From assembly GCA_003281185.1 (NCBI GenBank), contig QCCS01000002.1:62001-126000 (forward strand): a stretch of 64,000 bases of DNA. The letters are read 5' to 3'. Below, one piece after another: positions 1 through 64,000 of the stretch (position 1 is the stretch's first letter; each line of letters opens with the position of its first letter). Origin of the DNA: Prochlorococcus sp. AG-347-M15. GTDB lineage: Bacteria; Cyanobacteriota; Cyanobacteriia; PCC-6307; Cyanobiaceae. The notes under the pieces are model-generated. The model was given only the letters and a program-made list of their open reading frames with translations, searched no databases and had not been told where the DNA came from. Both the position numbers and the translations under genes were made by a program.

Positions 1-59
1 CAAGAAAATTAAAAAAATTAATAAAAAAAATTCTTTTTTTTTAAAAATCATATTTATTT

Positions 60-2666
60 CTAACTTTTCTTTTTCCTTGTAGTTTTTTTATTACTTATTT
101 TTGTTTTTTTTAAAATAGAGCCTTTTTTATCTTTAAGTTTTTCTTCTAAAAGAAATACAGCATCATCTATGGTGAATTTTTCTAAGTCAGTATCTTTGGG
201 AATCGAAACATTAGTTTTGCCACATTTTAGATAGACCCCATATCTTCCATTTAATATTTGGATTTTTTCTTTAAATTCTTTCGGTTTTCCAAAATCTTTA
301 ATTACCTCTTGACCGCCTCTACCCATTTTAGGCATCGCAAGTATTTCTAATGCGCGTTTTATATCAACTGTAAAAACATCATCCTCTTTCTTTAATGATC
401 TGTTTTCAGATTCATTTTCATTTTTGATCCATTTAATATAAGGTCCAAATCTTCCTCTATCAGCCTCAACTACACCTCCTTCAGGATGAACTCCTAACAA
501 TCTAGGCAAACTTAAAAGTACAAGAGCCTCATCTAGAGTTAGATCATCAGTTTTCAACTCTTTTGGTAATGAAGCTCTTCTTGGTTTAGCTTTAACTTGA
601 TCATTATTTCCCAATTGTACGTATGGTCCATAAGGGCCAAATCTTAAAAAGACTTTTTCCCCAGTTTTTGGATCGGTTCCAAGATCTGATGGGCCACTTA
701 AAATTTGATCAACTTGCTTTATGTCTAAATCTCCAGGAGTAATATCCATTGGGAGATTACCTTTCGCCTGAATTTCATTGCCAGATTCATCAATTTTTGT
801 ACCTTCTAGCCAAGGGCCGTTAGAACCTATTCTGACTACACAAGGAAGGTCTTCGAAATCAACTTGTCTATAAGCTTTACCATCAATATCACCCTCTGTT
901 TTCTGAACTTTTACCTCAAGACCATTTTTACCTTTATAAAAAGTCTCGAGGTATGGTAGCCACTCAAGATTGCCTGAAGATATTTCATCCAATGAAGACT
1001 CCATTTTTGCAGTAAAAGTAGTATCAACGAGATCAGGAAAATGTTCTTCTAATAGAGCGGTAACAGCAAAAGCTGTAAACGTTGGAGCTAAAGTATTTGA
1101 TGATATATTTGCATATCCTCTATCCACAATTGTCCCAATAATGCTTGCATAGGTAGAAGGTCTTCCAATCCCTTCTTTTTCAAGAACTTTTACTAATGCA
1201 GCCTCTGTATATCTTGCCGGCGGTTTGGTTTCATGAAAAGTAGATTCCTTATTAGTAACTTCAAGACTTGTTCCAGTTGAAAGATTTGGGAGAATAATTT
1301 CTTGTTGTTCAATGGATGAACTTGGGTCATCACTTCCCTCAACATAAGCTCTGAAGAATCCTGCGAAATCAATACTTTTCCCGCTCGATTTAAATAATCC
1401 ATCCCCCACACTAATTTCAGCATTAATCATTGTTAGCCTAGCTTCCGCCATTTGACTAGCTACAGTTCTTTTCCAAATTAAATCGTAAAGAGATAAGTCT
1501 CTACCAGTCAAATTAGTTTCTTTTGGCGTTTTAAATTCCTCACCTGCTGGCCTAATAGCTTCGTGTGCTTCTTGAGCATTTCTTGCGGTTGAATTAAATT
1601 GTCTTGGTGAATTAGATAAATATTCTTTTCCGTACATAGAACTGACACACTCTCTAGCAGCTCTTGTTGCTTGTTCGGAAAGATGAACTGAATCAGTCCG
1701 CATATATGTTATGAATCCTCTTTCATACAGCCCTTGTGCACATCTCATAGTCTCTCTTGCAGACAAACGAAGCTTTCTGTTTGCTTCTTGTTGCAATGTA
1801 CTTGTTGTAAATGGAGGAACTGGCTTACGGGTGGATGGTTTTTTTTCGATTTTTGAAACTAACCAATTCTCGGAAGAAAAAGTCTTCAATAAATCATTTA
1901 CTTTATCTTCTCCAATTATTAAAGATTTATTTCCTTGTTTTAATTTGCCGGTCAGTTCATCGAAATCGGAACCATTAGAAATTCTTTGACCATTTAAACT
2001 AAATAATTTAGTTTCGAAAGTAACATTATCTTTTACTAGGGTAGCTTTAATCCCCCAGTAACTGGCTTTTTTGAAGGACCTTCTTTCTCTCTCTCTTCTA
2101 ACAAGAAGTCTTACAGAGACTGATTGAACACGACCAGCAGATAATCTAGGGGCTACCTTCTTCCAAAGTAAAGGAGATAATTCATATCCAAAAAGCCTGT
2201 CCAAGATTCTTCTGGTTTCTTGAGCTTGAACAAGTTCCATATCGATTTCTCTTGTTTGATCTAAAGCTTTATTAATTGCTTTTTTTGTAATTTCATGAAA
2301 AACCATTCTCTTAGTTGGTATTTTAGGCTTCAGTATTTGCAGAAGATGCCAGCTAATACTCTCTCCCTCTCGATCCTCATCAGTTGCAAGTAATAGTTGG
2401 GTGGCACCTTTTAAAGCATCTTTCAACTCTTTGACAACCTTTTTCTTATCTTTTGGAATTATATAAAGTGGTTCAAAATCTTCCGTTGTATTTACTCCTA
2501 TCCTTGACCATTTTTCCTTTTTGACTGCAGCAGGAATTTCAGCCGCCCCTTTTGGAAGATCTCTTACATGTCCCATTGAAGCAAGAACTTCATAGTTAGA
2601 GGGCAAAAACTTCCTTATAGTTTTTGCTTTGGTGGGACTTTCAACAATAACTAGTGTGTGATCCAA
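60..2666 (-). CDS. topA: DNA topoisomerase I
   Basis: 868-aa ORF; N-terminal TOPRIM (LVIVESPTKAKTIRKFL), active-site region GLYERGFITYMRTDSVHLS, C-terminal repeat domains. Confidence 0.97.
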   Translation of the reverse strand: MDHTLVIVESPTKAKTIRKFLPSNYEVLASMGHVRDLPKGAAEIPAAVKKEKWSRIGVNTTEDFEPLYIIPKDKKKVVKELKDALKGATQLLLATDEDREGESISWHLLQILKPKIPTKRMVFHEITKKAINKALDQTREIDMELVQAQETRRILDRLFGYELSPLLWKKVAPRLSAGRVQSVSVRLLVRRERERRSFKKASYWGIKATLVKDNVTFETKLFSLNGQRISNGSDFDELTGKLKQGNKSLIIGEDKVNDLLKTFSSENWLVSKIEKKPSTRKPVPPFTTSTLQQEANRKLRLSARETMRCAQGLYERGFITYMRTDSVHLSEQATRAARECVSSMYGKEYLSNSPRQFNSTARNAQEAHEAIRPAGEEFKTPKETNLTGRDLSLYDLIWKRTVASQMAEARLTMINAEISVGDGLFKSSGKSIDFAGFFRAYVEGSDDPSSSIEQQEIILPNLSTGTSLEVTNKESTFHETKPPARYTEAALVKVLEKEGIGRPSTYASIIGTIVDRGYANISSNTLAPTFTAFAVTALLEEHFPDLVDTTFTAKMESSLDEISSGNLEWLPYLETFYKGKNGLEVKVQKTEGDIDGKAYRQVDFEDLPCVVRIGSNGPWLEGTKIDESGNEIQAKGNLPMDITPGDLDIKQVDQILSGPSDLGTDPKTGEKVFLRFGPYGPYVQLGNNDQVKAKPRRASLPKELKTDDLTLDEALVLLSLPRLLGVHPEGGVVEADRGRFGPYIKWIKNENESENRSLKKEDDVFTVDIKRALEILAMPKMGRGGQEVIKDFGKPKEFKEKIQILNGRYGVYLKCGKTNVSIPKDTDLEKFTIDDAVFLLEEKLKDKKGSILKKTKISNKKTTRKKKS

Positions 2667-2841
2667 GGTTTATTTCAAAAATTGGTGTTTTTGTTCAGTT
2701 AGGGCATATTATGATTATTTGAAACTTTTTCAAGTAATATCTCTTGAAAATTTCAAAAATCATACCCACAAATTATAATCAAGTTAAGATTAACTCTTTG
2801 ACCATTACAATCAATCATCTAATTTAATCCTATTTAATAAA

Positions 2842-4362
2842 GTGCCCAACGAAATCTTTACAATTAATTTAAATGCTCAAGCCATTATTCCAGAGGCTTT
2901 TATCTTACTAGGTATTGTTGGAACTCTTCTTGTAGATTTAGCAGGAGAAAAAACTGCATCAAAGTGGGCACCAATAATTTGCTACTTATCAATTTGCAGC
3001 TCTCTATTCAGTTTAGCCTTGCAATGGAGTAATCCAGTAAATATCGCATTTCTTGGTTCCTTTAATTCAGATAATTTGGCAATCGCATTTAGAGCAATAA
3101 TAGCTTTATCAACTTTAGTTTCTTTACTCATAAGCTGGCGTTATACAGAACAAAGTGGGAGCCCTATTGGGGAGTTCGCGGCTATAGTTCTTTCGGCAAC
3201 TCTTGGGGCAATGCTTTTGTGTGGATCTACTGACCTTATAAGTGTATTTATATCTCTTGAGACTTTATCTGTAGCGAGCTATTTACTTTCTGGCTATCTC
3301 AAGAGAGATCCAAGGAGTTCAGAAGCAGCATTAAAATACTTGCTTGTTGGGTCAGCTGCTGCTGCAGTTTATTTGTATGGTTCCTCTTTTCTTTATGGAT
3401 TAAGTGGTTCAACGAATTTAGCAACAATTGGTTTAGAGATTATCAACAAGCCATCATTCATTACTTCCTTAGCTCTTGTATTTGTCTTATCTACCGTTGC
3501 ATTTAAAATAGCTGCAGTTCCCTTTCATCAATGGACACCTGATGTATATGAGGGATCACCTACACCTGTAGTAGCTTTTTTATCTGTTGGTTCAAAAACA
3601 GCAGGATTTGCATTTGCAATAAGAATATTAATCACCACTTTCTCTTCTTTCGATGAGGAATGGAAACTTTTATTCACTATATTGGCCATATTGAGCATGG
3701 CTCTTGGAAATGTTGTAGCTCTAGCACAAACCTCAATGAAAAGGATGCTAGCTTACAGTTCTATTGGACAGGCTGGATTTGTGATGATTGGAATAGTATC
3801 TGGTACACAAGATGGTTTATCAGCTGCTGTTTTATATTTGGGTGCATATTTGTTTATGAATTTGGGTGCATTTTCATGTGTAATACTTTTCTCACTAAGA
3901 ACAGGTTCTGACAGAATTCTTGATTATTCAGGACTTTACCAAAAAGATCCTCTGATTACATTAGGTTTGAGCCTTTGTCTTCTATCGCTCGGAGGTTTAC
4001 CTCCAATGTTAGGATTTTTTGGGAAAATATATTTGTTCTTTGCAGGTTGGGCAAATCATCAATATTTATTAGTAATAGTTGGCTTGGTAACTTCAGTTAT
4101 ATCTATCTATTACTACATTTCAGTGATTAAAATGATGGTAGTTAAAGAACCACAAGAAGCTTCAGAAATAGTCAAATCATATCCTGAAATTAATTGGGGA
4201 ATTGTGGGATTGCCCCCCTTAAGAGTTGCACTTTATACTTGCGTAGCGTTAACCGCTCTTGGAGGAATCTTATCTAATCCTCTTTTTAAATTAGCTAACA
4301 CAGCAGTTTCAGAAACTCCTTTCTTACAAGATATTATTGCTACAGCAAACAATTTTTCCTAA
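2842..4362 (+). CDS. ndhB: NAD(P)H-quinone oxidoreductase subunit 2 (NdhB), GTG start
   Basis: 506-aa multi-TM protein with NuoN/NdhB motifs ([64 protein letters not shown]). Confidence 0.95.
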
Positions 4363-4378
4363 AAGAATTCTTCAATAA

Positions 4379-5065
4379 ATGTCTAAGAAAGTAGCTAGTT
4401 TAGAAAATATATCTAAAACATATGGGAAAGAGGATCTAACTGTTAAAGCCCTAGATAAAATAAACTTAGAAATTTACAAAGGAGATTATTTAGCTGTAAT
4501 GGGAGCTAGTGGCTCAGGCAAAAGTACTGCTATGAACATTATTGGATGTCTAGATAGACCATCTGAAGGTATTTATAAATTAAATGGAATTCCAGTTGAG
4601 AAATTATCTGATGATGAGCTAGCGGAAATACGTAACCAAAAATTAGGTTTCGTTTTTCAACAATTTCATCTTCTTTCAGACGCAACTGCACTTGAAAACG
4701 TAACTTTACCGATGATTTACGCTGGTATTGAGCCTGAGCAAAGATTAGAGCGAGGTAAGAATGCCTTGAAAAAAGTAGGCCTTTCAGAAAGAATGAATAA
4801 TCGTCCAAACCAATTATCCGGAGGTCAACAACAACGAGTTGCTATTGCGAGGGCTATTATCAATAATCCAGCAATTTTATTAGCAGACGAACCTACTGGA
4901 GCACTTGATTCAAAAACTACTGAAGATGTATTAGATCTTTTTGACAAGCTGCATGAATCTGGAATAACTATAGTTTTAGTTACTCACGAGGATGAAGTTG
5001 CAAATAGAGCAAAAAAAATAGCAAAATTTAAGGATGGAAGAATAGTTGAATTAAAAGTTAATTAA
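4379..5065 (+). CDS. ABC transporter ATP-binding protein, LolD/MacB/DevA-type
   Basis: Walker A GASGSGKS, signature LSGGQQQRVAIARAI, Walker B ILLADEPTGALDS. Confidence 0.92.
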   Translation: MSKKVASLENISKTYGKEDLTVKALDKINLEIYKGDYLAVMGASGSGKSTAMNIIGCLDRPSEGIYKLNGIPVEKLSDDELAEIRNQKLGFVFQQFHLLSDATALENVTLPMIYAGIEPEQRLERGKNALKKVGLSERMNNRPNQLSGGQQQRVAIARAIINNPAILLADEPTGALDSKTTEDVLDLFDKLHESGITIVLVTHEDEVANRAKKIAKFKDGRIVELKVN

Positions 5066-5066
5066 A

Positions 5067-5816
5067 TCAAAACCTCCTAATTACCTTCATTCGAGTTTCA
5101 TTTTCAATTCTTAAATTCCCATTCGAATCAATATCTTTAATTTTCCATGTATTAGGACAATAACCACTAGGTAAAAATCTTTTAGTAAGAAACTTATTTG
5201 CAGATTTGATCACATATTCTTTATTATAATTACATTCAATTGAATCATAAAAAGCTTTAAGAACTTTAGCTGTCCAATAATTTTGATTAATATTCTTAGT
5301 TTGAAGTACTTTTGATAACGAAATACCTTCTATTGGAGTGTGATTTAAAACATTCATGCCAAGTCCAATTCTTACATAGATAATTTCTTTGCCTCTTGTT
5401 ATTACCCTTGGTAAAAATCCAATCAACTTTTTTGAACCAAAAAAAATATCATTTGGCCATTTCAAACAAACATTTATATTCTCTTGTCTAAGCATTTCAC
5501 ATAACTTAATACCTAAAGACAAATTAAATATTTGACATTCAAATTCTTTTGAAAATATTGGGTAAGCTGCACTTAACCAAATCCCGCCTTTTGGAGAAAC
5601 CCAAGTTTTTGAGTTTTGGCCAACCCCTGAGAACTGTTCTCTTGCGATTATTGCTACTGGCTGATTTTTCTTTATTTCAGAATATCCAAGCAAGTTTGTT
5701 AGCTCATTTTCGGTACTTTTACATTTTATTTTGTAAAGAAGTCTCCAGGTGGGATATTGACCCTGAATTTTTTTTAAGTAGAAAACTGTCTTAGATGCAG
5801 ATCCAATAACTTTCAC
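5067..5816 (-). CDS. birA: biotin--[acetyl-CoA-carboxylase] ligase (BirA-like)
   Basis: AREQFSGVGQNSKTWVSPKGGIWLSAAYP and CLKWPNDIFFGSKKLIGFLPR motifs. Confidence 0.85.
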   Translation of the reverse strand: MKVIGSASKTVFYLKKIQGQYPTWRLLYKIKCKSTENELTNLLGYSEIKKNQPVAIIAREQFSGVGQNSKTWVSPKGGIWLSAAYPIFSKEFECQIFNLSLGIKLCEMLRQENINVCLKWPNDIFFGSKKLIGFLPRVITRGKEIIYVRIGLGMNVLNHTPIEGISLSKVLQTKNINQNYWTAKVLKAFYDSIECNYNKEYVIKSANKFLTKRFLPSGYCPNTWKIKDIDSNGNLRIENETRMKVIRRF

Positions 5817-5846
5817 AAATTCTTTATTAAAACAACAAGCATCTTT

Positions 5847-6377
5847 TTGAAGATTAGATTAACTTTAGTCTTAATAAGTAAATTTTACAAATTGGACAAA
5901 AAGTATTTGCCAATAGTGAATAAAAGGAATCCGTATCCATTAAAAAATTGTCTCGATAATTTCAAAAAATCATGGGGAGACTTAAATAAACTTTCTAAAA
6001 TTAACCAAAACTGGAAGAACTTAATCGGATTGGAACTATTTCAAGAATGCAAACCATTAAATATTGAAAAAAAAATACTTACTATTGCAGTAAATCATCC
6101 TCAGTGGCGCCAAGCTCTAATCTATAACAAGCATAAATTAAAAGAGAGAATCGAGAAAATTGGAATAACTTTGAATGAAATAAAAATAATACAAAATTAT
6201 GAAATTGAAAATAAAAATATCAAATCTAATAATGCAAAGATAGTTTGGGAAAAGCATCCCAGCAGAGTCCATCAAAATAATATGTGCATTTGTACTCTCT
6301 GTAATTCCCCTACTCCTGAGGGAGAAATCAAAAGATGGGGAAAGTGTTCTTTTTGTTGGAGAAAAATAAATAACTAA
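5847..6377 (+). CDS. DUF721 (DciA-like) protein with C-terminal Cys4 motif
   Basis: WKNLIGLELFQECKPLNIEKKILTIAVNHPQWRQALIYNK resembles DUF721/DciA; C-terminal CTLC...CSFC. Confidence 0.7.
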   Translation: MKIRLTLVLISKFYKLDKKYLPIVNKRNPYPLKNCLDNFKKSWGDLNKLSKINQNWKNLIGLELFQECKPLNIEKKILTIAVNHPQWRQALIYNKHKLKERIEKIGITLNEIKIIQNYEIENKNIKSNNAKIVWEKHPSRVHQNNMCICTLCNSPTPEGEIKRWGKCSFCWRKINN

Positions 6378-6382
6378 ATTCT

Positions 6383-7084
6383 TTATTTAGTTAAAATTAG
6401 TATTCCCATTTGCCCCCCCAAAATTGTCCTATATTCAGCTTTCTTAAATCCAACTTCTTTAGCAATATTTATAAGCTCATTTTTCTTTGGAAAATTTCTA
6501 ATGCTTTTTTCAATATATGCGTACTCTGGACCTAAATTAAAAAGCCGCGAAATGGGTACCACAATAAATCTCAAATAAATTTTCTGAAAAATATTGGATA
6601 AAGAACTTTTTGTTGAGTGATTAAAATCCAGAAATCCTGCCCTTCCTTTTTCCTTCAAAAGATAAAAAACTTTTTTTATTCCTTCTTCAACATTATTCAA
6701 GTTTCTTAGTCCATATGACATGCAAATCCCATCAAAATTGTTTGAATAATCATTAATTCCTAATACATCTTGAATTTCCCACTTAATAAATTTATTTTTT
6801 TTTAGCTCTGATTTTTTCTTTGCAATATTTAAGATATCCTCTGCACTGTCAATTCCAGTAATTGAGCCCATTGGACTAACTCTCTCAGAAATTAAGAATG
6901 CTAAATCTCCAGTTCCACAGCACAAATCAGCCCAATCTTCACCATTTAAAGGTTCCAATAAATTAACTAATTTCCTTTTCCATAATCTGTGCATCCCAAA
7001 ACTTAATAAATTATTTAAAAAGTCATATTTATAAGAAATTTTATTAAATATATTTTTGACTTCGATAGCTTTTGTTAATTTCAT
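6383..7084 (-). CDS. menG: demethylmenaquinone/2-phytyl-1,4-naphthoquinone methyltransferase (UbiE/MenG)
   Basis: UbiE family: ISYKYDFLNNLLSFGMHRLWKRK, WADLCCGTGDLAF, YGLRNLNN. Confidence 0.88.
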   Translation of the reverse strand: MKLTKAIEVKNIFNKISYKYDFLNNLLSFGMHRLWKRKLVNLLEPLNGEDWADLCCGTGDLAFLISERVSPMGSITGIDSAEDILNIAKKKSELKKNKFIKWEIQDVLGINDYSNNFDGICMSYGLRNLNNVEEGIKKVFYLLKEKGRAGFLDFNHSTKSSLSNIFQKIYLRFIVVPISRLFNLGPEYAYIEKSIRNFPKKNELINIAKEVGFKKAEYRTILGGQMGILILTK

Positions 7085-7129
7085 TTTTAAATTTTAAGTT
7101 TATTTCTTTTTGGGATTAAATTAAATTTT

Positions 7130-7900
7130 TTATTCATAAGGTCTAATTGGAAGTTTTTTTTCGAGGAGGAAGGTTTTTATTTCTTTTAAAGTAAGTTTTT
7201 TATCATGAAGTAATGATGCTAAAAGTGCTGCTGATGCCCTGCCTTCTTTGAAAACATCATAAATATCTTCTAGAGAGCCTGCCCCTCCAGAAGCAATTAC
7301 TGGGATGTTGACAATATTTGCGACAGATTCTGTCAAATGTAAATCATATCCATTCTGGGTTCCATCACCATCCATTGAAGTAAGTAATATTTCCCCCGCG
7401 CCTAATTCCTCAACTTTCTTAGCCCAACTTAATACATCTATTCCAGTATTTTCTCTCCCTCCTTTTACATATACCTCCCATTCATGCGTATTATTAACTT
7501 TTCTTTTAGCATCAATTGCTATCACGATACATTGATTACCAAATTCTCTAGAACTTTTAGAAATTAAATCTGGATTTCTAACGGCAGAAGAATTCAAACT
7601 CACTTTATCCGCTCCTGCTCTTAAAAGATCATTAATAGAAGAAACAGAATCTATTCCTCCACCTACTGTAAATGGGATTTTGACTGATTTTGCTGTCCTA
7701 GATACAAGGTCAACTAATGTATTTCTATTCTCAACACTTGCTCTAATATCTAAAAATACTAATTCATCTGCACCTTCATCAGAATACCTGCAAGCCAATT
7801 CAACGGGATCTCCTGAGTCTCTCAGATTAACAAAATTTACACCTTTAACCACACGTCCATTGGCGACATCTAAACAAGGAATTAAACGAAGAGCAACCAT
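7130..7900 (-). CDS. hisF: imidazole glycerol phosphate synthase subunit HisF
   Basis: [39 protein letters not shown]. Confidence 0.96.
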
Positions 7901-7959
7901 TTTAGTAAAAATTGTCCAAATGCTGTTAATCTTGCATAATAGCTTCCATTTTACCTCTT

Positions 7960-8184
7960 ATGGCTGAAACAAAATTATTACCCAAAATCGGTAGTAAAAT
8001 TAAAATTAACATTAACAAAGTAAAAGATAGACTACCAGGGAAATTAATTGATCAAATATCTTCTAATCCTAAAGCCGTAATAACAGGCTATAAAATGACA
8101 GACGGTAGAAGTATTGGAATCACCGCAAAATTTCAGAATGGAGAGCAAAACTGGTTTTTCCCAGAAGAAATTGAGAAAGGGTAA
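7960..8184 (+). CDS. petP: PetP-like (DUF2862) cytochrome b6f accessory subunit
   Basis: 74-aa SH3-like protein KIGSKIKININKVKDRLPGKLIDQI...GYKMTDGRSIGITAKFQNGEQNWFFPEEI; upstream of chlG. Confidence 0.7.
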   Translation: MAETKLLPKIGSKIKININKVKDRLPGKLIDQISSNPKAVITGYKMTDGRSIGITAKFQNGEQNWFFPEEIEKG

Positions 8185-8192
8185 AACTTAAA

Positions 8193-9140
8193 GTGAATGA
8201 TCCAAAACAACTATTAGGAATTAAAGGTGCCTCTGAAACTTCAAGTATATGGAAACTTCGTATACAGTTAATGAAGCCGATTACATGGATCCCCTTGATA
8301 TGGGGAGTTATTTGTGGAGCAGCTGCTAGCGGTAATTTTACATGGACAATTAGTAATGTTTTAGCTTCACTAGCATGCATGTTGATGAGTGGGCCACTTC
8401 TGGCAGGTTATACGCAAACTATAAATGATTTTTTTGATAAGGAAATTGACGCAATTAATGAACCAAATAGACCAATTCCTTCTGGAAAAATTTCAATTAA
8501 AGATGTAAAAATACAAATTTGGGTATTACTTATTGCAGGCCTAATAGTTGCTTTTCTTTTGGATTTATATGCTAACCATAACTTTCCCTCCGTCTTAGTT
8601 TTGGCATTAGGAGGATCTTTTGTGAGTTATATATATTCTGCTCCACCTCTTAAATTAAAACAAAATGGCTGGCTCGGAAATTATGCCTTAGGCGCATCAT
8701 ATATAGCTTTACCTTGGTGGGCAGGTCAGGCCTTATTTGGGAAATTAACTGTTGTGACAGCATTACTAACTCTTGCTTATAGCCTCTCTGGGCTTGGTAT
8801 TGCTGTTATTAATGATTTCAAAAGCGTTGAAGGAGACTCAAAGCTTGGCTTAAATTCCTTACCTGTAGTATTTGGAATTAAAAATGCAAGTAGAATAAGT
8901 GCTGGACTGATTGACATTTTTCAATTAGCTATGGTTGTAGTATTAGTAATTATTGGTCAACATTTAGCATCTGTAATTTTGGTTTTATTAGTAATTCCAC
9001 AAATTACATTTCAAGATATGTGGTTACTAAGAGATCCTCTAAAGTTTGATGTCAAATATCAAGCAAGTGCCCAACCTTTTCTTATAACTGGGATGTTAGT
9101 TACAGCTTTAGCGATAGGTCATAGTTTCTTAGTTGCTTAA
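8193..9140 (+). CDS. chlG: chlorophyll synthase ChlG
   Basis: UbiA-type prenyltransferase; GYTQTINDFFDKEIDAINEPNRPIPSG and SYIYSAPPLKLKQNGWLGNYALGASYIALPWWAGQALFG. Confidence 0.96.
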   Translation: MNDPKQLLGIKGASETSSIWKLRIQLMKPITWIPLIWGVICGAAASGNFTWTISNVLASLACMLMSGPLLAGYTQTINDFFDKEIDAINEPNRPIPSGKISIKDVKIQIWVLLIAGLIVAFLLDLYANHNFPSVLVLALGGSFVSYIYSAPPLKLKQNGWLGNYALGASYIALPWWAGQALFGKLTVVTALLTLAYSLSGLGIAVINDFKSVEGDSKLGLNSLPVVFGIKNASRISAGLIDIFQLAMVVVLVIIGQHLASVILVLLVIPQITFQDMWLLRDPLKFDVKYQASAQPFLITGMLVTALAIGHSFLVA

Positions 9141-10911
9141 GGTGCAAAAGATTAAATCCAAATCTTTTGTTTTAATAATCCCAATATTAATTTTTTCTGG
9201 AATATCTTTTTATATTTCTAGTCTAATATTTACTACATTAAAATTTGACGTATTAAAAAATAAAAGATCTCGCGCAACCAAATATTCTTATGTAATAACG
9301 TCCTCCGACAATAAGATTCTTAGCAAATTAAGCCGAAAATTTGAAATAGATAATAGTTATCATAAAATTCCATTTTTTCTTAAACATTCTTTTATATCTT
9401 CTGAGGATAAAAGATTTTATAAACATAATGGAATAGATTTAAAAAGTATTTCACGTGCCCTTATTCAAAATATTAGAAGTGGTTATGTTAAAGAGGGAGG
9501 AAGTACTATTACACAACAAGTTGCAAGAATACTTTTTCTAAATAATAATTTAAGTTTTAAAAGAAAAATCAAAGAAATATTAATATCCCTCATACTTGAA
9601 TTTAGATATGACAAAAATCAAATTTTAAAATTATATTTAAATAATATTTATCTAGGATCAGGAGCATACGGGGTAAACGAGGCTGCCCAAGTTTATTTTG
9701 GAAAATTTATAGAAGAATTGACATTGTCAGAGACCGCACTAATTGCAGGATTATCCCCAGCTCCATCAATTTATTCACCTTATCAAAATTTAGAACTAGC
9801 TATTAAAAATAGAAATAAAGTTCTTGAATCAATGTATGTTGATGGATATATTTCTCTTGCAAATAAGAATAAGGCTATTAAAGAAAAAATAACATTAAAT
9901 TATCAAACAGCTGATAATTTTTTAGATGATAAATTACTAATAAAGTTTGTTCTTCAGGAAACAGATAAAAGAATTGGAAGTAAAAATGATTATAAGTTTT
10001 TAAGAATTAAATCTTCTATCAACAAAGATTGGCAAGAAAAAGGTCAAAAAATATCAAGATATGCGGGGCCTAAAGGACTTGAATTTGCTCTGTTATCTAT
10101 CGAATCAAACACAGGACTAATAAGGACAATGATAACCAGCAAAAATCCATCAATTAATGAATACAATAGAGTGATTTCATCTGTAAGACCTTTAGGTTCT
10201 ACTTTTAAAATAATCCCCTATGCTGCTGCATTAATACAGGGAGTAAAGTTAAGCGATAAATTTGATGACTTACCAAGATGCTGGGAAAGTTATTGCCCAA
10301 AAAATTTTTCTGAAGAGTACAGAGGTTCAATCTCTTTAATTGAATCATTTAAAAGTTCATCCAATATAGTTCCAATATTAATAACAAACAAAATCGGCTT
10401 AAAAAATATTATTAATTTAGCTAATTCATTTGGTCTGGGTTATGAGCAAAAATTTGAGGAATTCCCATCATTGGCTATTGGTTCCTACGGAGATAATCTT
10501 TTAAACATTACAAATGCATATTCTGCAATAAACAATAATGGAAATATTCACAGCCCTAACATTTTAGAAAAAATAGAATCTTTAAATTATCAATCTATTT
10601 GGAAAAACAAATTGATTTCCAAGAAAATATTAGATTTTAAAGTAAACAAAAAAATGAATAAACTTCTTCAAAAATCTGTAAAAGAAGGCACTTCAAAAGC
10701 AGCCTCTATAAAAGGAAAGAAAATTCATGGAAAAACAGGAACGACTGATGGAAATAAAGATCTCTGGTTTATTGGTTCCATTGATAACCTAACAACAGGG
10801 ATCTGGATAGGTTACGACGATAACAAGGAATCTGAATTATCTAGTGGGAATGCAGCTTATTTATGGAAGAAGTTCATATCTGAAATTTATAAAATTCCAA
10901 TTAAAAAATAA
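9133..10911 (+). CDS. penicillin-binding protein 1A family (transglycosylase/transpeptidase)
   Basis: FISSEDKRFYKHNGIDLKSISRALIQN...GGSTITQQVAR; transpeptidase SVRPLGSTFK, SSSN, HGKTGTT. Confidence 0.93.
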   Translation: MLKVQKIKSKSFVLIIPILIFSGISFYISSLIFTTLKFDVLKNKRSRATKYSYVITSSDNKILSKLSRKFEIDNSYHKIPFFLKHSFISSEDKRFYKHNGIDLKSISRALIQNIRSGYVKEGGSTITQQVARILFLNNNLSFKRKIKEILISLILEFRYDKNQILKLYLNNIYLGSGAYGVNEAAQVYFGKFIEELTLSETALIAGLSPAPSIYSPYQNLELAIKNRNKVLESMYVDGYISLANKNKAIKEKITLNYQTADNFLDDKLLIKFVLQETDKRIGSKNDYKFLRIKSSINKDWQEKGQKISRYAGPKGLEFALLSIESNTGLIRTMITSKNPSINEYNRVISSVRPLGSTFKIIPYAAALIQGVKLSDKFDDLPRCWESYCPKNFSEEYRGSISLIESFKSSSNIVPILITNKIGLKNIINLANSFGLGYEQKFEEFPSLAIGSYGDNLLNITNAYSAINNNGNIHSPNILEKIESLNYQSIWKNKLISKKILDFKVNKKMNKLLQKSVKEGTSKAASIKGKKIHGKTGTTDGNKDLWFIGSIDNLTTGIWIGYDDNKESELSSGNAAYLWKKFISEIYKIPIKK

Positions 10912-10920
10912 ATTATATTT

Positions 10921-12237
10921 TTAAGATTTATAAGAAATTATTGCAGAATAAAATCCATCACCAGGATAATCCAAGCTAGGTAAAATTTGCTTTTGGCTAA
11001 CCAATTTTAAAGTTTTGTTTTTTTCAATAAATCGTTCAATTAATAGATTATTTTCATCGGGACAAATAGTACAAGTTGAATAAACTAAAGTGCCATCTTT
11101 TTTCAAAAGAGGGAAAATACTCTCCAAAAGTTTTTCCTGTAATAAAGTTAAAGATTTTATTTTTTCTTTACTTAAAGACCATCTAGAATCTGGATTTCTT
11201 GAAAGAGTTCCAATGCCTGAACATGGAGCATCTAATAAAATCTTATCAAAATAAGATATAAACTTAGGATTTAATTCAATCAAACTCGTAGAATCAGCCT
11301 TAAGGGTATTAACAGATTTCAAATTTAACCTTTCTAAATTTGATTGCAGTATTTTCAATCTTTTTGCTGATCTATCTACGGCAATAATTTCAGCATTATC
11401 ATTTGTTAATTCTGCAAGGTGGGTAGATTTGCTTCCTGGAGCTGCACAAGCATCTAAAATCTTTTCACCTTCTTTTGGATTTAAGAGAGGTGCTATCCAC
11501 TGAGAAGATCTATCTTGAATTGTCCAAAGTCCATCACTATATCCTGGTAAATTTTTAATAGATCTTGGATTAGATTTTAAAGTAATTCCATTATGTAAAT
11601 CATTAATAATTTGAGCATCAATATTATTTTCATGAAGTACTTTCAAAAAGTTATCTAAATCTGTTTTTAATTGGTTAATTCTCAAATCAATTGATGGTTT
11701 TTTATTAAATGCCTTAATGATATTTTCACCATCGCTATTGCCGACCCATTTATAAAGATCCTTCACAAGCCATAATGGAAATGATTCAAGATATGAAATT
11801 CTTTCTTTTCTATCAGAAGATAATTCCGGAAAGATTTTTTGTTCTAATTTTCTTGATGCATTTCTCAATATCGCATTTACAGTCCCCGATAAACCATTTA
11901 AATCTGTTTTTTTAGCTACTTCTACAGTAGTAGAAATAGCAGCAGATAATGGGATTTTATTCATTTTCAATATTTGATACAAACCTATATGTAGAAGCCA
12001 TCTTAACTTTGGAGGCTGCTTTTTATGAGTAATTTTTGATGTATGATCCGTCCAAAGATCAAGAAATTTTCTATATCTTATGCATCCAAAAGATAATTCC
12101 GTAATAAAAGCTATATCAAGAGGATTAAATTGATAATTTTTTAAAACCTTTTCAAGAGCATGATCAGAAAAATCACCATAACTAACTTTTAATAAAATTT
12201 CCCAAGCAGCCTTTCTTTGTAAATATCCTATGCTCAA
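10921..12237 (-). CDS. rsmB: 16S rRNA (cytosine-967-C5)-methyltransferase RsmB
   Basis: NusB-like N-terminus; DACAAPGSKSTHLAEL; LLDAPCSGIGTLSRNPDSRW; LVYSTCTICPDEN. Confidence 0.93.
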   Translation of the reverse strand: MSIGYLQRKAAWEILLKVSYGDFSDHALEKVLKNYQFNPLDIAFITELSFGCIRYRKFLDLWTDHTSKITHKKQPPKLRWLLHIGLYQILKMNKIPLSAAISTTVEVAKKTDLNGLSGTVNAILRNASRKLEQKIFPELSSDRKERISYLESFPLWLVKDLYKWVGNSDGENIIKAFNKKPSIDLRINQLKTDLDNFLKVLHENNIDAQIINDLHNGITLKSNPRSIKNLPGYSDGLWTIQDRSSQWIAPLLNPKEGEKILDACAAPGSKSTHLAELTNDNAEIIAVDRSAKRLKILQSNLERLNLKSVNTLKADSTSLIELNPKFISYFDKILLDAPCSGIGTLSRNPDSRWSLSKEKIKSLTLLQEKLLESIFPLLKKDGTLVYSTCTICPDENNLLIERFIEKNKTLKLVSQKQILPSLDYPGDGFYSAIISYKS

Positions 12238-12288
12238 AATATAATTAATTTTTTAAAGATAACTTTAATATACAAAAAATTCAAAAAT

Positions 12289-12432
12289 TTAAACTACTTT
12301 TTCAATTGCAGAATTAAGCCAAATAAAACCTAAGATAGAAATAAGTGAAAGATTAAATCCTAAAAAAAGAAAGATATTTAAAGAATGAATTGTTTCCCGG
12401 AAAAATATTTTTTTCTCTTTTTGATACTTCAT
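12289..12432 (-). CDS. small membrane protein, 47 aa (MKYQKEKKIFFRETIHSLNIFLFLGFNLSLISILGFIWLNSAIEKVV)
   Basis: read by eye on - strand; one or two TM segments; below the 60-aa ORF-track cutoff. Confidence 0.45.
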   Translation of the reverse strand: MKYQKEKKIFFRETIHSLNIFLFLGFNLSLISILGFIWLNSAIEKVV

Positions 12433-12451
12433 TATTAAAATAAAAACTTAT

Positions 12452-12631
12452 TTATGATTTCAAACGGCAACCAATATTGATAGATCCTGCATCAAGCATT
12501 CTTCCTAATTTAATTGCTATGGATTCCTCCAACCTAGTGAAATTAGATTGATGGGTAGTTATCCAATCTAATTCAGAAAAAGTGATGATTCCTGTCGAAT
12601 TACTTTTTAAAAAAAGTTTTCCAATTTCCAT
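12452..12631 (-). CDS. conserved-looking 59-aa hypothetical (MEIGKLFLKSNSTGIITFSELDWITTHQSNFTRLEESIAIKLGRMLDAGSINIGCRLKS)
   Basis: complete ATG-to-stop ORF read on - strand; one residue below the ORF-track cutoff. Confidence 0.55.
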   Translation of the reverse strand: MEIGKLFLKSNSTGIITFSELDWITTHQSNFTRLEESIAIKLGRMLDAGSINIGCRLKS

Positions 12632-12736
12632 TAGATAAATCTAATTTTTTCTAAGTTAACATCCGTACTTAATATTTCTTCATAACATAATATTCTTTTA
12701 ATTTTTCAAAAACAAGTGTAGGTAATTACACTTAAT

Positions 12737-14227
12737 TTATTGAATATCTCTTAAAAATTTATCGGCCGTTTTTAAGTGATTATTTAATTTTTCCTCTGAC
12801 ATTTTATCGAGATTTCTCGTTAACATTGCCAGACGGTATTGCTTTCTAAAAAAGCTTTCATTATCTTTAATAAATTTCCAAAATAAGCCATCCCATATTT
12901 CACACCATGGGCCACTTTTAAAATTAGACATTTTTTTTACATAATTAGAGCTTGATATATATGGCTTTGTTGAAAAGATACCACCATCACTAAACTGACT
13001 CATTCCGTAAACATTTGGGACCATAACCCAATCATAGGAATCAATAAACATTTCCATAAACCATTTATAAACTTGGTTTGGGTGAATTCTACATAGAAGC
13101 ATAAAGTTGCCAACAATCATTAGCCGCTCAATATGATGACAATAACCAAATTTAATAATATTTTTTATAACAACGTCTACTGGTTCAATTCCTGTATTTC
13201 CTTGATAAAAAGATTTTGGAATTGGCTTATCTTCAAAATTCCAAAAATTACTATTTCTCATCTTTGTTCCGTACTTTTTATAGACGAGGCAAATAAATTC
13301 TCTCCATCCAATAATTTGACGAATAAAACCCTCTAAAGAGTTAATAGGAACATTATTATTTTTTGCAAAAAGTAATGCTTTATTTACTACTACATCTGGG
13401 GTTAATAAGCCGCTGTTTAAAATAGGAGAAAGTAAACTGTGCCATAAAAAAGAATTTTCTTTAGAAATAGCATCTTCATAATCTCCAAATAAGAAAAATC
13501 TATGTTTAAAAAAATCATTTAACCATGCATCTGCCTCTTCAAAATTAGTTGGATATAAAAAGTTATTACTTTCTCCAATAAACTCAATATCAAAATTGGC
13601 TAATGACCTTTCTGCATGAACTACAAATTTATTTTTTTGTAATTTGGGTGTATCGGGTATATTTATTTTTTTTGGTAATTTTTTTCTGTTCATTTCATCG
13701 AAACTCCATCTACCACCTTCAGGTGTATCATCAGGATTAACTAATATTTTTTGGCTCTTTCTTTGATTCTCATAAAATCTCCCCATAAGAGGTTTTTTTG
13801 CATTTGATGCAAATAAATCTTTTAAATCTTCACTGCTCATGAACATAGGAGAAGGCAAAATATTTAAAGCTAAATTATTACTTTCAACAAAATTATTAAT
13901 CCTCTTCATTATTAAAAAATCATGAGGGTCAATGAGATTTATTTTCTGATATTTATTTTTAATAAATTCCGATAAGTAATCATTCGTAGAAACATTATTC
14001 TTGTTTTCGATATATAAAACTTTAAAGCCAGATATTTCTAAATAATTTTTATAAGCGAGCATAGATGCTCTATGAAAAACTAACTTATTTTTATGATTAA
14101 TTAATTTATGAAATTTATCATTTCCAAAAAATAAGGAGTCTTCCAAAATCAAAACTTCACAATTTATTTTTAAAATTGGGCTTTCTCTAAAAAGTTGATT
14201 CGGGAAAATAATTGATACTTGTTTCAT
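12737..14227 (-). CDS. cryptochrome/photolyase-related protein (FeS-BCP / DUF523-like photolyase clade), cysteine motif absent
   Basis: [61 protein letters not shown]. Confidence 0.9.
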
Positions 14228-14355
14228 CTTTGCGATTTCCTGTTACTGCATCTTTTTGAACAGTAGATAACATCATCCCAACAGTTTTTCCATTTTTTAC
14301 GCCACTCAAACGGCCTATTGCAAACAGGACAAGTTTTAGTAGAAAGATTTTTCAA
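14224..14355 (-). CDS. DUF2256 zinc-ribbon protein, 43 aa, TTG start
   Basis: hand translation (M)[42 protein letters not shown]; 4-nt overlap with the photolyase start. Confidence 0.8.
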
Positions 14356-14358
14356 AAT

Positions 14359-14595
14359 TTATAATTTTCTTTTATGAGTAGATTTAAATCTAGTTGAATC
14401 TTTAAGGGCCATATGTTTTGTATTTCTTCCCGAAACTCTCTTTCTCCAGACTTTGAAAGATTTGGGTTTAAGATTTTGACGCATAATTTTTATCGCATCT
14501 TCCTCTTTTAAACCAAATTGATACTCAATAGCTTCAAAAGGTGTTCTATCTTCCCAACACATTTCTATTATTCTGTCTATATCGATACTTTCCAT
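14359..14595 (-). CDS. TIGR03643-family small protein
   Basis: IDRIIEMCWEDRTPFEAIEYQFGLKEEDAIKIMRQNLKPKSFKVWRKRVSGRNTKH. Confidence 0.8.
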   Translation of the reverse strand: MESIDIDRIIEMCWEDRTPFEAIEYQFGLKEEDAIKIMRQNLKPKSFKVWRKRVSGRNTKHMALKDSTRFKSTHKRKL

Positions 14596-14598
14596 AAT

Positions 14599-15003
14599 TT
14601 ATTGTTCACATTGTGAGGTACAAAGTTTTTCAATATCGGATCTACCTGTAATTTGAAGTCTATATTTTGCCCAATATCTGTAAACCAATCTCAAAAATGG
14701 AGATAAGAATTTAATCTTCAAGGGATAATAAACCCAACCTAAACCAACTAATTCATAAGAATATGCAAGTACATCTAGTCCCCTAATAATTTCACCATTT
14801 TCAATAATCCCATGCAGATTTGACATAGCTTCTGAATATGAGATGTCATTGAAAAAACTCTTATCATAATCCTTACTATTAATATCTATAAATGCAATTT
14901 GGTTGAAAGTATCTCTTTTTTTAAGAAAATTTGTTTCTCTCAAACAAAGTGGGCAACCACCATCGAATAAAAAGGTTAATTTATTTTTCATATTTTTATT
15001 CAA
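14599..15003 (-). CDS. thiol-disulfide oxidoreductase-like, DUF393 family
   Basis: LTFLFDGGCPLCLRETNFLKKRD...AFIDI. Confidence 0.85.
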   Translation of the reverse strand: MNKNMKNKLTFLFDGGCPLCLRETNFLKKRDTFNQIAFIDINSKDYDKSFFNDISYSEAMSNLHGIIENGEIIRGLDVLAYSYELVGLGWVYYPLKIKFLSPFLRLVYRYWAKYRLQITGRSDIEKLCTSQCEQ

Positions 15004-15125
15004 ATATAGAAATTAAATAACTTTTTTGTGGAATAAAAAATTTTTTTTAGAGTACAAGCTTTATAAAGCCTTAATAATTGCCAGTTCTAATTTTGTGAAA
15101 TTATATTATCTTATAAATTAATAAG

Positions 15126-15151
15126 CCATTGATTAAGGGATACATCAATGG
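15126..15151 (-). terminator. possible hairpin terminator downstream of the 15169-15372 ORF
   Basis: CCATTGAT(10-nt loop)ATCAATGG inverted repeat; no strong U-tract. Confidence 0.35.
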
Positions 15152-15168
15152 TTTAAAACTATTTATGA

Positions 15169-15372
15169 TCAGTCATCTAGGAGATGAACCCCTTCTCCTA
15201 CGTCAGGAGTAAATTTACAATATTTTTCAAAAATAAGTCCAACACCTCTCATTTTTTCTCCTAATTCATCGTTAAATTTATTCCATTCTTCCGATTCACG
15301 GTCAGGTAAATCCCACCCTTGATTTTCTACCATACTTGTTATTACTGTATAGTCCCATTCTATGTATGCCAT
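15169..15372 (-). CDS. conserved hypothetical protein, 67 aa
   Basis: complete ORF, acidic, coding-like composition. Confidence 0.6.
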   Translation of the reverse strand: MAYIEWDYTVITSMVENQGWDLPDRESEEWNKFNDELGEKMRGVGLIFEKYCKFTPDVGEGVHLLDD

Positions 15373-15468
15373 TGAGTTAATTTAAACTACCAAAATATTA
15401 TAAACCAAGAGATTTAATAGGTAATAAATATTTTTTGAATATAATTTAAAAGTCTGAAAAAATTATAA

Positions 15469-16140
15469 ATGTCAATTTTGCCAAGAAGATTTGAACGAAT
15501 CAAAAGTGTTTTAGATTGCAGAATGAAAAACTTGACTGTTTTAGTAGAAGATGTCAATAAACCACATAATTTATCTGCGATATTAAGGACATGTGATGCG
15601 GCAGGAGTTTTCGAGGCAAATTTTATTAGCAAAACGAATGCCGTTAAGACTTTTAATAGTACTGCTCAAGGAAGTCAAAAATGGGTAAAACTGAATAATC
15701 ATGAAAACACTATCACGGCAATATCTGATTTAAAGAATAAGGGTTTTAAATTATATGGAACGACTCTTAATAGTGAATCAGTAGATTATAGAAATTTTGA
15801 TTATTCTCAAAATACATGTTTTGTTTTAGGAGCAGAAAAATGGGGATTAAGTAATGAACTTATATCAATGGTTGATCAATCAATTTTTATACCTATGAGA
15901 GGTATGGTTCAATCTCTGAATGTTTCAGTTGCTGCTTCTATATTATTATTTGAAGCTGTTCGCCAAAGAAAAAATAAAGGTATATTGCCCTCTAATGGAG
16001 AAGGGTTAAATATGGATGAATATCAAAAAACACTTTTTGAATGGTGTTACCCAGAATTAGCTGCGGGGTATAAAAAATCAGCTAAAGAATATCCAAAGTT
16101 GAATGATCAAGGAGAACTTGATCCTATTACAGATAACTAA
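15469..16140 (+). CDS. trmH: tRNA (guanosine-2'-O-)-methyltransferase, SpoU/TrmH family
   Basis: EDVNKPHNLSAILRTCDAAGVFEANFI, FVLGAEKWGLSNELI, IPMRGMVQSLNVSVAASILLFE. Confidence 0.92.
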   Translation: MSILPRRFERIKSVLDCRMKNLTVLVEDVNKPHNLSAILRTCDAAGVFEANFISKTNAVKTFNSTAQGSQKWVKLNNHENTITAISDLKNKGFKLYGTTLNSESVDYRNFDYSQNTCFVLGAEKWGLSNELISMVDQSIFIPMRGMVQSLNVSVAASILLFEAVRQRKNKGILPSNGEGLNMDEYQKTLFEWCYPELAAGYKKSAKEYPKLNDQGELDPITDN

Positions 16141-16142
16141 AT

Positions 16143-16988
16143 TTATTCAGAATTTTGACTATCAAAAATTTCTTCAAGGTCCTCTCCTATAAAAGAAAGA
16201 CCTAAAACTAAAAAAAACATTGCCAAACCTGGGAACAAAGCCGTCCACCAAATACCTGTTGGTAAAGCGGCAAGAGCCAGATTTAAATCACTTCCCCACT
16301 CTGGGACATCTGCAGGAACGCCTAGGCCTAAAAATCCTAAACTTCCTAATACCAAAACAGCATCTGCAGCATTTAGGGTTAGCAGAATAGGCAATGGTGT
16401 TATTACATTTGGGAGAATATATTTAAAAATAATTTTTTTAACATCAGCTCCTGCAACTTGAGCTGCCTCCACATAAGTTTCGGATTTAACCAATATTGTC
16501 TGATTTCTGATTAATCTAAAATATTGAGGAGAGTAAACAATACACAATGCCAAAGCCGCGTTAAGGATACCCTTACCCAAAACAAAAGCCACAACAACTG
16601 AAAGCAAAATTACAGGTATTGAAAAAATAGTATCCATTATTAGTGATAAGCATTTATCAAAAAAACCACCAAAATATCCACTTAATAATCCCAATGGCAA
16701 GCCCAAACTTAATGAAAAAAGAATAGCTAAGAATACAACTTCTATAGCTAATGATGATCCTTGCAAAGTTCTTAAGCAAACATCTCTTCCTAATCTATCT
16801 GTGCCACAAAAATGATTAAGAGAAGGAGGGGCAAAGATATCATTGCTTAACATTGAAAATGAATAGCCAAAAAAATTATTGGCCTCTAAAAATTTCATTA
16901 TTAAAACAACAAGAAGATAAAAAAGTACAATTAAAAATCCAGCTTTTCTGATATTTGCGCCGACACGATTAAATGAGTTAATATCCAA
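16143..16988 (-). CDS. ABC transporter permease, DppC/OppC-type
   Basis: HFCGTDRLGRDVCLRTLQGSS...; EAAQVAGADVKKIIFKYILPNVITPL. Confidence 0.88.
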   Translation of the reverse strand: MDINSFNRVGANIRKAGFLIVLFYLLVVLIMKFLEANNFFGYSFSMLSNDIFAPPSLNHFCGTDRLGRDVCLRTLQGSSLAIEVVFLAILFSLSLGLPLGLLSGYFGGFFDKCLSLIMDTIFSIPVILLSVVVAFVLGKGILNAALALCIVYSPQYFRLIRNQTILVKSETYVEAAQVAGADVKKIIFKYILPNVITPLPILLTLNAADAVLVLGSLGFLGLGVPADVPEWGSDLNLALAALPTGIWWTALFPGLAMFFLVLGLSFIGEDLEEIFDSQNSE

Positions 16989-17065
16989 ATCTTTTTTAAA
17001 GATATATATGAAATATACCCAATTCTTTTAAAAATAAATAGCTATAAATTTTAAATTAAAAAAAA

Positions 17066-18874
17066 TTACTGGTTTAATTTCAAGACTGCCATAAAAGCTT
17101 CTTGAGGGACTTCGACTTTACCCATTGCCTTCATCCTCTTTTTACCTTTGGCTTGCTTCTTTAAAAGTTTCTTTTTCCTAGAAATATCTCCTCCATAACA
17201 TTTAGATAAAACATCTTTTCGCAATGCACTGATACTTTCACTTGCAATAATCCTGCTGCCGATTGATGCTTGAATAGGTATTTTAAATTGTTGTTTTGGA
17301 ATTAGTTCTTTTAATTTCTCGACTAAACTTCTACCAATTCCATAAGACTTATCTTTATGAACAATAGAAGTTAATGGATCTGCTCTTTCTGAATTTATCA
17401 GAACATCTAATCTAACGAGGTCATTCTTTCTATAGCCAATCAAATGATATTCCATTGATGCATAACCTTGGGTTCTACTTTTCATTTGATCAAAAAAATC
17501 TGTAACTACTTCTGCTAATGGAATTTCATAAATCAAAGTAACTCGATCTGTTGTTATGTATTTCATATCTATAAATACTCCTCTTCTTTCCTGACATAAA
17601 CCCATTAGTGTTCCATTAAATTCATTGGGAGCATAAATTTCCATTTTTACATAAGGTTCTTCTATTGATTCTCTAAGTTGTGGATCAGGAATTGTAGAAG
17701 GATTATCAATAAAGATATGTTCCTGCTGATTTAAATTAACCTTATAGATAACTGATGGTGCAGTTACAATTAGATCCAAATCATATTCTCTTTCTAATCT
17801 TTCTTGAACAATCTCCATATGAAGAAGTCCAAGGAATCCGCACCTAAATCCGAAGCCCATTGCGCTACTGGTTTCGGGCTCATATTTTAAAGCTGCATCA
17901 GATAATTGTAATTTTTCTAGTGATACTCTTAAATCTGGGAATTGATCAGCATCAGTCGGGAATAAGCCACAAAAAACCATAGGATTTGCTGTCTTATATC
18001 CAGGCAAAGGATCATTGGCAGGTGAATTTAAAAGAGTAATTGTATCTCCCACTCTCGCATCAGCAACTGATTTTATAGAAGCTGCTAAATAACCAACTTC
18101 TCCTGCATGTAATTCATCAACTTGCTGCTGATCAGGCGCCATTATTCCTATCTCATCTAGTTCATAATTTTTCTTACTTGCCATTAATAATATTTTTTCT
18201 CTCTTATTTAGAGACCCAGATATCACCCTGAAATAAACAATAACTCCCCTGTACGGATCATAATAAGAATCAAAAATCAGCGCCTTTGTTGGTAGTTTAA
18301 TTTCATCTTGAGGAGGAGGTACTCTTCTTACGATTGCTTCCAAAATATCTTTAATGCCAACTCCAGTTTTTGCTGAACAATTTATTGCATTAGATGTATC
18401 AAGTCCAATAATTTCCTCTATTTCTTTTTTTATTTTTTCAGCATCAGCCCCTGGTAAATCAACTTTATTTAAAACAGGAATTATTTCAAGATTATTTTCC
18501 AAGGCAAGATAAACATTAGCTAAGGTTTGAGCTTCTACTCCTTGACTTGCATCAACAACAAGCAAAGCGCCCTCACAAGCTTGAAGAGATCTACTAACCT
18601 CATAAGAGAAATCAACATGCCCTGGAGTATCTATTAAGTTCAAAACATATTCTTGGGAATCGTCAGCTTCATATTTCATCCTAGCGGCTTGTAACTTGAT
18701 AGTAATTCCTCTCTCTCTTTCAAGATCCATACTGTCCAAAAATTGTTCTTGCATATCCCTTTGCTGCACAGTACCAGTATCTTGAAGCAACCTATCTGCA
18801 AGGGTAGATTTACCATGGTCAATATGAGCGATTATGCAGAAATTTCTAATTTTTGAAACCGATATATCAGTCAT
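17066..18874 (-). CDS. lepA: elongation factor 4 (LepA)
   Basis: [31 protein letters not shown]-terminal [25 protein letters not shown]. Confidence 0.97.
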
Positions 18875-18929
18875 ATAGAAAGAAAAATTCTCCTCTTATT
18901 ACATCTTTATTAATATTAGCTAATTAGAA

Positions 18930-20426
18930 TTATGGATGGAAACCAAAAATGGAATTATTTCTGTTTTTAATTTCTTTTATGAAGGTACTATAATTTTCAG
19001 AGACTGATAGTTCTGGATAAATTAAGTCATTTATTTTTTTCTGAAGATTATGCTTATCGTTTAAAAATAAAACAGATTTTTCTAGAACCTCAACCATAAT
19101 TGAAACCGCAGTACTTGCTCCCGGAGAGGCTCCCAACAAAGCAGATAATGATCCATCAGATGAATTTACAATCTCAGTTCCAAATTTCAAAGAACCACCA
19201 CCTTCAGTTTTTTTAATTATTTGGACTCTTTGACCAGCATTCTTTAAATACCAATCAGAAGGATTAGCTGATGGCATCATATTCTTTAAATTCTCAACTC
19301 TTGAGTTATGGTTCTTTAATGACTGTGATATTAGGTAATTAATTAAATCGTTGTTCTTGAAACCAACGTCTAACATAGAAAAAATATTGTTCTTTTTAAT
19401 TGAACTAAATAAGTCAAAGTATGAACTTTGTTTTAGAAATTTCGTTGTAAATCCAGCAAAAGGCCCATATAAAAGAAGTTTTTTATTATCAATCCATCTT
19501 GTGTCCAAATGAGGCACAGACATTGGTGGCGATCCAATATCGGCTTTGCCATAAACTTTTGAGTTATGTTTTTCTGTTAAATCTTTTTTCTCGCAAATAA
19601 GCCATTTCCCACTAACAGGAAATCCACCATAACTTTTTGCTTCTGGAATTTTTGATTTTTGTAAATAATTAATTGTTTTTCCACCGGCACCAAGAAAAAC
19701 GTAGCCGGTTCTAATTGAAGTTTTTCTACCTTCAGAACTGATTTCTAGTTCCCATTGTTTTTTATCAATTTTCCTTAAATCTACTAATTCTGTTTTGTAT
19801 CTAATTTCAACATTTTTGTTTAAGGAAACTAATGACAAATACTCTTTAGTTAAAGCCTCAAAATTAATATCAGTTCCTCTACCTATTCTGGTAGCAGCAA
19901 TTTGAGTAGATGGATTTCTATCTTTTGTTATTAGAGGAGCCCATGATGAAATTTCATCAAAAGATGTAGAAAATTCCATATCGATAAATTCAGGATTTTC
20001 GGTCATTTTCTTAAATCTTTTTTTTAAAAAAGAAATATTATCCTTACCAGACACAAAGCTAATGTGAGGAATAAATTTGAGAAACTTCTTAATATCAATT
20101 TTCCCTGCTTCATACAATGAGGCCCATAAAGACATGGATGTTTCAAAAGAACGATTTATTGAGAGCGCTTTATCTATTTTTAGATTTCCTTTTTCATCTA
20201 AAGGGGTGTAGTTTAATTCGCAATTAGCCGCATGTCCTGTACCTGCATTATTAAAAGCGCCAGTACTTTCACTTCCTGGAGCATTTAATTTTTCTATGAT
20301 AAAAATTTTTATATCTGGTAAAACTTCTGAAATTAGGAGGGCCAAAGTACTACTCATTATCCCTGCTCCTACTAAGACTGCATCAAAGTAGCTATTGTCA
20401 TTAGTGGGATTTTTAGATGAAGTCAC
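18930..20426 (-). CDS. mqo: malate:quinone oxidoreductase
   Basis: [53 protein letters not shown]. Confidence 0.94.
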
Positions 20427-20496
20427 AACAGAAAATTATCTTTTTTGCAATTAATCAGATTTCTTTCTAGGCTTATTATAAAGTTAATCCAAAATT

Positions 20497-20742
20497 ATGA
20501 GTACTGAAACACTCTCACTGACAAACGAAAATGTAGAAAAAGTCCTTGACGAGCTAAGACCTTTTTTAATTTCTGATGGAGGCAATGTAGAGATTGCAGA
20601 AATAGATGGTCCAATTGTCAAAGTCAGACTTCAAGGAGCATGTGGTAGTTGCCCAAGTAGCACTATGACTCTCAAAATGGGTATTGAAAGAAAGTTAAAA
20701 GAAATGATTCCTGAAATAAGCGAAGTTGTCCAGGTTTTATAA
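20497..20742 (+). CDS. NifU-like C-terminal Fe-S scaffold (NfuA)
   Basis: [18 protein letters not shown]...[27 protein letters not shown]. Confidence 0.93.
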
Positions 20743-20764
20743 AAATTTTTAACTGAAATATATA

Positions 20765-21022
20765 TTATTTAGTTTTTAATTCCTTCAACAAAGATGATTC
20801 CATATCAAGGCAATCAATTGGAAGTCCTTGACCAATAGCTATTAAAAGAGGTGCAAGTATTCCTAAAGTAAAAACTAAATTTGATTGGCTTACATCATAT
20901 TTACTCAAAGTAAAAGTTATCAAATAAATAATTGAAAAATAAGCATGTAGTGAAAAAAATTCTTTTGGCTTTAACACTGGCCACCTTAAAGTATTTCCCA
21001 AGAAATATAAAAAACCTGTCAT
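20765..21022 (-). CDS. hypothetical membrane protein
   Basis: 85-aa ORF with hydrophobic segments. Confidence 0.6.
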   Translation of the reverse strand: MTGFLYFLGNTLRWPVLKPKEFFSLHAYFSIIYLITFTLSKYDVSQSNLVFTLGILAPLLIAIGQGLPIDCLDMESSLLKELKTK

Positions 21023-21200
21023 AAATAAATAGTTACATGAAGATTAAACCAAATATAAACATAAACCTTTTTAGAGACTATTTATAAAAAAATTTACCTA
21101 AAATAATTAAAAAAACATTAAATCTTCATTTCTATTTGTAAAAGCTAGACATGCAGTTAAAAATACGCTTATAATTATTTGGTAGCAATCGCTACTTTTT

Positions 21201-21260
21201 CGTTCACCCTCATTTGAGGGCGCAGTTCGAGTCATACCATGGAACGGGGGATGGCCGTGT
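21201..21260 (+). ncRNA. candidate structured leader resembling the glutamine-II riboswitch / downstream-peptide motif
   Basis: CGTTC ACCCTC-ATTT-GAGGG CGCAG ... GGAACGGGGG: outer helix CGTTC/GAACG enclosing CCCTC/GAGGG hairpin, immediately 5' of a short peptide gene. Confidence 0.5.
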
Positions 21261-21274
21261 TGTCACATCGAAAC

Positions 21275-21448
21275 ATGACTACTTTAACTTACAGAGGTAA
21301 AAACTACGTTCAAAACAAAGAAGCTGCTAAAAAGCAACTTGTTGAACTTACCTACAGAAGAAACGTATACACCAATAGAATGGATGACGCTTCTTCAAGT
21401 AATGAAAAAGCAGAATTAAATTACAGAGGTGTTAATTACACTAAATAA
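21275..21448 (+). CDS. DUF4278 small protein (start moved from 21239, which lies in the structured leader)
   Basis: MTTLTYRGKNYVQNKEAAKKQLVELTYRRNVYTN...LNYRGVNYTK repeats of the (L)TYRG.xY motif. Confidence 0.85.
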   Translation: MTTLTYRGKNYVQNKEAAKKQLVELTYRRNVYTNRMDDASSSNEKAELNYRGVNYTK

Positions 21449-21464
21449 TTTAATTAAACAAATT

Positions 21465-21493
21465 AAAAGCCCCTTTTCAGGGGCTTTTTTTTT
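21465..21493 (+). terminator. Rho-independent terminator
   Basis: AAAAGCCCC-TTTTCA-GGGGCTTTTTTTTT. Confidence 0.9.
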
Positions 21494-21525
21494 GGGCTAT
21501 ATTTATCGAGAGTCCTTTAAAAAAT

Positions 21526-22320
21526 ATGTCTGAAAGTTGCTGTAATACAAACACATCTAATAAAGCATCTAATCAATTCGATCATAAAGATGCGATTCAA
21601 GAAAGATATGGTTCAGCCGCACTAGAAAAAGAAAGTTGTCTTTGTACACCAGTTGGGTTTAATCCCGTTTTTCTTGAAGCAATTCCTCAAGAGGTTATAG
21701 AAAGAGATTATGGATGTGGGGATCCAACTAAATATGTACAAAAAAATGATATAGTCTTAGATCTTGGCAGTGGTAGCGGCAAAAATGCTTTTATTTGTGC
21801 CCAAATTGTTGGGAAAGAAGGGAAAGTTATTGGAGTTGATCAGAATCCTGATATGCTTTCTTTATCTAGATCAGCCTCTAAAGAAGTTACAAAAAATATA
21901 GGTTTCAACAATACAGAATTTCTAGAAGGTTCAATTGAAAAACTTGATGAATTAGATAAAGATTTAAGTCCATTAATCGCCGACAAATCAGTTGATATTA
22001 TTTTAAGTAATTGCGTTTTAAACTTGGTAAGTCCAGAATCTAGAAATAACCTTCTAAGAAATATAAAAAGAGTTTTAAACGATAATGGAAGAATTGCAAT
22101 TAGCGATATTGTCTCTAACAAAAAAGTTCCTTTAAGATTGCAAAATGATCATGATCTATGGACAGGATGTATTAGTGGAGCATGGTATGAACCAGACTTT
22201 ATAAGTGACTTTAAAGAACTAGGATTTAAAAATTTAGAATTTGCAGAAAGGAGTGCTGAACCTTGGAAAGTAATTGAGGATATAGAATTTAGAACTGTAA
22301 CTTTAGTAGGCAATATTTAA
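21526..22320 (+). CDS. ArsM-like SAM-dependent methyltransferase
   Basis: ERYGSAALEKESCLCTPVGFNP, VLDLGSGSGKNAFICAQIVG, LSNCVLNLVSPESRN. Confidence 0.85.
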   Translation: MSESCCNTNTSNKASNQFDHKDAIQERYGSAALEKESCLCTPVGFNPVFLEAIPQEVIERDYGCGDPTKYVQKNDIVLDLGSGSGKNAFICAQIVGKEGKVIGVDQNPDMLSLSRSASKEVTKNIGFNNTEFLEGSIEKLDELDKDLSPLIADKSVDIILSNCVLNLVSPESRNNLLRNIKRVLNDNGRIAISDIVSNKKVPLRLQNDHDLWTGCISGAWYEPDFISDFKELGFKNLEFAERSAEPWKVIEDIEFRTVTLVGNI

Positions 22321-22356
22321 AAAATTCAAGAGTTTAAAAATATAACTTTAATTTCC

Positions 22357-23580
22357 ATGAGAAATAATCTAAGAGATCAAATACCAGCATTAAAAAATAA
22401 GTATTATTTCAACTATGGAGGTCAAGGACCATTACCAAAATCTTCTTTAGAAGCAATAGTTAAAACGTGGGAAATTATCCAAGATTTAGGACCATTTACT
22501 AATAATATGTGGCCTTTTATTTACAAAGAAATATTGACCACAAAAAGGATCATTGCGCAAAAATTAGGTGTAAATTCAAAGAATGTAGCTTTAACCGAGA
22601 ATATCTCTTCCGGTATGATTTTGCCCTTTTGGGGAATAAAAGTAGAAGAGGGAGAAGAGCTGTTAATAAGTGACTGTGAACATCCTGGAGTAGTGGCTGC
22701 AAGTCGAGAATTTTGTAGAAGAAATAAATTAATATTCAAAATTTTGCCGATCCAAAAAATTAAAAATCTAAACGACGAAAATATAATTTTAGAGATTTTG
22801 AAAAATCTAAATAGTAAGACTAAGATACTAATTATTTCTCATATCTTATGGAACTTTGGATATAAAATTCCTTTAAAACAAATTTCTATCGAATTAAAAA
22901 ATAATCGAGCAGATTCTTATTTACTTGTTGATGGTGCTCAAACCTTTGGGCACATAAATATTGAAAAAGAAGTTTTTTATTCTGATTTATATTCAATAAC
23001 TTCTCATAAATGGGCATGCGGACCAGAAGGACTTGGAGCCATTTATGTCTCAGATAGATTTATTCATAAAACAGATCCAACAATAATTGGTTGGAAATCA
23101 TTAAAAAAAGAACAAGGCATTTATGAGCCTTCAGATAATCTTTTTCATGATGATGCAAGGAAGTTTGAAGTAGCTACATCTTGCATTCCTTTACTTGCAG
23201 GGCTTCGTAATTCTATAGATCTTTTGGATAAAGACTGCGATGAAAAAGAAAAAAGCGAAAATATCAAAAGATTAAGTGAGAAACTTTGGGATGAATTAAA
23301 TCAATTAAAGGGTGTTGAATTAGTTTTAGAAAAAAAGTACTTAAATGGGATAGTTAGTTTTAATATCGAAAATATTAAAGATAAGGATAAATTTGTAAAT
23401 AAACTTGGAGAAAAGAAAATTTGGATTAGAGTTTTAGAAGATCCAAAATGGTTTAGAGCATGCGTACATCAAATGACTACAGAAGCTGAAATTAATTTAC
23501 TTTCTGAAGAAATTAAAAATTACCAGGGTATTTCTGAGCTATCCCAAGCAATAAATTTTCCAGTAGATTCCGGGGATTGA
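22357..23580 (+). CDS. class V aminotransferase / cysteine desulfurase-like
   Basis: YYFNYGGQGPLPKSSLEAI, LLVDGAQTFGHI, SITSHKWACGPEGLGAIYV. Confidence 0.9.
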   Translation: MRNNLRDQIPALKNKYYFNYGGQGPLPKSSLEAIVKTWEIIQDLGPFTNNMWPFIYKEILTTKRIIAQKLGVNSKNVALTENISSGMILPFWGIKVEEGEELLISDCEHPGVVAASREFCRRNKLIFKILPIQKIKNLNDENIILEILKNLNSKTKILIISHILWNFGYKIPLKQISIELKNNRADSYLLVDGAQTFGHINIEKEVFYSDLYSITSHKWACGPEGLGAIYVSDRFIHKTDPTIIGWKSLKKEQGIYEPSDNLFHDDARKFEVATSCIPLLAGLRNSIDLLDKDCDEKEKSENIKRLSEKLWDELNQLKGVELVLEKKYLNGIVSFNIENIKDKDKFVNKLGEKKIWIRVLEDPKWFRACVHQMTTEAEINLLSEEIKNYQGISELSQAINFPVDSGD

Positions 23581-24224
23581 TTTTTAATAATATTGATCAA
23601 AAATTGGGAGGATTTTTGTTTACTAAATAATTTATGTTCTGGAACAAATTTATGAAAAGGTCTAGATAAATCAGTATCTACTGTTCCTGGATGAAGCAAT
23701 GTGATAGTAGCCTTTGGGAAACGTCTAGCCCATTCAATACTTAAAGATTTAAAAAACTGATTTTGCGCAGATTTTGCAGCTCTATATGAATACCAACCTC
23801 CAGTTTGATTATCTCCAATGCTACCAACTCTTGCACTTATACTTGCAAAATTAAAATCCAAATCTTTTGGTATAAATTCTTCAATCGCTTTAGCTAATAA
23901 AATAGGAGAAAAGGCGTTTATTGAAAAACTTTCCATCATATTTTTTTTATCAAGATGTTGTAATCTTTTTTCTGGTTGAAGAGAATCACTATGAAGTCTA
24001 CCTGTAGCATTAACAACTAGCCTTAATTTTGAAGGCTGATTTGATATTTTATTTTTCAACTGCAACAGGGATTGAGAATCCTCTATATCTAATTCCCAAA
24101 AAGAATTAAATTCACTTTTTCTTCCGCACAAAACAACTTCTAAATCTTTTTCACTTTTACTCAGATCTTTAGCTATTTGGGTTCCAATCCCACCTGCGCC
24201 TACAACTAAAGCTAAGCCTTTCAT
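23520..24224 (-). CDS. short-chain dehydrogenase/reductase
   Basis: LVVGAGGIGTQIAKDL, YSYRAAKSAQNQFFKSLSIEW, LHPGTVDTDLS. Confidence 0.88.
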   Translation of the reverse strand: MKGLALVVGAGGIGTQIAKDLSKSEKDLEVVLCGRKSEFNSFWELDIEDSQSLLQLKNKISNQPSKLRLVVNATGRLHSDSLQPEKRLQHLDKKNMMESFSINAFSPILLAKAIEEFIPKDLDFNFASISARVGSIGDNQTGGWYSYRAAKSAQNQFFKSLSIEWARRFPKATITLLHPGTVDTDLSRPFHKFVPEHKLFSKQKSSQFLINIIKNQSPESTGKFIAWDSSEIPW

Positions 24225-24305
24225 TTTATTAAAAATAACTCAATCAATTCTAAGAAACTTTTCTTGTGATTTGCGTAAAGATCTTTCTTATTTGATTAGG
24301 AAATT

Positions 24306-25841
24306 TTATTCAGATTTTCTTTTTTCTTTTAATAATTTATAAGCTATTTTTCTATCATCAAAATTAATAACTTTATCATTGAGAATTTGGTAGTCTTCAT
24401 GTCCTTTTCCTGCAATTAAAACAATATCTTCTTTATTGGCAAATTTAATAGATTTATTTATTGCTTTAAATCTATCAATCTCAATTGTTATTTTTTCTCT
24501 TTTTTTTATACCCATCAAAATATCATTTACTATCTTCTGGGGTTCTTCTGATCTTGGATTATCTGAAGTTATAAAAAGTTGATCAGAAAACTCTTCAGCT
24601 ATTGATCCCATTAAAGGCCTTTTACCAAGATCTCGATCTCCTCCACAGCCAAAAACAGTAATGAGTTTTCCCTTACAAAGTTTTTTAATTGATTGCAAAA
24701 CTTTTTTCAATCCATCAGGCGTGTGGGCATAATCAACAATTACTGTTGGAAGTGATCTTGAAACGTAATCATTATCAATTTCTATTTTCTCCATTCGCCC
24801 AGGAGCGCCAGGGAAAGATCGTATTAATTTTGATAGATCTTTTAAAGAAAAATTAAGTTTATACAAAATTGTTATTGCTTGAATCGCATTCATTAAATTA
24901 AATTCTCCAACAAGTGGAACAAAAAGTTGAATTTTTTCCTTTGGTGTATGAAAAATGCAGGTTGAGCCATTTTCAGTAAATTTTTTATCTGTTACGAAAA
25001 AAAAATCATGATTTTTAAATTCACTTTCAGTAATCTTTGTAGACACTAATGAAGATCTTTTTTCAAGATCAGACGATAATTTAGATATCCAAGGGTCATC
25101 GTGATTTAATACAGAAATTCCATACTTTTCTATTAAATAAGGTGGGAAAAACAATTTTCTTTTTGTTTGAAAATAAGATTCCATATCTGAGTGATAATCA
25201 AGATGATCTTGAGTTAAATTAGTAAAAATAGCAGCCTCAAATTCGCATCCTGATATCCTCTTTTGAGCAATAGAATGAGAACTTACCTCTAATATCGCGA
25301 ATTCAGATTCTGCCTCAACAGCAGCATTTAATTTCTTTTGAAGTTTATCGGCGAAATCAGTTGTATGAGAAGCCACTTCTGAGAAGCCAGGCCATCTATT
25401 AAACAAGGTCCCAAATAATGCAGTTTTTTTACCTAATTTTTTTAAAAGATATTCCAATAAGAAAGTAATTGTCGTTTTTCCATTTGTACCAGTAACACCA
25501 ATAAGTTTAAGTTTTCTAGAAGGCCTATTCCAAAACTCAGCGATAATTTGACCAAAAAAATAATCTAAATTATCCTCAATAACCAAAATCCTTTCTCGAT
25601 CAATTGATCCAATTTTCTCTTTTGCAGCAGACCCAATAATGGCAGCCTCCGCGCCATTTTCAATTGCCTCATTACAAAACTTTCCTCCATCAACATTTAA
25701 ACCAGGCATTCCTAAAAATAAAGTTCCTTTTTGTACTTCTTTAGAGTTAAAAGAAATATTATTGATTTCATGATCTATTAACTCTAATGAAGGAATAATT
25801 CCTACCAAATCTAAAAGTTTATGTAATTTTATAGATCTCAT
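24306..25841 (-). CDS. murE: UDP-N-acetylmuramoyl-L-alanyl-D-glutamate ligase MurE
   Basis: GVTGTNGKTTITFLLEYLL, HTTDFADKLQ, VDYAHTPDGLKKVL, TSDNPRSEEP. Confidence 0.96.
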   Translation of the reverse strand: MRSIKLHKLLDLVGIIPSLELIDHEINNISFNSKEVQKGTLFLGMPGLNVDGGKFCNEAIENGAEAAIIGSAAKEKIGSIDRERILVIEDNLDYFFGQIIAEFWNRPSRKLKLIGVTGTNGKTTITFLLEYLLKKLGKKTALFGTLFNRWPGFSEVASHTTDFADKLQKKLNAAVEAESEFAILEVSSHSIAQKRISGCEFEAAIFTNLTQDHLDYHSDMESYFQTKRKLFFPPYLIEKYGISVLNHDDPWISKLSSDLEKRSSLVSTKITESEFKNHDFFFVTDKKFTENGSTCIFHTPKEKIQLFVPLVGEFNLMNAIQAITILYKLNFSLKDLSKLIRSFPGAPGRMEKIEIDNDYVSRSLPTVIVDYAHTPDGLKKVLQSIKKLCKGKLITVFGCGGDRDLGKRPLMGSIAEEFSDQLFITSDNPRSEEPQKIVNDILMGIKKREKITIEIDRFKAINKSIKFANKEDIVLIAGKGHEDYQILNDKVINFDDRKIAYKLLKEKRKSE

Positions 25842-25849
25842 ATAAAAAA

Positions 25850-26152
25850 TTATTTCTCCAGAATGGCACTAATATTTTTTTGAAACCAATTCTTTAATTG
25901 ATCATCTTTTAATCTTGGAGAAATGCGAGGCAATTCTATGATCTCCTCGAACCTAATTCTTTCAACAGCAATAACAGGAACTTCATAATCATATTTTTTA
26001 TATTTATGTTTATATAAATCGACCCTATCAATATCAATTTCTTTAAGCTCCTCTAGATTAGGTAATAACTCATAAAGATTTATTTTTGCAAGTTTGTTTT
26101 TTAATGAATCACAAAGGCAACATCCCTGCCTAACAAAAATAAATATTTTCAT
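25850..26152 (-). CDS. glutaredoxin-like DUF836 family
   Basis: IFVRQGCCLCDSLKNKL...YEVPVIAVERIRF. Confidence 0.8.
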   Translation of the reverse strand: MKIFIFVRQGCCLCDSLKNKLAKINLYELLPNLEELKEIDIDRVDLYKHKYKKYDYEVPVIAVERIRFEEIIELPRISPRLKDDQLKNWFQKNISAILEK

Positions 26153-26156
26153 TCAT

Positions 26157-26393
26157 TTAGTCAGGCACAGGGTCACATCCACAGGGAGTTAAAGGATGAC
26201 ATCTACTTAATCTTTTTAAAGTTAACCACCCTCCCTTCCAAGGACCATGTCTAGTAATTGCCTCATATCCATAAGAGCTGCAACTTGGAATAAATCTGCA
26301 TCTTGGTCCAAAAAAAGGAGAAAACCACTTTTGATAAAACGAAATCATAAAAAGAAGTATAGAAGTAATTGATTTATTAATAGTTTTGAACAC
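26157..26393 (-). CDS. yidD: membrane protein insertion efficiency factor YidD
   Basis: [49 protein letters not shown]. Confidence 0.95.
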
Positions 26394-26488
26394 TTTAATG
26401 ATGTAAAATAATAATTCCAGTAGTAATTAGTTTAATTGAATTTAATCAATTATCCAATTTATTGCAATTTTCTATTTAATTTAAAATT

Positions 26489-27097
26489 ATGTCAAGATAC
26501 CGCGGCCCCAGATTAAGGGTTACGCGTCGCTTGGGAGAACTACCAGGTCTCACCAGGAAAGCTTCAAAGAAGTCTAATCCTCCAGGTCAGCACGGCCAAG
26601 CCCGTCGCAAGCGATCAGAATATGCAATTCGTCTAGAAGAAAAGCAGAAACTTAGGTTTAATTATGGAGTTTCTGAAAAACAACTAGTACGTTATGTAAA
26701 AAAAGCTAGAGCTCAAGAAGGATCTACAGGTACTAACCTACTAAGACTTTTAGAAAACAGACTTGATAATGTTTGTTTTAGATTAGGTTTTGGAGGTACC
26801 ATTCCAGGCTCAAGACAATTAGTAAATCATGGCCATGTAACCGTTAATGGGAAGGTTCTTGATATTGCTGGTTATCAATGCAAATCAGGCGATGTAATCG
26901 GAATTAAAGAAAACAAAGCAAGCAAAAAACTTGTAGAAGGTAATATAGAATTCCCTGGCTTAGCAAATGTCCCGCCTCATCTTGATTTAGACAAGCCTAA
27001 ATTAACGGGAAAAATAAATGGGAAATGCGATAGAGAGTGGGTGGCTCTTGAAATAAACGAACTACTAGTTGTTGAATATTATTCAAGAAAAGTTTAA
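26489..27097 (+). CDS. rpsD: 30S ribosomal protein S4
   Basis: [22 protein letters not shown]...[24 protein letters not shown]. Confidence 0.98.
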
Positions 27098-27173
27098 TAC
27101 TACTTTTCTTTGGATTATTAAATCTCTCATTTTTTAAAAGAGAGATTTAATTTAATTCTTATTTTTAAAAATA

Positions 27174-28337
27174 ATGGGAAATAAGGAAAATAATATAAAA
27201 AAGCCAGGTTTTAAGACCTTATCTATTCACCATGGGGAAACATTTGCTGAAGAAACTGGATGCGTTATGCCTCCTATTTTTTCTACATCTACTTTCAAAC
27301 ATGGAAATAAAGATAATTTCGACTATACCAGATCAGGCAATCCAAACTTTAGAATTCTAGAAAACATCCTTAAATCAATAGAAGATTCTAAATACTGTAC
27401 AGTTTTTGGATCTGGAATTAGCGCGGTAACTGCAATTTCATCAACACTAAAATCAGGTGACAAGATACTCTGCGAGTCAAATCTCTATGGTTGTACAGTG
27501 AGGATGTTCGAAAAAGTTTTCAAGAAATTTGGACTAGAAGTTTTATACACAGATTTTACAAACGAAAATAATATCAAAAAGATTTCCAACTTCAAGCCAA
27601 CCCTGATATGGCTAGAAAGTCCAACTAATCCACTTTTGAAAGTACTTGATATTAAGGCAATTTGTGATGAGGCGAATAAACTCGAAATACCAGTAGTTGT
27701 AGACAACACATTTTCTACAGCGCTTATTCAAAAACCATTGGACCTTGGTGCAACACTATCGGTTGTAAGCACAACAAAATTCATTAATGGACATAGTGAC
27801 GCACTTGGCGGAGCAGTACTGACAAATAATGAGGAATGGAATAGTAAGATGCTTTTCTCTCAAAAAGCTCTCGGGCTTCAACCATCTCCTTTTGATAGTT
27901 GGCTCATTACGAGAGGAGTAAAAACTCTTCCTTTAAGAATCGAACAACAAACTAAAAGTGCAGAATTTATTTCTGAAGAATTAGGTAATTATAAAATTAT
28001 TAATAAAGTAATTTATCCTTTCAATCAAGAACATCCGCAATTTAATTTAGCAAAATCGCAAATGAAATCTGGAGGTTCAATGATCACCCTAAAATTAAAT
28101 CTAAATAAAGAGGATACTTTTAAATTTTGCAAATCTCTCAAATATTTCTCTCTAGCTGAAAGCCTTGGAGGAGTTGAAAGTTTAATTTGTCACCCTGCAA
28201 CGATGACTCATGCTTCTGTTGATGACAAAACAAAAAATCTACTAGGGATAGATGATACTCTTGTAAGATTATCAATTGGATGTGAAGATACAAACGATTT
28301 AATCTCGGACATTTTATTTGCTTTAAATAAATTCTGA
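27174..28337 (+). CDS. trans-sulfuration PLP enzyme (cystathionine gamma-synthase/beta-lyase family)
   Basis: FDYTRSGNPNFRILE, VVDNTFSTALIQKPLDLGA, STTKFINGHSDALGG. Confidence 0.9.
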   Translation: MGNKENNIKKPGFKTLSIHHGETFAEETGCVMPPIFSTSTFKHGNKDNFDYTRSGNPNFRILENILKSIEDSKYCTVFGSGISAVTAISSTLKSGDKILCESNLYGCTVRMFEKVFKKFGLEVLYTDFTNENNIKKISNFKPTLIWLESPTNPLLKVLDIKAICDEANKLEIPVVVDNTFSTALIQKPLDLGATLSVVSTTKFINGHSDALGGAVLTNNEEWNSKMLFSQKALGLQPSPFDSWLITRGVKTLPLRIEQQTKSAEFISEELGNYKIINKVIYPFNQEHPQFNLAKSQMKSGGSMITLKLNLNKEDTFKFCKSLKYFSLAESLGGVESLICHPATMTHASVDDKTKNLLGIDDTLVRLSIGCEDTNDLISDILFALNKF

Positions 28338-28340
28338 AAA

Positions 28341-29810
28341 TTGAGAGATTTACTTAAAAAACCTATATGGAAAAATTTAGAGTTGGGATATGCAATTCCT
28401 GATAGTATTCATGCCGTTTCTGTAGCATTACCAACTTGGAATGATGTAATAAATTACGAGGAAAAAGATCAAGAATGCATGAATTTATTGAAGTCCATTT
28501 ACCCACGATTCGGGCTAAACCCCATAGTGAAAAGATTATGCGAAAAAGTAAAAAAGCAAAATTACTACGACAATAAAAGTATCTGGCCATATCCGAATGA
28601 AAGCATAGCTTTTAAAGCTAAAAAATACATTGATAGAAATACTTCTGAACAATTCTCCTTAATAGAAAAAAGAGATAATTTAGCTTTCTTAATAACTGAA
28701 AAAGAAGGAAGTATTTATGCAAAATATTTTTGGCAACATACTGGGCTTGGTCTATCTTCAAGAGCTGCCGCTATAGAACTAGGTCTTGAAGATTGCCCTC
28801 CAAAATCTTACGTAAATGAATGTTCTCAAAGAATAAAAAATAGAATTTCTAAATCTGCAAAAATTGACTCTAATGATATTCACTTAACTTCATCTGGAAT
28901 GTCTGCATTGCATACATCATTAGAAATCATATATAAATTATTTCCAGCTAAACCAACACTCCAAGTTGGTTTTCCATATGTAGATGTACTTAAATTACCA
29001 ATGAAAATCTTTCATGGAGCAAAGTTAATTACAGAAGAAAATTGCGAGGATATTGAATTAGAAATCAAAAGAATAAATCCATCAGCATTAATTATTGAAC
29101 TTCCAAGTAATCCAATGCTCAAATGTGTAAACATTAAAAAAATTTCAAAAATTGCAAAAAAGCTAAATATTCCTTTAATTGTTGACGATACAATTGGTTC
29201 GAATTTAAATATAAATTCCATAGAACATGCAGATATAGTTTTTACTTCACTTACAAAAGTTTTTTCAGGTAGTGGAGATATTCTTGCCGGATCATTAATA
29301 CTAAATCCAAAAAGCAAATGGATTGATCAGTTTAGAAATGCATTAAACGAGATTAAAATTCCAATACTTTCCGATGGAGATGTAGTTTATCTAGAGAAAG
29401 TTAGTAGAGATGTAAATCAAAGAGTTTTTGAACAAAATAAAGCATGTTTAGAATTAAAAAAAAGATTAGAGACTCATAGCGAGATTAAAAATATTTTCCA
29501 TCCTGAAAATTGTCCAAATTTTAATTCTTTACTTACTTCTGATGGAGGATACGGCTGCTTATTATCATTCGAATTAAATGGAGGATTGAACAAAGCAAAA
29601 AAATTTTATGATTCTCTAAAAGTATCTAAAGGACCCAGTTTAGGTACAAAATTTACTCTAGTTTGTCCTTATGTTTTACTTGCTCATTATGACGAGTTGG
29701 ATTGGGCTGAAAGTTTTGGTATACCCTCGCACTTAATTAGAGTATCAGTTGGATTAGAAGACCAAGATCAATTATGGAAGACCTTTTCTGAAGCACTAAA
29801 TAATTTCTAA
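28341..29810 (+). CDS. second trans-sulfuration PLP enzyme, divergent MetB-like, TTG start
   Basis: IHLTSSGMSALHTSLEI, LIVDDTIGSNLN, FTSLTKVFSGSGDILAGS; tandem with the previous gene. Confidence 0.82.
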   Translation: MRDLLKKPIWKNLELGYAIPDSIHAVSVALPTWNDVINYEEKDQECMNLLKSIYPRFGLNPIVKRLCEKVKKQNYYDNKSIWPYPNESIAFKAKKYIDRNTSEQFSLIEKRDNLAFLITEKEGSIYAKYFWQHTGLGLSSRAAAIELGLEDCPPKSYVNECSQRIKNRISKSAKIDSNDIHLTSSGMSALHTSLEIIYKLFPAKPTLQVGFPYVDVLKLPMKIFHGAKLITEENCEDIELEIKRINPSALIIELPSNPMLKCVNIKKISKIAKKLNIPLIVDDTIGSNLNINSIEHADIVFTSLTKVFSGSGDILAGSLILNPKSKWIDQFRNALNEIKIPILSDGDVVYLEKVSRDVNQRVFEQNKACLELKKRLETHSEIKNIFHPENCPNFNSLLTSDGGYGCLLSFELNGGLNKAKKFYDSLKVSKGPSLGTKFTLVCPYVLLAHYDELDWAESFGIPSHLIRVSVGLEDQDQLWKTFSEALNNF

Positions 29811-29894
29811 ATTCCTAGTATTTACCGTATAGAAACTTTTATACTCTTTTTCTGAATAATAGTTAGTATTAATATATATTTTCTTAATATATAA

Positions 29895-30881
29895 ATGGCA
29901 AAAATTTATGAGGACAACAGTTTTGCTATTGGAAACACTCCATTAGTAAAATTAAAATCAGTTACTAAAAACGCGAAAGCTACAGTACTTGCAAAAATTG
30001 AAGGTAGAAACCCCGCTTATAGTGTCAAATGTAGGATTGGCGCAAACATGATCTGGGATGCAGAGAAAAGTGGGAAACTTACAAAAGACAAAACTATTGT
30101 TGAGCCAACTTCTGGAAATACAGGAATTGCTCTAGCTTTTACTGCTTCAGCAAGAGGTTATAAACTCATCCTTACAATGCCAGAATCCATGTCAATTGAA
30201 AGAAGAAGGGTTATGGCAGTGTTGGGTGCTGAAATTGTTTTAACAGAAGCATCTAAAGGTATGCCTGGAGCAATAGCTAAGGCTAAAGAAATTGCAGAAA
30301 GTAATCCTTCTCAATATTTCATGCCAGGTCAATTTGATAATCCAGCAAACCCTGAAATTCATTTCAAAACTACTGGACCAGAAATCTGGGATGATTGCGA
30401 TGGTGAAATTGATGTCTTAGTTGCAGGGGTTGGAACTGGCGGCACAATTACAGGAGTTTCAAGATACATTAAGCAAGAAAAGGGCAAAAATATTACTTCT
30501 GTAGCAGTAGAACCATCACATAGTCCTGTTATCACACAGACAATGAATGGAGAAGAGGTTAAATCTGGACCACATAAAATTCAAGGAATTGGAGCAGGAT
30601 TTATTCCTAAGAACCTTGACTTATCAATTGTTGATAAGGTTGAGCAGGTGACAAATGACGAGTCAATCGAGATGGCTCTTAGGTTAGCTAAAGAGGAAGG
30701 TCTATTAGTAGGAATATCTTGTGGGGCTGCCGCTGCTGCTGCTGTAAGATTAGCTGAACAAGACGAATATGCTGGGAAAACTATTGTAGTTGTTCTACCT
30801 GATTTAGCAGAGAGATATTTATCATCAATTATGTTTACTGAAGTTCCAAGCGGAATCATTCAAGAACCAGTCAAAGCCTAA
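29895..30881 (+). CDS. cysK: cysteine synthase
   Basis: [42 protein letters not shown]. Confidence 0.96.
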
Positions 30882-30883
30882 AT

Positions 30884-32008
30884 CTATTTTTTCTCCAGTA
30901 ATGAATCTGGTGAAATATACATCGCATCGCCATAAGAGAAAAATCTAAATTTTTCTTTTATGGCTTTTTTATACAAATCTAATAATCTTTCTCTACCAAT
31001 CATTGCACTTACTAAAAGTAATAATGAACTTTTAGGAAGATGAAAATTAGTTAATAATCCATCCACTACCTTAAATTTATAACCTGGCTTAATTACTAAA
31101 TCCACGTACTTCGCTATGGGAATATAGTCATTAATTTCGTGAGAATAACAACTTTCAAGAGCTCTCACGCTAGTTGTCCCAATAGCAATTATTCTTCTAT
31201 CTGTTTTCTTTATTTTTTTTATTTCCTCCACTACTTCCTTATTAACACTTACCCATTCTTTATGAAGTTTTAAGTTACTTAGATCTTCTTGATCAATTGG
31301 TTTGAATGTTCCATAGCCCACGTGCAAAGTTATCGGTAAAATTATTACTCCTTTTTTTTTTAGATTAGAAATAAGACTTTTGCTTAAGTGTAAACCAGCA
31401 GTTGGCGCAGCAACGGCACCTGGATTAGTTGCATACTCAGTTTGATAACTATTCTCATGAAAAGATTCTTCTTCAGTATTTTTTATATAAGGCGGGAGAG
31501 GGATTTCCCCGTATTTATCAAGAAGATCATTCATTGAATTAAGATCAGTTATATTTTCAGGGAATTTAATAAATCTCCCTCCAGTTTCTTCATCAACCCC
31601 ATCAACCATCAAATTAATATCTTGCGCAGAAGGAGATTTTAATATTATTTTTCTATTTATTTTTAACTTTTTCGCTGGCTTTGCCAAACATAACCAAACA
31701 CATTCATGGGATCTTTCTAAGACTAATAATTCGACTAACGTTCCATTTTCTAATTCAACCTTTAACCTAGCTTTCATTACCTTAGTATTGTTAACAACTA
31801 CAAGATCGCCTTCTCTAAATTCATTTAAAAGATTCTTAGTAAATTTATTAGTTAAGCAGTCTTTTTCTAAAACACTATTTCTAACTATCATCAATCTTGA
31901 TTCATGCCTAATTGGAGAAGGTTTACTAGCAATTAATGAAGGATCAAGTAAATAATCATAAGATTCAAGCCTATAATCTCTTTCGTCTTTATTAATTTGA
32001 GAAATCAA
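30884..32008 (-). CDS. queA: S-adenosylmethionine:tRNA ribosyltransferase-isomerase QueA
   Basis: YDYLLDPSLIASKPSPIRHESRLM, NPGAVAAPTAGLHLSKSL, HVGYGTFKPI. Confidence 0.96.
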   Translation of the reverse strand: MISQINKDERDYRLESYDYLLDPSLIASKPSPIRHESRLMIVRNSVLEKDCLTNKFTKNLLNEFREGDLVVVNNTKVMKARLKVELENGTLVELLVLERSHECVWLCLAKPAKKLKINRKIILKSPSAQDINLMVDGVDEETGGRFIKFPENITDLNSMNDLLDKYGEIPLPPYIKNTEEESFHENSYQTEYATNPGAVAAPTAGLHLSKSLISNLKKKGVIILPITLHVGYGTFKPIDQEDLSNLKLHKEWVSVNKEVVEEIKKIKKTDRRIIAIGTTSVRALESCYSHEINDYIPIAKYVDLVIKPGYKFKVVDGLLTNFHLPKSSLLLLVSAMIGRERLLDLYKKAIKEKFRFFSYGDAMYISPDSLLEKK

Positions 32009-32014
32009 TTAAAT

Positions 32015-33382
32015 TTAAGATACAAGTGTCTCTGGCTTATTTTCAATCAGGTTAGCCAAGTCTTTCAAGAATGAAGCACCATCAGCTCCATAGATCACTC
32101 TGTGATCAGCTGTAAGATTTACTTGCATTATTTTTTTAACAGATATTGAACCATCGCTATTTGCTACAACAGTTGGTTTCGATGATGCTATCGCTAAAAT
32201 CGCACCGGTCCCTGGGGGTAGTATTGCGTCAAATCTATCAACACCAAACATACCAAGGTTAGATAAGGTAAAAGTTCCCGTTGAGTATTCATCTGGTTCT
32301 AATTGTTTTGATCTCGATCTTTTTACGAGATCTTTCCATTCCCTAGATAATTCAAATAAATCAGTATTGCATGGTTCTTTTAATACTGGAGTTATTAGTC
32401 CCCCATCCTCCATTGCAACAGCAACAGCAATATTTATATTTTCTGGATAAGAAATCCCACTTTCTGAAAAGCTTGAGTTAACTTGAGGATGTTTCTTTAG
32501 TGTCTTTGCAACTGCCTTTACAAGTAAAGCAGTCATAGTAACTCCGTTCTGTTTTACCTTTTTGTAGAAATTATCTAATTTATCTGTATTGATAGAGTAA
32601 CCCACCCTAAAACATGGAACTTCTAAACTAGATTCCATATTTTTATTTACTGCTTTTTGAAGAGTATTAAATTGAATTGTTTCTCCAGGATTACCGAAAC
32701 TATTTCCTAAAGTTTCTGGTTTACTTTCAACTCCCAAATTTGCACCAGGAATACTTGCAGGAGAACCACCTTCTCCTATCCATGGTATAGAAACAGGTTG
32801 GCCATTAGCTTTTAAAATATCATCGGCTTGAATCCTTCCGTGAGGGCCAGATCCATGAACTTTTGCTAAATCAACACCCATTTGAGAGGCAAGTTTTTTT
32901 GCTCTTGGAGATGCAATTATCCTCGAAGAAACGTTACTTGTTGCGGCATTAATTTGATCGACATTAAAAGATGAGACAGGCTTTTCACTATTTAAGACGA
33001 CTTCTTCAGCTTCTTTCTTGATATTTTCAGTCTGGACTACTGGTTTTTCTTCAGTTTTATTGCTTACCAATTCCAGTTGGTCTGAAGTTGAGACTTCGGA
33101 TTGATTTCCTTTATTTTGTTCTTGAACAGAAGCTATCTCGTCCTCATTTTCTACAATAAGACCGATAGTTTCTCCAACAGGTGCAGTGCTGCCGGCAGGC
33201 ATTAAAACTGCTGCAAGATATCCATCTTGAAAAGATTCAACATCCATATCTGCCTTATCAGATTCAACAACCAAGACAGATTCTCCTCTTTCCACCTTAT
33301 CTCCCGGATTTTTTAACCATTCCACAATTTTGCCCTCCGTCATAGTAGAACTCAAGGCAGGCATAAATATTTCGTGAGACAT
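32015..33382 (-). CDS. pdhC: pyruvate dehydrogenase E2 (dihydrolipoamide acetyltransferase)
   Basis: lipoyl domain VVESDKADMDVESF; E3-binding ASPRAKKLASQMGVDLAKVHGSGPHGRI; catalytic LTADHRVIYGADGA. Confidence 0.93.
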   Translation of the reverse strand: MSHEIFMPALSSTMTEGKIVEWLKNPGDKVERGESVLVVESDKADMDVESFQDGYLAAVLMPAGSTAPVGETIGLIVENEDEIASVQEQNKGNQSEVSTSDQLELVSNKTEEKPVVQTENIKKEAEEVVLNSEKPVSSFNVDQINAATSNVSSRIIASPRAKKLASQMGVDLAKVHGSGPHGRIQADDILKANGQPVSIPWIGEGGSPASIPGANLGVESKPETLGNSFGNPGETIQFNTLQKAVNKNMESSLEVPCFRVGYSINTDKLDNFYKKVKQNGVTMTALLVKAVAKTLKKHPQVNSSFSESGISYPENINIAVAVAMEDGGLITPVLKEPCNTDLFELSREWKDLVKRSRSKQLEPDEYSTGTFTLSNLGMFGVDRFDAILPPGTGAILAIASSKPTVVANSDGSISVKKIMQVNLTADHRVIYGADGASFLKDLANLIENKPETLVS

Positions 33383-33599
33383 AGGAAATTAGTTATAGCA
33401 ATGGTTTTCAAGGACTGTCTACCAAAGTGTCTACTATTTATGAGGTTAGACGCCTTTTAAACACTTGTTATTATTATACGAAATCATGTTCTCACTGGAA
33501 ACTCTTAAAACTTAAGAAAGTAATAATTTAGATCGATTAGAATTTTAAACTTTCGCAATTAAGATCTACTTATTTTCATCAAAAAAGCTAAACTTTTCT

Positions 33600-34043
33600 C
33601 TAATTATTATCTATAGATTGAATAACTCCGTCTTTAACAATAATAGAGACTTGCATTTTTTCAATAAGATTGTCGCCCACGGTGACATCACAGAAACTAT
33701 CCACTTGCCCTTGATCAACGATATCGTCCATTTTTAATTCGCGAACTTGACTTTGTTGTTGAAGTAAATTTCTTTTTTGTTCTTCAATTTCATTTCGTTT
33801 TGCTGCGACTTGTTGTTGCACCTGACTAACCTGTTCTTGAACTCTTGGATCTAGAGGATTAACCGATTGGGATCTAATATTATTTACTATTTGCTGACCC
33901 TCCTGCTCTAGTTGCGATAATTGCTGATCATTGTTTGAAATTGCTTTACTTAATTCTTTTTCAGCATCTTCCTTCCAAGTTGGTGTAACTACAGCTTTAA
34001 TAGCTATTGAACGCTTTATAGATATTGAGTTTTTTGTTTCCAT
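33600..34043 (-). CDS. YlqD-like protein
   Basis: AVVTPTWKEDAEKEL...QLEQEGQQIV...GDNLIEKMQVSIIVKDGVIQSI. Confidence 0.7.
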   Translation of the reverse strand: METKNSISIKRSIAIKAVVTPTWKEDAEKELSKAISNNDQQLSQLEQEGQQIVNNIRSQSVNPLDPRVQEQVSQVQQQVAAKRNEIEEQKRNLLQQQSQVRELKMDDIVDQGQVDSFCDVTVGDNLIEKMQVSIIVKDGVIQSIDNN

Positions 34044-34081
34044 AAAAAATTAAATTACCTTTTCAATATAAATAAAACAAA

Positions 34082-36025
34082 TCAAATTTTCTTACTAAAT
34101 TTGTTTTCATACATATTTTCTATTTGTAATGAATACTTTTTTTCTATTTCTTTTCTTTTTTGTTTAAGAGTTTGTGTTAATAACCCATTTTCTAGAGTAA
34201 AGGCATCAACAAAATAACAATCTAATATTTGTTCTTCTGATCTTGCTCCTAATCGACTTTTAAGCAAATTATTAATTTGTAATTTGAAAAAAGTACCAAT
34301 ATTCTTATTCAAGTTTAATTTTGAAAGGTCTTCTTCCAAAAACTTGCTTTTAACCAATTCCACATTAGGAACTACAAGGGCTGTTAAACATTTCTTATCT
34401 TGTCCTACTAGTTGAATCTGATTAATAAATTCAGAACTAAGGATTTCAGTCTCTAGCGGATTAGGTTCTATATTTTCACCACTTGATAGCACTATTGTAT
34501 CCTTGGCTCTTCCTGTTATAAAGAGAGAACCATTTGGTATTAGAAAACCTAAATCACCAGTATCAAACCAACCATCCTTGGATAAAACATCTTTTGTAGC
34601 TATTTCATTATTAAGATAACCTTTCATTACTTGCGGTCCCTTAACAAGAATTTTTCCGACTTCTCTGAACTTCAGAATCTTTTTTTTATCATCATTCACT
34701 ATTTTGATTTCAGTAAATGCAAGAGGCTGACCAGATGATCCTCTAACATTTAATTCTCTTCTCCTACAAGTTAATACTGGACTAGTTTCTGTGAGTCCAT
34801 ATCCCACCAAAACATCTACACCTAAAGATTCAAAAAAAAGATCTACATGTTCTGGCAATGCACCTCCACCGTTAATAGGAAATTTCAGTTTTTCTCCGCA
34901 TAGTTGTCTAAGAATATTCGGCCATAAAAAAATAGTAGACAATTTATGTAAAGGATATCGGCTAATAACAGAACCCAGTAAGGGGATTTTTGATTTAAAA
35001 GTTATTTGATTTATATCTATATTTCTTATCTTTCTAAGACTTCTTTTAAAAACCGAACTATTACTTATCAAAAACTTGATAAGTTTTTGCTTTTTGGAAG
35101 GCATTTTTTTCAAAGCCTGAAAAAAACCATCATGTATTGCTTCCCATAGTCTCGGTACAGTAGCCATTACAACAGGTTTTATTTGTGTAATATCATCTTT
35201 AAGAAATTTTGGAATTGTATAGTATTGAGAACAACCGCATGAAAAAAAGAAGTATTCAGCACTTCTCTCATAAGAATGCCAGATAGGCAAAACGCTTAAT
35301 ACAGAGGTCCCTGGTTCTGGATCAGCGATATAAGCTAAATTGATTATTTGATGTAAAAAATTTGCATGAGTCAAAGGCACACCTTTAGGTTTTCCGGTCG
35401 TCCCAGAAGTGTAAAGAATAGTAGCGACGTCATCAATTTTTGGATTAAATTTTTCAAGATTATTATTTTGTGAATTTTCTTTTTCTACTGAACATATAAA
35501 TTCTCTCCAACTTATTAAACTTTCAAATTGTTCATCTTCTAAATTGATTATAAATTTAAGTCTTTTTTTTAATTCCTCTTTGTTGTTTAACTTTTGCCAA
35601 ATTTCCTTAGATTGAACTATTAGTCCTACCGAATTAGAATGTCCAATAATATAGTCTAATTCTACTGAAGGAGAATTAATACCTCTCACTGCATTTATAG
35701 CTCCTAAACGCATTAAGCCTTGATCTACTGCTAGCCATCTTGGAGAATTTTCAGATATTACAGTAACTACATCCCCCTTTTTTAAACCATAATTTTCAAA
35801 AGAAAAAGAGACTTTTGTTATTAAATCAGCCAGCTCAGAATAAGAAAATTTTTCTTTGTATTTCCCTCTTAAATCGCAAACAGCTAAAGTATCACCACAT
35901 TTAAATTTTAATTTTTCCCAAATTTGATCTATATGATCTAGGTGTTTAATAAAATCTCTATTATTGGCAAAATTATTTTTTTTATAAAGAGGTTTGGCTG
36001 CAGGCCAATACGCTAAATTACCCAT
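34082..36025 (-). CDS. AMP-dependent long-chain acyl-CoA/acyl-ACP synthetase
   Basis: TILYTSGTTGKPKGVPLTHANFLHQ, VGYGLTETSPVL, GWFDTGDLGFL. Confidence 0.92.
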   Translation of the reverse strand: MGNLAYWPAAKPLYKKNNFANNRDFIKHLDHIDQIWEKLKFKCGDTLAVCDLRGKYKEKFSYSELADLITKVSFSFENYGLKKGDVVTVISENSPRWLAVDQGLMRLGAINAVRGINSPSVELDYIIGHSNSVGLIVQSKEIWQKLNNKEELKKRLKFIINLEDEQFESLISWREFICSVEKENSQNNNLEKFNPKIDDVATILYTSGTTGKPKGVPLTHANFLHQIINLAYIADPEPGTSVLSVLPIWHSYERSAEYFFFSCGCSQYYTIPKFLKDDITQIKPVVMATVPRLWEAIHDGFFQALKKMPSKKQKLIKFLISNSSVFKRSLRKIRNIDINQITFKSKIPLLGSVISRYPLHKLSTIFLWPNILRQLCGEKLKFPINGGGALPEHVDLFFESLGVDVLVGYGLTETSPVLTCRRRELNVRGSSGQPLAFTEIKIVNDDKKKILKFREVGKILVKGPQVMKGYLNNEIATKDVLSKDGWFDTGDLGFLIPNGSLFITGRAKDTIVLSSGENIEPNPLETEILSSEFINQIQLVGQDKKCLTALVVPNVELVKSKFLEEDLSKLNLNKNIGTFFKLQINNLLKSRLGARSEEQILDCYFVDAFTLENGLLTQTLKQKRKEIEKKYSLQIENMYENKFSKKI

Positions 36026-36057
36026 ATTAAATTGATTTGATTTTGAAATTTTAATTT

Positions 36058-36708
36058 CTATTTTGATACAAAATCAAAATTAAATTCTTCCTGAATGATT
36101 TTTTTAACAATTCTCTTGACTTCTTGAATATTAATATTTTTGTTGTAATCAATCATATTTGCCATCAGACAATTTTCTATTCCGCAAGGAACAATCTTAT
36201 TAAAGTTTTCTAATTCGCAGTCAATATTGATTGAAAATCCATTTATTGTAATCCATCTTTTACAACCAATTCCAATTGAAGCAATTTTCTTATTCCCTAT
36301 CCAAACGCCAGTGAAACCCTCTCTTGAATGACAATCTATATTAAAATTTCCAAGAATTTTTATAATAATTTCTTCAATTTTTCTTAAATACCAATTTAAA
36401 TCTTTATTAAAATTTTTCAAATCTAAAACCAAATACGTTACTAATTGTCCTGGCATATGGCAAGTAACCTCACCACCTCTATCAATCTTAAAAACATCAT
36501 AATTATCATAATTTAGAGAAAATAATAAATTATCGTAATTAGATCCTCTACCTAACGTATAACAGAGTTGATGCTCACCTATCCAAATAAAATCAGGTTT
36601 AGAGTTATCTAAAATCAATGCCTCCTGATATTCTTTTTGTAATTTATAAACATCATTGAAAAAAGAAATATTATCAGGTTGTTTAATTATTGCTGTTCTT
36701 TTAACCAT
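36058..36708 (-). CDS. lipB: octanoyltransferase LipB
   Basis: [42 protein letters not shown]. Confidence 0.94.
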
Positions 36709-36752
36709 ATTTAAGTAGATTTAGAAAGTAAGTAAATATTTTTAGATTTGTT

Positions 36753-37337
36753 ATGAAAATTTTAATTCATGGGAAAAATCTTGAGCTCACTGGAGCATTA
36801 AAAGAATATACTGAGGCAAAGATAGAAAAAGCAACACATCACTATAAGGATATCGTTAAAGAGGCAGACATACACCTTTCAATAGAAAAAAATCCAAGAG
36901 TCGCCTTCCAGACTGCAGAAGTTACAATTTTTGCGAATGGAACTGTTATTAGAGCCGAAGAAAAAACTGAAAATCTATACTCAAGCATTGATTTAGTTTC
37001 AAATAAACTTTGTAGAAAATTACGTAAATATAAAGAAAGAAACAAGAAAACAATTCACAATAATCAATTTAAAAATAAAGAGTCTTTCCTAATTGAAACT
37101 ACGGAATCAAGTTTTTTAGATGAAGCTTTACCTAAAGAAGGAATAGAAGCAAGTCTGCCTGAGCCATCTATAAAAAATAAATACTTTGAAATGAATCCAA
37201 TTTCATCAGAAGAAGCAAGAAAACAATTAGATCTAATTGATCATGATTTTTATGTTTTTCGAAATAAAAAAAATAATGAACTTCAAGTTATATATAAAAG
37301 AAATCATGGAGGTTATGGACTGATTCAATCTAAATAA
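36753..37337 (+). CDS. hpf: ribosome hibernation promoting factor (long HPF/LrtA)
   Basis: N-terminal S30AE domain; C-terminal MNPISSEEARKQLDLIDHDFYVFRNKKNNELQVIYKRNHGGYGLI. Confidence 0.92.
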   Translation: MKILIHGKNLELTGALKEYTEAKIEKATHHYKDIVKEADIHLSIEKNPRVAFQTAEVTIFANGTVIRAEEKTENLYSSIDLVSNKLCRKLRKYKERNKKTIHNNQFKNKESFLIETTESSFLDEALPKEGIEASLPEPSIKNKYFEMNPISSEEARKQLDLIDHDFYVFRNKKNNELQVIYKRNHGGYGLIQSK

Positions 37338-37344
37338 CTTTTCA

Positions 37345-38004
37345 ATGCCAAATATTGAATATGAATTAAACGAGAAAATTCATGCCATTATTATTAACCC
37401 TTATCTAACTTGGGAAGATTTCTGCAGGAATTGCGATTTAATAAAAAAATATAATATCAAGAATATTTCTACTTCACTTAATTATTTAGATTATTTTAGA
37501 AATCGTTTGGGCAATTATAGTGCAAACATAAACGCACTCATTTCTTACCCTTTAGCAGATTTACCAGTTACATTTATTGAAGAATTAGTTAATTTTGCAA
37601 AAGATAAAGGGGCTAACGGAATTGAATATATCCCAAACTTTATCAATTTATCCAAAAGAAACTCAGAAACTTTCGCTACTGAAATTGAGCAAGTGCAGTT
37701 ATCTGGATTACCAGTTTCAATAATCATAAATAAATCAAAACTACAAAAAGAAGTTTTGTATGATGCGATAGAAATATCTTTGGAATTAGGAATAAAAAAT
37801 TTTCAATTTGGGGACGGGTTTGGTCCTCCTATTACATTAAATGATGTCGGGGAAATATTAAAAATAACGGGCTCACAAAATCACATCAAAGTTGTAGGTG
37901 GTATAAAAAAACTATCACAAGTTATTGATTTATTTGATAGTGGAGTTAGTTACGTCGGAACTTCTAACTTTTGTGAGATTTTTCAAGAAGTAAAGGTTAT
38001 TTAA
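37345..38004 (+). CDS. deoC: deoxyribose-phosphate aldolase-like
   Basis: ISYPLADLPVTFIEELVNFAKDKGANGIEYIPN...IKVVGGIKKLSQVIDLFDSGVSYVGTSN. Confidence 0.8.
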   Translation: MPNIEYELNEKIHAIIINPYLTWEDFCRNCDLIKKYNIKNISTSLNYLDYFRNRLGNYSANINALISYPLADLPVTFIEELVNFAKDKGANGIEYIPNFINLSKRNSETFATEIEQVQLSGLPVSIIINKSKLQKEVLYDAIEISLELGIKNFQFGDGFGPPITLNDVGEILKITGSQNHIKVVGGIKKLSQVIDLFDSGVSYVGTSNFCEIFQEVKVI

Positions 38005-38790
38005 ATGTCTGGTTCTGGTGAGTGCAGACTAGAAGGTCTCTGTATTAAAGCTTCTCCATTAGGCGAGAATGATAGATTAATAACTATTCTCACTGATGAG
38101 CAAGGGATTGTTAGATTAGCGGTACCTGGTGCTAGACGTCCAAAAAGTAGTCTTGCCGCAGCTACTCCATTAACATATTTAAGTCTGCAGATTTTTGGGA
38201 AAAGAGATCTTAAATCTGTACGTCAAATTAAAATATTAAAAAGCTATTCTGGTCTAGGGAAAAATATTGAATGTCTTGCAGCCGCGCAAGCTATAACCGA
38301 ATTAACTTTTTTATTAGTAGGTAATAATGACAAGCAACAAAACTATTTATCTTGTGTTCTTGCACATCTAGATAGGATTTATTTGTATAAAGAATCTAAA
38401 GAAGAAGATATTAAAATGCTCTCAATGAGTATTCAATCTTTAATCCACCTATTAGCCGTTGGAGGTATAAATTTACCAATTCATCATTGTTGTAAAACTG
38501 GAGAACCTATTATTCCGCCTTTAGGAAATTGGGAATGGAGTTGTTATTATTTGCCAAGTGAAGGGTTTTCGTCCATGGAAGATCCTCAAAGTAATCTAAA
38601 AATAAATGCATCTGAAGTTGCTCTATTACAGAGACTCCTTTTCCCCGAATTACCAATAAAATCTAATGGAGAGTTATTGGGGCCTAAAAAAGTCTGGCTT
38701 AAAATATTATTCATTATTGAGACATGGATCTCTTCTCAATTAGAGAGGGATCTATCTTCACTAAAAATGTTGAGAGAAATATATAGTTAG
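38005..38790 (+). CDS. recO: DNA repair protein RecO
   Basis: EGLCIKASPLGENDRLITILTDEQGIVRLAVPGARRPKSS. Confidence 0.92.
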   Translation: MSGSGECRLEGLCIKASPLGENDRLITILTDEQGIVRLAVPGARRPKSSLAAATPLTYLSLQIFGKRDLKSVRQIKILKSYSGLGKNIECLAAAQAITELTFLLVGNNDKQQNYLSCVLAHLDRIYLYKESKEEDIKMLSMSIQSLIHLLAVGGINLPIHHCCKTGEPIIPPLGNWEWSCYYLPSEGFSSMEDPQSNLKINASEVALLQRLLFPELPIKSNGELLGPKKVWLKILFIIETWISSQLERDLSSLKMLREIYS

Positions 38791-38875
38791 CATTTTTATG
38801 AAGCATTAAAGAATTTAAAAAATATGATCATGGCACCTTTGCCTGTTAACTTAATAAATAGTTAATTCAATTAAT

Positions 38876-40030
38876 GTGGTTCATATTGCCTGGTTAGGGA
38901 AAAAATCACCTTTTTGTGGAAATGTAACCTACGGTAATTCAACTACTAAAGAATTAAAGGCCAGAGGGCATAAAATTAGTTTTATTCATTTCGACAATGC
39001 CTCTAGTGCAAATTTATCAACCCCATTATTTCTGGCAAATGATCCTGATGTAAGTCTCCCATATTTAATTAAATCTCAGGTTTATACAATACCCTCTCCA
39101 AGAGCAGAAAAAGAGCTAAGGCTATCATTGAAAAGATTAAAACCTGACATAGTACATGCAAGCCTAACTTTATCTCCTTTAGACTTTAGACTTCCAGAGC
39201 TTTGTAATGAAATTAATGTTCCTCTTATAGGAACATTTCATCCACCATTTGATGCAAAAAATAGAAATCTAACTGCGAGCACTCAACAATTAACATATCA
39301 ACTTTATGCTCCCTCTTTGGCAAAGTTCGATAAAATAATTATTTTTTCTGAACCTCAAAAAAATGTTCTTGAGAAATTAGGAGTACCTAAAGAAAAACAA
39401 ATAATTATTCCAAACGGTGTTGATGAAAATATTTGGAAACCTTTTTGTGAAAAAAGTAAAAAATATGATCAGGTAAAAAACAAACTTGGAAATGAAAGAA
39501 TATTTTTATATATGGGAAGGATTGCAAATGAGAAAAATATCGAGGCACTGTTACGTTCTTGGCGCAAAACAAAAACTCAAAATTGCAAATTAGTTATTGT
39601 TGGGGATGGACCAATGAAGCCAACACTTGAAAATAGTTTTTCTAACCTTGGTAATGAGAAATTAATTTGGTGGGGTGCCGAATTAGATTTAGAAACTAGG
39701 ATAGCTATAATGCAAATTGCAGAAGTATTTTTCTTACCAAGCTTAGTAGAAGGTTTATCATTATCACTTTTAGAGGCAATGTCTGCTGGTACTGCTTGTG
39801 TAGCTACAGATGCCGGAGCCGATGGTGAAGTTTTAGATAAAGGAGCAGGAATAGTAATTTCAACTGATAATGTTGCTGCACAACTAAAGACTATCATTCC
39901 GATTCTGGTAGAACACCCTTCATTTACAAAAGATCTAGGACAGAAAGCTAGAAAAAGAGTACTTGAAAGATATACGATTTCCAAAAATATAAATTCGCTT
40001 GAAAAAGTTTATATGGAATTAAAAAATTAA
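38876..40030 (+). CDS. GT4-type glycosyltransferase, GTG start
   Basis: YMGRIANEKNIEALLRSWRKTKTQNCKLVIVGDGPMKPTL, FFLPSLVEGLSLSLLEAMSAGTACVATDAGA. Confidence 0.9.
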   Translation: MVHIAWLGKKSPFCGNVTYGNSTTKELKARGHKISFIHFDNASSANLSTPLFLANDPDVSLPYLIKSQVYTIPSPRAEKELRLSLKRLKPDIVHASLTLSPLDFRLPELCNEINVPLIGTFHPPFDAKNRNLTASTQQLTYQLYAPSLAKFDKIIIFSEPQKNVLEKLGVPKEKQIIIPNGVDENIWKPFCEKSKKYDQVKNKLGNERIFLYMGRIANEKNIEALLRSWRKTKTQNCKLVIVGDGPMKPTLENSFSNLGNEKLIWWGAELDLETRIAIMQIAEVFFLPSLVEGLSLSLLEAMSAGTACVATDAGADGEVLDKGAGIVISTDNVAAQLKTIIPILVEHPSFTKDLGQKARKRVLERYTISKNINSLEKVYMELKN

Positions 40031-40039
40031 TTTGAGAAA

Positions 40040-40852
40040 CTAACTAAACTCTTTACTTCGGTTACTAGCTGAAACTATTGATTCAATTAATGCTGACCTA
40101 ACACTCTTTTTTTCTAGAACCCTTAAAGCTGAAATAGTTGTTCCTCCAGGAGAGGTTACTAAATTTTTAAGCTCTGTAGTAGTTAGTTTTTTTTCTTTTA
40201 TTAAACTTATAGTTCCTAGTATCATTTCCATAACAAGTTCTTCTGAAAGCATTTTTGGCAATCCACCACTTAATCCTCCATCACTTAATGCTTCTATAAA
40301 AAGAGCAATAATTGCTGGGGCCGATGAAGTTAAAGCTAAAAAGATATCAAGGTAATCTTCAGTAAATTCGTAAATCTTACTGGTATTTTCAAATAATTTT
40401 TTTGTAAATTCTTTCTGATCTTTGGTAATTTTTTCGCCCCAAGCAATTCCCGTTAAACCTTTTCCAACAGTTATTGGAATGTTTGTAACAACTCTCACAC
40501 ATTTATGATTAGGAAATTTTTGAGTAAGTTTGTTTATTGAAACTCCAGCAAGAATTGAAACCAATAAATTATCCTTGGTTTTTATATTGTCAGCCTCAGT
40601 TATATCTTTAAGTTGTTGGGGTTTTACTGAGAGAAGTTTAAAATTACAATCCCATATTATTTTTGAGTCTTTAGAGCTTGATTCGAAGACATTTATTTTG
40701 TATATATAGTTTTTCTTTATGTTTTCTAAACTTTTTTTCGAATTTACTACACAAAAGACATTCTCTGGCAGAATTAATTTTCTATCTAAAAGGGGAGTTA
40801 TTATAGCTTTTGCAATATTTCCAAAACCAATAATCGCAATTTTATCTGTCAC
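40040..40852 (-). CDS. proC: pyrroline-5-carboxylate reductase
   Basis: IAIIGFGNIAKAII; ALTSSAPAIIALFIEALSDGGLSGGLP; VTSPGGTTISALRVLE. Confidence 0.92.
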   Translation of the reverse strand: MTDKIAIIGFGNIAKAIITPLLDRKLILPENVFCVVNSKKSLENIKKNYIYKINVFESSSKDSKIIWDCNFKLLSVKPQQLKDITEADNIKTKDNLLVSILAGVSINKLTQKFPNHKCVRVVTNIPITVGKGLTGIAWGEKITKDQKEFTKKLFENTSKIYEFTEDYLDIFLALTSSAPAIIALFIEALSDGGLSGGLPKMLSEELVMEMILGTISLIKEKKLTTTELKNLVTSPGGTTISALRVLEKKSVRSALIESIVSASNRSKEFS

Positions 40853-40859
40853 AGATTAT

Positions 40860-41435
40860 TCATGAAAACGCACTCAATTTAGAATTACCCCATGCTGGTT
40901 CAGGAGCAGCGTTATTTTCCAAACTAAATTGTTTTGTATTTTTTGAAGTCATACTGGAAGGAGAAGCTTCTTCTGGTGATGAACTAGTTACATTTACACA
41001 ACTTGGAGCAAAAAGAAAAATACTTTCACCCACTCTCTCTTGATGTCCATCAATTGCATATGTTCCCCCGGCAATAAAATCAACTGCTCTTTGAGCCTGA
41101 TCAGGATCCATCATAGTTAAATTAAGGATCACAGTTTTTCTCTCTCTTAAGGCTTGTATAGCTTGAGGCATCTCATCGAAACTTCTTGGTTCCATTAAAC
41201 TTACTTCTGAGGATGAATTTGAAATTCCAGGCATTCCTACAACTTTCGATGATTTATTGTGATTCATGAAATCGAATGGATTTGAATTTGCAAGAGCATT
41301 TGACTTTTTTTCATTTTGTTTGAAATCATTAATATCATTTAATTCATCCTCTAATGGATAATCTAAATCATCAAAATCCTCATCGAGATATTCGTCCCCA
41401 GCAACAACTGCCTTTAATCTAGAAATAAGTGACAC
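40860..41435 (-). CDS. sepF: cell division protein SepF
   Basis: [64 protein letters not shown]. Confidence 0.95.
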
Positions 41436-41585
41436 CTTTTAAATCCTCTTGAAATTGATTACTAAGGTATAAAAACCTTAAGTAATAGATTCATTTTTTA
41501 AATGAATAAACTACCTATACTTAAATAACGTTACTTGTACTTTACTGCAAGTTTATAGATAAGATTTTTATAAAAAAATAACTAA

Positions 41586-42221
41586 TTAAGATCTTTGTCC
41601 AAAAATTAATGATCCTAACCTTATCCAAGTTGAACCAGCTTCAACAGCTTCCTGCCAATCCCCTGACATTCCCATTGAACAATCTGGAAGTTGAAGTGAA
41701 TCAGCTAGGGAGCGACATTTTTTAAACAATTCTAAATTTTGTTTTGAGCTAAGCCCTTTAGGATTAATAGTCATCAAACCAGTTAATCTAATATTTTTCA
41801 ATTCTTGAATTTCTCGCCATTTCATCATTAAAAAGTCAGGATTTAAACCTCCTTTAGTAGGGTCATTACTAAACTTAACCTGCAACATAATTATTGGATT
41901 TTTCATCTCTTCGCATGAAATATTAGAAATTTTTTGCAACTTTTCGAATGAATCTACTGAATGAATGTATTGAAAATTTTGCACAATCTTTTTTATTTTA
42001 TTGCTTTGTATTCGTCCAATAAAGTGCCAATGGATTTGTTTAAAGTCTTTCAAGATCAATTGCTTCTCGAAAGCTTCTTGGAACTTACTCTCACCAAAAT
42101 CATTTTGACCTATATCTTGAATAGTCTTGATTTCTTGACTTTTAAATCCTTTACTTACGGCAAGAATATTTACATTAGATGGGATTTTATTTTTTATTTC
42201 TAAATAATTTGAAAGGTTCAC
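41586..42221 (-). CDS. pipY: PLP-binding YggS/PipY protein
   Basis: VNILAVSKGFKSQEI, IHWHFIGRIQSNKIKKIV, LTGLMTINP, SMGMSGDWQEAVEAGSTWIRLGSLIFG; next to pipX. Confidence 0.93.
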   Translation of the reverse strand: MNLSNYLEIKNKIPSNVNILAVSKGFKSQEIKTIQDIGQNDFGESKFQEAFEKQLILKDFKQIHWHFIGRIQSNKIKKIVQNFQYIHSVDSFEKLQKISNISCEEMKNPIIMLQVKFSNDPTKGGLNPDFLMMKWREIQELKNIRLTGLMTINPKGLSSKQNLELFKKCRSLADSLQLPDCSMGMSGDWQEAVEAGSTWIRLGSLIFGQRS

Positions 42222-42224
42222 CTA

Positions 42225-42491
42225 TTATAAAAAAGTTTGTGTGAATAAATTTTCCCATTTAGAAAGCTCTTCAGATCCCTTTCTTCTTGCTTTTTGAAGA
42301 TTTAATTCGGCCTGATTACGGGCATCTAAATAAGGTATCACTTCAAAAAAAACTTCTCTTTGCCTAATTTCCACCAAGAAGAACATTTTTTGAGCATATA
42401 ATGTCGCATAGATATCTCTGCCGTCGTTTCCCGGAGATACTTGATACAACATTCCAAATGTTGGGTGGTTTAAATAACGTTCAGAACTCAA
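42225..42491 (-). CDS. pipX: PII-interacting protein PipX
   Basis: ERYLNHPTFGMLYQVSPGNDGRDIYATLYAQKMFFLVEIR. Confidence 0.95.
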   Translation of the reverse strand: MSSERYLNHPTFGMLYQVSPGNDGRDIYATLYAQKMFFLVEIRQREVFFEVIPYLDARNQAELNLQKARRKGSEELSKWENLFTQTFL

Positions 42492-42508
42492 ACTAAATTT
42501 ACTGTTAT

Positions 42509-43423
42509 TTATAATGCACCATACAGTTTTCTAAGAAAAATTGCTATGCAAATAAAACAAATCGATAATGTATTAACAATTACATTAAGAGATGTAGAAG
42601 GATAAGAAGTTTTAAATCTATCAGTTTGTATATAAATTTTTTTCTTAGATAGCAATGATTCTGATCCTTGATCAATTCTCAAAAATATATTCTGAAATAA
42701 TCTTTCCACCAAAATAAGTAATAGATTAAAAGATTTCTTAAATCCTAAATTTCGGAAATTTATTGATCTAACAGAAACTGATCTAATAATATTTTGTAAT
42801 TCTTCTTGAACTAAAGGAATAAAACGTAATGCAATTAATAACTGAAAAAGCCACTTACTTATTGGCAATCCAATTTTCCTAAATGGATACATAAACCAAC
42901 TTAAGCCCCACACAATGTCTTCTTGTAATGTAGTTAAAAGCATCAAATTCACACTGTGAATAACAGTAAATATCAAAGTAGAGGTTTTAATCCCTAGTTC
43001 AAAAGCTTTTCTTGATAAGTTAAAAGGACCAAAATTTATAAAAAATACCTTCTGCGAGGGAATTTGCAAAATATTCCATTTTTTATAGCTTTCCATTACT
43101 ACTTGCAATTCGTTAGGGTTTCTTAAAATTCCATCAAGAGATTGAATATCAGAAGAAGCAAGAATTGATATACATCCAATAAATAAAGATAAACATGAGA
43201 GAAAAAATAATGATCGCCACCAGACTCTAGATGGCAATAAACTTAAAAAAGTTATTAATAGTAAGCAACCCACTAAACTCAATCTCCATATCGGACCTGC
43301 CCATATTGGAGTTATTAAAAATATCATTACTATAATTATTTTTAATCTACTATCTATAATTCTTAGCCAACTTCTATTGCCATAAACGTATTGACCAACA
43401 GAAAATTTGGTTAGTAAATTCAT
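42509..43423 (-). CDS. energy-coupling factor T-component-like (CbiQ/EcfT family) membrane protein
   Basis: multi-TM; LDSRLKIIIVMIF-type N-terminus and LIALRFIPLVQEELQNIIRS. Confidence 0.82.
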   Translation of the reverse strand: MNLLTKFSVGQYVYGNRSWLRIIDSRLKIIIVMIFLITPIWAGPIWRLSLVGCLLLITFLSLLPSRVWWRSLFFLSCLSLFIGCISILASSDIQSLDGILRNPNELQVVMESYKKWNILQIPSQKVFFINFGPFNLSRKAFELGIKTSTLIFTVIHSVNLMLLTTLQEDIVWGLSWFMYPFRKIGLPISKWLFQLLIALRFIPLVQEELQNIIRSVSVRSINFRNLGFKKSFNLLLILVERLFQNIFLRIDQGSESLLSKKKIYIQTDRFKTSYPSTSLNVIVNTLSICFICIAIFLRKLYGAL

Positions 43424-44796
43424 TAATCTTTTTGAATTAACTCAATATTTTCCCTTTCGACTTCTTTACTTAATGATCTTTGTTGTTTTCCTCTCCAAAG
43501 TAAAATGAGTGGTGTGCCTTCAAAGCCTAAATTTAATCTAATTTGTTTTTCAATATATCTTCTATAAGTTATTCCGAATAATTTAGGGTCATTTACAAAA
43601 AGAGTAAAAGTAGGCGGTTTATTCTTTACTTGAGTACCGTAATAAAGCCTCCCTTGCTTGCCACTTCTCTTCGTTGGAGGACTTTTCCAACTCATTGATT
43701 CTTTAAGTACTTCATTAACTACAGATGTTGTGACTCTTCTTCTATGTTGATTTACAGCATTCAGAGCATGCTCAAAAATATTATCAACTCTTTGACCAGT
43801 CAGGGCAGATATAAAAATCATTTTTGACCAGTGTAAAAAATAAAGTTTAGATCTAAGTTCTTTTTCTACTTGATAAATTGTTGAACTATTTTTTTCTACA
43901 AGATCCCATTTATTAACAACAATAATACAAGCTCTGCCTTGTTCTTCTATTCGTCCAGCCAGCTTCTGGTCTTGATCAGTTACTCCATCTAAAGCATCTA
44001 TAACCAAAACACAAACATCACTTCTATCTATAGATTTAAAAGCCCTATTAATACCAAAGAATTCAGTGCCATATTTAACATTTTTCTTTCTTCTAATCCC
44101 CGCAGTATCAATAATTTTCCAATGATTATCACCTTTTTTAATAAGCGTATCTATTGAATCAGTTGTGGTACCACTAATATCACTAACTATTGCTCTTTTT
44201 TCTCCACAGATTGAATTTAACAAACTGGATTTACCAACATTTGGCCTACCAATAATTGACATCATTATCTTTTCTTCTTCATCCTGAATATTATTCTCAG
44301 GAAGTTCACCAATAACGAGATCTAAAAGATCACCAGTACCTGAACCATGAATAGCCGAAACAGGGTTAGGTTCGCCCAATCCTAATTTCCAAAATTCTGA
44401 AGCTAGTGATATTCCTAGAGTAGTAGATTCGCATTTATTAACCGCAACAATTGTTCTACAGCTTGAGTTTCTTAACCATTTTGCTATTGATAAATCACCA
44501 TCAGTAACGCCTTGATTCCCATCAACCACAAGTAACGCAAGTGAAGCTTCTTCTAGAGCCAAAAAAACTTGTGTCCTTATCTCTGGGAGAAATTCACTAT
44601 CATCATCAAAAACTAAACCTCCAGTATCAACTATTTGAAATTCCTTGCCTCCCCATGAAGCATTTTGATAAGTTCTATCTCTTGTAACACCAGGCTTATC
44701 AAATACTATTGCATCATTACTTTGGCAAAGACGATTAACTAAGGTAGATTTCCCAACGTTCGGTCTTCCAATAATTGCTATTGTAGGAAGAATCAA
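43423..44796 (-). CDS. der: GTPase Der (EngA)
   Basis: two G domains: [16 protein letters not shown] and [16 protein letters not shown]. Confidence 0.97.
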
Positions 44797-44866
44797 TTCT
44801 TCTCTCCAAAGTAGTATCCATTACAACTATACCTTTAATAGAATCATTTACCTTATTAAAAAAAAT

Positions 44867-45352
44867 TTATTTAATTTCTGGATCACCTAAATGTCCTATT
44901 GCTGGATTATGAGGAGGTGAACTAGGAATTGGCACTAATCCATTATCTTTTGAAAAACAATCATTTTCAATCGCCCAATAAATCAACCAATTTACTGCAG
45001 TCGCTCTCCTAGTTCTTCTTGGATAGAGTTCATTAATCTTATAGCCTTTAAAATTAAGAAAATTTTTCAATCCCTGTTTATAGTCTTTTGGAATTGATCG
45101 AGTCAAATGCACTGAAGCTGGTCGTTCTGAAATGATTTGAGGAGCTTTTTCAAATTTTTCTGACCAATAAGAAGGTGTTAATGCGCTAAAGTTCCAATCA
45201 TTTATAGATAGTTTCTTGGAATAAAAAAGTCTTTCCCAAACTAATTCACAAACAAATACATCACTAACCTTATCTTCGAGAATAAGAAATAATAGTTTTT
45301 TACATATTGGCCATGTGAATTGATTCTCAATGAATTTTTCTTTTTTATGCAT
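44867..45352 (-). CDS. DUF1823 family protein
   Basis: VCELVWERLFY...ERPASVHLTRSIPKDYKQGLK...PSSPPHNPAIGHLGDPEI. Confidence 0.75.
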   Translation of the reverse strand: MHKKEKFIENQFTWPICKKLLFLILEDKVSDVFVCELVWERLFYSKKLSINDWNFSALTPSYWSEKFEKAPQIISERPASVHLTRSIPKDYKQGLKNFLNFKGYKINELYPRRTRRATAVNWLIYWAIENDCFSKDNGLVPIPSSPPHNPAIGHLGDPEIK

Positions 45353-46107
45353 TAATCGAATCTTATCAAAATCAAAGAAAAATAAGGCATAACGTCTTTA
45401 TCATATTGAGATGCATATTGAATGATTTGATTAGGCGTACCAACACTCAAAGCAATTAATGATTTTTTGATAATATCCTCTTTTTTTAAAGTTTCCCTAA
45501 CTAACTTCCATCGTTTTCCAATTTTCATAATAGCCAAAACCGTTTTATTTTCTCTACTTTCCTTTATTAGGGATGTTAATTCTGAATTGGAAGAGGGGCA
45601 CTCTTTGATTATTAAAGTCTCACCTTTTTTAACTAAATCAAAATTATTCAAAGCTGCTGTTGCAGATAGAGAAGAAATACCCGGTATGGTTTTGGTAATT
45701 ATTTCTGGATAATTATGCTTTATTATCCTCAAAATATTAGAAGAACTTGCAAATATTGAGGTATCTCCTAGGCAAAGTAAAACAACTGATTCACCTTTTT
45801 TTATAAATTTCACAATTTTTTCTGCTGCGTTAGACCATATTTCATCAGGATCAAAATCCTTCCTAGCCATTGGGAAAATAATAGGTATATTTTTTTTAAA
45901 TTTAGTATATTTCTTAACTATTTCGGCAGCGAAACTCTTTTTATTATCATCTGATATTGGAAAAACTATAACTTTAGCTCTTTTGATTGCATCAATAGCA
46001 GCAATTGTTAAAAGCGATGGATCTCCTGGACCAACACCAACGATGGTCAATGATGTTGAATCACTTTTAAAACCTGAAAATACTTTTAAAAATTTTTTTA
46101 TTAACAT
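45352..46107 (-). CDS. cobI: precorrin-2 C20-methyltransferase
   Basis: LTIVGVGPGDPSLLTIAAIDAIKRAKVIVFP, VVLLCLGDTSIFASSSNI. Confidence 0.9.
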   Translation of the reverse strand: MLIKKFLKVFSGFKSDSTSLTIVGVGPGDPSLLTIAAIDAIKRAKVIVFPISDDNKKSFAAEIVKKYTKFKKNIPIIFPMARKDFDPDEIWSNAAEKIVKFIKKGESVVLLCLGDTSIFASSSNILRIIKHNYPEIITKTIPGISSLSATAALNNFDLVKKGETLIIKECPSSNSELTSLIKESRENKTVLAIMKIGKRWKLVRETLKKEDIIKKSLIALSVGTPNQIIQYASQYDKDVMPYFSLILIRFD

Positions 46108-46124
46108 TCTGAATTTAACTATTT

Positions 46125-46733
46125 CTAGCTATGGACCCTAGGCATCATACATGTCTTAGCAAGGATTTTTGACTCAATCTTAGACAATTCCTCTAGCCTT
46201 TTGAAAGTTTCATTTTTAGAGAATTTAGTTTGCGCTAGTCTCCAATAAACACCAAAATGTCTTGCCTCACTCTCAAGCAGAGACTCATAAAGATCTTTAA
46301 AAGATTTATCTTCAAAATTCAAAGCAAGCAAACTCAATCTTTCATGACTTCTTGCTTCAATCAGTCCTGCGATTAAGAAACTATCAAGCATTCTATTGGG
46401 CTCCTCCTTTCTTATATTCTTCGATAATTCAGCTCCATATGGAGGCGGTTTTAAGGATTCAAGAGAATATCCAAGATCCTTCAAAAAATAAAGTATTTTT
46501 TCAAAATGATCTAATTCCTCTCTCGCTATTGGACTTAGCACTTCTGCCAGATTAGATTCTGATGGATATCTAAACATCAATTGAATAGCTACTCCTGCTG
46601 CTTTTCTTTCACAATGAGCATGGTCAATCAGAATATCTATTGGATTAGATAATGCGAGATTAATCCATTCATCAGATGTTAATGAGAATAAATATTTAAT
46701 ATGGGTTGAAGGCCTTTTAAAATCCACTAGCAT
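46125..46733 (-). CDS. miaE: tRNA-(ms2io6A)-hydroxylase MiaE-like
   Basis: LIDHAHCERKAAGVAIQLMFRYP, ELDHFEKILYFL, LLESEARHFGVYWRLAQ diiron motifs. Confidence 0.9.
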   Translation of the reverse strand: MLVDFKRPSTHIKYLFSLTSDEWINLALSNPIDILIDHAHCERKAAGVAIQLMFRYPSESNLAEVLSPIAREELDHFEKILYFLKDLGYSLESLKPPPYGAELSKNIRKEEPNRMLDSFLIAGLIEARSHERLSLLALNFEDKSFKDLYESLLESEARHFGVYWRLAQTKFSKNETFKRLEELSKIESKILAKTCMMPRVHS

Positions 46734-47174
46734 TTAATCTTTACTGCTCAAATGTTCAATTATTCCATCAAGAGCAAGAGAATAACTTGATATGCCGAAG
46801 CCACTTATTATTCCTATGGCTTTATCAGTAAGATAAGAATCTTTTCGAAATTCTTCCCTACTAAAAATATTTGAAATATGTAACTCAACAAATGGAATTT
46901 TTGATCCAATTAAAGCATCTCTGATGGAAATAGAGGTATGAGTAAAAGCGCCAGCATTTATAAGGATGCCTTGGATACTTTTTACAGAATTCTGAATTTT
47001 ATCTACTATTTCGCCTTCATGATTACTTTGAAAACATTCAAGATGAATACTCTTTTCTTGAGCAACTTTAGTTAATTCTTTTTCTATATCACTTAATGTT
47101 TTATTGCCATAAATTTCTGGTTCTCTAGTTCCCAAAAGATTTAGATTTGGTCCATTTATTAATAAGATATTCAT
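46734..47174 (-). CDS. aroQ: 3-dehydroquinate dehydratase type II (start corrected to [15 protein letters not shown])
   Basis: [53 protein letters not shown]. Confidence 0.95.
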
Positions 47175-47276
47175 CAGCAATAAAGTCTTTTCTTTATAAA
47201 TGCTATCTAGAAAGAAACAAAAAAACCAAAACATTTTCACACAAAGTGTCCGTTAACTGATAAGTTCAAATAGTGG

Positions 47277-47358
47277 GGGTCGGTGCCCGAGTGGTTAAAG
47301 GGGGCGGACTGTAAATCCGCTGGCTCTGCCTACGTTGGTTCAAATCCAACCCGGCCCA
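47277..47358 (+). tRNA. tRNA-Tyr(GTA)
   Basis: GGGTCGG...CCGGCCC acceptor pairing, long variable arm, anticodon loop ACTGTAAAT, T-arm GTTGGTTCAAATCCAAC. Confidence 0.95.
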
Positions 47359-47367
47359 CTTTGAATT

Positions 47368-47439
<72 letters not shown>

Positions 47440-47574
47440 TAGCCCAAAGCTTAACTACCGCATGGGTTTTAAAGAATTTTGAGAGAAGAAAACATACACT
47501 CCATTTCAAGTACTTATAAGTGAATATATGGACATAATAGCCAAATCGCACTAATATTCTCACTAATAGCACTT

Positions 47575-47667
47575 ATGAAATGGCTTGTAGTAGTAATGGT
47601 TCTTGGGATACAGACTCTGGAGATGACCCATATTGGGGTTAAACCCCTTATTTGGGGAAGTAGTTAA
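47575..47667 (+). CDS. 30-aa hypothetical (MKWLVVVMVLGIQTLEMTHIGVKPLIWGSS)
   Basis: hand-read short ORF with hydrophobic N-terminus; not in supplied track. Confidence 0.35.
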   Translation: MKWLVVVMVLGIQTLEMTHIGVKPLIWGSS

Positions 47668-47897
47668 TCAATCAAGAACCTTGATATATATTTTTTTATG
47701 ATTTTGCATGACCAAAAAATTACGAAACCTTATGATTCAAAAGTACTTCTTTGATCATTTGAATATATCCAATAAAATCAATTTATTAGTAAATTGGCGG
47801 AACGTATTTAAGAGAGCATATTGCACTATATTAAATACTGATATTTAGCTTGTACATGGATTAAGCACTTTCCCTAAGGCAAAGTTACTTCAATGAT

Positions 47898-47949
47898 ATC
47901 TCCAAGATTCAAGGCGTTAAATCTTGGAGATTCGTTATCTTAAACGAAT
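47898..47949. repeat. two adjacent inverted repeats
   Basis: ATCTCCAAGATT(10 nt)AATCTTGGAGAT perfect 12-bp arms, then ATTCGTT(6 nt)AACGAAT sharing its edge. Confidence 0.75.
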
Positions 47950-47999
47950 TAAGTTAACAAGTGTTTAAGAAATGATACGATTTTCTATATTTTTGAAAA

Positions 48000-49841
48000 T
48001 TAATCTGAAAGTTTGTACCATTCAGACTCAAGATTGGAGCCGGATTCTTTATCACAGCTTCCACCTAATGAATCAACAATAGTACAAGTGTTGTGAACTG
48101 CAACGCTTATAGTATTTCCTTTCATCATTAAACCATCAACGAATATTTGATTAGAAGCTAAAGGTACAGAACTTTGCCTACTTAAGTTTTTTAATAACTT
48201 AGACGCTGGTATTTGTTCTGGAAATATTGCCTTAACATTTTCCTCCTTTAGCATATTCAAAGTTGAACTAATGTTTTCAGGTCTTAAGCTTGATGAATCG
48301 CCAAGGAAGTCTAGTAAACTAACTGTCTCAAATCCGAATGCAGCACCATAATAATCCATAGCTTTGTGTTTTGAGACAAGTACCCTGTCTTGCTCAGGTA
48401 TTGTTGTTACCTGGTCAAGAATCCATTCATTTAGGCCACTGAGTAAAGATTCAGTTGAATCAATTCTTTCATTGATGGATTTTCTATCTTTTCTGTTAAA
48501 AATAGAGATATCCTTTTTTAAGTTTTTTGAGATTACTTTACTCATTTTTATAATGTTGGCTGGATCATGCCATACATGAGGGTCTAAACTTCCATGTCCA
48601 TGATGATGATGGTGGTGATGCCCATCTCCCTCATCTGGAACTTGCGCGATAGGCTCTACATCATTGTTGGATACGTCTTTGAAGAAGTGTTCATCTGCCT
48701 CAAATTCAAAAGGCATATGTTCTGTAAAGAATGTATATTTACCACTTTTTTTAATTTCTACATTAAATACTGTACTTTCTTTACCTTGATCAAAATTAAG
48801 TGATATTGCTTTTGAACTTGCTAATAAAACATCATTATCAGCCTTGTAGATAGAGTCATCGGATTCTAAAAGTTCCTTTGCAAGTTCTTCAGATTCTTCA
48901 ATATCTCCAGATTTGAGGATAACCATTTTCATAGCAGGATCTGCATATTCACCATCGACTTTTGCAAATGACCATTTATATGATCCTTCTTTAAGATCAA
49001 AAGTTCCTGCCCATTCAAAGCCTTCTGCGCCATGTTCACTGTGGCCTCCCATATCAGGTTCTTGAGCGACTGGTTCGATATCATTTTTAGCTAGATCTTT
49101 GAAGAAGTGTTCATCTGCTTCAAATTCAAAAGGCATATGTTCTGTAAAGAAAGCATACTTACCATCTTTTTTGATTTCTACATTAAATTCCGTGATATCT
49201 TTCTTTTGATCAAAATTTAAAACGAAGGCTTTGTCACTTGCAGAAAGAATACCATTATTGCTTTTTTCAATACTTTGATCAGATCCCAATAGCTCTTCTG
49301 CTAATTCTTCAGATAATTCAATGTCATCTGATTCAAGAATGACCATTTTCATGGCGGGGTCTGCATATTCACCATCGACTTTTGCAAATGACCATTTATA
49401 ATTTCCCGCTGTAAGTTCGAATAGGCCAGCCCATTCAAAAGCCCCTCCCTCTTCGCTAGAAGGATTCTCAACTTCGATGGCACTAACACCAACCACAACA
49501 GTATTTGACTTGTCTTCCCAGTTTTTCATAGTAGGAGTCATTTCTTTACCTAAAGTGAAAACTTTGTCTGCGCTATTTAATAATTGAGCTTGCCTTGGAT
49601 TGATCTTTAAGTCATGAACATCCTGTTTTCTATCTACTAAGCATGTAACTTTGTCAGAGGGTAGTGCAATTGATTTAACTAAATCACAAACTAGTGGTTC
49701 TACTGCAACATATGATTTGCCTTTAGCCAATACATCATGCCCAAAACCAGATAATATTAAGGATCCTGCGATTAAGGAGTTTTTGATAATTGACTTTGAT
49801 GGAGCTTTTTTATTAAATAAAACTTTTTGGAAAATTGACAT
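48000..49841 (-). CDS. znuA: zinc ABC transporter substrate-binding protein (ZnuA) with His-rich loop and duplicated insert domain
   Basis: VAVEPLVCDLVKSIALPSDKVTCLVDRKQDVHDLKINPRQAQLLNSADKVF; GHHHHHHHGHGSLDPHVWHDPANI; C-terminal FPEQIPASKLLKNLS. Confidence 0.92.
   Translation of the reverse strand: MSIFQKVLFNKKAPSKSIIKNSLIAGSLILSGFGHDVLAKGKSYVAVEPLVCDLVKSIALPSDKVTCLVDRKQDVHDLKINPRQAQLLNSADKVFTLGKEMTPTMKNWEDKSNTVVVGVSAIEVENPSSEEGGAFEWAGLFELTAGNYKWSFAKVDGEYADPAMKMVILESDDIELSEELAEELLGSDQSIEKSNNGILSASDKAFVLNFDQKKDITEFNVEIKKDGKYAFFTEHMPFEFEADEHFFKDLAKNDIEPVAQEPDMGGHSEHGAEGFEWAGTFDLKEGSYKWSFAKVDGEYADPAMKMVILKSGDIEESEELAKELLESDDSIYKADNDVLLASSKAISLNFDQGKESTVFNVEIKKSGKYTFFTEHMPFEFEADEHFFKDVSNNDVEPIAQVPDEGDGHHHHHHHGHGSLDPHVWHDPANIIKMSKVISKNLKKDISIFNRKDRKSINERIDSTESLLSGLNEWILDQVTTIPEQDRVLVSKHKAMDYYGAAFGFETVSLLDFLGDSSSLRPENISSTLNMLKEENVKAIFPEQIPASKLLKNLSRQSSVPLASNQIFVDGLMMKGNTISVAVHNTCTIVDSLGGSCDKESGSNLESEWYKLSD
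48636..49439 (-). repeat. tandem duplication inside ZnuA: repeat 1 = 49056-49439, repeat 2 = 48636-49019, period 420 bp (140 aa)
   Basis: FEWAG[LT]F[ED]L..G.YKWSFAKVDGEYADPAMKMVIL...FFTEHMPFEFEADEHFFKD aligned without gaps; 96/128 identical residues by hand count. Confidence 0.95.
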
Positions 49842-49861
49842 AAAAAACTTGTTGACATTTC

Positions 49862-49878
49862 AAAATGATAATCATTTT
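49862..49878. promoter_or_regulatory. predicted Zur box, znuA / znuC-remnant divergent promoter
   Basis: perfect palindrome AAAATGATAATCATTTT 20 bp upstream of the znuA ATG. Confidence 0.8.
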
Positions 49879-49925
49879 CATTATGTCTGACAACCAAAAT
49901 TATCAAATGTTATGAAAATAATACG

Positions 49926-50225
49926 CAACTTGTATTATTAGCCAAAACATTATTGTCTCCTGCAAAAATTTTCCTTCTTGATGAACCTTGTGCAGCTTTA
50001 GATCCACCTGCAAAGGAGGATTTTCTGAAAATTGTTCATCAACTTGCTGATGCTGGTCTTTCTTTAATGGTAAGCAGTCATCATTGGGGTGAGTCTCTAA
50101 ATAATTATGATCAAGTAATAGTCCTTGATAAAAGTGTTTTAGCAGCTGGTAGTCCTGATCAAATAAAAGGTAAATTAGAGGCAATAAAGATTAGCTCCGT
50201 AAACGAAAATAATTTTTGTGATTAG
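49926..50225 (+). pseudogene. 3' remnant of a ZnuC-type ABC ATPase
   Basis: in-frame QLVLLAKTLLSPAKIFLLDEPCAALDPPAKEDFLKIVHQLADAGLSLMVSSHHWGESLNNYDQVIVLDKSVLAAGSPDQIKGKL; Walker A and signature motif absent. Confidence 0.85.
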
Positions 50226-50238
50226 AAAATGTTCTTTT

Positions 50239-50634
50239 TTAATTCTGAGCTTGATAACAGTTTTGGCAAAGGCCGAAATATTCGAGTTGATGAAATAAAA
50301 GTTGAAACTTCCTTGTATTTTCTTTAGGTGTATGAATATCTTTTATCGGGCATCCTTCCATTTTTGATGTCTCACCACATTGAACACAGGTCAAATGATG
50401 AAAATCTCTATCTACGGGAGTGTAAAGAACCTCTCCTGTTGGGAGATGTCTAGAACGAATTAATCCTTGCTTTATCAAAATTTGTAGATTTCTATAAACA
50501 GTTGACAATCCCATGAGTTTTCCGCTTTCAATCAATTGTCTATGCAACTCTTGACCGCTCAGTTCATCTTCATATTTATTAAGTTCCTCGAGAAGTTGCT
50601 CTTGCCTTTTGGTAATGTCAGACTTAGTTACCAT
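50239..50634 (-). CDS. zur: Fur-family regulator, predicted Zur (ORF could extend to 50691)
   Basis: STVYRNLQILIKQGLIRSRHLPTGEVLYTP, HHLTCVQCGETSKMEGCPI, LCQNC; neighbours znuA. Confidence 0.88.
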   Translation of the reverse strand: MVTKSDITKRQEQLLEELNKYEDELSGQELHRQLIESGKLMGLSTVYRNLQILIKQGLIRSRHLPTGEVLYTPVDRDFHHLTCVQCGETSKMEGCPIKDIHTPKENTRKFQLLFHQLEYFGLCQNCYQAQN

Positions 50635-50725
50635 TGTTTTCAAAATCTTTTTTGTCCCATATTTTTGATCATACCTAATCATTCGAATCATGTCTTTTGT
50701 AACAGCTGGTGTCTCTTAAATCTAG

Positions 50726-51448
50726 TCAAAAATGTAATCCAAATCCTTTAGTTTTCTTTTCTGATTGATATCCAGCCCTCAAGAATTGAGTATTATCGGT
50801 CCCGACATCATAAAGAGTATAATTTTTACCTGCTCCAACACCAATGACAGCTTTTTGAGGAACCTTCTGCTCCTTCTTATGATTTCCGGTTAAATCGTGT
50901 ACTTCCGAATTAAGAATCCCCTCTGTTAATTCCAAATGAAATTGTTGTGTACTTCTTGCAGTAAATAATCTGTTTACTTGAAGACGTGTAAGTCTATCAA
51001 GGAGTGTTAGTGGCGGCGTATCTAGTGTTAAATTTTCGCCAACATCTTTTGAGCTTCCGTGAATCAAACCACAATCAAGTTCAACAAATCCAAATTGAAG
51101 TGCTGCTATCCAATCAAGAAATGATTTGTCTACAGCATTCGTAAGAGACTTAACTACTTCTTCACCCTTATTTATTCTCAAAGCTTCAGCTCTTTGATCA
51201 CCACGGTAACCACTTTCCAAGAGGATTTGTTCTTCCCACCAACCATATATGCACCATGGTTGTAAATCATTACTTTTTGGATTAATTAACCTATGGAGAA
51301 GCCTATTACAGTTTTTTTCAGGACCTATCATATCCCCCAAAACAAAAAGAGTTATATTACCAGGAGTTTTTTTTAAGTCTTTTTGAATAAGTTCATAAGT
51401 ATCTAGATCCCCTTTAAGACCACTTACGAGTGCCCAGCGTTCTATCAT
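50726..51448 (-). CDS. metallophosphoesterase-like protein (degenerate motifs)
   Basis: WALVSGLKGDLDTYELIQKDLKK...LFVLGDMIGP..., GLIHGSSKD; 4-nt overlap with the upstream metallophosphoesterase. Confidence 0.75.
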   Translation of the reverse strand: MIERWALVSGLKGDLDTYELIQKDLKKTPGNITLFVLGDMIGPEKNCNRLLHRLINPKSNDLQPWCIYGWWEEQILLESGYRGDQRAEALRINKGEEVVKSLTNAVDKSFLDWIAALQFGFVELDCGLIHGSSKDVGENLTLDTPPLTLLDRLTRLQVNRLFTARSTQQFHLELTEGILNSEVHDLTGNHKKEQKVPQKAVIGVGAGKNYTLYDVGTDNTQFLRAGYQSEKKTKGFGLHF

Positions 51449-52260
51449 CTTTCACAAACATGAGATGCATCTTCAGCTTGTTCTGCAAATTCGAATCCAT
51501 TTTTTAAACGCCATGCAAAAATCGGAGGAAGACCGGCATCTATTATTGCTTTACAAGTAAGTTCAATATCATATTCCACTTCTCTAATTTTTACTTCATT
51601 AGTGACATCGTTATATACAACATAAGTAGCTTTAGTTCCTCCATGTCTGGGCTCTCCAACTGAACCTGCATTTACTATTCTTCGCATCGGCAATTGAATT
51701 TCTTTTTCTTGAGTATCTTTGGGAACAGCATTTTTGATCTTTACAGCAATTAAACCATCTGCTAATTCGCGAATATAAGGTTGGTGAGTATGACCACAAA
51801 ATAGAATCTCTGCTCTGGCATTTTCAACTCTCTCAAGAGCTGCGAATGCATCCATATCGGGTAGAAGATATTCATGTTGACTATTAGGACTACCATGAAC
51901 AAAAAGACACTTATCTTTACGTATTGAGTAGGGTAGATTAGCTAGATAATCCTTATTTTCTTTAGTTAATTTATTTGTAGTCCATTGATGAGCAAAATGA
52001 CCTCTTTTTTCAGCAAGCTGAGAAGGATAACTACAATCGCAAGCATCTAATCCATCAATAACGTCTTCGTCCCAACATCCCTGACAAGTAGGAATTTGTT
52101 TATCTCTTATTAACTCAATAACCTCATTAGGTTGAGGACCATAACCCACTAGATCTCCAAGACAGGTAATATTTGTAATTCCTTGGAGTTCAATATCTTT
52201 TAAGACAGCCTCTACTGCAGGTAGATTTGCATGTAAACATGAGATGACAGCTTGATTCAT
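51445..52260 (-). CDS. metallophosphoesterase, YfcE/MJ0936-like
   Basis: VISCLHANLPAVEAVL, CLGDLVGYGPQPNEVI, FVHGSPNS, FCGHTHQPYIRE, VNAGSVGEPRHGG. Confidence 0.9.
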   Translation of the reverse strand: MNQAVISCLHANLPAVEAVLKDIELQGITNITCLGDLVGYGPQPNEVIELIRDKQIPTCQGCWDEDVIDGLDACDCSYPSQLAEKRGHFAHQWTTNKLTKENKDYLANLPYSIRKDKCLFVHGSPNSQHEYLLPDMDAFAALERVENARAEILFCGHTHQPYIRELADGLIAVKIKNAVPKDTQEKEIQLPMRRIVNAGSVGEPRHGGTKATYVVYNDVTNEVKIREVEYDIELTCKAIIDAGLPPIFAWRLKNGFEFAEQAEDASHVCER

Positions 52261-52267
52261 TTTTAAG

Positions 52268-53050
52268 TTAACGGCGAGCAGTTTGTAATTGTGAATTTCT
52301 AAGTGAAGCTTGATGATGATCTAGTACAGCATCATTAAGAAGGCAATTATGAATCGTTACTTTTATTGACTCGAAGTTTAAATTTTTCCCTTGTATAACA
52401 ATTTCAGAACATCTTTCTGGTCTTCCATTAAGAGGGGCAACTTGGTTTAATGTTTGATATTGAGATCCTTGCTGACTGACTATCCAATTAAACAAGATGT
52501 AACGCCCATCAGGTAAGTTCATTAATGCTTTTGCTCTATATACATCCCCATAAGCACCATTAACTAATTCAAACCAAAAAGTATTCAAGCTTGCAGGATC
52601 CCAAATATGCTTTTGAAGATCAAGACTTATTGATTCAATTGCTTTAAAATCTAAAGTATCTCTAATTGATAATTCTGGATCTCTACCAAAATGAAGATAT
52701 CTATTTGGCTGGAGATTATATTTTTCAAGTTCATTAATAATTCTCAGATCAACTCCATTAATACCTTGAGATTTAGGTGTAAAAAATTGTGGAAATTCAA
52801 TAATAATTAAAATGTTTTCTTTATCTTTCTCTGATATTGAGTTTGAAATAGATAAGTCTAATAAGTTAGGAATTTGATCTTTCAAAAAAGCAAAATCAAT
52901 TTTTGAATTTATAGCTTGCTCTAAATTAATTTCGGAATATCCTCCAAGACGTAAGTAACCACAATTACCAGAATAATTCTTAAAAGTATTTAGTATCCAA
53001 TTTGTCTTACCGCATCCTGGCGAACCTGATATTAAACAGACTTGACTCAT
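52268..53050 (-). CDS. CobW-like P-loop GTPase/metallochaperone
   Basis: LISGSPGCGKTNWILNTF Walker A; C-terminal CobW-like PDGRYILFNWIVSQQGSQYQTLNQVAPLNGRPERCSEIVIQGKNLN. Confidence 0.8.
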   Translation of the reverse strand: MSQVCLISGSPGCGKTNWILNTFKNYSGNCGYLRLGGYSEINLEQAINSKIDFAFLKDQIPNLLDLSISNSISEKDKENILIIIEFPQFFTPKSQGINGVDLRIINELEKYNLQPNRYLHFGRDPELSIRDTLDFKAIESISLDLQKHIWDPASLNTFWFELVNGAYGDVYRAKALMNLPDGRYILFNWIVSQQGSQYQTLNQVAPLNGRPERCSEIVIQGKNLNFESIKVTIHNCLLNDAVLDHHQASLRNSQLQTARR

Positions 53051-53092
53051 AAAAAAAATACTACCTAATGTTTAAAATTTACATCAAAATGA

Positions 53093-53107
53093 AAATGAAA
53101 ATCATTT
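53093..53107. promoter_or_regulatory. predicted second Zur box upstream of the CobW operon
   Basis: AAATGA-AAA-TCATTT, same half-sites and spacing as 49863-49877. Confidence 0.7.
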
Positions 53108-53337
53108 CTGTTTTGGATTTTAAATATTTGTTTTGAAATTTAAGTTTAAAAAATAAGAAATCAAGTACCCATTAATGAATTGTTTCTTCTAACATTAATC
53201 ACTTTGCTTTTTATTTTTATTTCTTTCAAATAAATAAGAATTTAAAGAAATTATCCAGCGATTAAATTGATAACCTTCTGAAATGCTTGTTATTGAATTA
53301 AAAAATAATTAATCTAGGTACTAAGTGGATTTGCAAA

Positions 53338-53670
53338 TTGAGTTCTTTAACTATTACTAAGGCTGCTTCAAATGAATTGCTCAGGCAATCAATTTATCGT
53401 GGTACACCTGGAGAAATTTTTTTGTATTTGCAGACTGATATTCTTGATGATGGATGGATGTTTCTGAGAGTTAATATTTGGGAAAAGTCAGGAATTCCGA
53501 TCGCAAGAACTGATGGCTTAACTGTCTACGCACCAGAATCTCAAAAAGCTTTACTAGATGAACTTACACTTGATCATTATCAGGATTTATCTGGAGGAGG
53601 ATTCTTGATTAGTACTCCTAAAGGAGCAACTAAAAGTTCTTGTGGTTCGGGTTTTAAATTTAATAAATAA
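53338..53670 (+). CDS. HesB/IscA-like protein with reduced cysteines, TTG start
   Basis: LTITKAASNELLRQ...LDELTLDHYQDLSGGGFLISTPKGATKSSCGSGFKF resembles A-type carrier fold; only the SSCGSG cysteine remains. Confidence 0.7.
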   Translation: MSSLTITKAASNELLRQSIYRGTPGEIFLYLQTDILDDGWMFLRVNIWEKSGIPIARTDGLTVYAPESQKALLDELTLDHYQDLSGGGFLISTPKGATKSSCGSGFKFNK

Positions 53671-53705
53671 GAACTTAGTTAAAAGGTAAAAATAATTCAG
53701 AAGCA

Positions 53706-53999
53706 ATGAAGATTGGGGATGCAATGTTTGTATATATGATGCATAGTCATCAAATCAAACCCAAAATTTTATTTAACACTGACCTGCAAATCAAAGAAAA
53801 TATAAAAAATGAATTTATAAATAGAACAAATTATTGTAAATCTGAAATTGAAAAAGCAGTCCCATTAATATTTAAAGAGACTCAAGGTAATGATATAAAT
53901 GAGCAGCCAGAATTAAAACAAAGACTAGTTAAAGCATTTCCGTTTTGGTATTTGGAAGCACTTGAAAAAATTATTAAAGAAGGGAACAAATTAAATTAA
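53706..53999 (+). CDS. hypothetical protein paralogous to the C-terminus of 56262-56765
   Basis: TNYCKSEIEKAVPLIFKETQG...LKQRLVKAFPFWYLEALEKIIKEGNK aligns with INFCREETKKAIPKLIKKLPEG...IEDLTRVFPLQYLSMFEQFSKSKK. Confidence 0.65.
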   Translation: MKIGDAMFVYMMHSHQIKPKILFNTDLQIKENIKNEFINRTNYCKSEIEKAVPLIFKETQGNDINEQPELKQRLVKAFPFWYLEALEKIIKEGNKLN

Positions 54000-54042
54000 C
54001 TTCGATATGATTAAATTCTGACATCTTTTCCATATAACATTA

Positions 54043-54234
54043 ATGCCATTATCTTCATACCGGATGCACAGAATTTATCTTGCAGCTACCATGAATTATG
54101 GTCTCGGTTCTGATGATCCAGAGGAGTTGGCCTACTACAACAAAATCAGAAAAGAGATTGATGATATGAAAAAAGAACCAGTTAAAAAAGGGATACCTCT
54201 TAATTTTGATACCCTCGAAGGAATGGATAAATGA
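54043..54234 (+). CDS. hypothetical protein, 63 aa
   Basis: complete ORF; acidic C-terminal half. Confidence 0.5.
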   Translation: MPLSSYRMHRIYLAATMNYGLGSDDPEELAYYNKIRKEIDDMKKEPVKKGIPLNFDTLEGMDK

Positions 54235-54323
54235 ATCTCAATACTTTTTTATTAATTAATGGGAGTCTTATGCTTATTGGTCTGCCTTTATTGATGATTC
54301 TCAAAGGCAAAAAATTTAGCTAA
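54231..54323 (+). CDS. 30-aa putative membrane peptide, ATGA-coupled to the previous ORF
   Basis: MNLNTFLLINGSLMLIGLPLLMILKGKKFS read by eye. Confidence 0.45.
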   Translation: MNLNTFLLINGSLMLIGLPLLMILKGKKFS

Positions 54324-54669
54324 AGATAATTTTGTATCCAAATATTTGTATTATTCCATTTATTAAATCTCACGTTATTTTAACCATATTCAAGTTCAAT
54401 TGTTGATCCTTTATCCGTATAAGGGAGTTCCTCAAACCGTACATATTTATTAGTCGAATAGCTTGCCTGACTAGTTAGAACATTATTATAGTCGTCATGG
54501 GTAAATGTCTACCAAATCCACTCTAAGAGAAGATCATAAATCTGAGATTGAAGAAAGATCAGAAGAAGAACTTCTTGAGGAAGAAATCAGGAATCAGCAA
54601 ACATTGGATAGCTTTGTTAAATCTGATAAGAACTGGAGCTGATCAAAACTTATTTATTAGGAGAAAGTT

Positions 54670-54855
54670 ATGAACTTAAAAAGATCACCATTCTCAATCT
54701 TGAATAAAGAGAGTAGAGAAATTGACTATATCAAAGGGGTTTACAAGAGAAAAATTCAAGCTGAAATTGAATCTTATAAAGATCCCGAAGACGAAGATAA
54801 GAGAGATACAATCCAAGCTCAAGATATATTGATGCTTGATAGGATCTCAATTTAG
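54670..54855 (+). CDS. hypothetical protein, 61 aa
   Basis: complete ORF preceded by AGGAG ribosome-binding-like sequence (attaggagaaagttATG). Confidence 0.55.
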   Translation: MNLKRSPFSILNKESREIDYIKGVYKRKIQAEIESYKDPEDEDKRDTIQAQDILMLDRISI

Positions 54856-55152
54856 TTATTTTTTTTTCTTCTTCTTATCCTTTTTTTTCTTTTTTACTTT
54901 TTCATAAACCTCATCAGCCTTCTGTTCAATACTGTCCAGCTTATTTGAAAGTTCCATTAAAGTTTCTGCTTTTCCTTCTTTAACGACAGTATCTTTTACC
55001 TCAATAATTTTAACTGGCTCTCCTTTAACTACAGTATCTTTTGTCTCTTCAGTTTTAATTCCAAACTTACCTTTTATAAAATTGGCTATAAAAATAAGAA
55101 CAGGTATATGTGCTATACCACCTATTACTATTCTTGTTTCTGAATAAGCCAT
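54856..55152 (-). CDS. hypothetical protein with N-terminal hydrophobic segment and Lys-rich tail
   Basis: VIGGIAHIPVLIFIANFIKGKFG ... KVKKKKKDKKKKKK. Confidence 0.55.
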   Translation of the reverse strand: MAYSETRIVIGGIAHIPVLIFIANFIKGKFGIKTEETKDTVVKGEPVKIIEVKDTVVKEGKAETLMELSNKLDSIEQKADEVYEKVKKKKKDKKKKKK

Positions 55153-55295
55153 TATATATAGTTAAAAGTTCTGAGATATTTAAGCATAAATTTAATTTTT
55201 AAATTCGTTTTATTAAGCCAATAAATATTATTAATCATTTCTTGATTCGTAGATCAAAAATCTTGCTATTAATTGAGTAGAGACTTTTTAATCAA

Positions 55296-55385
55296 ATGCC
55301 ATTAGACGTATTTCTAATGAACATGTGTGTTGTAGTTATAGCTCTGCTTATAAGAAGAGAAATCAAACTTAAAAAGGCTAGATAG
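55296..55385 (+). CDS. 29-aa putative membrane peptide (MPLDVFLMNMCVVVIALLIRREIKLKKAR)
   Basis: hand-read ORF, TM segment plus basic tail. Confidence 0.4.
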   Translation: MPLDVFLMNMCVVVIALLIRREIKLKKAR

Positions 55386-55388
55386 ATT

Positions 55389-55508
55389 ATGAAGACACAA
55401 ATTTTAAAAGCGCAATACATTCCAAATATCCATGCTATTACCCTTTTACTATTGCTTCTTTTATGTCTGTGGTTACCTCTAGCACTCAGATTCTTATTAA
55501 TAATTTAG
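55389..55508 (+). CDS. 39-aa putative membrane peptide (MKTQILKAQYIPNIHAITLLLLLLLCLWLPLALRFLLII)
   Basis: hand-read ORF 3 nt downstream of the preceding one. Confidence 0.4.
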   Translation: MKTQILKAQYIPNIHAITLLLLLLLCLWLPLALRFLLII

Positions 55509-55536
55509 TCGAACTAGTTAGTTAATACCCTTATCC

Positions 55537-55971
55537 TTAAACTCTGCTATAACCAAATTTTGTTTTAAAGATCTTATATGGAACTCCTGTTGCATTCATA
55601 GCTTCAATAACTTTATCTCCAACAGTTCCGTAAAATTCAACAGAAAGATCAGTCCCCAGTTCGGCATGAGCCTCAAGATAAACACCTAATGCTGGATTAG
55701 CTAAATGAGCTAGTAAAGCATTATCATTTTTATAAACTTCTGACCATACGAAACGAAGAGGGTCATCAGGATCTTGATCAAAAGTATGATGGAGCATTCC
55801 TGGTTCGTCAGCTTCAACAGCTTTATCTGTCTTATCCGCAATTTCTAAGTATTCTGGAACCTTATCTTCCTTAACTTTAAGTTTTGCAAGAAGCATAAAT
55901 GGAGTATCTGATCCAAAAATAGACATAAAAAAAAGACTCTTGCGAGCCTGAGTGATGGGGATTTCTATCAT
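55537..55971 (-). CDS. antibiotic biosynthesis monooxygenase (ABM) domain protein
   Basis: LLAKLKVKEDKVPEYLEIADKTDKAVEADEPGMLHHTFDQDPDDPLRFVWSEVYKNDNALLAHLANPAL. Confidence 0.85.
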   Translation of the reverse strand: MIEIPITQARKSLFFMSIFGSDTPFMLLAKLKVKEDKVPEYLEIADKTDKAVEADEPGMLHHTFDQDPDDPLRFVWSEVYKNDNALLAHLANPALGVYLEAHAELGTDLSVEFYGTVGDKVIEAMNATGVPYKIFKTKFGYSRV

Positions 55972-56261
55972 GACAAATTAATTAGATACAAACAACTCCA
56001 TCAATAGTAAATTTTTATTACTTACAAACACCATATGTAGTGCTAGGATTTTAAAAAGGCTGGGTGATGGGGATTATCCCGCTTTTTGATTGGGGCGAAG
56101 CTAAAGCCCTTTTTTTTATGGGTATAACTTTTTAATAGCTTTTTGTTGTTCTTGTTTTTTTATTTCTTCAGCATCATAAACAGGACAAGAATTCTGATTA
56201 AGTGATGAGAAAAAAGTACTCTTTTTAAAACGTTTGAATATAGGAGTCAGTAGTAAAAGTT

Positions 56262-56765
56262 TCACTTTTTAGATTTGCTAAATTGCTCAAACATACTTAA
56301 ATATTGCAGAGGAAAAACTCTGGTTAAATCCTCAATTCTCTCTTCATCCAATACAACACCCTCAGGCAATTTCTTGATTAATTTTGGAATAGCTTTTTTT
56401 GTCTCTTCTCTACAGAAGTTAATTCTATAAGTGGCTTCTTTTTTAATATCATTTTTAATTAATCCATCTTTTTCAAGCATTGATTTTAAATCAAGATTAT
56501 TTCCTTTCAGAAGAGCAATTAAAACACTATCTGCAATTTTTAAAGCTTCTGCAGGCTCTTTATCCTTGTTTATTCCAAATACCCATGTACAGGCACCAAC
56601 ACCCAATGCTCTTGCGATACAGTCATCATTTCCAATTTCATCACAGGGTAATCTAAAAGATTCTTCGATTTTTTTCAGATCATAACCATTCTCACCTTCT
56701 GGGAATCCAGCATTCGCAGAAAAAGGAAATAGAAATAATATTGTGGCAAGAATTAGGCGTTTCAA
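56262..56765 (-). CDS. secreted hypothetical protein with signal peptide
   Basis: MKRLILATILFLFPFSANAGFPEGENGYDLKKIEESFRLPCDE... Confidence 0.7.
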   Translation of the reverse strand: MKRLILATILFLFPFSANAGFPEGENGYDLKKIEESFRLPCDEIGNDDCIARALGVGACTWVFGINKDKEPAEALKIADSVLIALLKGNNLDLKSMLEKDGLIKNDIKKEATYRINFCREETKKAIPKLIKKLPEGVVLDEERIEDLTRVFPLQYLSMFEQFSKSKK

Positions 56766-56770
56766 AATTA

Positions 56771-57052
56771 TTAAGAAATCCAGCGGTTAATTATTGTCCC
56801 TTCATAAATATGACCGGACGCCTCAACTATTGGTTTAGTTTCCGGGTTAACAAAGATGTCGTAACAAGTATTTACTGGTCCTTGAAACATAACTGTCGCT
56901 CTTTTGGGGTCTTCCAGTGATTTGCCAATATAAAAAGTTTTTACTCCCATCTCTTTAAACATGGCCTGTTGTTCAGGAGCATTCATATGAGCCTCATATT
57001 CCTCAAAAGTATTGCTTAATTTGAAATCTAAAACAGTTGTTTCAATTGACAT
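56771..57052 (-). CDS. DUF3764-like small protein
   Basis: TVLDFKLSNTFEEYEAHMNAPEQQAMFKEMGVKTFYIGKSLEDPKRATVMFQGP. Confidence 0.65.
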   Translation of the reverse strand: MSIETTVLDFKLSNTFEEYEAHMNAPEQQAMFKEMGVKTFYIGKSLEDPKRATVMFQGPVNTCYDIFVNPETKPIVEASGHIYEGTIINRWIS

Positions 57053-57132
57053 AAAAAAAGGAGCTGAATGCCCCCTTATTCTAGATCGAATGTCAATAAT
57101 TTAAAGAATTTTTTTTTACCACTTATTCGTAT

Positions 57133-57417
57133 TTATGCACTTTGCCAAAACCACTGTTTTGATTCTAGTTTATTTTCATATTTTGTTTGAATTTGCACTG
57201 GTACAACTTTGTTTTTAGGTTCAATTTTTTCCAATTTACTATTTCTCTTAGCTTCATCAAGACTTATCAAAAAAATGATTACAAAAATAACAGAAAACAT
57301 GTAAACAAAACTATAAAACGGGCCGTATTTATTTCCTATGAACCCTGCAGTTTCTAGGGAAATTAAAGTAGCAATCGTGAGATCGCCAAGAGGAAGTTGA
57401 GACCATCTAATCATCAA
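57133..57417 (-). CDS. hypothetical membrane protein
   Basis: hydrophobic central segment FVYMFSVIFVIIFLISL. Confidence 0.5.
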   Translation of the reverse strand: MMIRWSQLPLGDLTIATLISLETAGFIGNKYGPFYSFVYMFSVIFVIIFLISLDEAKRNSKLEKIEPKNKVVPVQIQTKYENKLESKQWFWQSA

Positions 57418-57519
57418 TAAAAGATTTAGCTATATGAAAGATAAAACATAAGATATAAATTCTCAAGGGTAAAAAGCATAAAAAAGCAAAATTGATTAAA
57501 AATCATATTTACTAGATAG

Positions 57520-57669
57520 CTATCCTCCTACTTTGACGTATTCAAGATTGTAGATATATCTTTCACCATCATTATTATTATCATCGTCATCATCGCCAAA
57601 AGATGAAATTAAAACATATATTCCGGTAAGTCCTAAGATCATTGAAAGGTAGAGAATTGGATCTGTCAT
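57520..57669 (-). CDS. 49-aa putative membrane protein with Asp/Asn run (MTDPILYLSMILGLTGIYVLISSFGDDDDDNNNDGERYIYNLEYVKVGG)
   Basis: hand-read ORF. Confidence 0.5.
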   Translation of the reverse strand: MTDPILYLSMILGLTGIYVLISSFGDDDDDNNNDGERYIYNLEYVKVGG

Positions 57670-57843
57670 ATTTTCTTGATAATAATTATGGTTGATTTCT
57701 GCAGCTTAAGCGGCAGTCTCATGACAACCATGTGGATACTCTAGGAAGTCTTTATTATTCACTGAGTATTTATACGTACCTACTCCCGAACTTAATCGTT
57801 CCTTAACCCGTACAAATTTGAAATCACGAATCTAAAACTTTTT

Positions 57844-58011
57844 TCAGCTGTTAGTTTTAAATTCTCCAGAATCGATCAGATTTTTTATTAGACGTTTGTT
57901 TTCGGTATTTAGATTTTCTAATGAAGATTTTGTGAATTGTTCTTTTGCCTCAAATTTTGCTGTTTTAATTATTTTTTTATTTGGTAATTTTTTATGAGGC
58001 TCTGATTGCAT
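57844..58011 (-). CDS. 55-aa hypothetical (MQSEPHKKLPNKKIIKTAKFEAKEQFTKSSLENLNTENKRLIKNLIDSGEFKTNS)
   Basis: hand-read ORF. Confidence 0.45.
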   Translation of the reverse strand: MQSEPHKKLPNKKIIKTAKFEAKEQFTKSSLENLNTENKRLIKNLIDSGEFKTNS

Positions 58012-58124
58012 TTTTCTTTTTTAATAATTTCGTAATATTTTACAAGCACGTCACGTTTTCTTGAGTATGAATTTTTACAAAAAATAAGTTAAATTTAAAA
58101 TCTTAAAGTATTTTCTTGGCAGCT

Positions 58125-58160
58125 CTGTGGAAAAACCTGTGCAAAAATCTGTGGAAAATT
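58125..58160. repeat. 3 x 12-bp tandem repeat CTGTG[GC]AAAA[AT][CT]
   Basis: CTGTGGAAAAAC CTGTGCAAAAAT CTGTGGAAAATT in exact 12-bp register. Confidence 0.85.
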
Positions 58161-58178
58161 TTTATAAAATTTGAACAA

Positions 58179-58313
58179 TTAAATATCGATTATTAGTTTC
58201 CTAAAAGACTCTTTAATTTTTTTCAGATCAAAAACATTCTCACCATCAGGAAAACAAGCTTGAGCGTAAAAAGGAAATAAAGATAATATTACAGCAAAAA
58301 TTAAGCTTTTCAT
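58179..58313 (-). pseudogene. N-terminal stub of a paralog of 56262-56765
   Basis: MKSLIFAVILSLFPFYAQACFPDGENVFDLKKIKESFRKLIIDI* vs MKRLILATILFLFPFSANAGFPEGENGYDLKKIEESFRLPCDE. Confidence 0.8.
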
Positions 58314-58317
58314 TCAT

Positions 58318-58512
58318 TTATTCAATAATAATTGTCCCACCCATTCCGAAAGATGCATGCGGAGAGCATACATAATAATATTCTCCTGATGAAACGCCCT
58401 TCGTATTCCATGATATCTTTCCATTTTGCGTTCCAGGAGTTCCAGAAATTATCCCTGTAGTGACCTGATCACCTCCTCCACGAGAAAATTTAGTCTTTAT
58501 ATAGAACGGATG
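58318..58512 (-). pseudogene. truncated cupredoxin/plastocyanin-like gene
   Basis: HPFYIKTKFSRGGGDQVTTGIISGTPGTQNGKISWNTKGVSSGEYYYVCSPHASFGMGGTIIIE*; N-terminal half replaced by the tRNA fragment. Confidence 0.75.
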
Positions 58513-58570
58513 AGCGGTAGAGCACTCCCTTGGTAAGGGAGAGTTATAGGGTTCAATTCCCGACAAAGAT
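58513..58570 (+). pseudogene. partial, degenerate tRNA-Thr copy
   Basis: AGCGGTAGAGCACTCCCTTGGTAAGGGAGAG identical to 47381-47411, followed by GGGTTCAAttCCCGAC T-arm remnant. Confidence 0.92.
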
Positions 58571-59710
58571 CCTTTCAACAAGATTGTTTAACTTAGCGCA
58601 ATCTACGATAAGTGGAGAGACTGCCATTTTAGAATGATATATAGGAGGATTGCATTGAAATAAATGATAGTTTAAATTCATCAAGGCACTTAATCTTGAA
58701 TACCATGAACTGGGGGAATTAGGAGGTCCATAAATATTACCGTCATAACATCTAAGATCTTTATATAGTTCAACGACATGAGTTCCCTCTCTCATCCAAA
58801 TCATATTGGAAAGGGCAGCACCATGCATGCTAATAACGCATGCTGCTCTATTAAATTCAAAGACTTGTTGACTAAATGACATTTGACTTGGTTCTATTAC
58901 TTTTACTTCAAATTGTGACTTTAAGAAATCAATCATTTCCTCTTCATTAACTATTATCCTTTTAGAATTTTGATGCCTCTTAACATAAAGAACATAAGAT
59001 TTTTTTGATAAAGATGTTGAATTGTTGGTTTTTGCCAAAATAATTTTTCTTATTTCTAGTAGGCATGGATCAAATTCTGTTTGTCTACCATTGGAATTAA
59101 TAACCTTCATTTTTTGAAAAATTGCTCTAGAAGAATCATGAATAATGCAGTCATTTTTAAAACCTAATGCTCTTATAGAGTCAATTGCAAATTCAGTCAT
59201 GTTTGATCTTGGGATCAGAAACTGATCATTTGTTTCGAGAATGTCTTTACATAGCCAAATTCGCACAAGTGCTTCTGTTAGCCAATGAGCAATATTGGAG
59301 TAGGAGAATGGATTAAAAAAAAGAACATATGAACCAGCCTTAAATTCATGTGAACTTCTCTGAAAAATCATTTTTTTATAAGCTGAAATTAGAATTATTG
59401 ATTGAGCAAGATTTTCAATAGGTAAATTGTATGGCAAGACTAAACCCTTTGAAGATACTACTCCTAGTAACGAAACACGAGTTTTTTGACAACTAAAAAT
59501 CTTTAATAATGGAGACTTATAAGAATCGTAAAAACCTATTGCTGATTCTGGTAATTGTTTTTTTAGGGAAGGAATATCAAGATTAATTCTTTGACTTTGA
59601 TTTATTTTAGAAAAGCTGTTAACTCCAATAAATCTAAAATAAATAAATGATTTGTGAATTGGGACGACTAAAGAACTTAATGCTTTAAGAAAATAATAAA
59701 ATACTCTCAT
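58553..59710 (-). CDS. GT61 (DUF563) glycosyltransferase
   Basis: FFNPFSYSNIAHWLTEALVRIWL ... FEFNRAACVISMHGAALSNMIWMREGTHVVELY. Confidence 0.82.
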   Translation of the reverse strand: MRVFYYFLKALSSLVVPIHKSFIYFRFIGVNSFSKINQSQRINLDIPSLKKQLPESAIGFYDSYKSPLLKIFSCQKTRVSLLGVVSSKGLVLPYNLPIENLAQSIILISAYKKMIFQRSSHEFKAGSYVLFFNPFSYSNIAHWLTEALVRIWLCKDILETNDQFLIPRSNMTEFAIDSIRALGFKNDCIIHDSSRAIFQKMKVINSNGRQTEFDPCLLEIRKIILAKTNNSTSLSKKSYVLYVKRHQNSKRIIVNEEEMIDFLKSQFEVKVIEPSQMSFSQQVFEFNRAACVISMHGAALSNMIWMREGTHVVELYKDLRCYDGNIYGPPNSPSSWYSRLSALMNLNYHLFQCNPPIYHSKMAVSPLIVDCAKLNNLVERIFVGN

Positions 59711-60048
59711 TCAATCAAATCCTAAAAATAAATTCTCAATCAGAAATGCATTTAGGGTATCATAAAACAGTATCTGGCATTATTTGAAATAAGGAAGGAT
59801 TGTGAAGATAGTCTTTATAATATTTAAAAATTCAAGCAAAAATTACGAAAACATTAGGTAAAACTTCTATTAAAGTTTTAGATTAATGGATTAGAGATGT
59901 AATTTAGTAAAAAAGATTAAAAAGGAACGCAAGTTACCATTTAATAAAAAGACGCAGTCGAAATTTATAGAATTTCTTTTAGAAAATGTCATTTTGATTT
60001 TGTAGTCTATGTACCGTTTTGATATCTTTCTTAAGCTAATAATTAAAT

Positions 60049-60231
60049 ATGAGTTATTTTGCCGAACCTAACCATATTGAATATGATGCATGGTTTGATG
60101 AAAATATTGACCCTCTAGACTTGATTGATTATTTTGATGAAAAGGATTTCACTGATTCAGTACACGTAAAGTTTCATAAGATGTCAACTAGAAATTTAAC
60201 AATTGGGGCCTCCAATAATTTACACCGGTAA
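60049..60231 (+). CDS. hypothetical protein, 60 aa
   Basis: complete acidic ORF. Confidence 0.45.
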   Translation: MSYFAEPNHIEYDAWFDENIDPLDLIDYFDEKDFTDSVHVKFHKMSTRNLTIGASNNLHR

Positions 60232-60272
60232 AATTAAAGTGTTTTTTATTAATCAAATATTTTTCGTAATCC

Positions 60273-60659
60273 TTATGTAGAGTATGTTCCATCACTTTCC
60301 CTTCTTGCCTTCGCTAATACAATTTCATCTACAACTTTTTGAATCATATAAGCACTTTTTCTGCCGTAACATTTTTCTTTTTTGATGTTTTCAAAATCAC
60401 TCTGAATAGAAGTAACATATTCACAACAATCACATTTAATTGTAATTTTGTTTCCTCGATAAATATATAGAGCTTTAGAAAAAATCCATTGTTGAACCGA
60501 AATACTTTCCCAACTATCAAAATTTGACCACTCATCAAAATCTCTATTAAAAATATCTTTCAATCCCTCTATTTTATTTATATATGATAAGTCAGTATTT
60601 TCTCTTAACTCATCTTTAGTTCCAATTACTTTGACAGAATTTTGATTCATCTTTAACAA
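60273..60659 (-). CDS. hypothetical protein
   Basis: 128-aa ORF with CDCCEY motif. Confidence 0.6.
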   Translation of the reverse strand: MLKMNQNSVKVIGTKDELRENTDLSYINKIEGLKDIFNRDFDEWSNFDSWESISVQQWIFSKALYIYRGNKITIKCDCCEYVTSIQSDFENIKKEKCYGRKSAYMIQKVVDEIVLAKARRESDGTYST

Positions 60660-60720
60660 AACAATAAAATAACTCTATAAAATCTAAAGGAAATTTCAAA
60701 ATCACAAAAGAGAAAATGTC

Positions 60721-61188
60721 TTAAATAAGATCATTTATTGCTTTATCTAATCTAGAAGTATGATTTGTATTTCTAAGCAATTCAAAATCCTTAAAATCAA
60801 ATCCAGGACCAACACAACAACTCACCAAAGTAAAGTCTCCTCTACTTTTTGCCGCTTGCCAATATCCAGCTGGAATCATTTCTACTGGGTTATTAGAATC
60901 TAATATCAAATTTCTTATCAACTTATTATCGTTATCAAGGCACCATAAATTCAGTGGATCACCTCTAAGATATATCCAAATTTCATCTGAATCTTTTACT
61001 CTATGCCATGCACTTTTTGCATCTCTCTCCAATAGATAATAAATTCCTGTAATGAAGTTTCTACTTTGACCATCTTCCCTTATTAGAGAACTTTTACTCC
61101 TTACGATCTCCCTAAACCATCCACCTTCAGGATGAGGAGATAAATTAAATTGTTTAATTATTTCTATATTTTTTTGAATAGGGTTCAC
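60721..61188 (-). CDS. cupin, DUF985 family
   Basis: FNLSPHPEGGWFREIVRS, TGIYYLLERDAKSAWHRVKDSDEIWIYLRGDPL, IPAGYWQAAKSRGDFTLVSCCVGPGFDFKDFEL. Confidence 0.9.
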   Translation of the reverse strand: MNPIQKNIEIIKQFNLSPHPEGGWFREIVRSKSSLIREDGQSRNFITGIYYLLERDAKSAWHRVKDSDEIWIYLRGDPLNLWCLDNDNKLIRNLILDSNNPVEMIPAGYWQAAKSRGDFTLVSCCVGPGFDFKDFELLRNTNHTSRLDKAINDLI

Positions 61189-61271
61189 TTCACAAAAATA
61201 TCTTTAAAAATTCATCTCATAAGTATATAGAAACCTGATAATAAATCAAAATGAAATTTAGTTTCTAAAGT

Positions 61272-61415
61272 TTAAGCACAAATAACTGACAAGTCTACAA
61301 AATTCTTATTTTCGTCTGCAAGTTCAGTAATGATTCTATTGAGCCATTCAGAGGTCGTTTCACAATAGCCTACATTTAAAATAGTTTTTTGATTCGCTGT
61401 TTCTTCTTTTTTCAT
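61272..61415 (-). CDS. 47-aa hypothetical (MKKEETANQKTILNVGYCETTSEWLNRIITELADENKNFVDLSVICA)
   Basis: hand-read ORF, not in supplied track. Confidence 0.4.
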   Translation of the reverse strand: MKKEETANQKTILNVGYCETTSEWLNRIITELADENKNFVDLSVICA

Positions 61416-61597
61416 AGTTAAAGTATTTTCTATAAAATTAGTCTTTAATTAAATTTATGTGAATAAGTCTTAATTACTATCTATTCCAAAAAGTTGTATT
61501 TAATACATATTTAATAAATACTAGTAAACAAATAAAATTAAATCGTTGACAAGAAAATCTATACAAGTAAGAGTAGAAAAAATTTATTATTTAACCT

Positions 61598-61783
61598 ATG
61601 AATAACATCAAGATTGAGGAGTTGATGAAAGTAAGGTTCGATGGTATTGCTAATAGAATTGGGCAATTAAGCAAAAGGGAAAGTGAGTCTTTATTGCTTG
61701 AGCACCTTGAGTGGTTGGAGGGAGGATGGGAGACTGAAGAAATCTTATTTTTAAAAAAGCCCTACAGAAAATGGTGGTTCTAA
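61598..61783 (+). CDS. hypothetical protein, 61 aa
   Basis: complete ORF. Confidence 0.5.
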   Translation: MNNIKIEELMKVRFDGIANRIGQLSKRESESLLLEHLEWLEGGWETEEILFLKKPYRKWWF

Positions 61784-61801
61784 CTCTACTTCTATAAATT
61801 A

Positions 61802-62581
61802 TTAATGATGGCCTAAAGGACCAGGGCCAGATCCTATTTTGTAAGAATTTTCTAAAGATTGCTCAACAAATAATTTCGCTTTTTGAATGGAATCAAATAG
61901 CTCAAAACCTAAAGCTGTGTAACCACAAATAGCAGCACTCAAAGTACAACCACTACCGTGGGTATTTTTTGTATTTATAAAATTATTAAAGAGCCACTCT
62001 TTTCTACCATTTAAATCAAGAAAAAAATCCTTCCCTTTCATATCTTTTAAACCGCCACCTTTTATAAGGACCGCTTTAGCTCCAAGATTAATAATATTTC
62101 TTGCGGAATTTTCGATATCTTCTTTACTCTTTATTTCTAAACCAGAAAGTAGATTTGCTTCATAAATATTTGGAGTTACCAAATCAGCTATTGGTAATAA
62201 TAGTTTTTTATAAGCATTAATCGCAGCATCTTCTAGTAATTTAGAACCACTTCTTGTAACCATTACTGGGTCAATAATTTTGATAATTTTATAAGTATTT
62301 AATTTTAATGCAGTATCTTTAATTATCCTTTCATTGAGTAACATTCCAGTTTTTAAAGCATCAATACCAAAATCAGCAAATAAAGTGTCAAACTGACTTA
62401 ATAATGTATTCTTCTCTACTGCTTGAACACATGAAACCTCAATACTATTTTGTGCTGTAATACATGTAATAACAGAACATCCATGTACTTTAAGGGCCAT
62501 GAAAGTTCTCAAGTCAGCCTGTATGCCTGCTCCACCCCCGGAGTCACTACCGCCTATTGAAAGTGCAATTTTAGAATACAT
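61802..62581 (-). CDS. thiD: hydroxymethylpyrimidine/phosphomethylpyrimidine kinase
   Basis: [48 protein letters not shown]. Confidence 0.95.
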
Positions 62582-62630
62582 AATTTATTAAAGCGTTTTT
62601 GAAAGTACTATAAATAAATTTTAATTTAAA

Positions 62631-63254
62631 TCAGAAATCTGAATATGCATTAAAAAAGTCTAACTCCAATTCCATAGCTCTCCTGTATAAATATTTGGCC
62701 TGATTAATATCATATTTTTCTTTATTAGTCTCAATAAGATTTTCAAGTGAAGCTGCTAGCTTTTCAAAGCTCTCATCAGAATAAGTAATTATCCATTCTT
62801 TATATTTAATGTCAAAATCCTCCTTATACAAACTTTTTCCTATCCAAGAATAAAGTCGCATACATGGAGTCATTGCAAACATTATTTCAACGGAGCTAAG
62901 TCTTTTGGAAGTATCATCAAGAAAGTCTGTATAATTTTTTGTGGTTTTTTTTATATGGTTATTAGACAAATCAATATCCCATTCTTTTGAATACGTTTCA
63001 TGAAGTATTAACTCCTCTGAAACACCCATTAACAGTTCACTTAACTTCCTTATTGAGTACTTATCTTTTGATTTGGAAACAGCAAGACCATAAGCCTTAG
63101 CAAAAGTCTCTAAAAAAAAATAATCTTGAGCTAAATATTCCTGAAATATATTTTTAGGGAGACTTCCATTCTTTAAACCTTGAACAAATTTTGTATTTAA
63201 ACTTAGTAAAGCAATCTCATAATTATCCTCCCAAAGTTTTTTTGTTATTTTCAT
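62631..63254 (-). CDS. tenA: TenA family thiaminase II / aminopyrimidine aminohydrolase
   Basis: FVQGLKNGSLPKNIFQEYLAQDYFFLETFAKAYGLA, MTPCMRLYSWIGKSL; adjacent to thiD. Confidence 0.92.
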   Translation of the reverse strand: MKITKKLWEDNYEIALLSLNTKFVQGLKNGSLPKNIFQEYLAQDYFFLETFAKAYGLAVSKSKDKYSIRKLSELLMGVSEELILHETYSKEWDIDLSNNHIKKTTKNYTDFLDDTSKRLSSVEIMFAMTPCMRLYSWIGKSLYKEDFDIKYKEWIITYSDESFEKLAASLENLIETNKEKYDINQAKYLYRRAMELELDFFNAYSDF

Positions 63255-63340
63255 TTTTTTGATTTTTAGTTATTCTAAAATTTTTTATATTTTTTACCTA
63301 CAAACTTAATATTAGTTTTCTAAGATTAAAACAAAAAATT

Positions 63341-64000
63341 ATGAAAGAAATAAATATCTTATGGTTTAAGAAAGATTTGAGAATTTTTGATAACGAAGCT
63401 CTCTGTGAGGCTATAAAAGATAATGATATTTTACCTATTTATATTATTGAGTTAGATATTTGGAGCCAAAATACTCACTCAGATAGACAATGGCAATTTT
63501 GCAAAGAAAGTTTAATAGATTTAAGAAATTCACTTTCTGAGATTGGACAACCATTAATTATTAGGACTGGAATTGTTATTAATATTTTTGATGAAATTAG
63601 TACAAAATTTAAAATCAAAGGTATATATAGCCATCAAGAAACCGGGGATTGGCTTACTTATAAAAGAGATCAAAAAGTCAGAGAATGGGCTTTAAGCAAA
63701 AATATTATTTGGAAGGAATTTCTACAATTTTCAGTTTTTAGAGGAAATTTAGATAGGAATAATTGGTCTAAAAAGTGGCAAGAAAATTCCGAAAAAAACT
63801 TACTTAAAGCTCCATTAAGAATTAATTCTATTAACTTTAATATTGGAGAAATACCCTCAGACGAAATTTTTACCTTTAAAAAAGAAACTTGTCCAGGAAG
63901 AATGCAAGGTGGAAGAAAGAGAGGTTTAGAGAGAATGAAATACTTCTTTAGTAATAAATTAGATTCTTATTCAAAAGATATATCTAGCCCAGAAAAATCA
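63341..64000 (+). CDS. deoxyribodipyrimidine photolyase/cryptochrome, partial (runs off window)
   Basis: hand translation MKEINILWFKKDLRIFDNEALCEAIKDNDILPIYIIELDIWSQN..., CPGRMQGGRKRGLERMKYFF; open to window end. Confidence 0.9.
   Translation, partial: MKEINILWFKKDLRIFDNEALCEAIKDNDILPIYIIELDIWSQNTHSDRQWQFCKESLIDLRNSLSEIGQPLIIRTGIVINIFDEISTKFKIKGIYSHQETGDWLTYKRDQKVREWALSKNIIWKEFLQFSVFRGNLDRNNWSKKWQENSEKNLLKAPLRINSINFNIGEIPSDEIFTFKKETCPGRMQGGRKRGLERMKYFFSNKLDSYSKDISSPEKS

Follow-up and report, generated by a model that had tools for sequence, protein, structure and literature searches.

The zinc-related genes in the 64,000-nucleotide stretch of Prochlorococcus DNA analyzed here (the window) are explained in two parts, a reading to which we give a probability of about 0.75: a zinc-starvation operon of three genes, cobW', MPE1, and MPE2 (the trio), and a partial second copy of the znu locus that, in this genome alone, came to lie after MPE2. 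Open-ocean water holds little zinc, and the ways in which picocyanobacteria ration it are still to be worked out; among marine Zur regulons, the one studied best, that of Synechococcus sp. WH8102, is small, and the role of Zur-controlled COG0523 relatives is unsolved. The trio is a concrete and testable candidate for a zinc-handling machine, conserved from Prochlorococcus to cyanobacteria with much larger genomes and with cysteines that invariably replace residues of a metal site otherwise of standard form, while the znuA and zur copy behind the trio, peculiar to this strain, suggests one way in which a regulator gene can fall under the promoter of its own target operon.

The window belongs to a Prochlorococcus-type draft genome of 1.48 Mb in 38 contigs, which is 87% complete, and the closest named records found for MPE2 were from Prochlorococcus. 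A preliminary description of this DNA had reported a co-directional run of CobW, two metallophosphoesterases with a 4-nt overlap of their genes (here MPE1 and MPE2), and Zur, and the run is as described (Table 1). It had missed the truncation of znuC', the second zur and complete znu locus elsewhere in the genome, and the non-canonical motifs of the CobW-like and metallophosphoesterase proteins.

Table 1. Features of the zinc-related region, in window coordinates
Feature	Position	Strand	Description
znuA'	48000-49841	-	zinc-binding protein gene; PF01297, 1.2e-40; two copies of an inserted domain
znuC'	49914-50225	+	ATPase gene remnant; 5' part with P-loop and LSGGQ deleted
zur'	50239-50691	-	second zinc-regulator copy; FUR, 1.9e-20; SynZur zinc ligands kept
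MPE2	50726-51448	-	degenerate MPE1 relative; most metal ligands lost
MPE1	51445-52260	-	calcineurin-like phosphoesterase family; PF12850, 3.7e-20; Cys8/Cys62/Trp63 replace Asp/Asn/His
cobW'	52268-53050	-	short COG0523/G3E-like P-loop protein, 260 aa, no CxCC
Zur-box palindrome AAATGATAATCATTT	49863-49877	.	exact; between znuA' and znuC'
Zur-box palindrome AAATGAAAATCATTT	53093-53107	.	exact; 42 bp upstream of the cobW' start (53050)
Partial second znu locus copy, whole	47966-50714	.	boundaries from blastn

Distribution of the trio and motifs of its proteins

At the family level, cobW' was found in 57 and MPE2 in 59 of 151 genomes, and since the trio is present in only some strains of the genus, it is an accessory set there. 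Class-wide, both cobW' and MPE2 occurred in 79 of 242 Cyanobacteriia genomes (31.6 expected if the two were independent) and lay within 3.5 kb of each other in 70 of those 79. Twenty class-wide loci were read, picked for adjacency of cobW' and MPE2 and not for their neighbors, and 18 of them carried zinc-linked neighbors (znuABC, zur, COG0523, thrS2, folE, hisI, or hemB2). Cyanobium-type genomes place the trio after a true COG0523 gene, with znuABC and a second Zur-like gene within ~10 kb of it in several, and in one distant cyanobacterium (locus L219) a Zur box, zur, cobW', MPE1, and MPE2 form a co-directional run.

Other genes also recur at these loci. A gene for a FAD/NAD(P)-binding protein (PF13454) stands beside the trio or the Zur gene at most wide trio loci, often divergent from cobW' across the Zur box (e.g., L207:12144-13370, L219:8595-9800, and L181:17281-18519). 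Separately, Cyanobium-type genomes have a gene for an alpha/beta-hydrolase that adjoins or overlaps the end of MPE2 (L181:8380-9186, L176:9686-10588, and L177:9458-10357) and may be a fourth member of the operon.

Of the trio proteins, MPE1 shows the strongest conservation, and its nearest solved structure, 3rqz, aligned over its whole length (E 1.2e-31). The GD, HG, and GHTH motifs of the fold are present, and H10, D36, H122, H157, and H159 are kept, with D36, H122, H157, and H159 invariant. In all 43 readable sequences, the aspartate of DxH is replaced by Cys8 (CxH) and the Asn-His of GNHD by Cys62-Trp63 (GCWD), and a CxC pair (C74, C76) is invariant, as is a C-terminal HxC; the solved relative 3rqz keeps SDVH and GNHD. 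By the known layout of the fold, the site would hold one cysteine ligand per metal. MPE2 matched no Pfam family, and a solved-structure search with it gave nothing useful, while its profile matched that of MPE1 with 98.1% probability (E 6.6e-14), indicating a related fold. Its metal-ligand motifs retain just D39, the GD aspartate, and one histidine, H130.

The third protein, cobW', has a P-loop of the GPPGCGKT type, with GKT invariant in 43 readable sequences, and the CxCC metal motif was found in 0 of 44 sequences. In the window protein, the ETTG and NKxD motifs of the GTPases were absent by reading, the GTPase domain PF02492 was not matched, and CobW_C scored 21.7 bits, just under the cut-off of 22. 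Its profile matched true COG0523 with 64% probability, and its predicted structure (pLDDT 87.5) had Escherichia coli YjiA as best fold match (E 7.5e-7) at a low TM-score of 0.33; searching solved structures by sequence returned weak P-loop ATPase matches only.

We tentatively propose that the trio products act together in zinc allocation, a proposal that we put somewhat below even odds. MPE1 would be a subunit binding zinc or another thiophilic metal in a two-metal phosphoesterase site with one cysteine at each metal, MPE2 would be its non-catalytic partner, and cobW' would be a nucleotide-driven switch of the G3E type, loading or unloading MPE1 or passing metal on to a client. Bolder, and more doubtful, is the notion that the three make up a zinc-allocation complex not described before and spread across the cyanobacterial class, its zinc-binding subunit being a phosphoesterase fold remodeled with cysteines and its G3E switch protein, which lacks CxCC, serving that subunit. 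The earlier suggestion of a CobW-type GTPase supplying metal to paired metallophosphoesterases needs rewording, given a cobW' lacking CxCC, a cysteine-substituted MPE1, and an MPE2 with most ligands lost.

The trio could instead be a zinc-sparing enzyme set, in which MPE1 replaces a zinc-dependent phosphoesterase by using another metal, much as Zur-controlled paralogues of the HemB2 type and others are thought to do, and the presence of hemB2, thrS2, and folE among its neighbors fits such a role. However, cysteine ligands would in general favor zinc rather than its sparing, the catalytic histidine of GNHD is tryptophan in 43 of 43 readable MPE1 sequences, and most ligands of MPE2 are lost. Paralogues that do without zinc are a recognized feature of Zur regulons (PMC6103462), but on balance we consider zinc sparing by the trio unlikely.

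A partial second znu locus behind MPE2

The intact znu locus of this genome, on contig 10, has the order WD40 protein, COG0523, znuA, Zur box, znuC, zur, znuB, a layout shared by the genus relatives that were read and by most Prochlorococcus-type ones farther off; znuC and znuB flank zur in most of the relatives that were read. Part of this locus is present a second time in the window, as znuA', the broken znuC', and zur'. Relative to contig 10, ~521 bp covering the 5' part of znuC is deleted at ~49936-49939, with ~4 bp of shared sequence at the internal joint. The copy stops in the opening codons of znuB, 23 bp upstream of where zur starts. The DNA of 47966-49939 is 97.2% identical to the znuA region of strain G067 (blastn), and over 49936-50714 the identity to canonical znuC-3'/zur is 84-87%; compared with the same cell's own znu locus, the copy is 77-87% identical.

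The trio region (50738-53152) is 97-98% identical to strains that have no zur behind the trio, and a 341-bp probe spanning the MPE2-zur' junction matched at full length in 1 of 266 genus genomes, namely this one, and in 0 of the 265 others; in other genus genomes, its two halves match apart. The copied znu segment, the trio without zur elsewhere, and the unique junction together mean that the four-gene run is a local juxtaposition. The CobW-MPE-MPE-Zur order, whose conservation across picocyanobacteria the preliminary description had put forward for checking, is thus not conserved, and a conserved system of these four genes was rejected.

The junction might also be an artifact, with the second znu copy joined to MPE2 by an assembly or amplification chimera and the trio ending at MPE2 in this cell too. 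Such an origin would be in keeping with a junction seen in a single draft genome (38 contigs, 87% complete) and with the ~4 bp shared at the internal deletion joint, but the copy has 77-87% DNA identity to the cell's own locus versus 97% to the znuA of another strain, so that it is no same-cell duplicate, and it lies inside a 144.5-kb contig, with a listed contamination of 0.13%. We therefore think a chimera improbable and keep to a genuine second copy of part of the znu locus.

The zur' gene looks functional. Its Fur-family fold is recognized (PF01475, E 1.9e-20; best solved match 7ne9, E 8.2e-42), and all eight aligned ligand residues are present, comprising the structural Cys4 and the sensory D77, H79, C95, and H115; the 7ne9 numbering agrees with the zinc ligands reported for the WH8102 Zur structure. 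Compared with the contig 10 zur, zur' is 90% identical, and 32 of the 48 differences fall at third codon positions. Because zur' has lost the DNA natively upstream of it, and the interval from MPE2 to zur', now 34 bp, showed no strong terminator, read-through from the trio promoter into zur' is likely, and the arrival of segment 47966-50714 would have placed zur' under the trio's driver. Autoregulation, which had been proposed for the operon as such, is plausible in this genome, though unproven, because of that lost upstream DNA and the 34-bp spacing, and would then be a strain-specific capture, although L219 has its run of Zur box, zur, cobW', MPE1, and MPE2.

Several further features of the znu loci are recorded here. 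Genes for tRNA-Tyr and tRNA-Thr (47277-47440) lie ~0.5 kb from the edge of the copied segment, a possible insertion hot spot; mobile tycheposon islands were considered because of these adjoining tRNA genes, and a literature search for them was without result. Genome G016 of the same family also has two znu/zur loci (L092 and L093), at one of which ZnuA lacks its inserted domain and the COG0523 gene is truncated. This inserted domain (FEWxG...DPxM...FTxHxxEF) is present twice in ZnuA' (48627-49445) and once in the intact ZnuA, and the cytoplasmic COG0523 protein encoded at the znu locus contains it too (contig 10 locus instances L053:4019-4438 and L053:2280-2675). It matched no Pfam family at the cut-off, and its structural model (pLDDT 82) matched no solved fold at E below 0.001. 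Next to COG0523 and znu genes, WD40-repeat proteins turn up repeatedly (L053:922-1992 on contig 10, L215, L219, and L221).

Candidate Zur boxes and probable zinc control of the trio

The two palindromes previously noticed upstream of znuA and of the CobW-like gene are exact and correctly placed, the latter at a distance of 42 bp. They are the only exact AAATGANNNTCATTT matches in the window, where dinucleotide shuffles led us to expect 0.02. The box AAATGATAATCATTT lies 21 bp upstream of the znuA-like start at 49841 and overlaps with the -10 hexamer of the highest-ranking promoter-like match for znuA'. A pattern search with the motif, as the preliminary description had suggested, returned four exact matches genome-wide, three of them intergenic and all at zinc genes (znuA'/znuC', cobW', and the intact znuA/znuC on contig 10), and the fourth within a DAHP-synthase-like coding sequence. 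One-mismatch boxes were not counted as extra regulon members, with 47 sites versus 32 for a backwards-pattern control; among the surroundings read, most were within ORFs and the few intergenic ones had no adjoining zinc gene.

In nearly all HL loci, a Zur box stands 38-51 bp ahead of cobW', as it does in many diverged genomes with otherwise altered flanks, and its position is maintained across Prochlorococcus and in some marine Synechococcus-type genomes. No box was found directly upstream of cobW' at six Cyanobium-type loci, because cobW' there follows the COG0523 gene. The 20 class-wide trio loci contain 42 TGATAATNATTATCA-like (Zur-type) sites versus 2.35 expected, several of them directly upstream of cobW', and the trio promoter therefore carries a conserved candidate Zur box, the feature that marks members of the cyanobacterial Zur regulon. 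Because the box is position-conserved in relatives and the trio's class-wide linkage to zinc genes comes with 42 boxes against 2.35, the view that the boxes behave as Zur boxes and that the trio operon is part of the zinc regulon is supported at the sequence level. The zinc regulon as first described accordingly stands for the boxes and the trio, and falls for Zur as a conserved part of the operon.

The cobW'-MPE1-MPE2 set is, on these grounds, very probably an ancient, Zur-controlled zinc-starvation operon. Zinc-loaded Zur would bind the palindrome at 53093-53107 and block transcription of the trio, and zinc depletion would derepress it together with the znu uptake genes.

A different role under zinc or folate stress can be imagined, in which the MPE pair acts on a nucleotide signal (e.g., a ZTP-like one) with cobW' as nucleotide-binding partner. 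Nucleotides are often the substrates of MPE relatives, and folE and hisI recur beside the trio class-wide, but no folE or hisI link was seen at the window and the catalytic residues of both MPE1 and MPE2 are altered, leaving this role with a slim chance. Iron control of the trio through Fur rather than Zur sites, for which the resemblance of ATGATAATCAT to the Fur box core of other bacteria might speak, is very improbable given that znu genes and cobW' account for all three exact sites that are intergenic, that one box lies between znuA and znuC, and that similar boxes recur at zinc genes class-wide.

Comparison with known systems

In the open-access literature, we found no paper joining Zur or COG0523 with a phosphoesterase or metallophosphoesterase, and a prior description is possible. 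The nearest regulatory parallel is Synechococcus sp. WH8102 (SynZur, SYNW2401), where, in the portion of the report drawn on here, a single Zur box lies between the divergent znuA and znuC and overlaps the -10 element, and zur is neither zinc- nor self-regulated (PMC9337993). The window genome shares with it a matching type of Zur, identical in its zinc ligands, and a box between znuA and znuC that overlaps the -10 element, but differs in the second zur' behind the trio; moreover, that portion of the report names no CobW-MPE-MPE operon in the WH8102 Zur regulon (PMC9337993).

The Zur regulon of Anabaena PCC 7120 includes the COG0523 genes all1751, all4722, and alr1197 together with hemB2, thrS2, and folE2 (PMC6103462). 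The class-wide neighbors of the trio (COG0523, thrS2, folE, hemB2, and znu) are the same kinds of genes, whereas the table of that review names no metallophosphoesterase (PMC6103462). A Zur site before a Prochlorococcus COG0523 gene was predicted in 2009 (PMC2770081).

Among protein families, cobW' resembles the COG0523/G3E proteins (YjiA, YeiR, and CobW; PMC2770081) in its P-loop and its best fold match to YjiA, and it has a possible CobW_C-like domain, but it is shorter, is without CxCC, ETTG, and NKxD, and is not recognized by PF02492. Within the calcineurin-like metallophosphoesterases (PF12850; 3rqz), MPE2 stands apart by the loss of most ligands, and MPE1, which aligns along its whole length, is set off by CxH in place of DxH, GCWD in place of GNHD, and the added CxC and C-terminal HxC.
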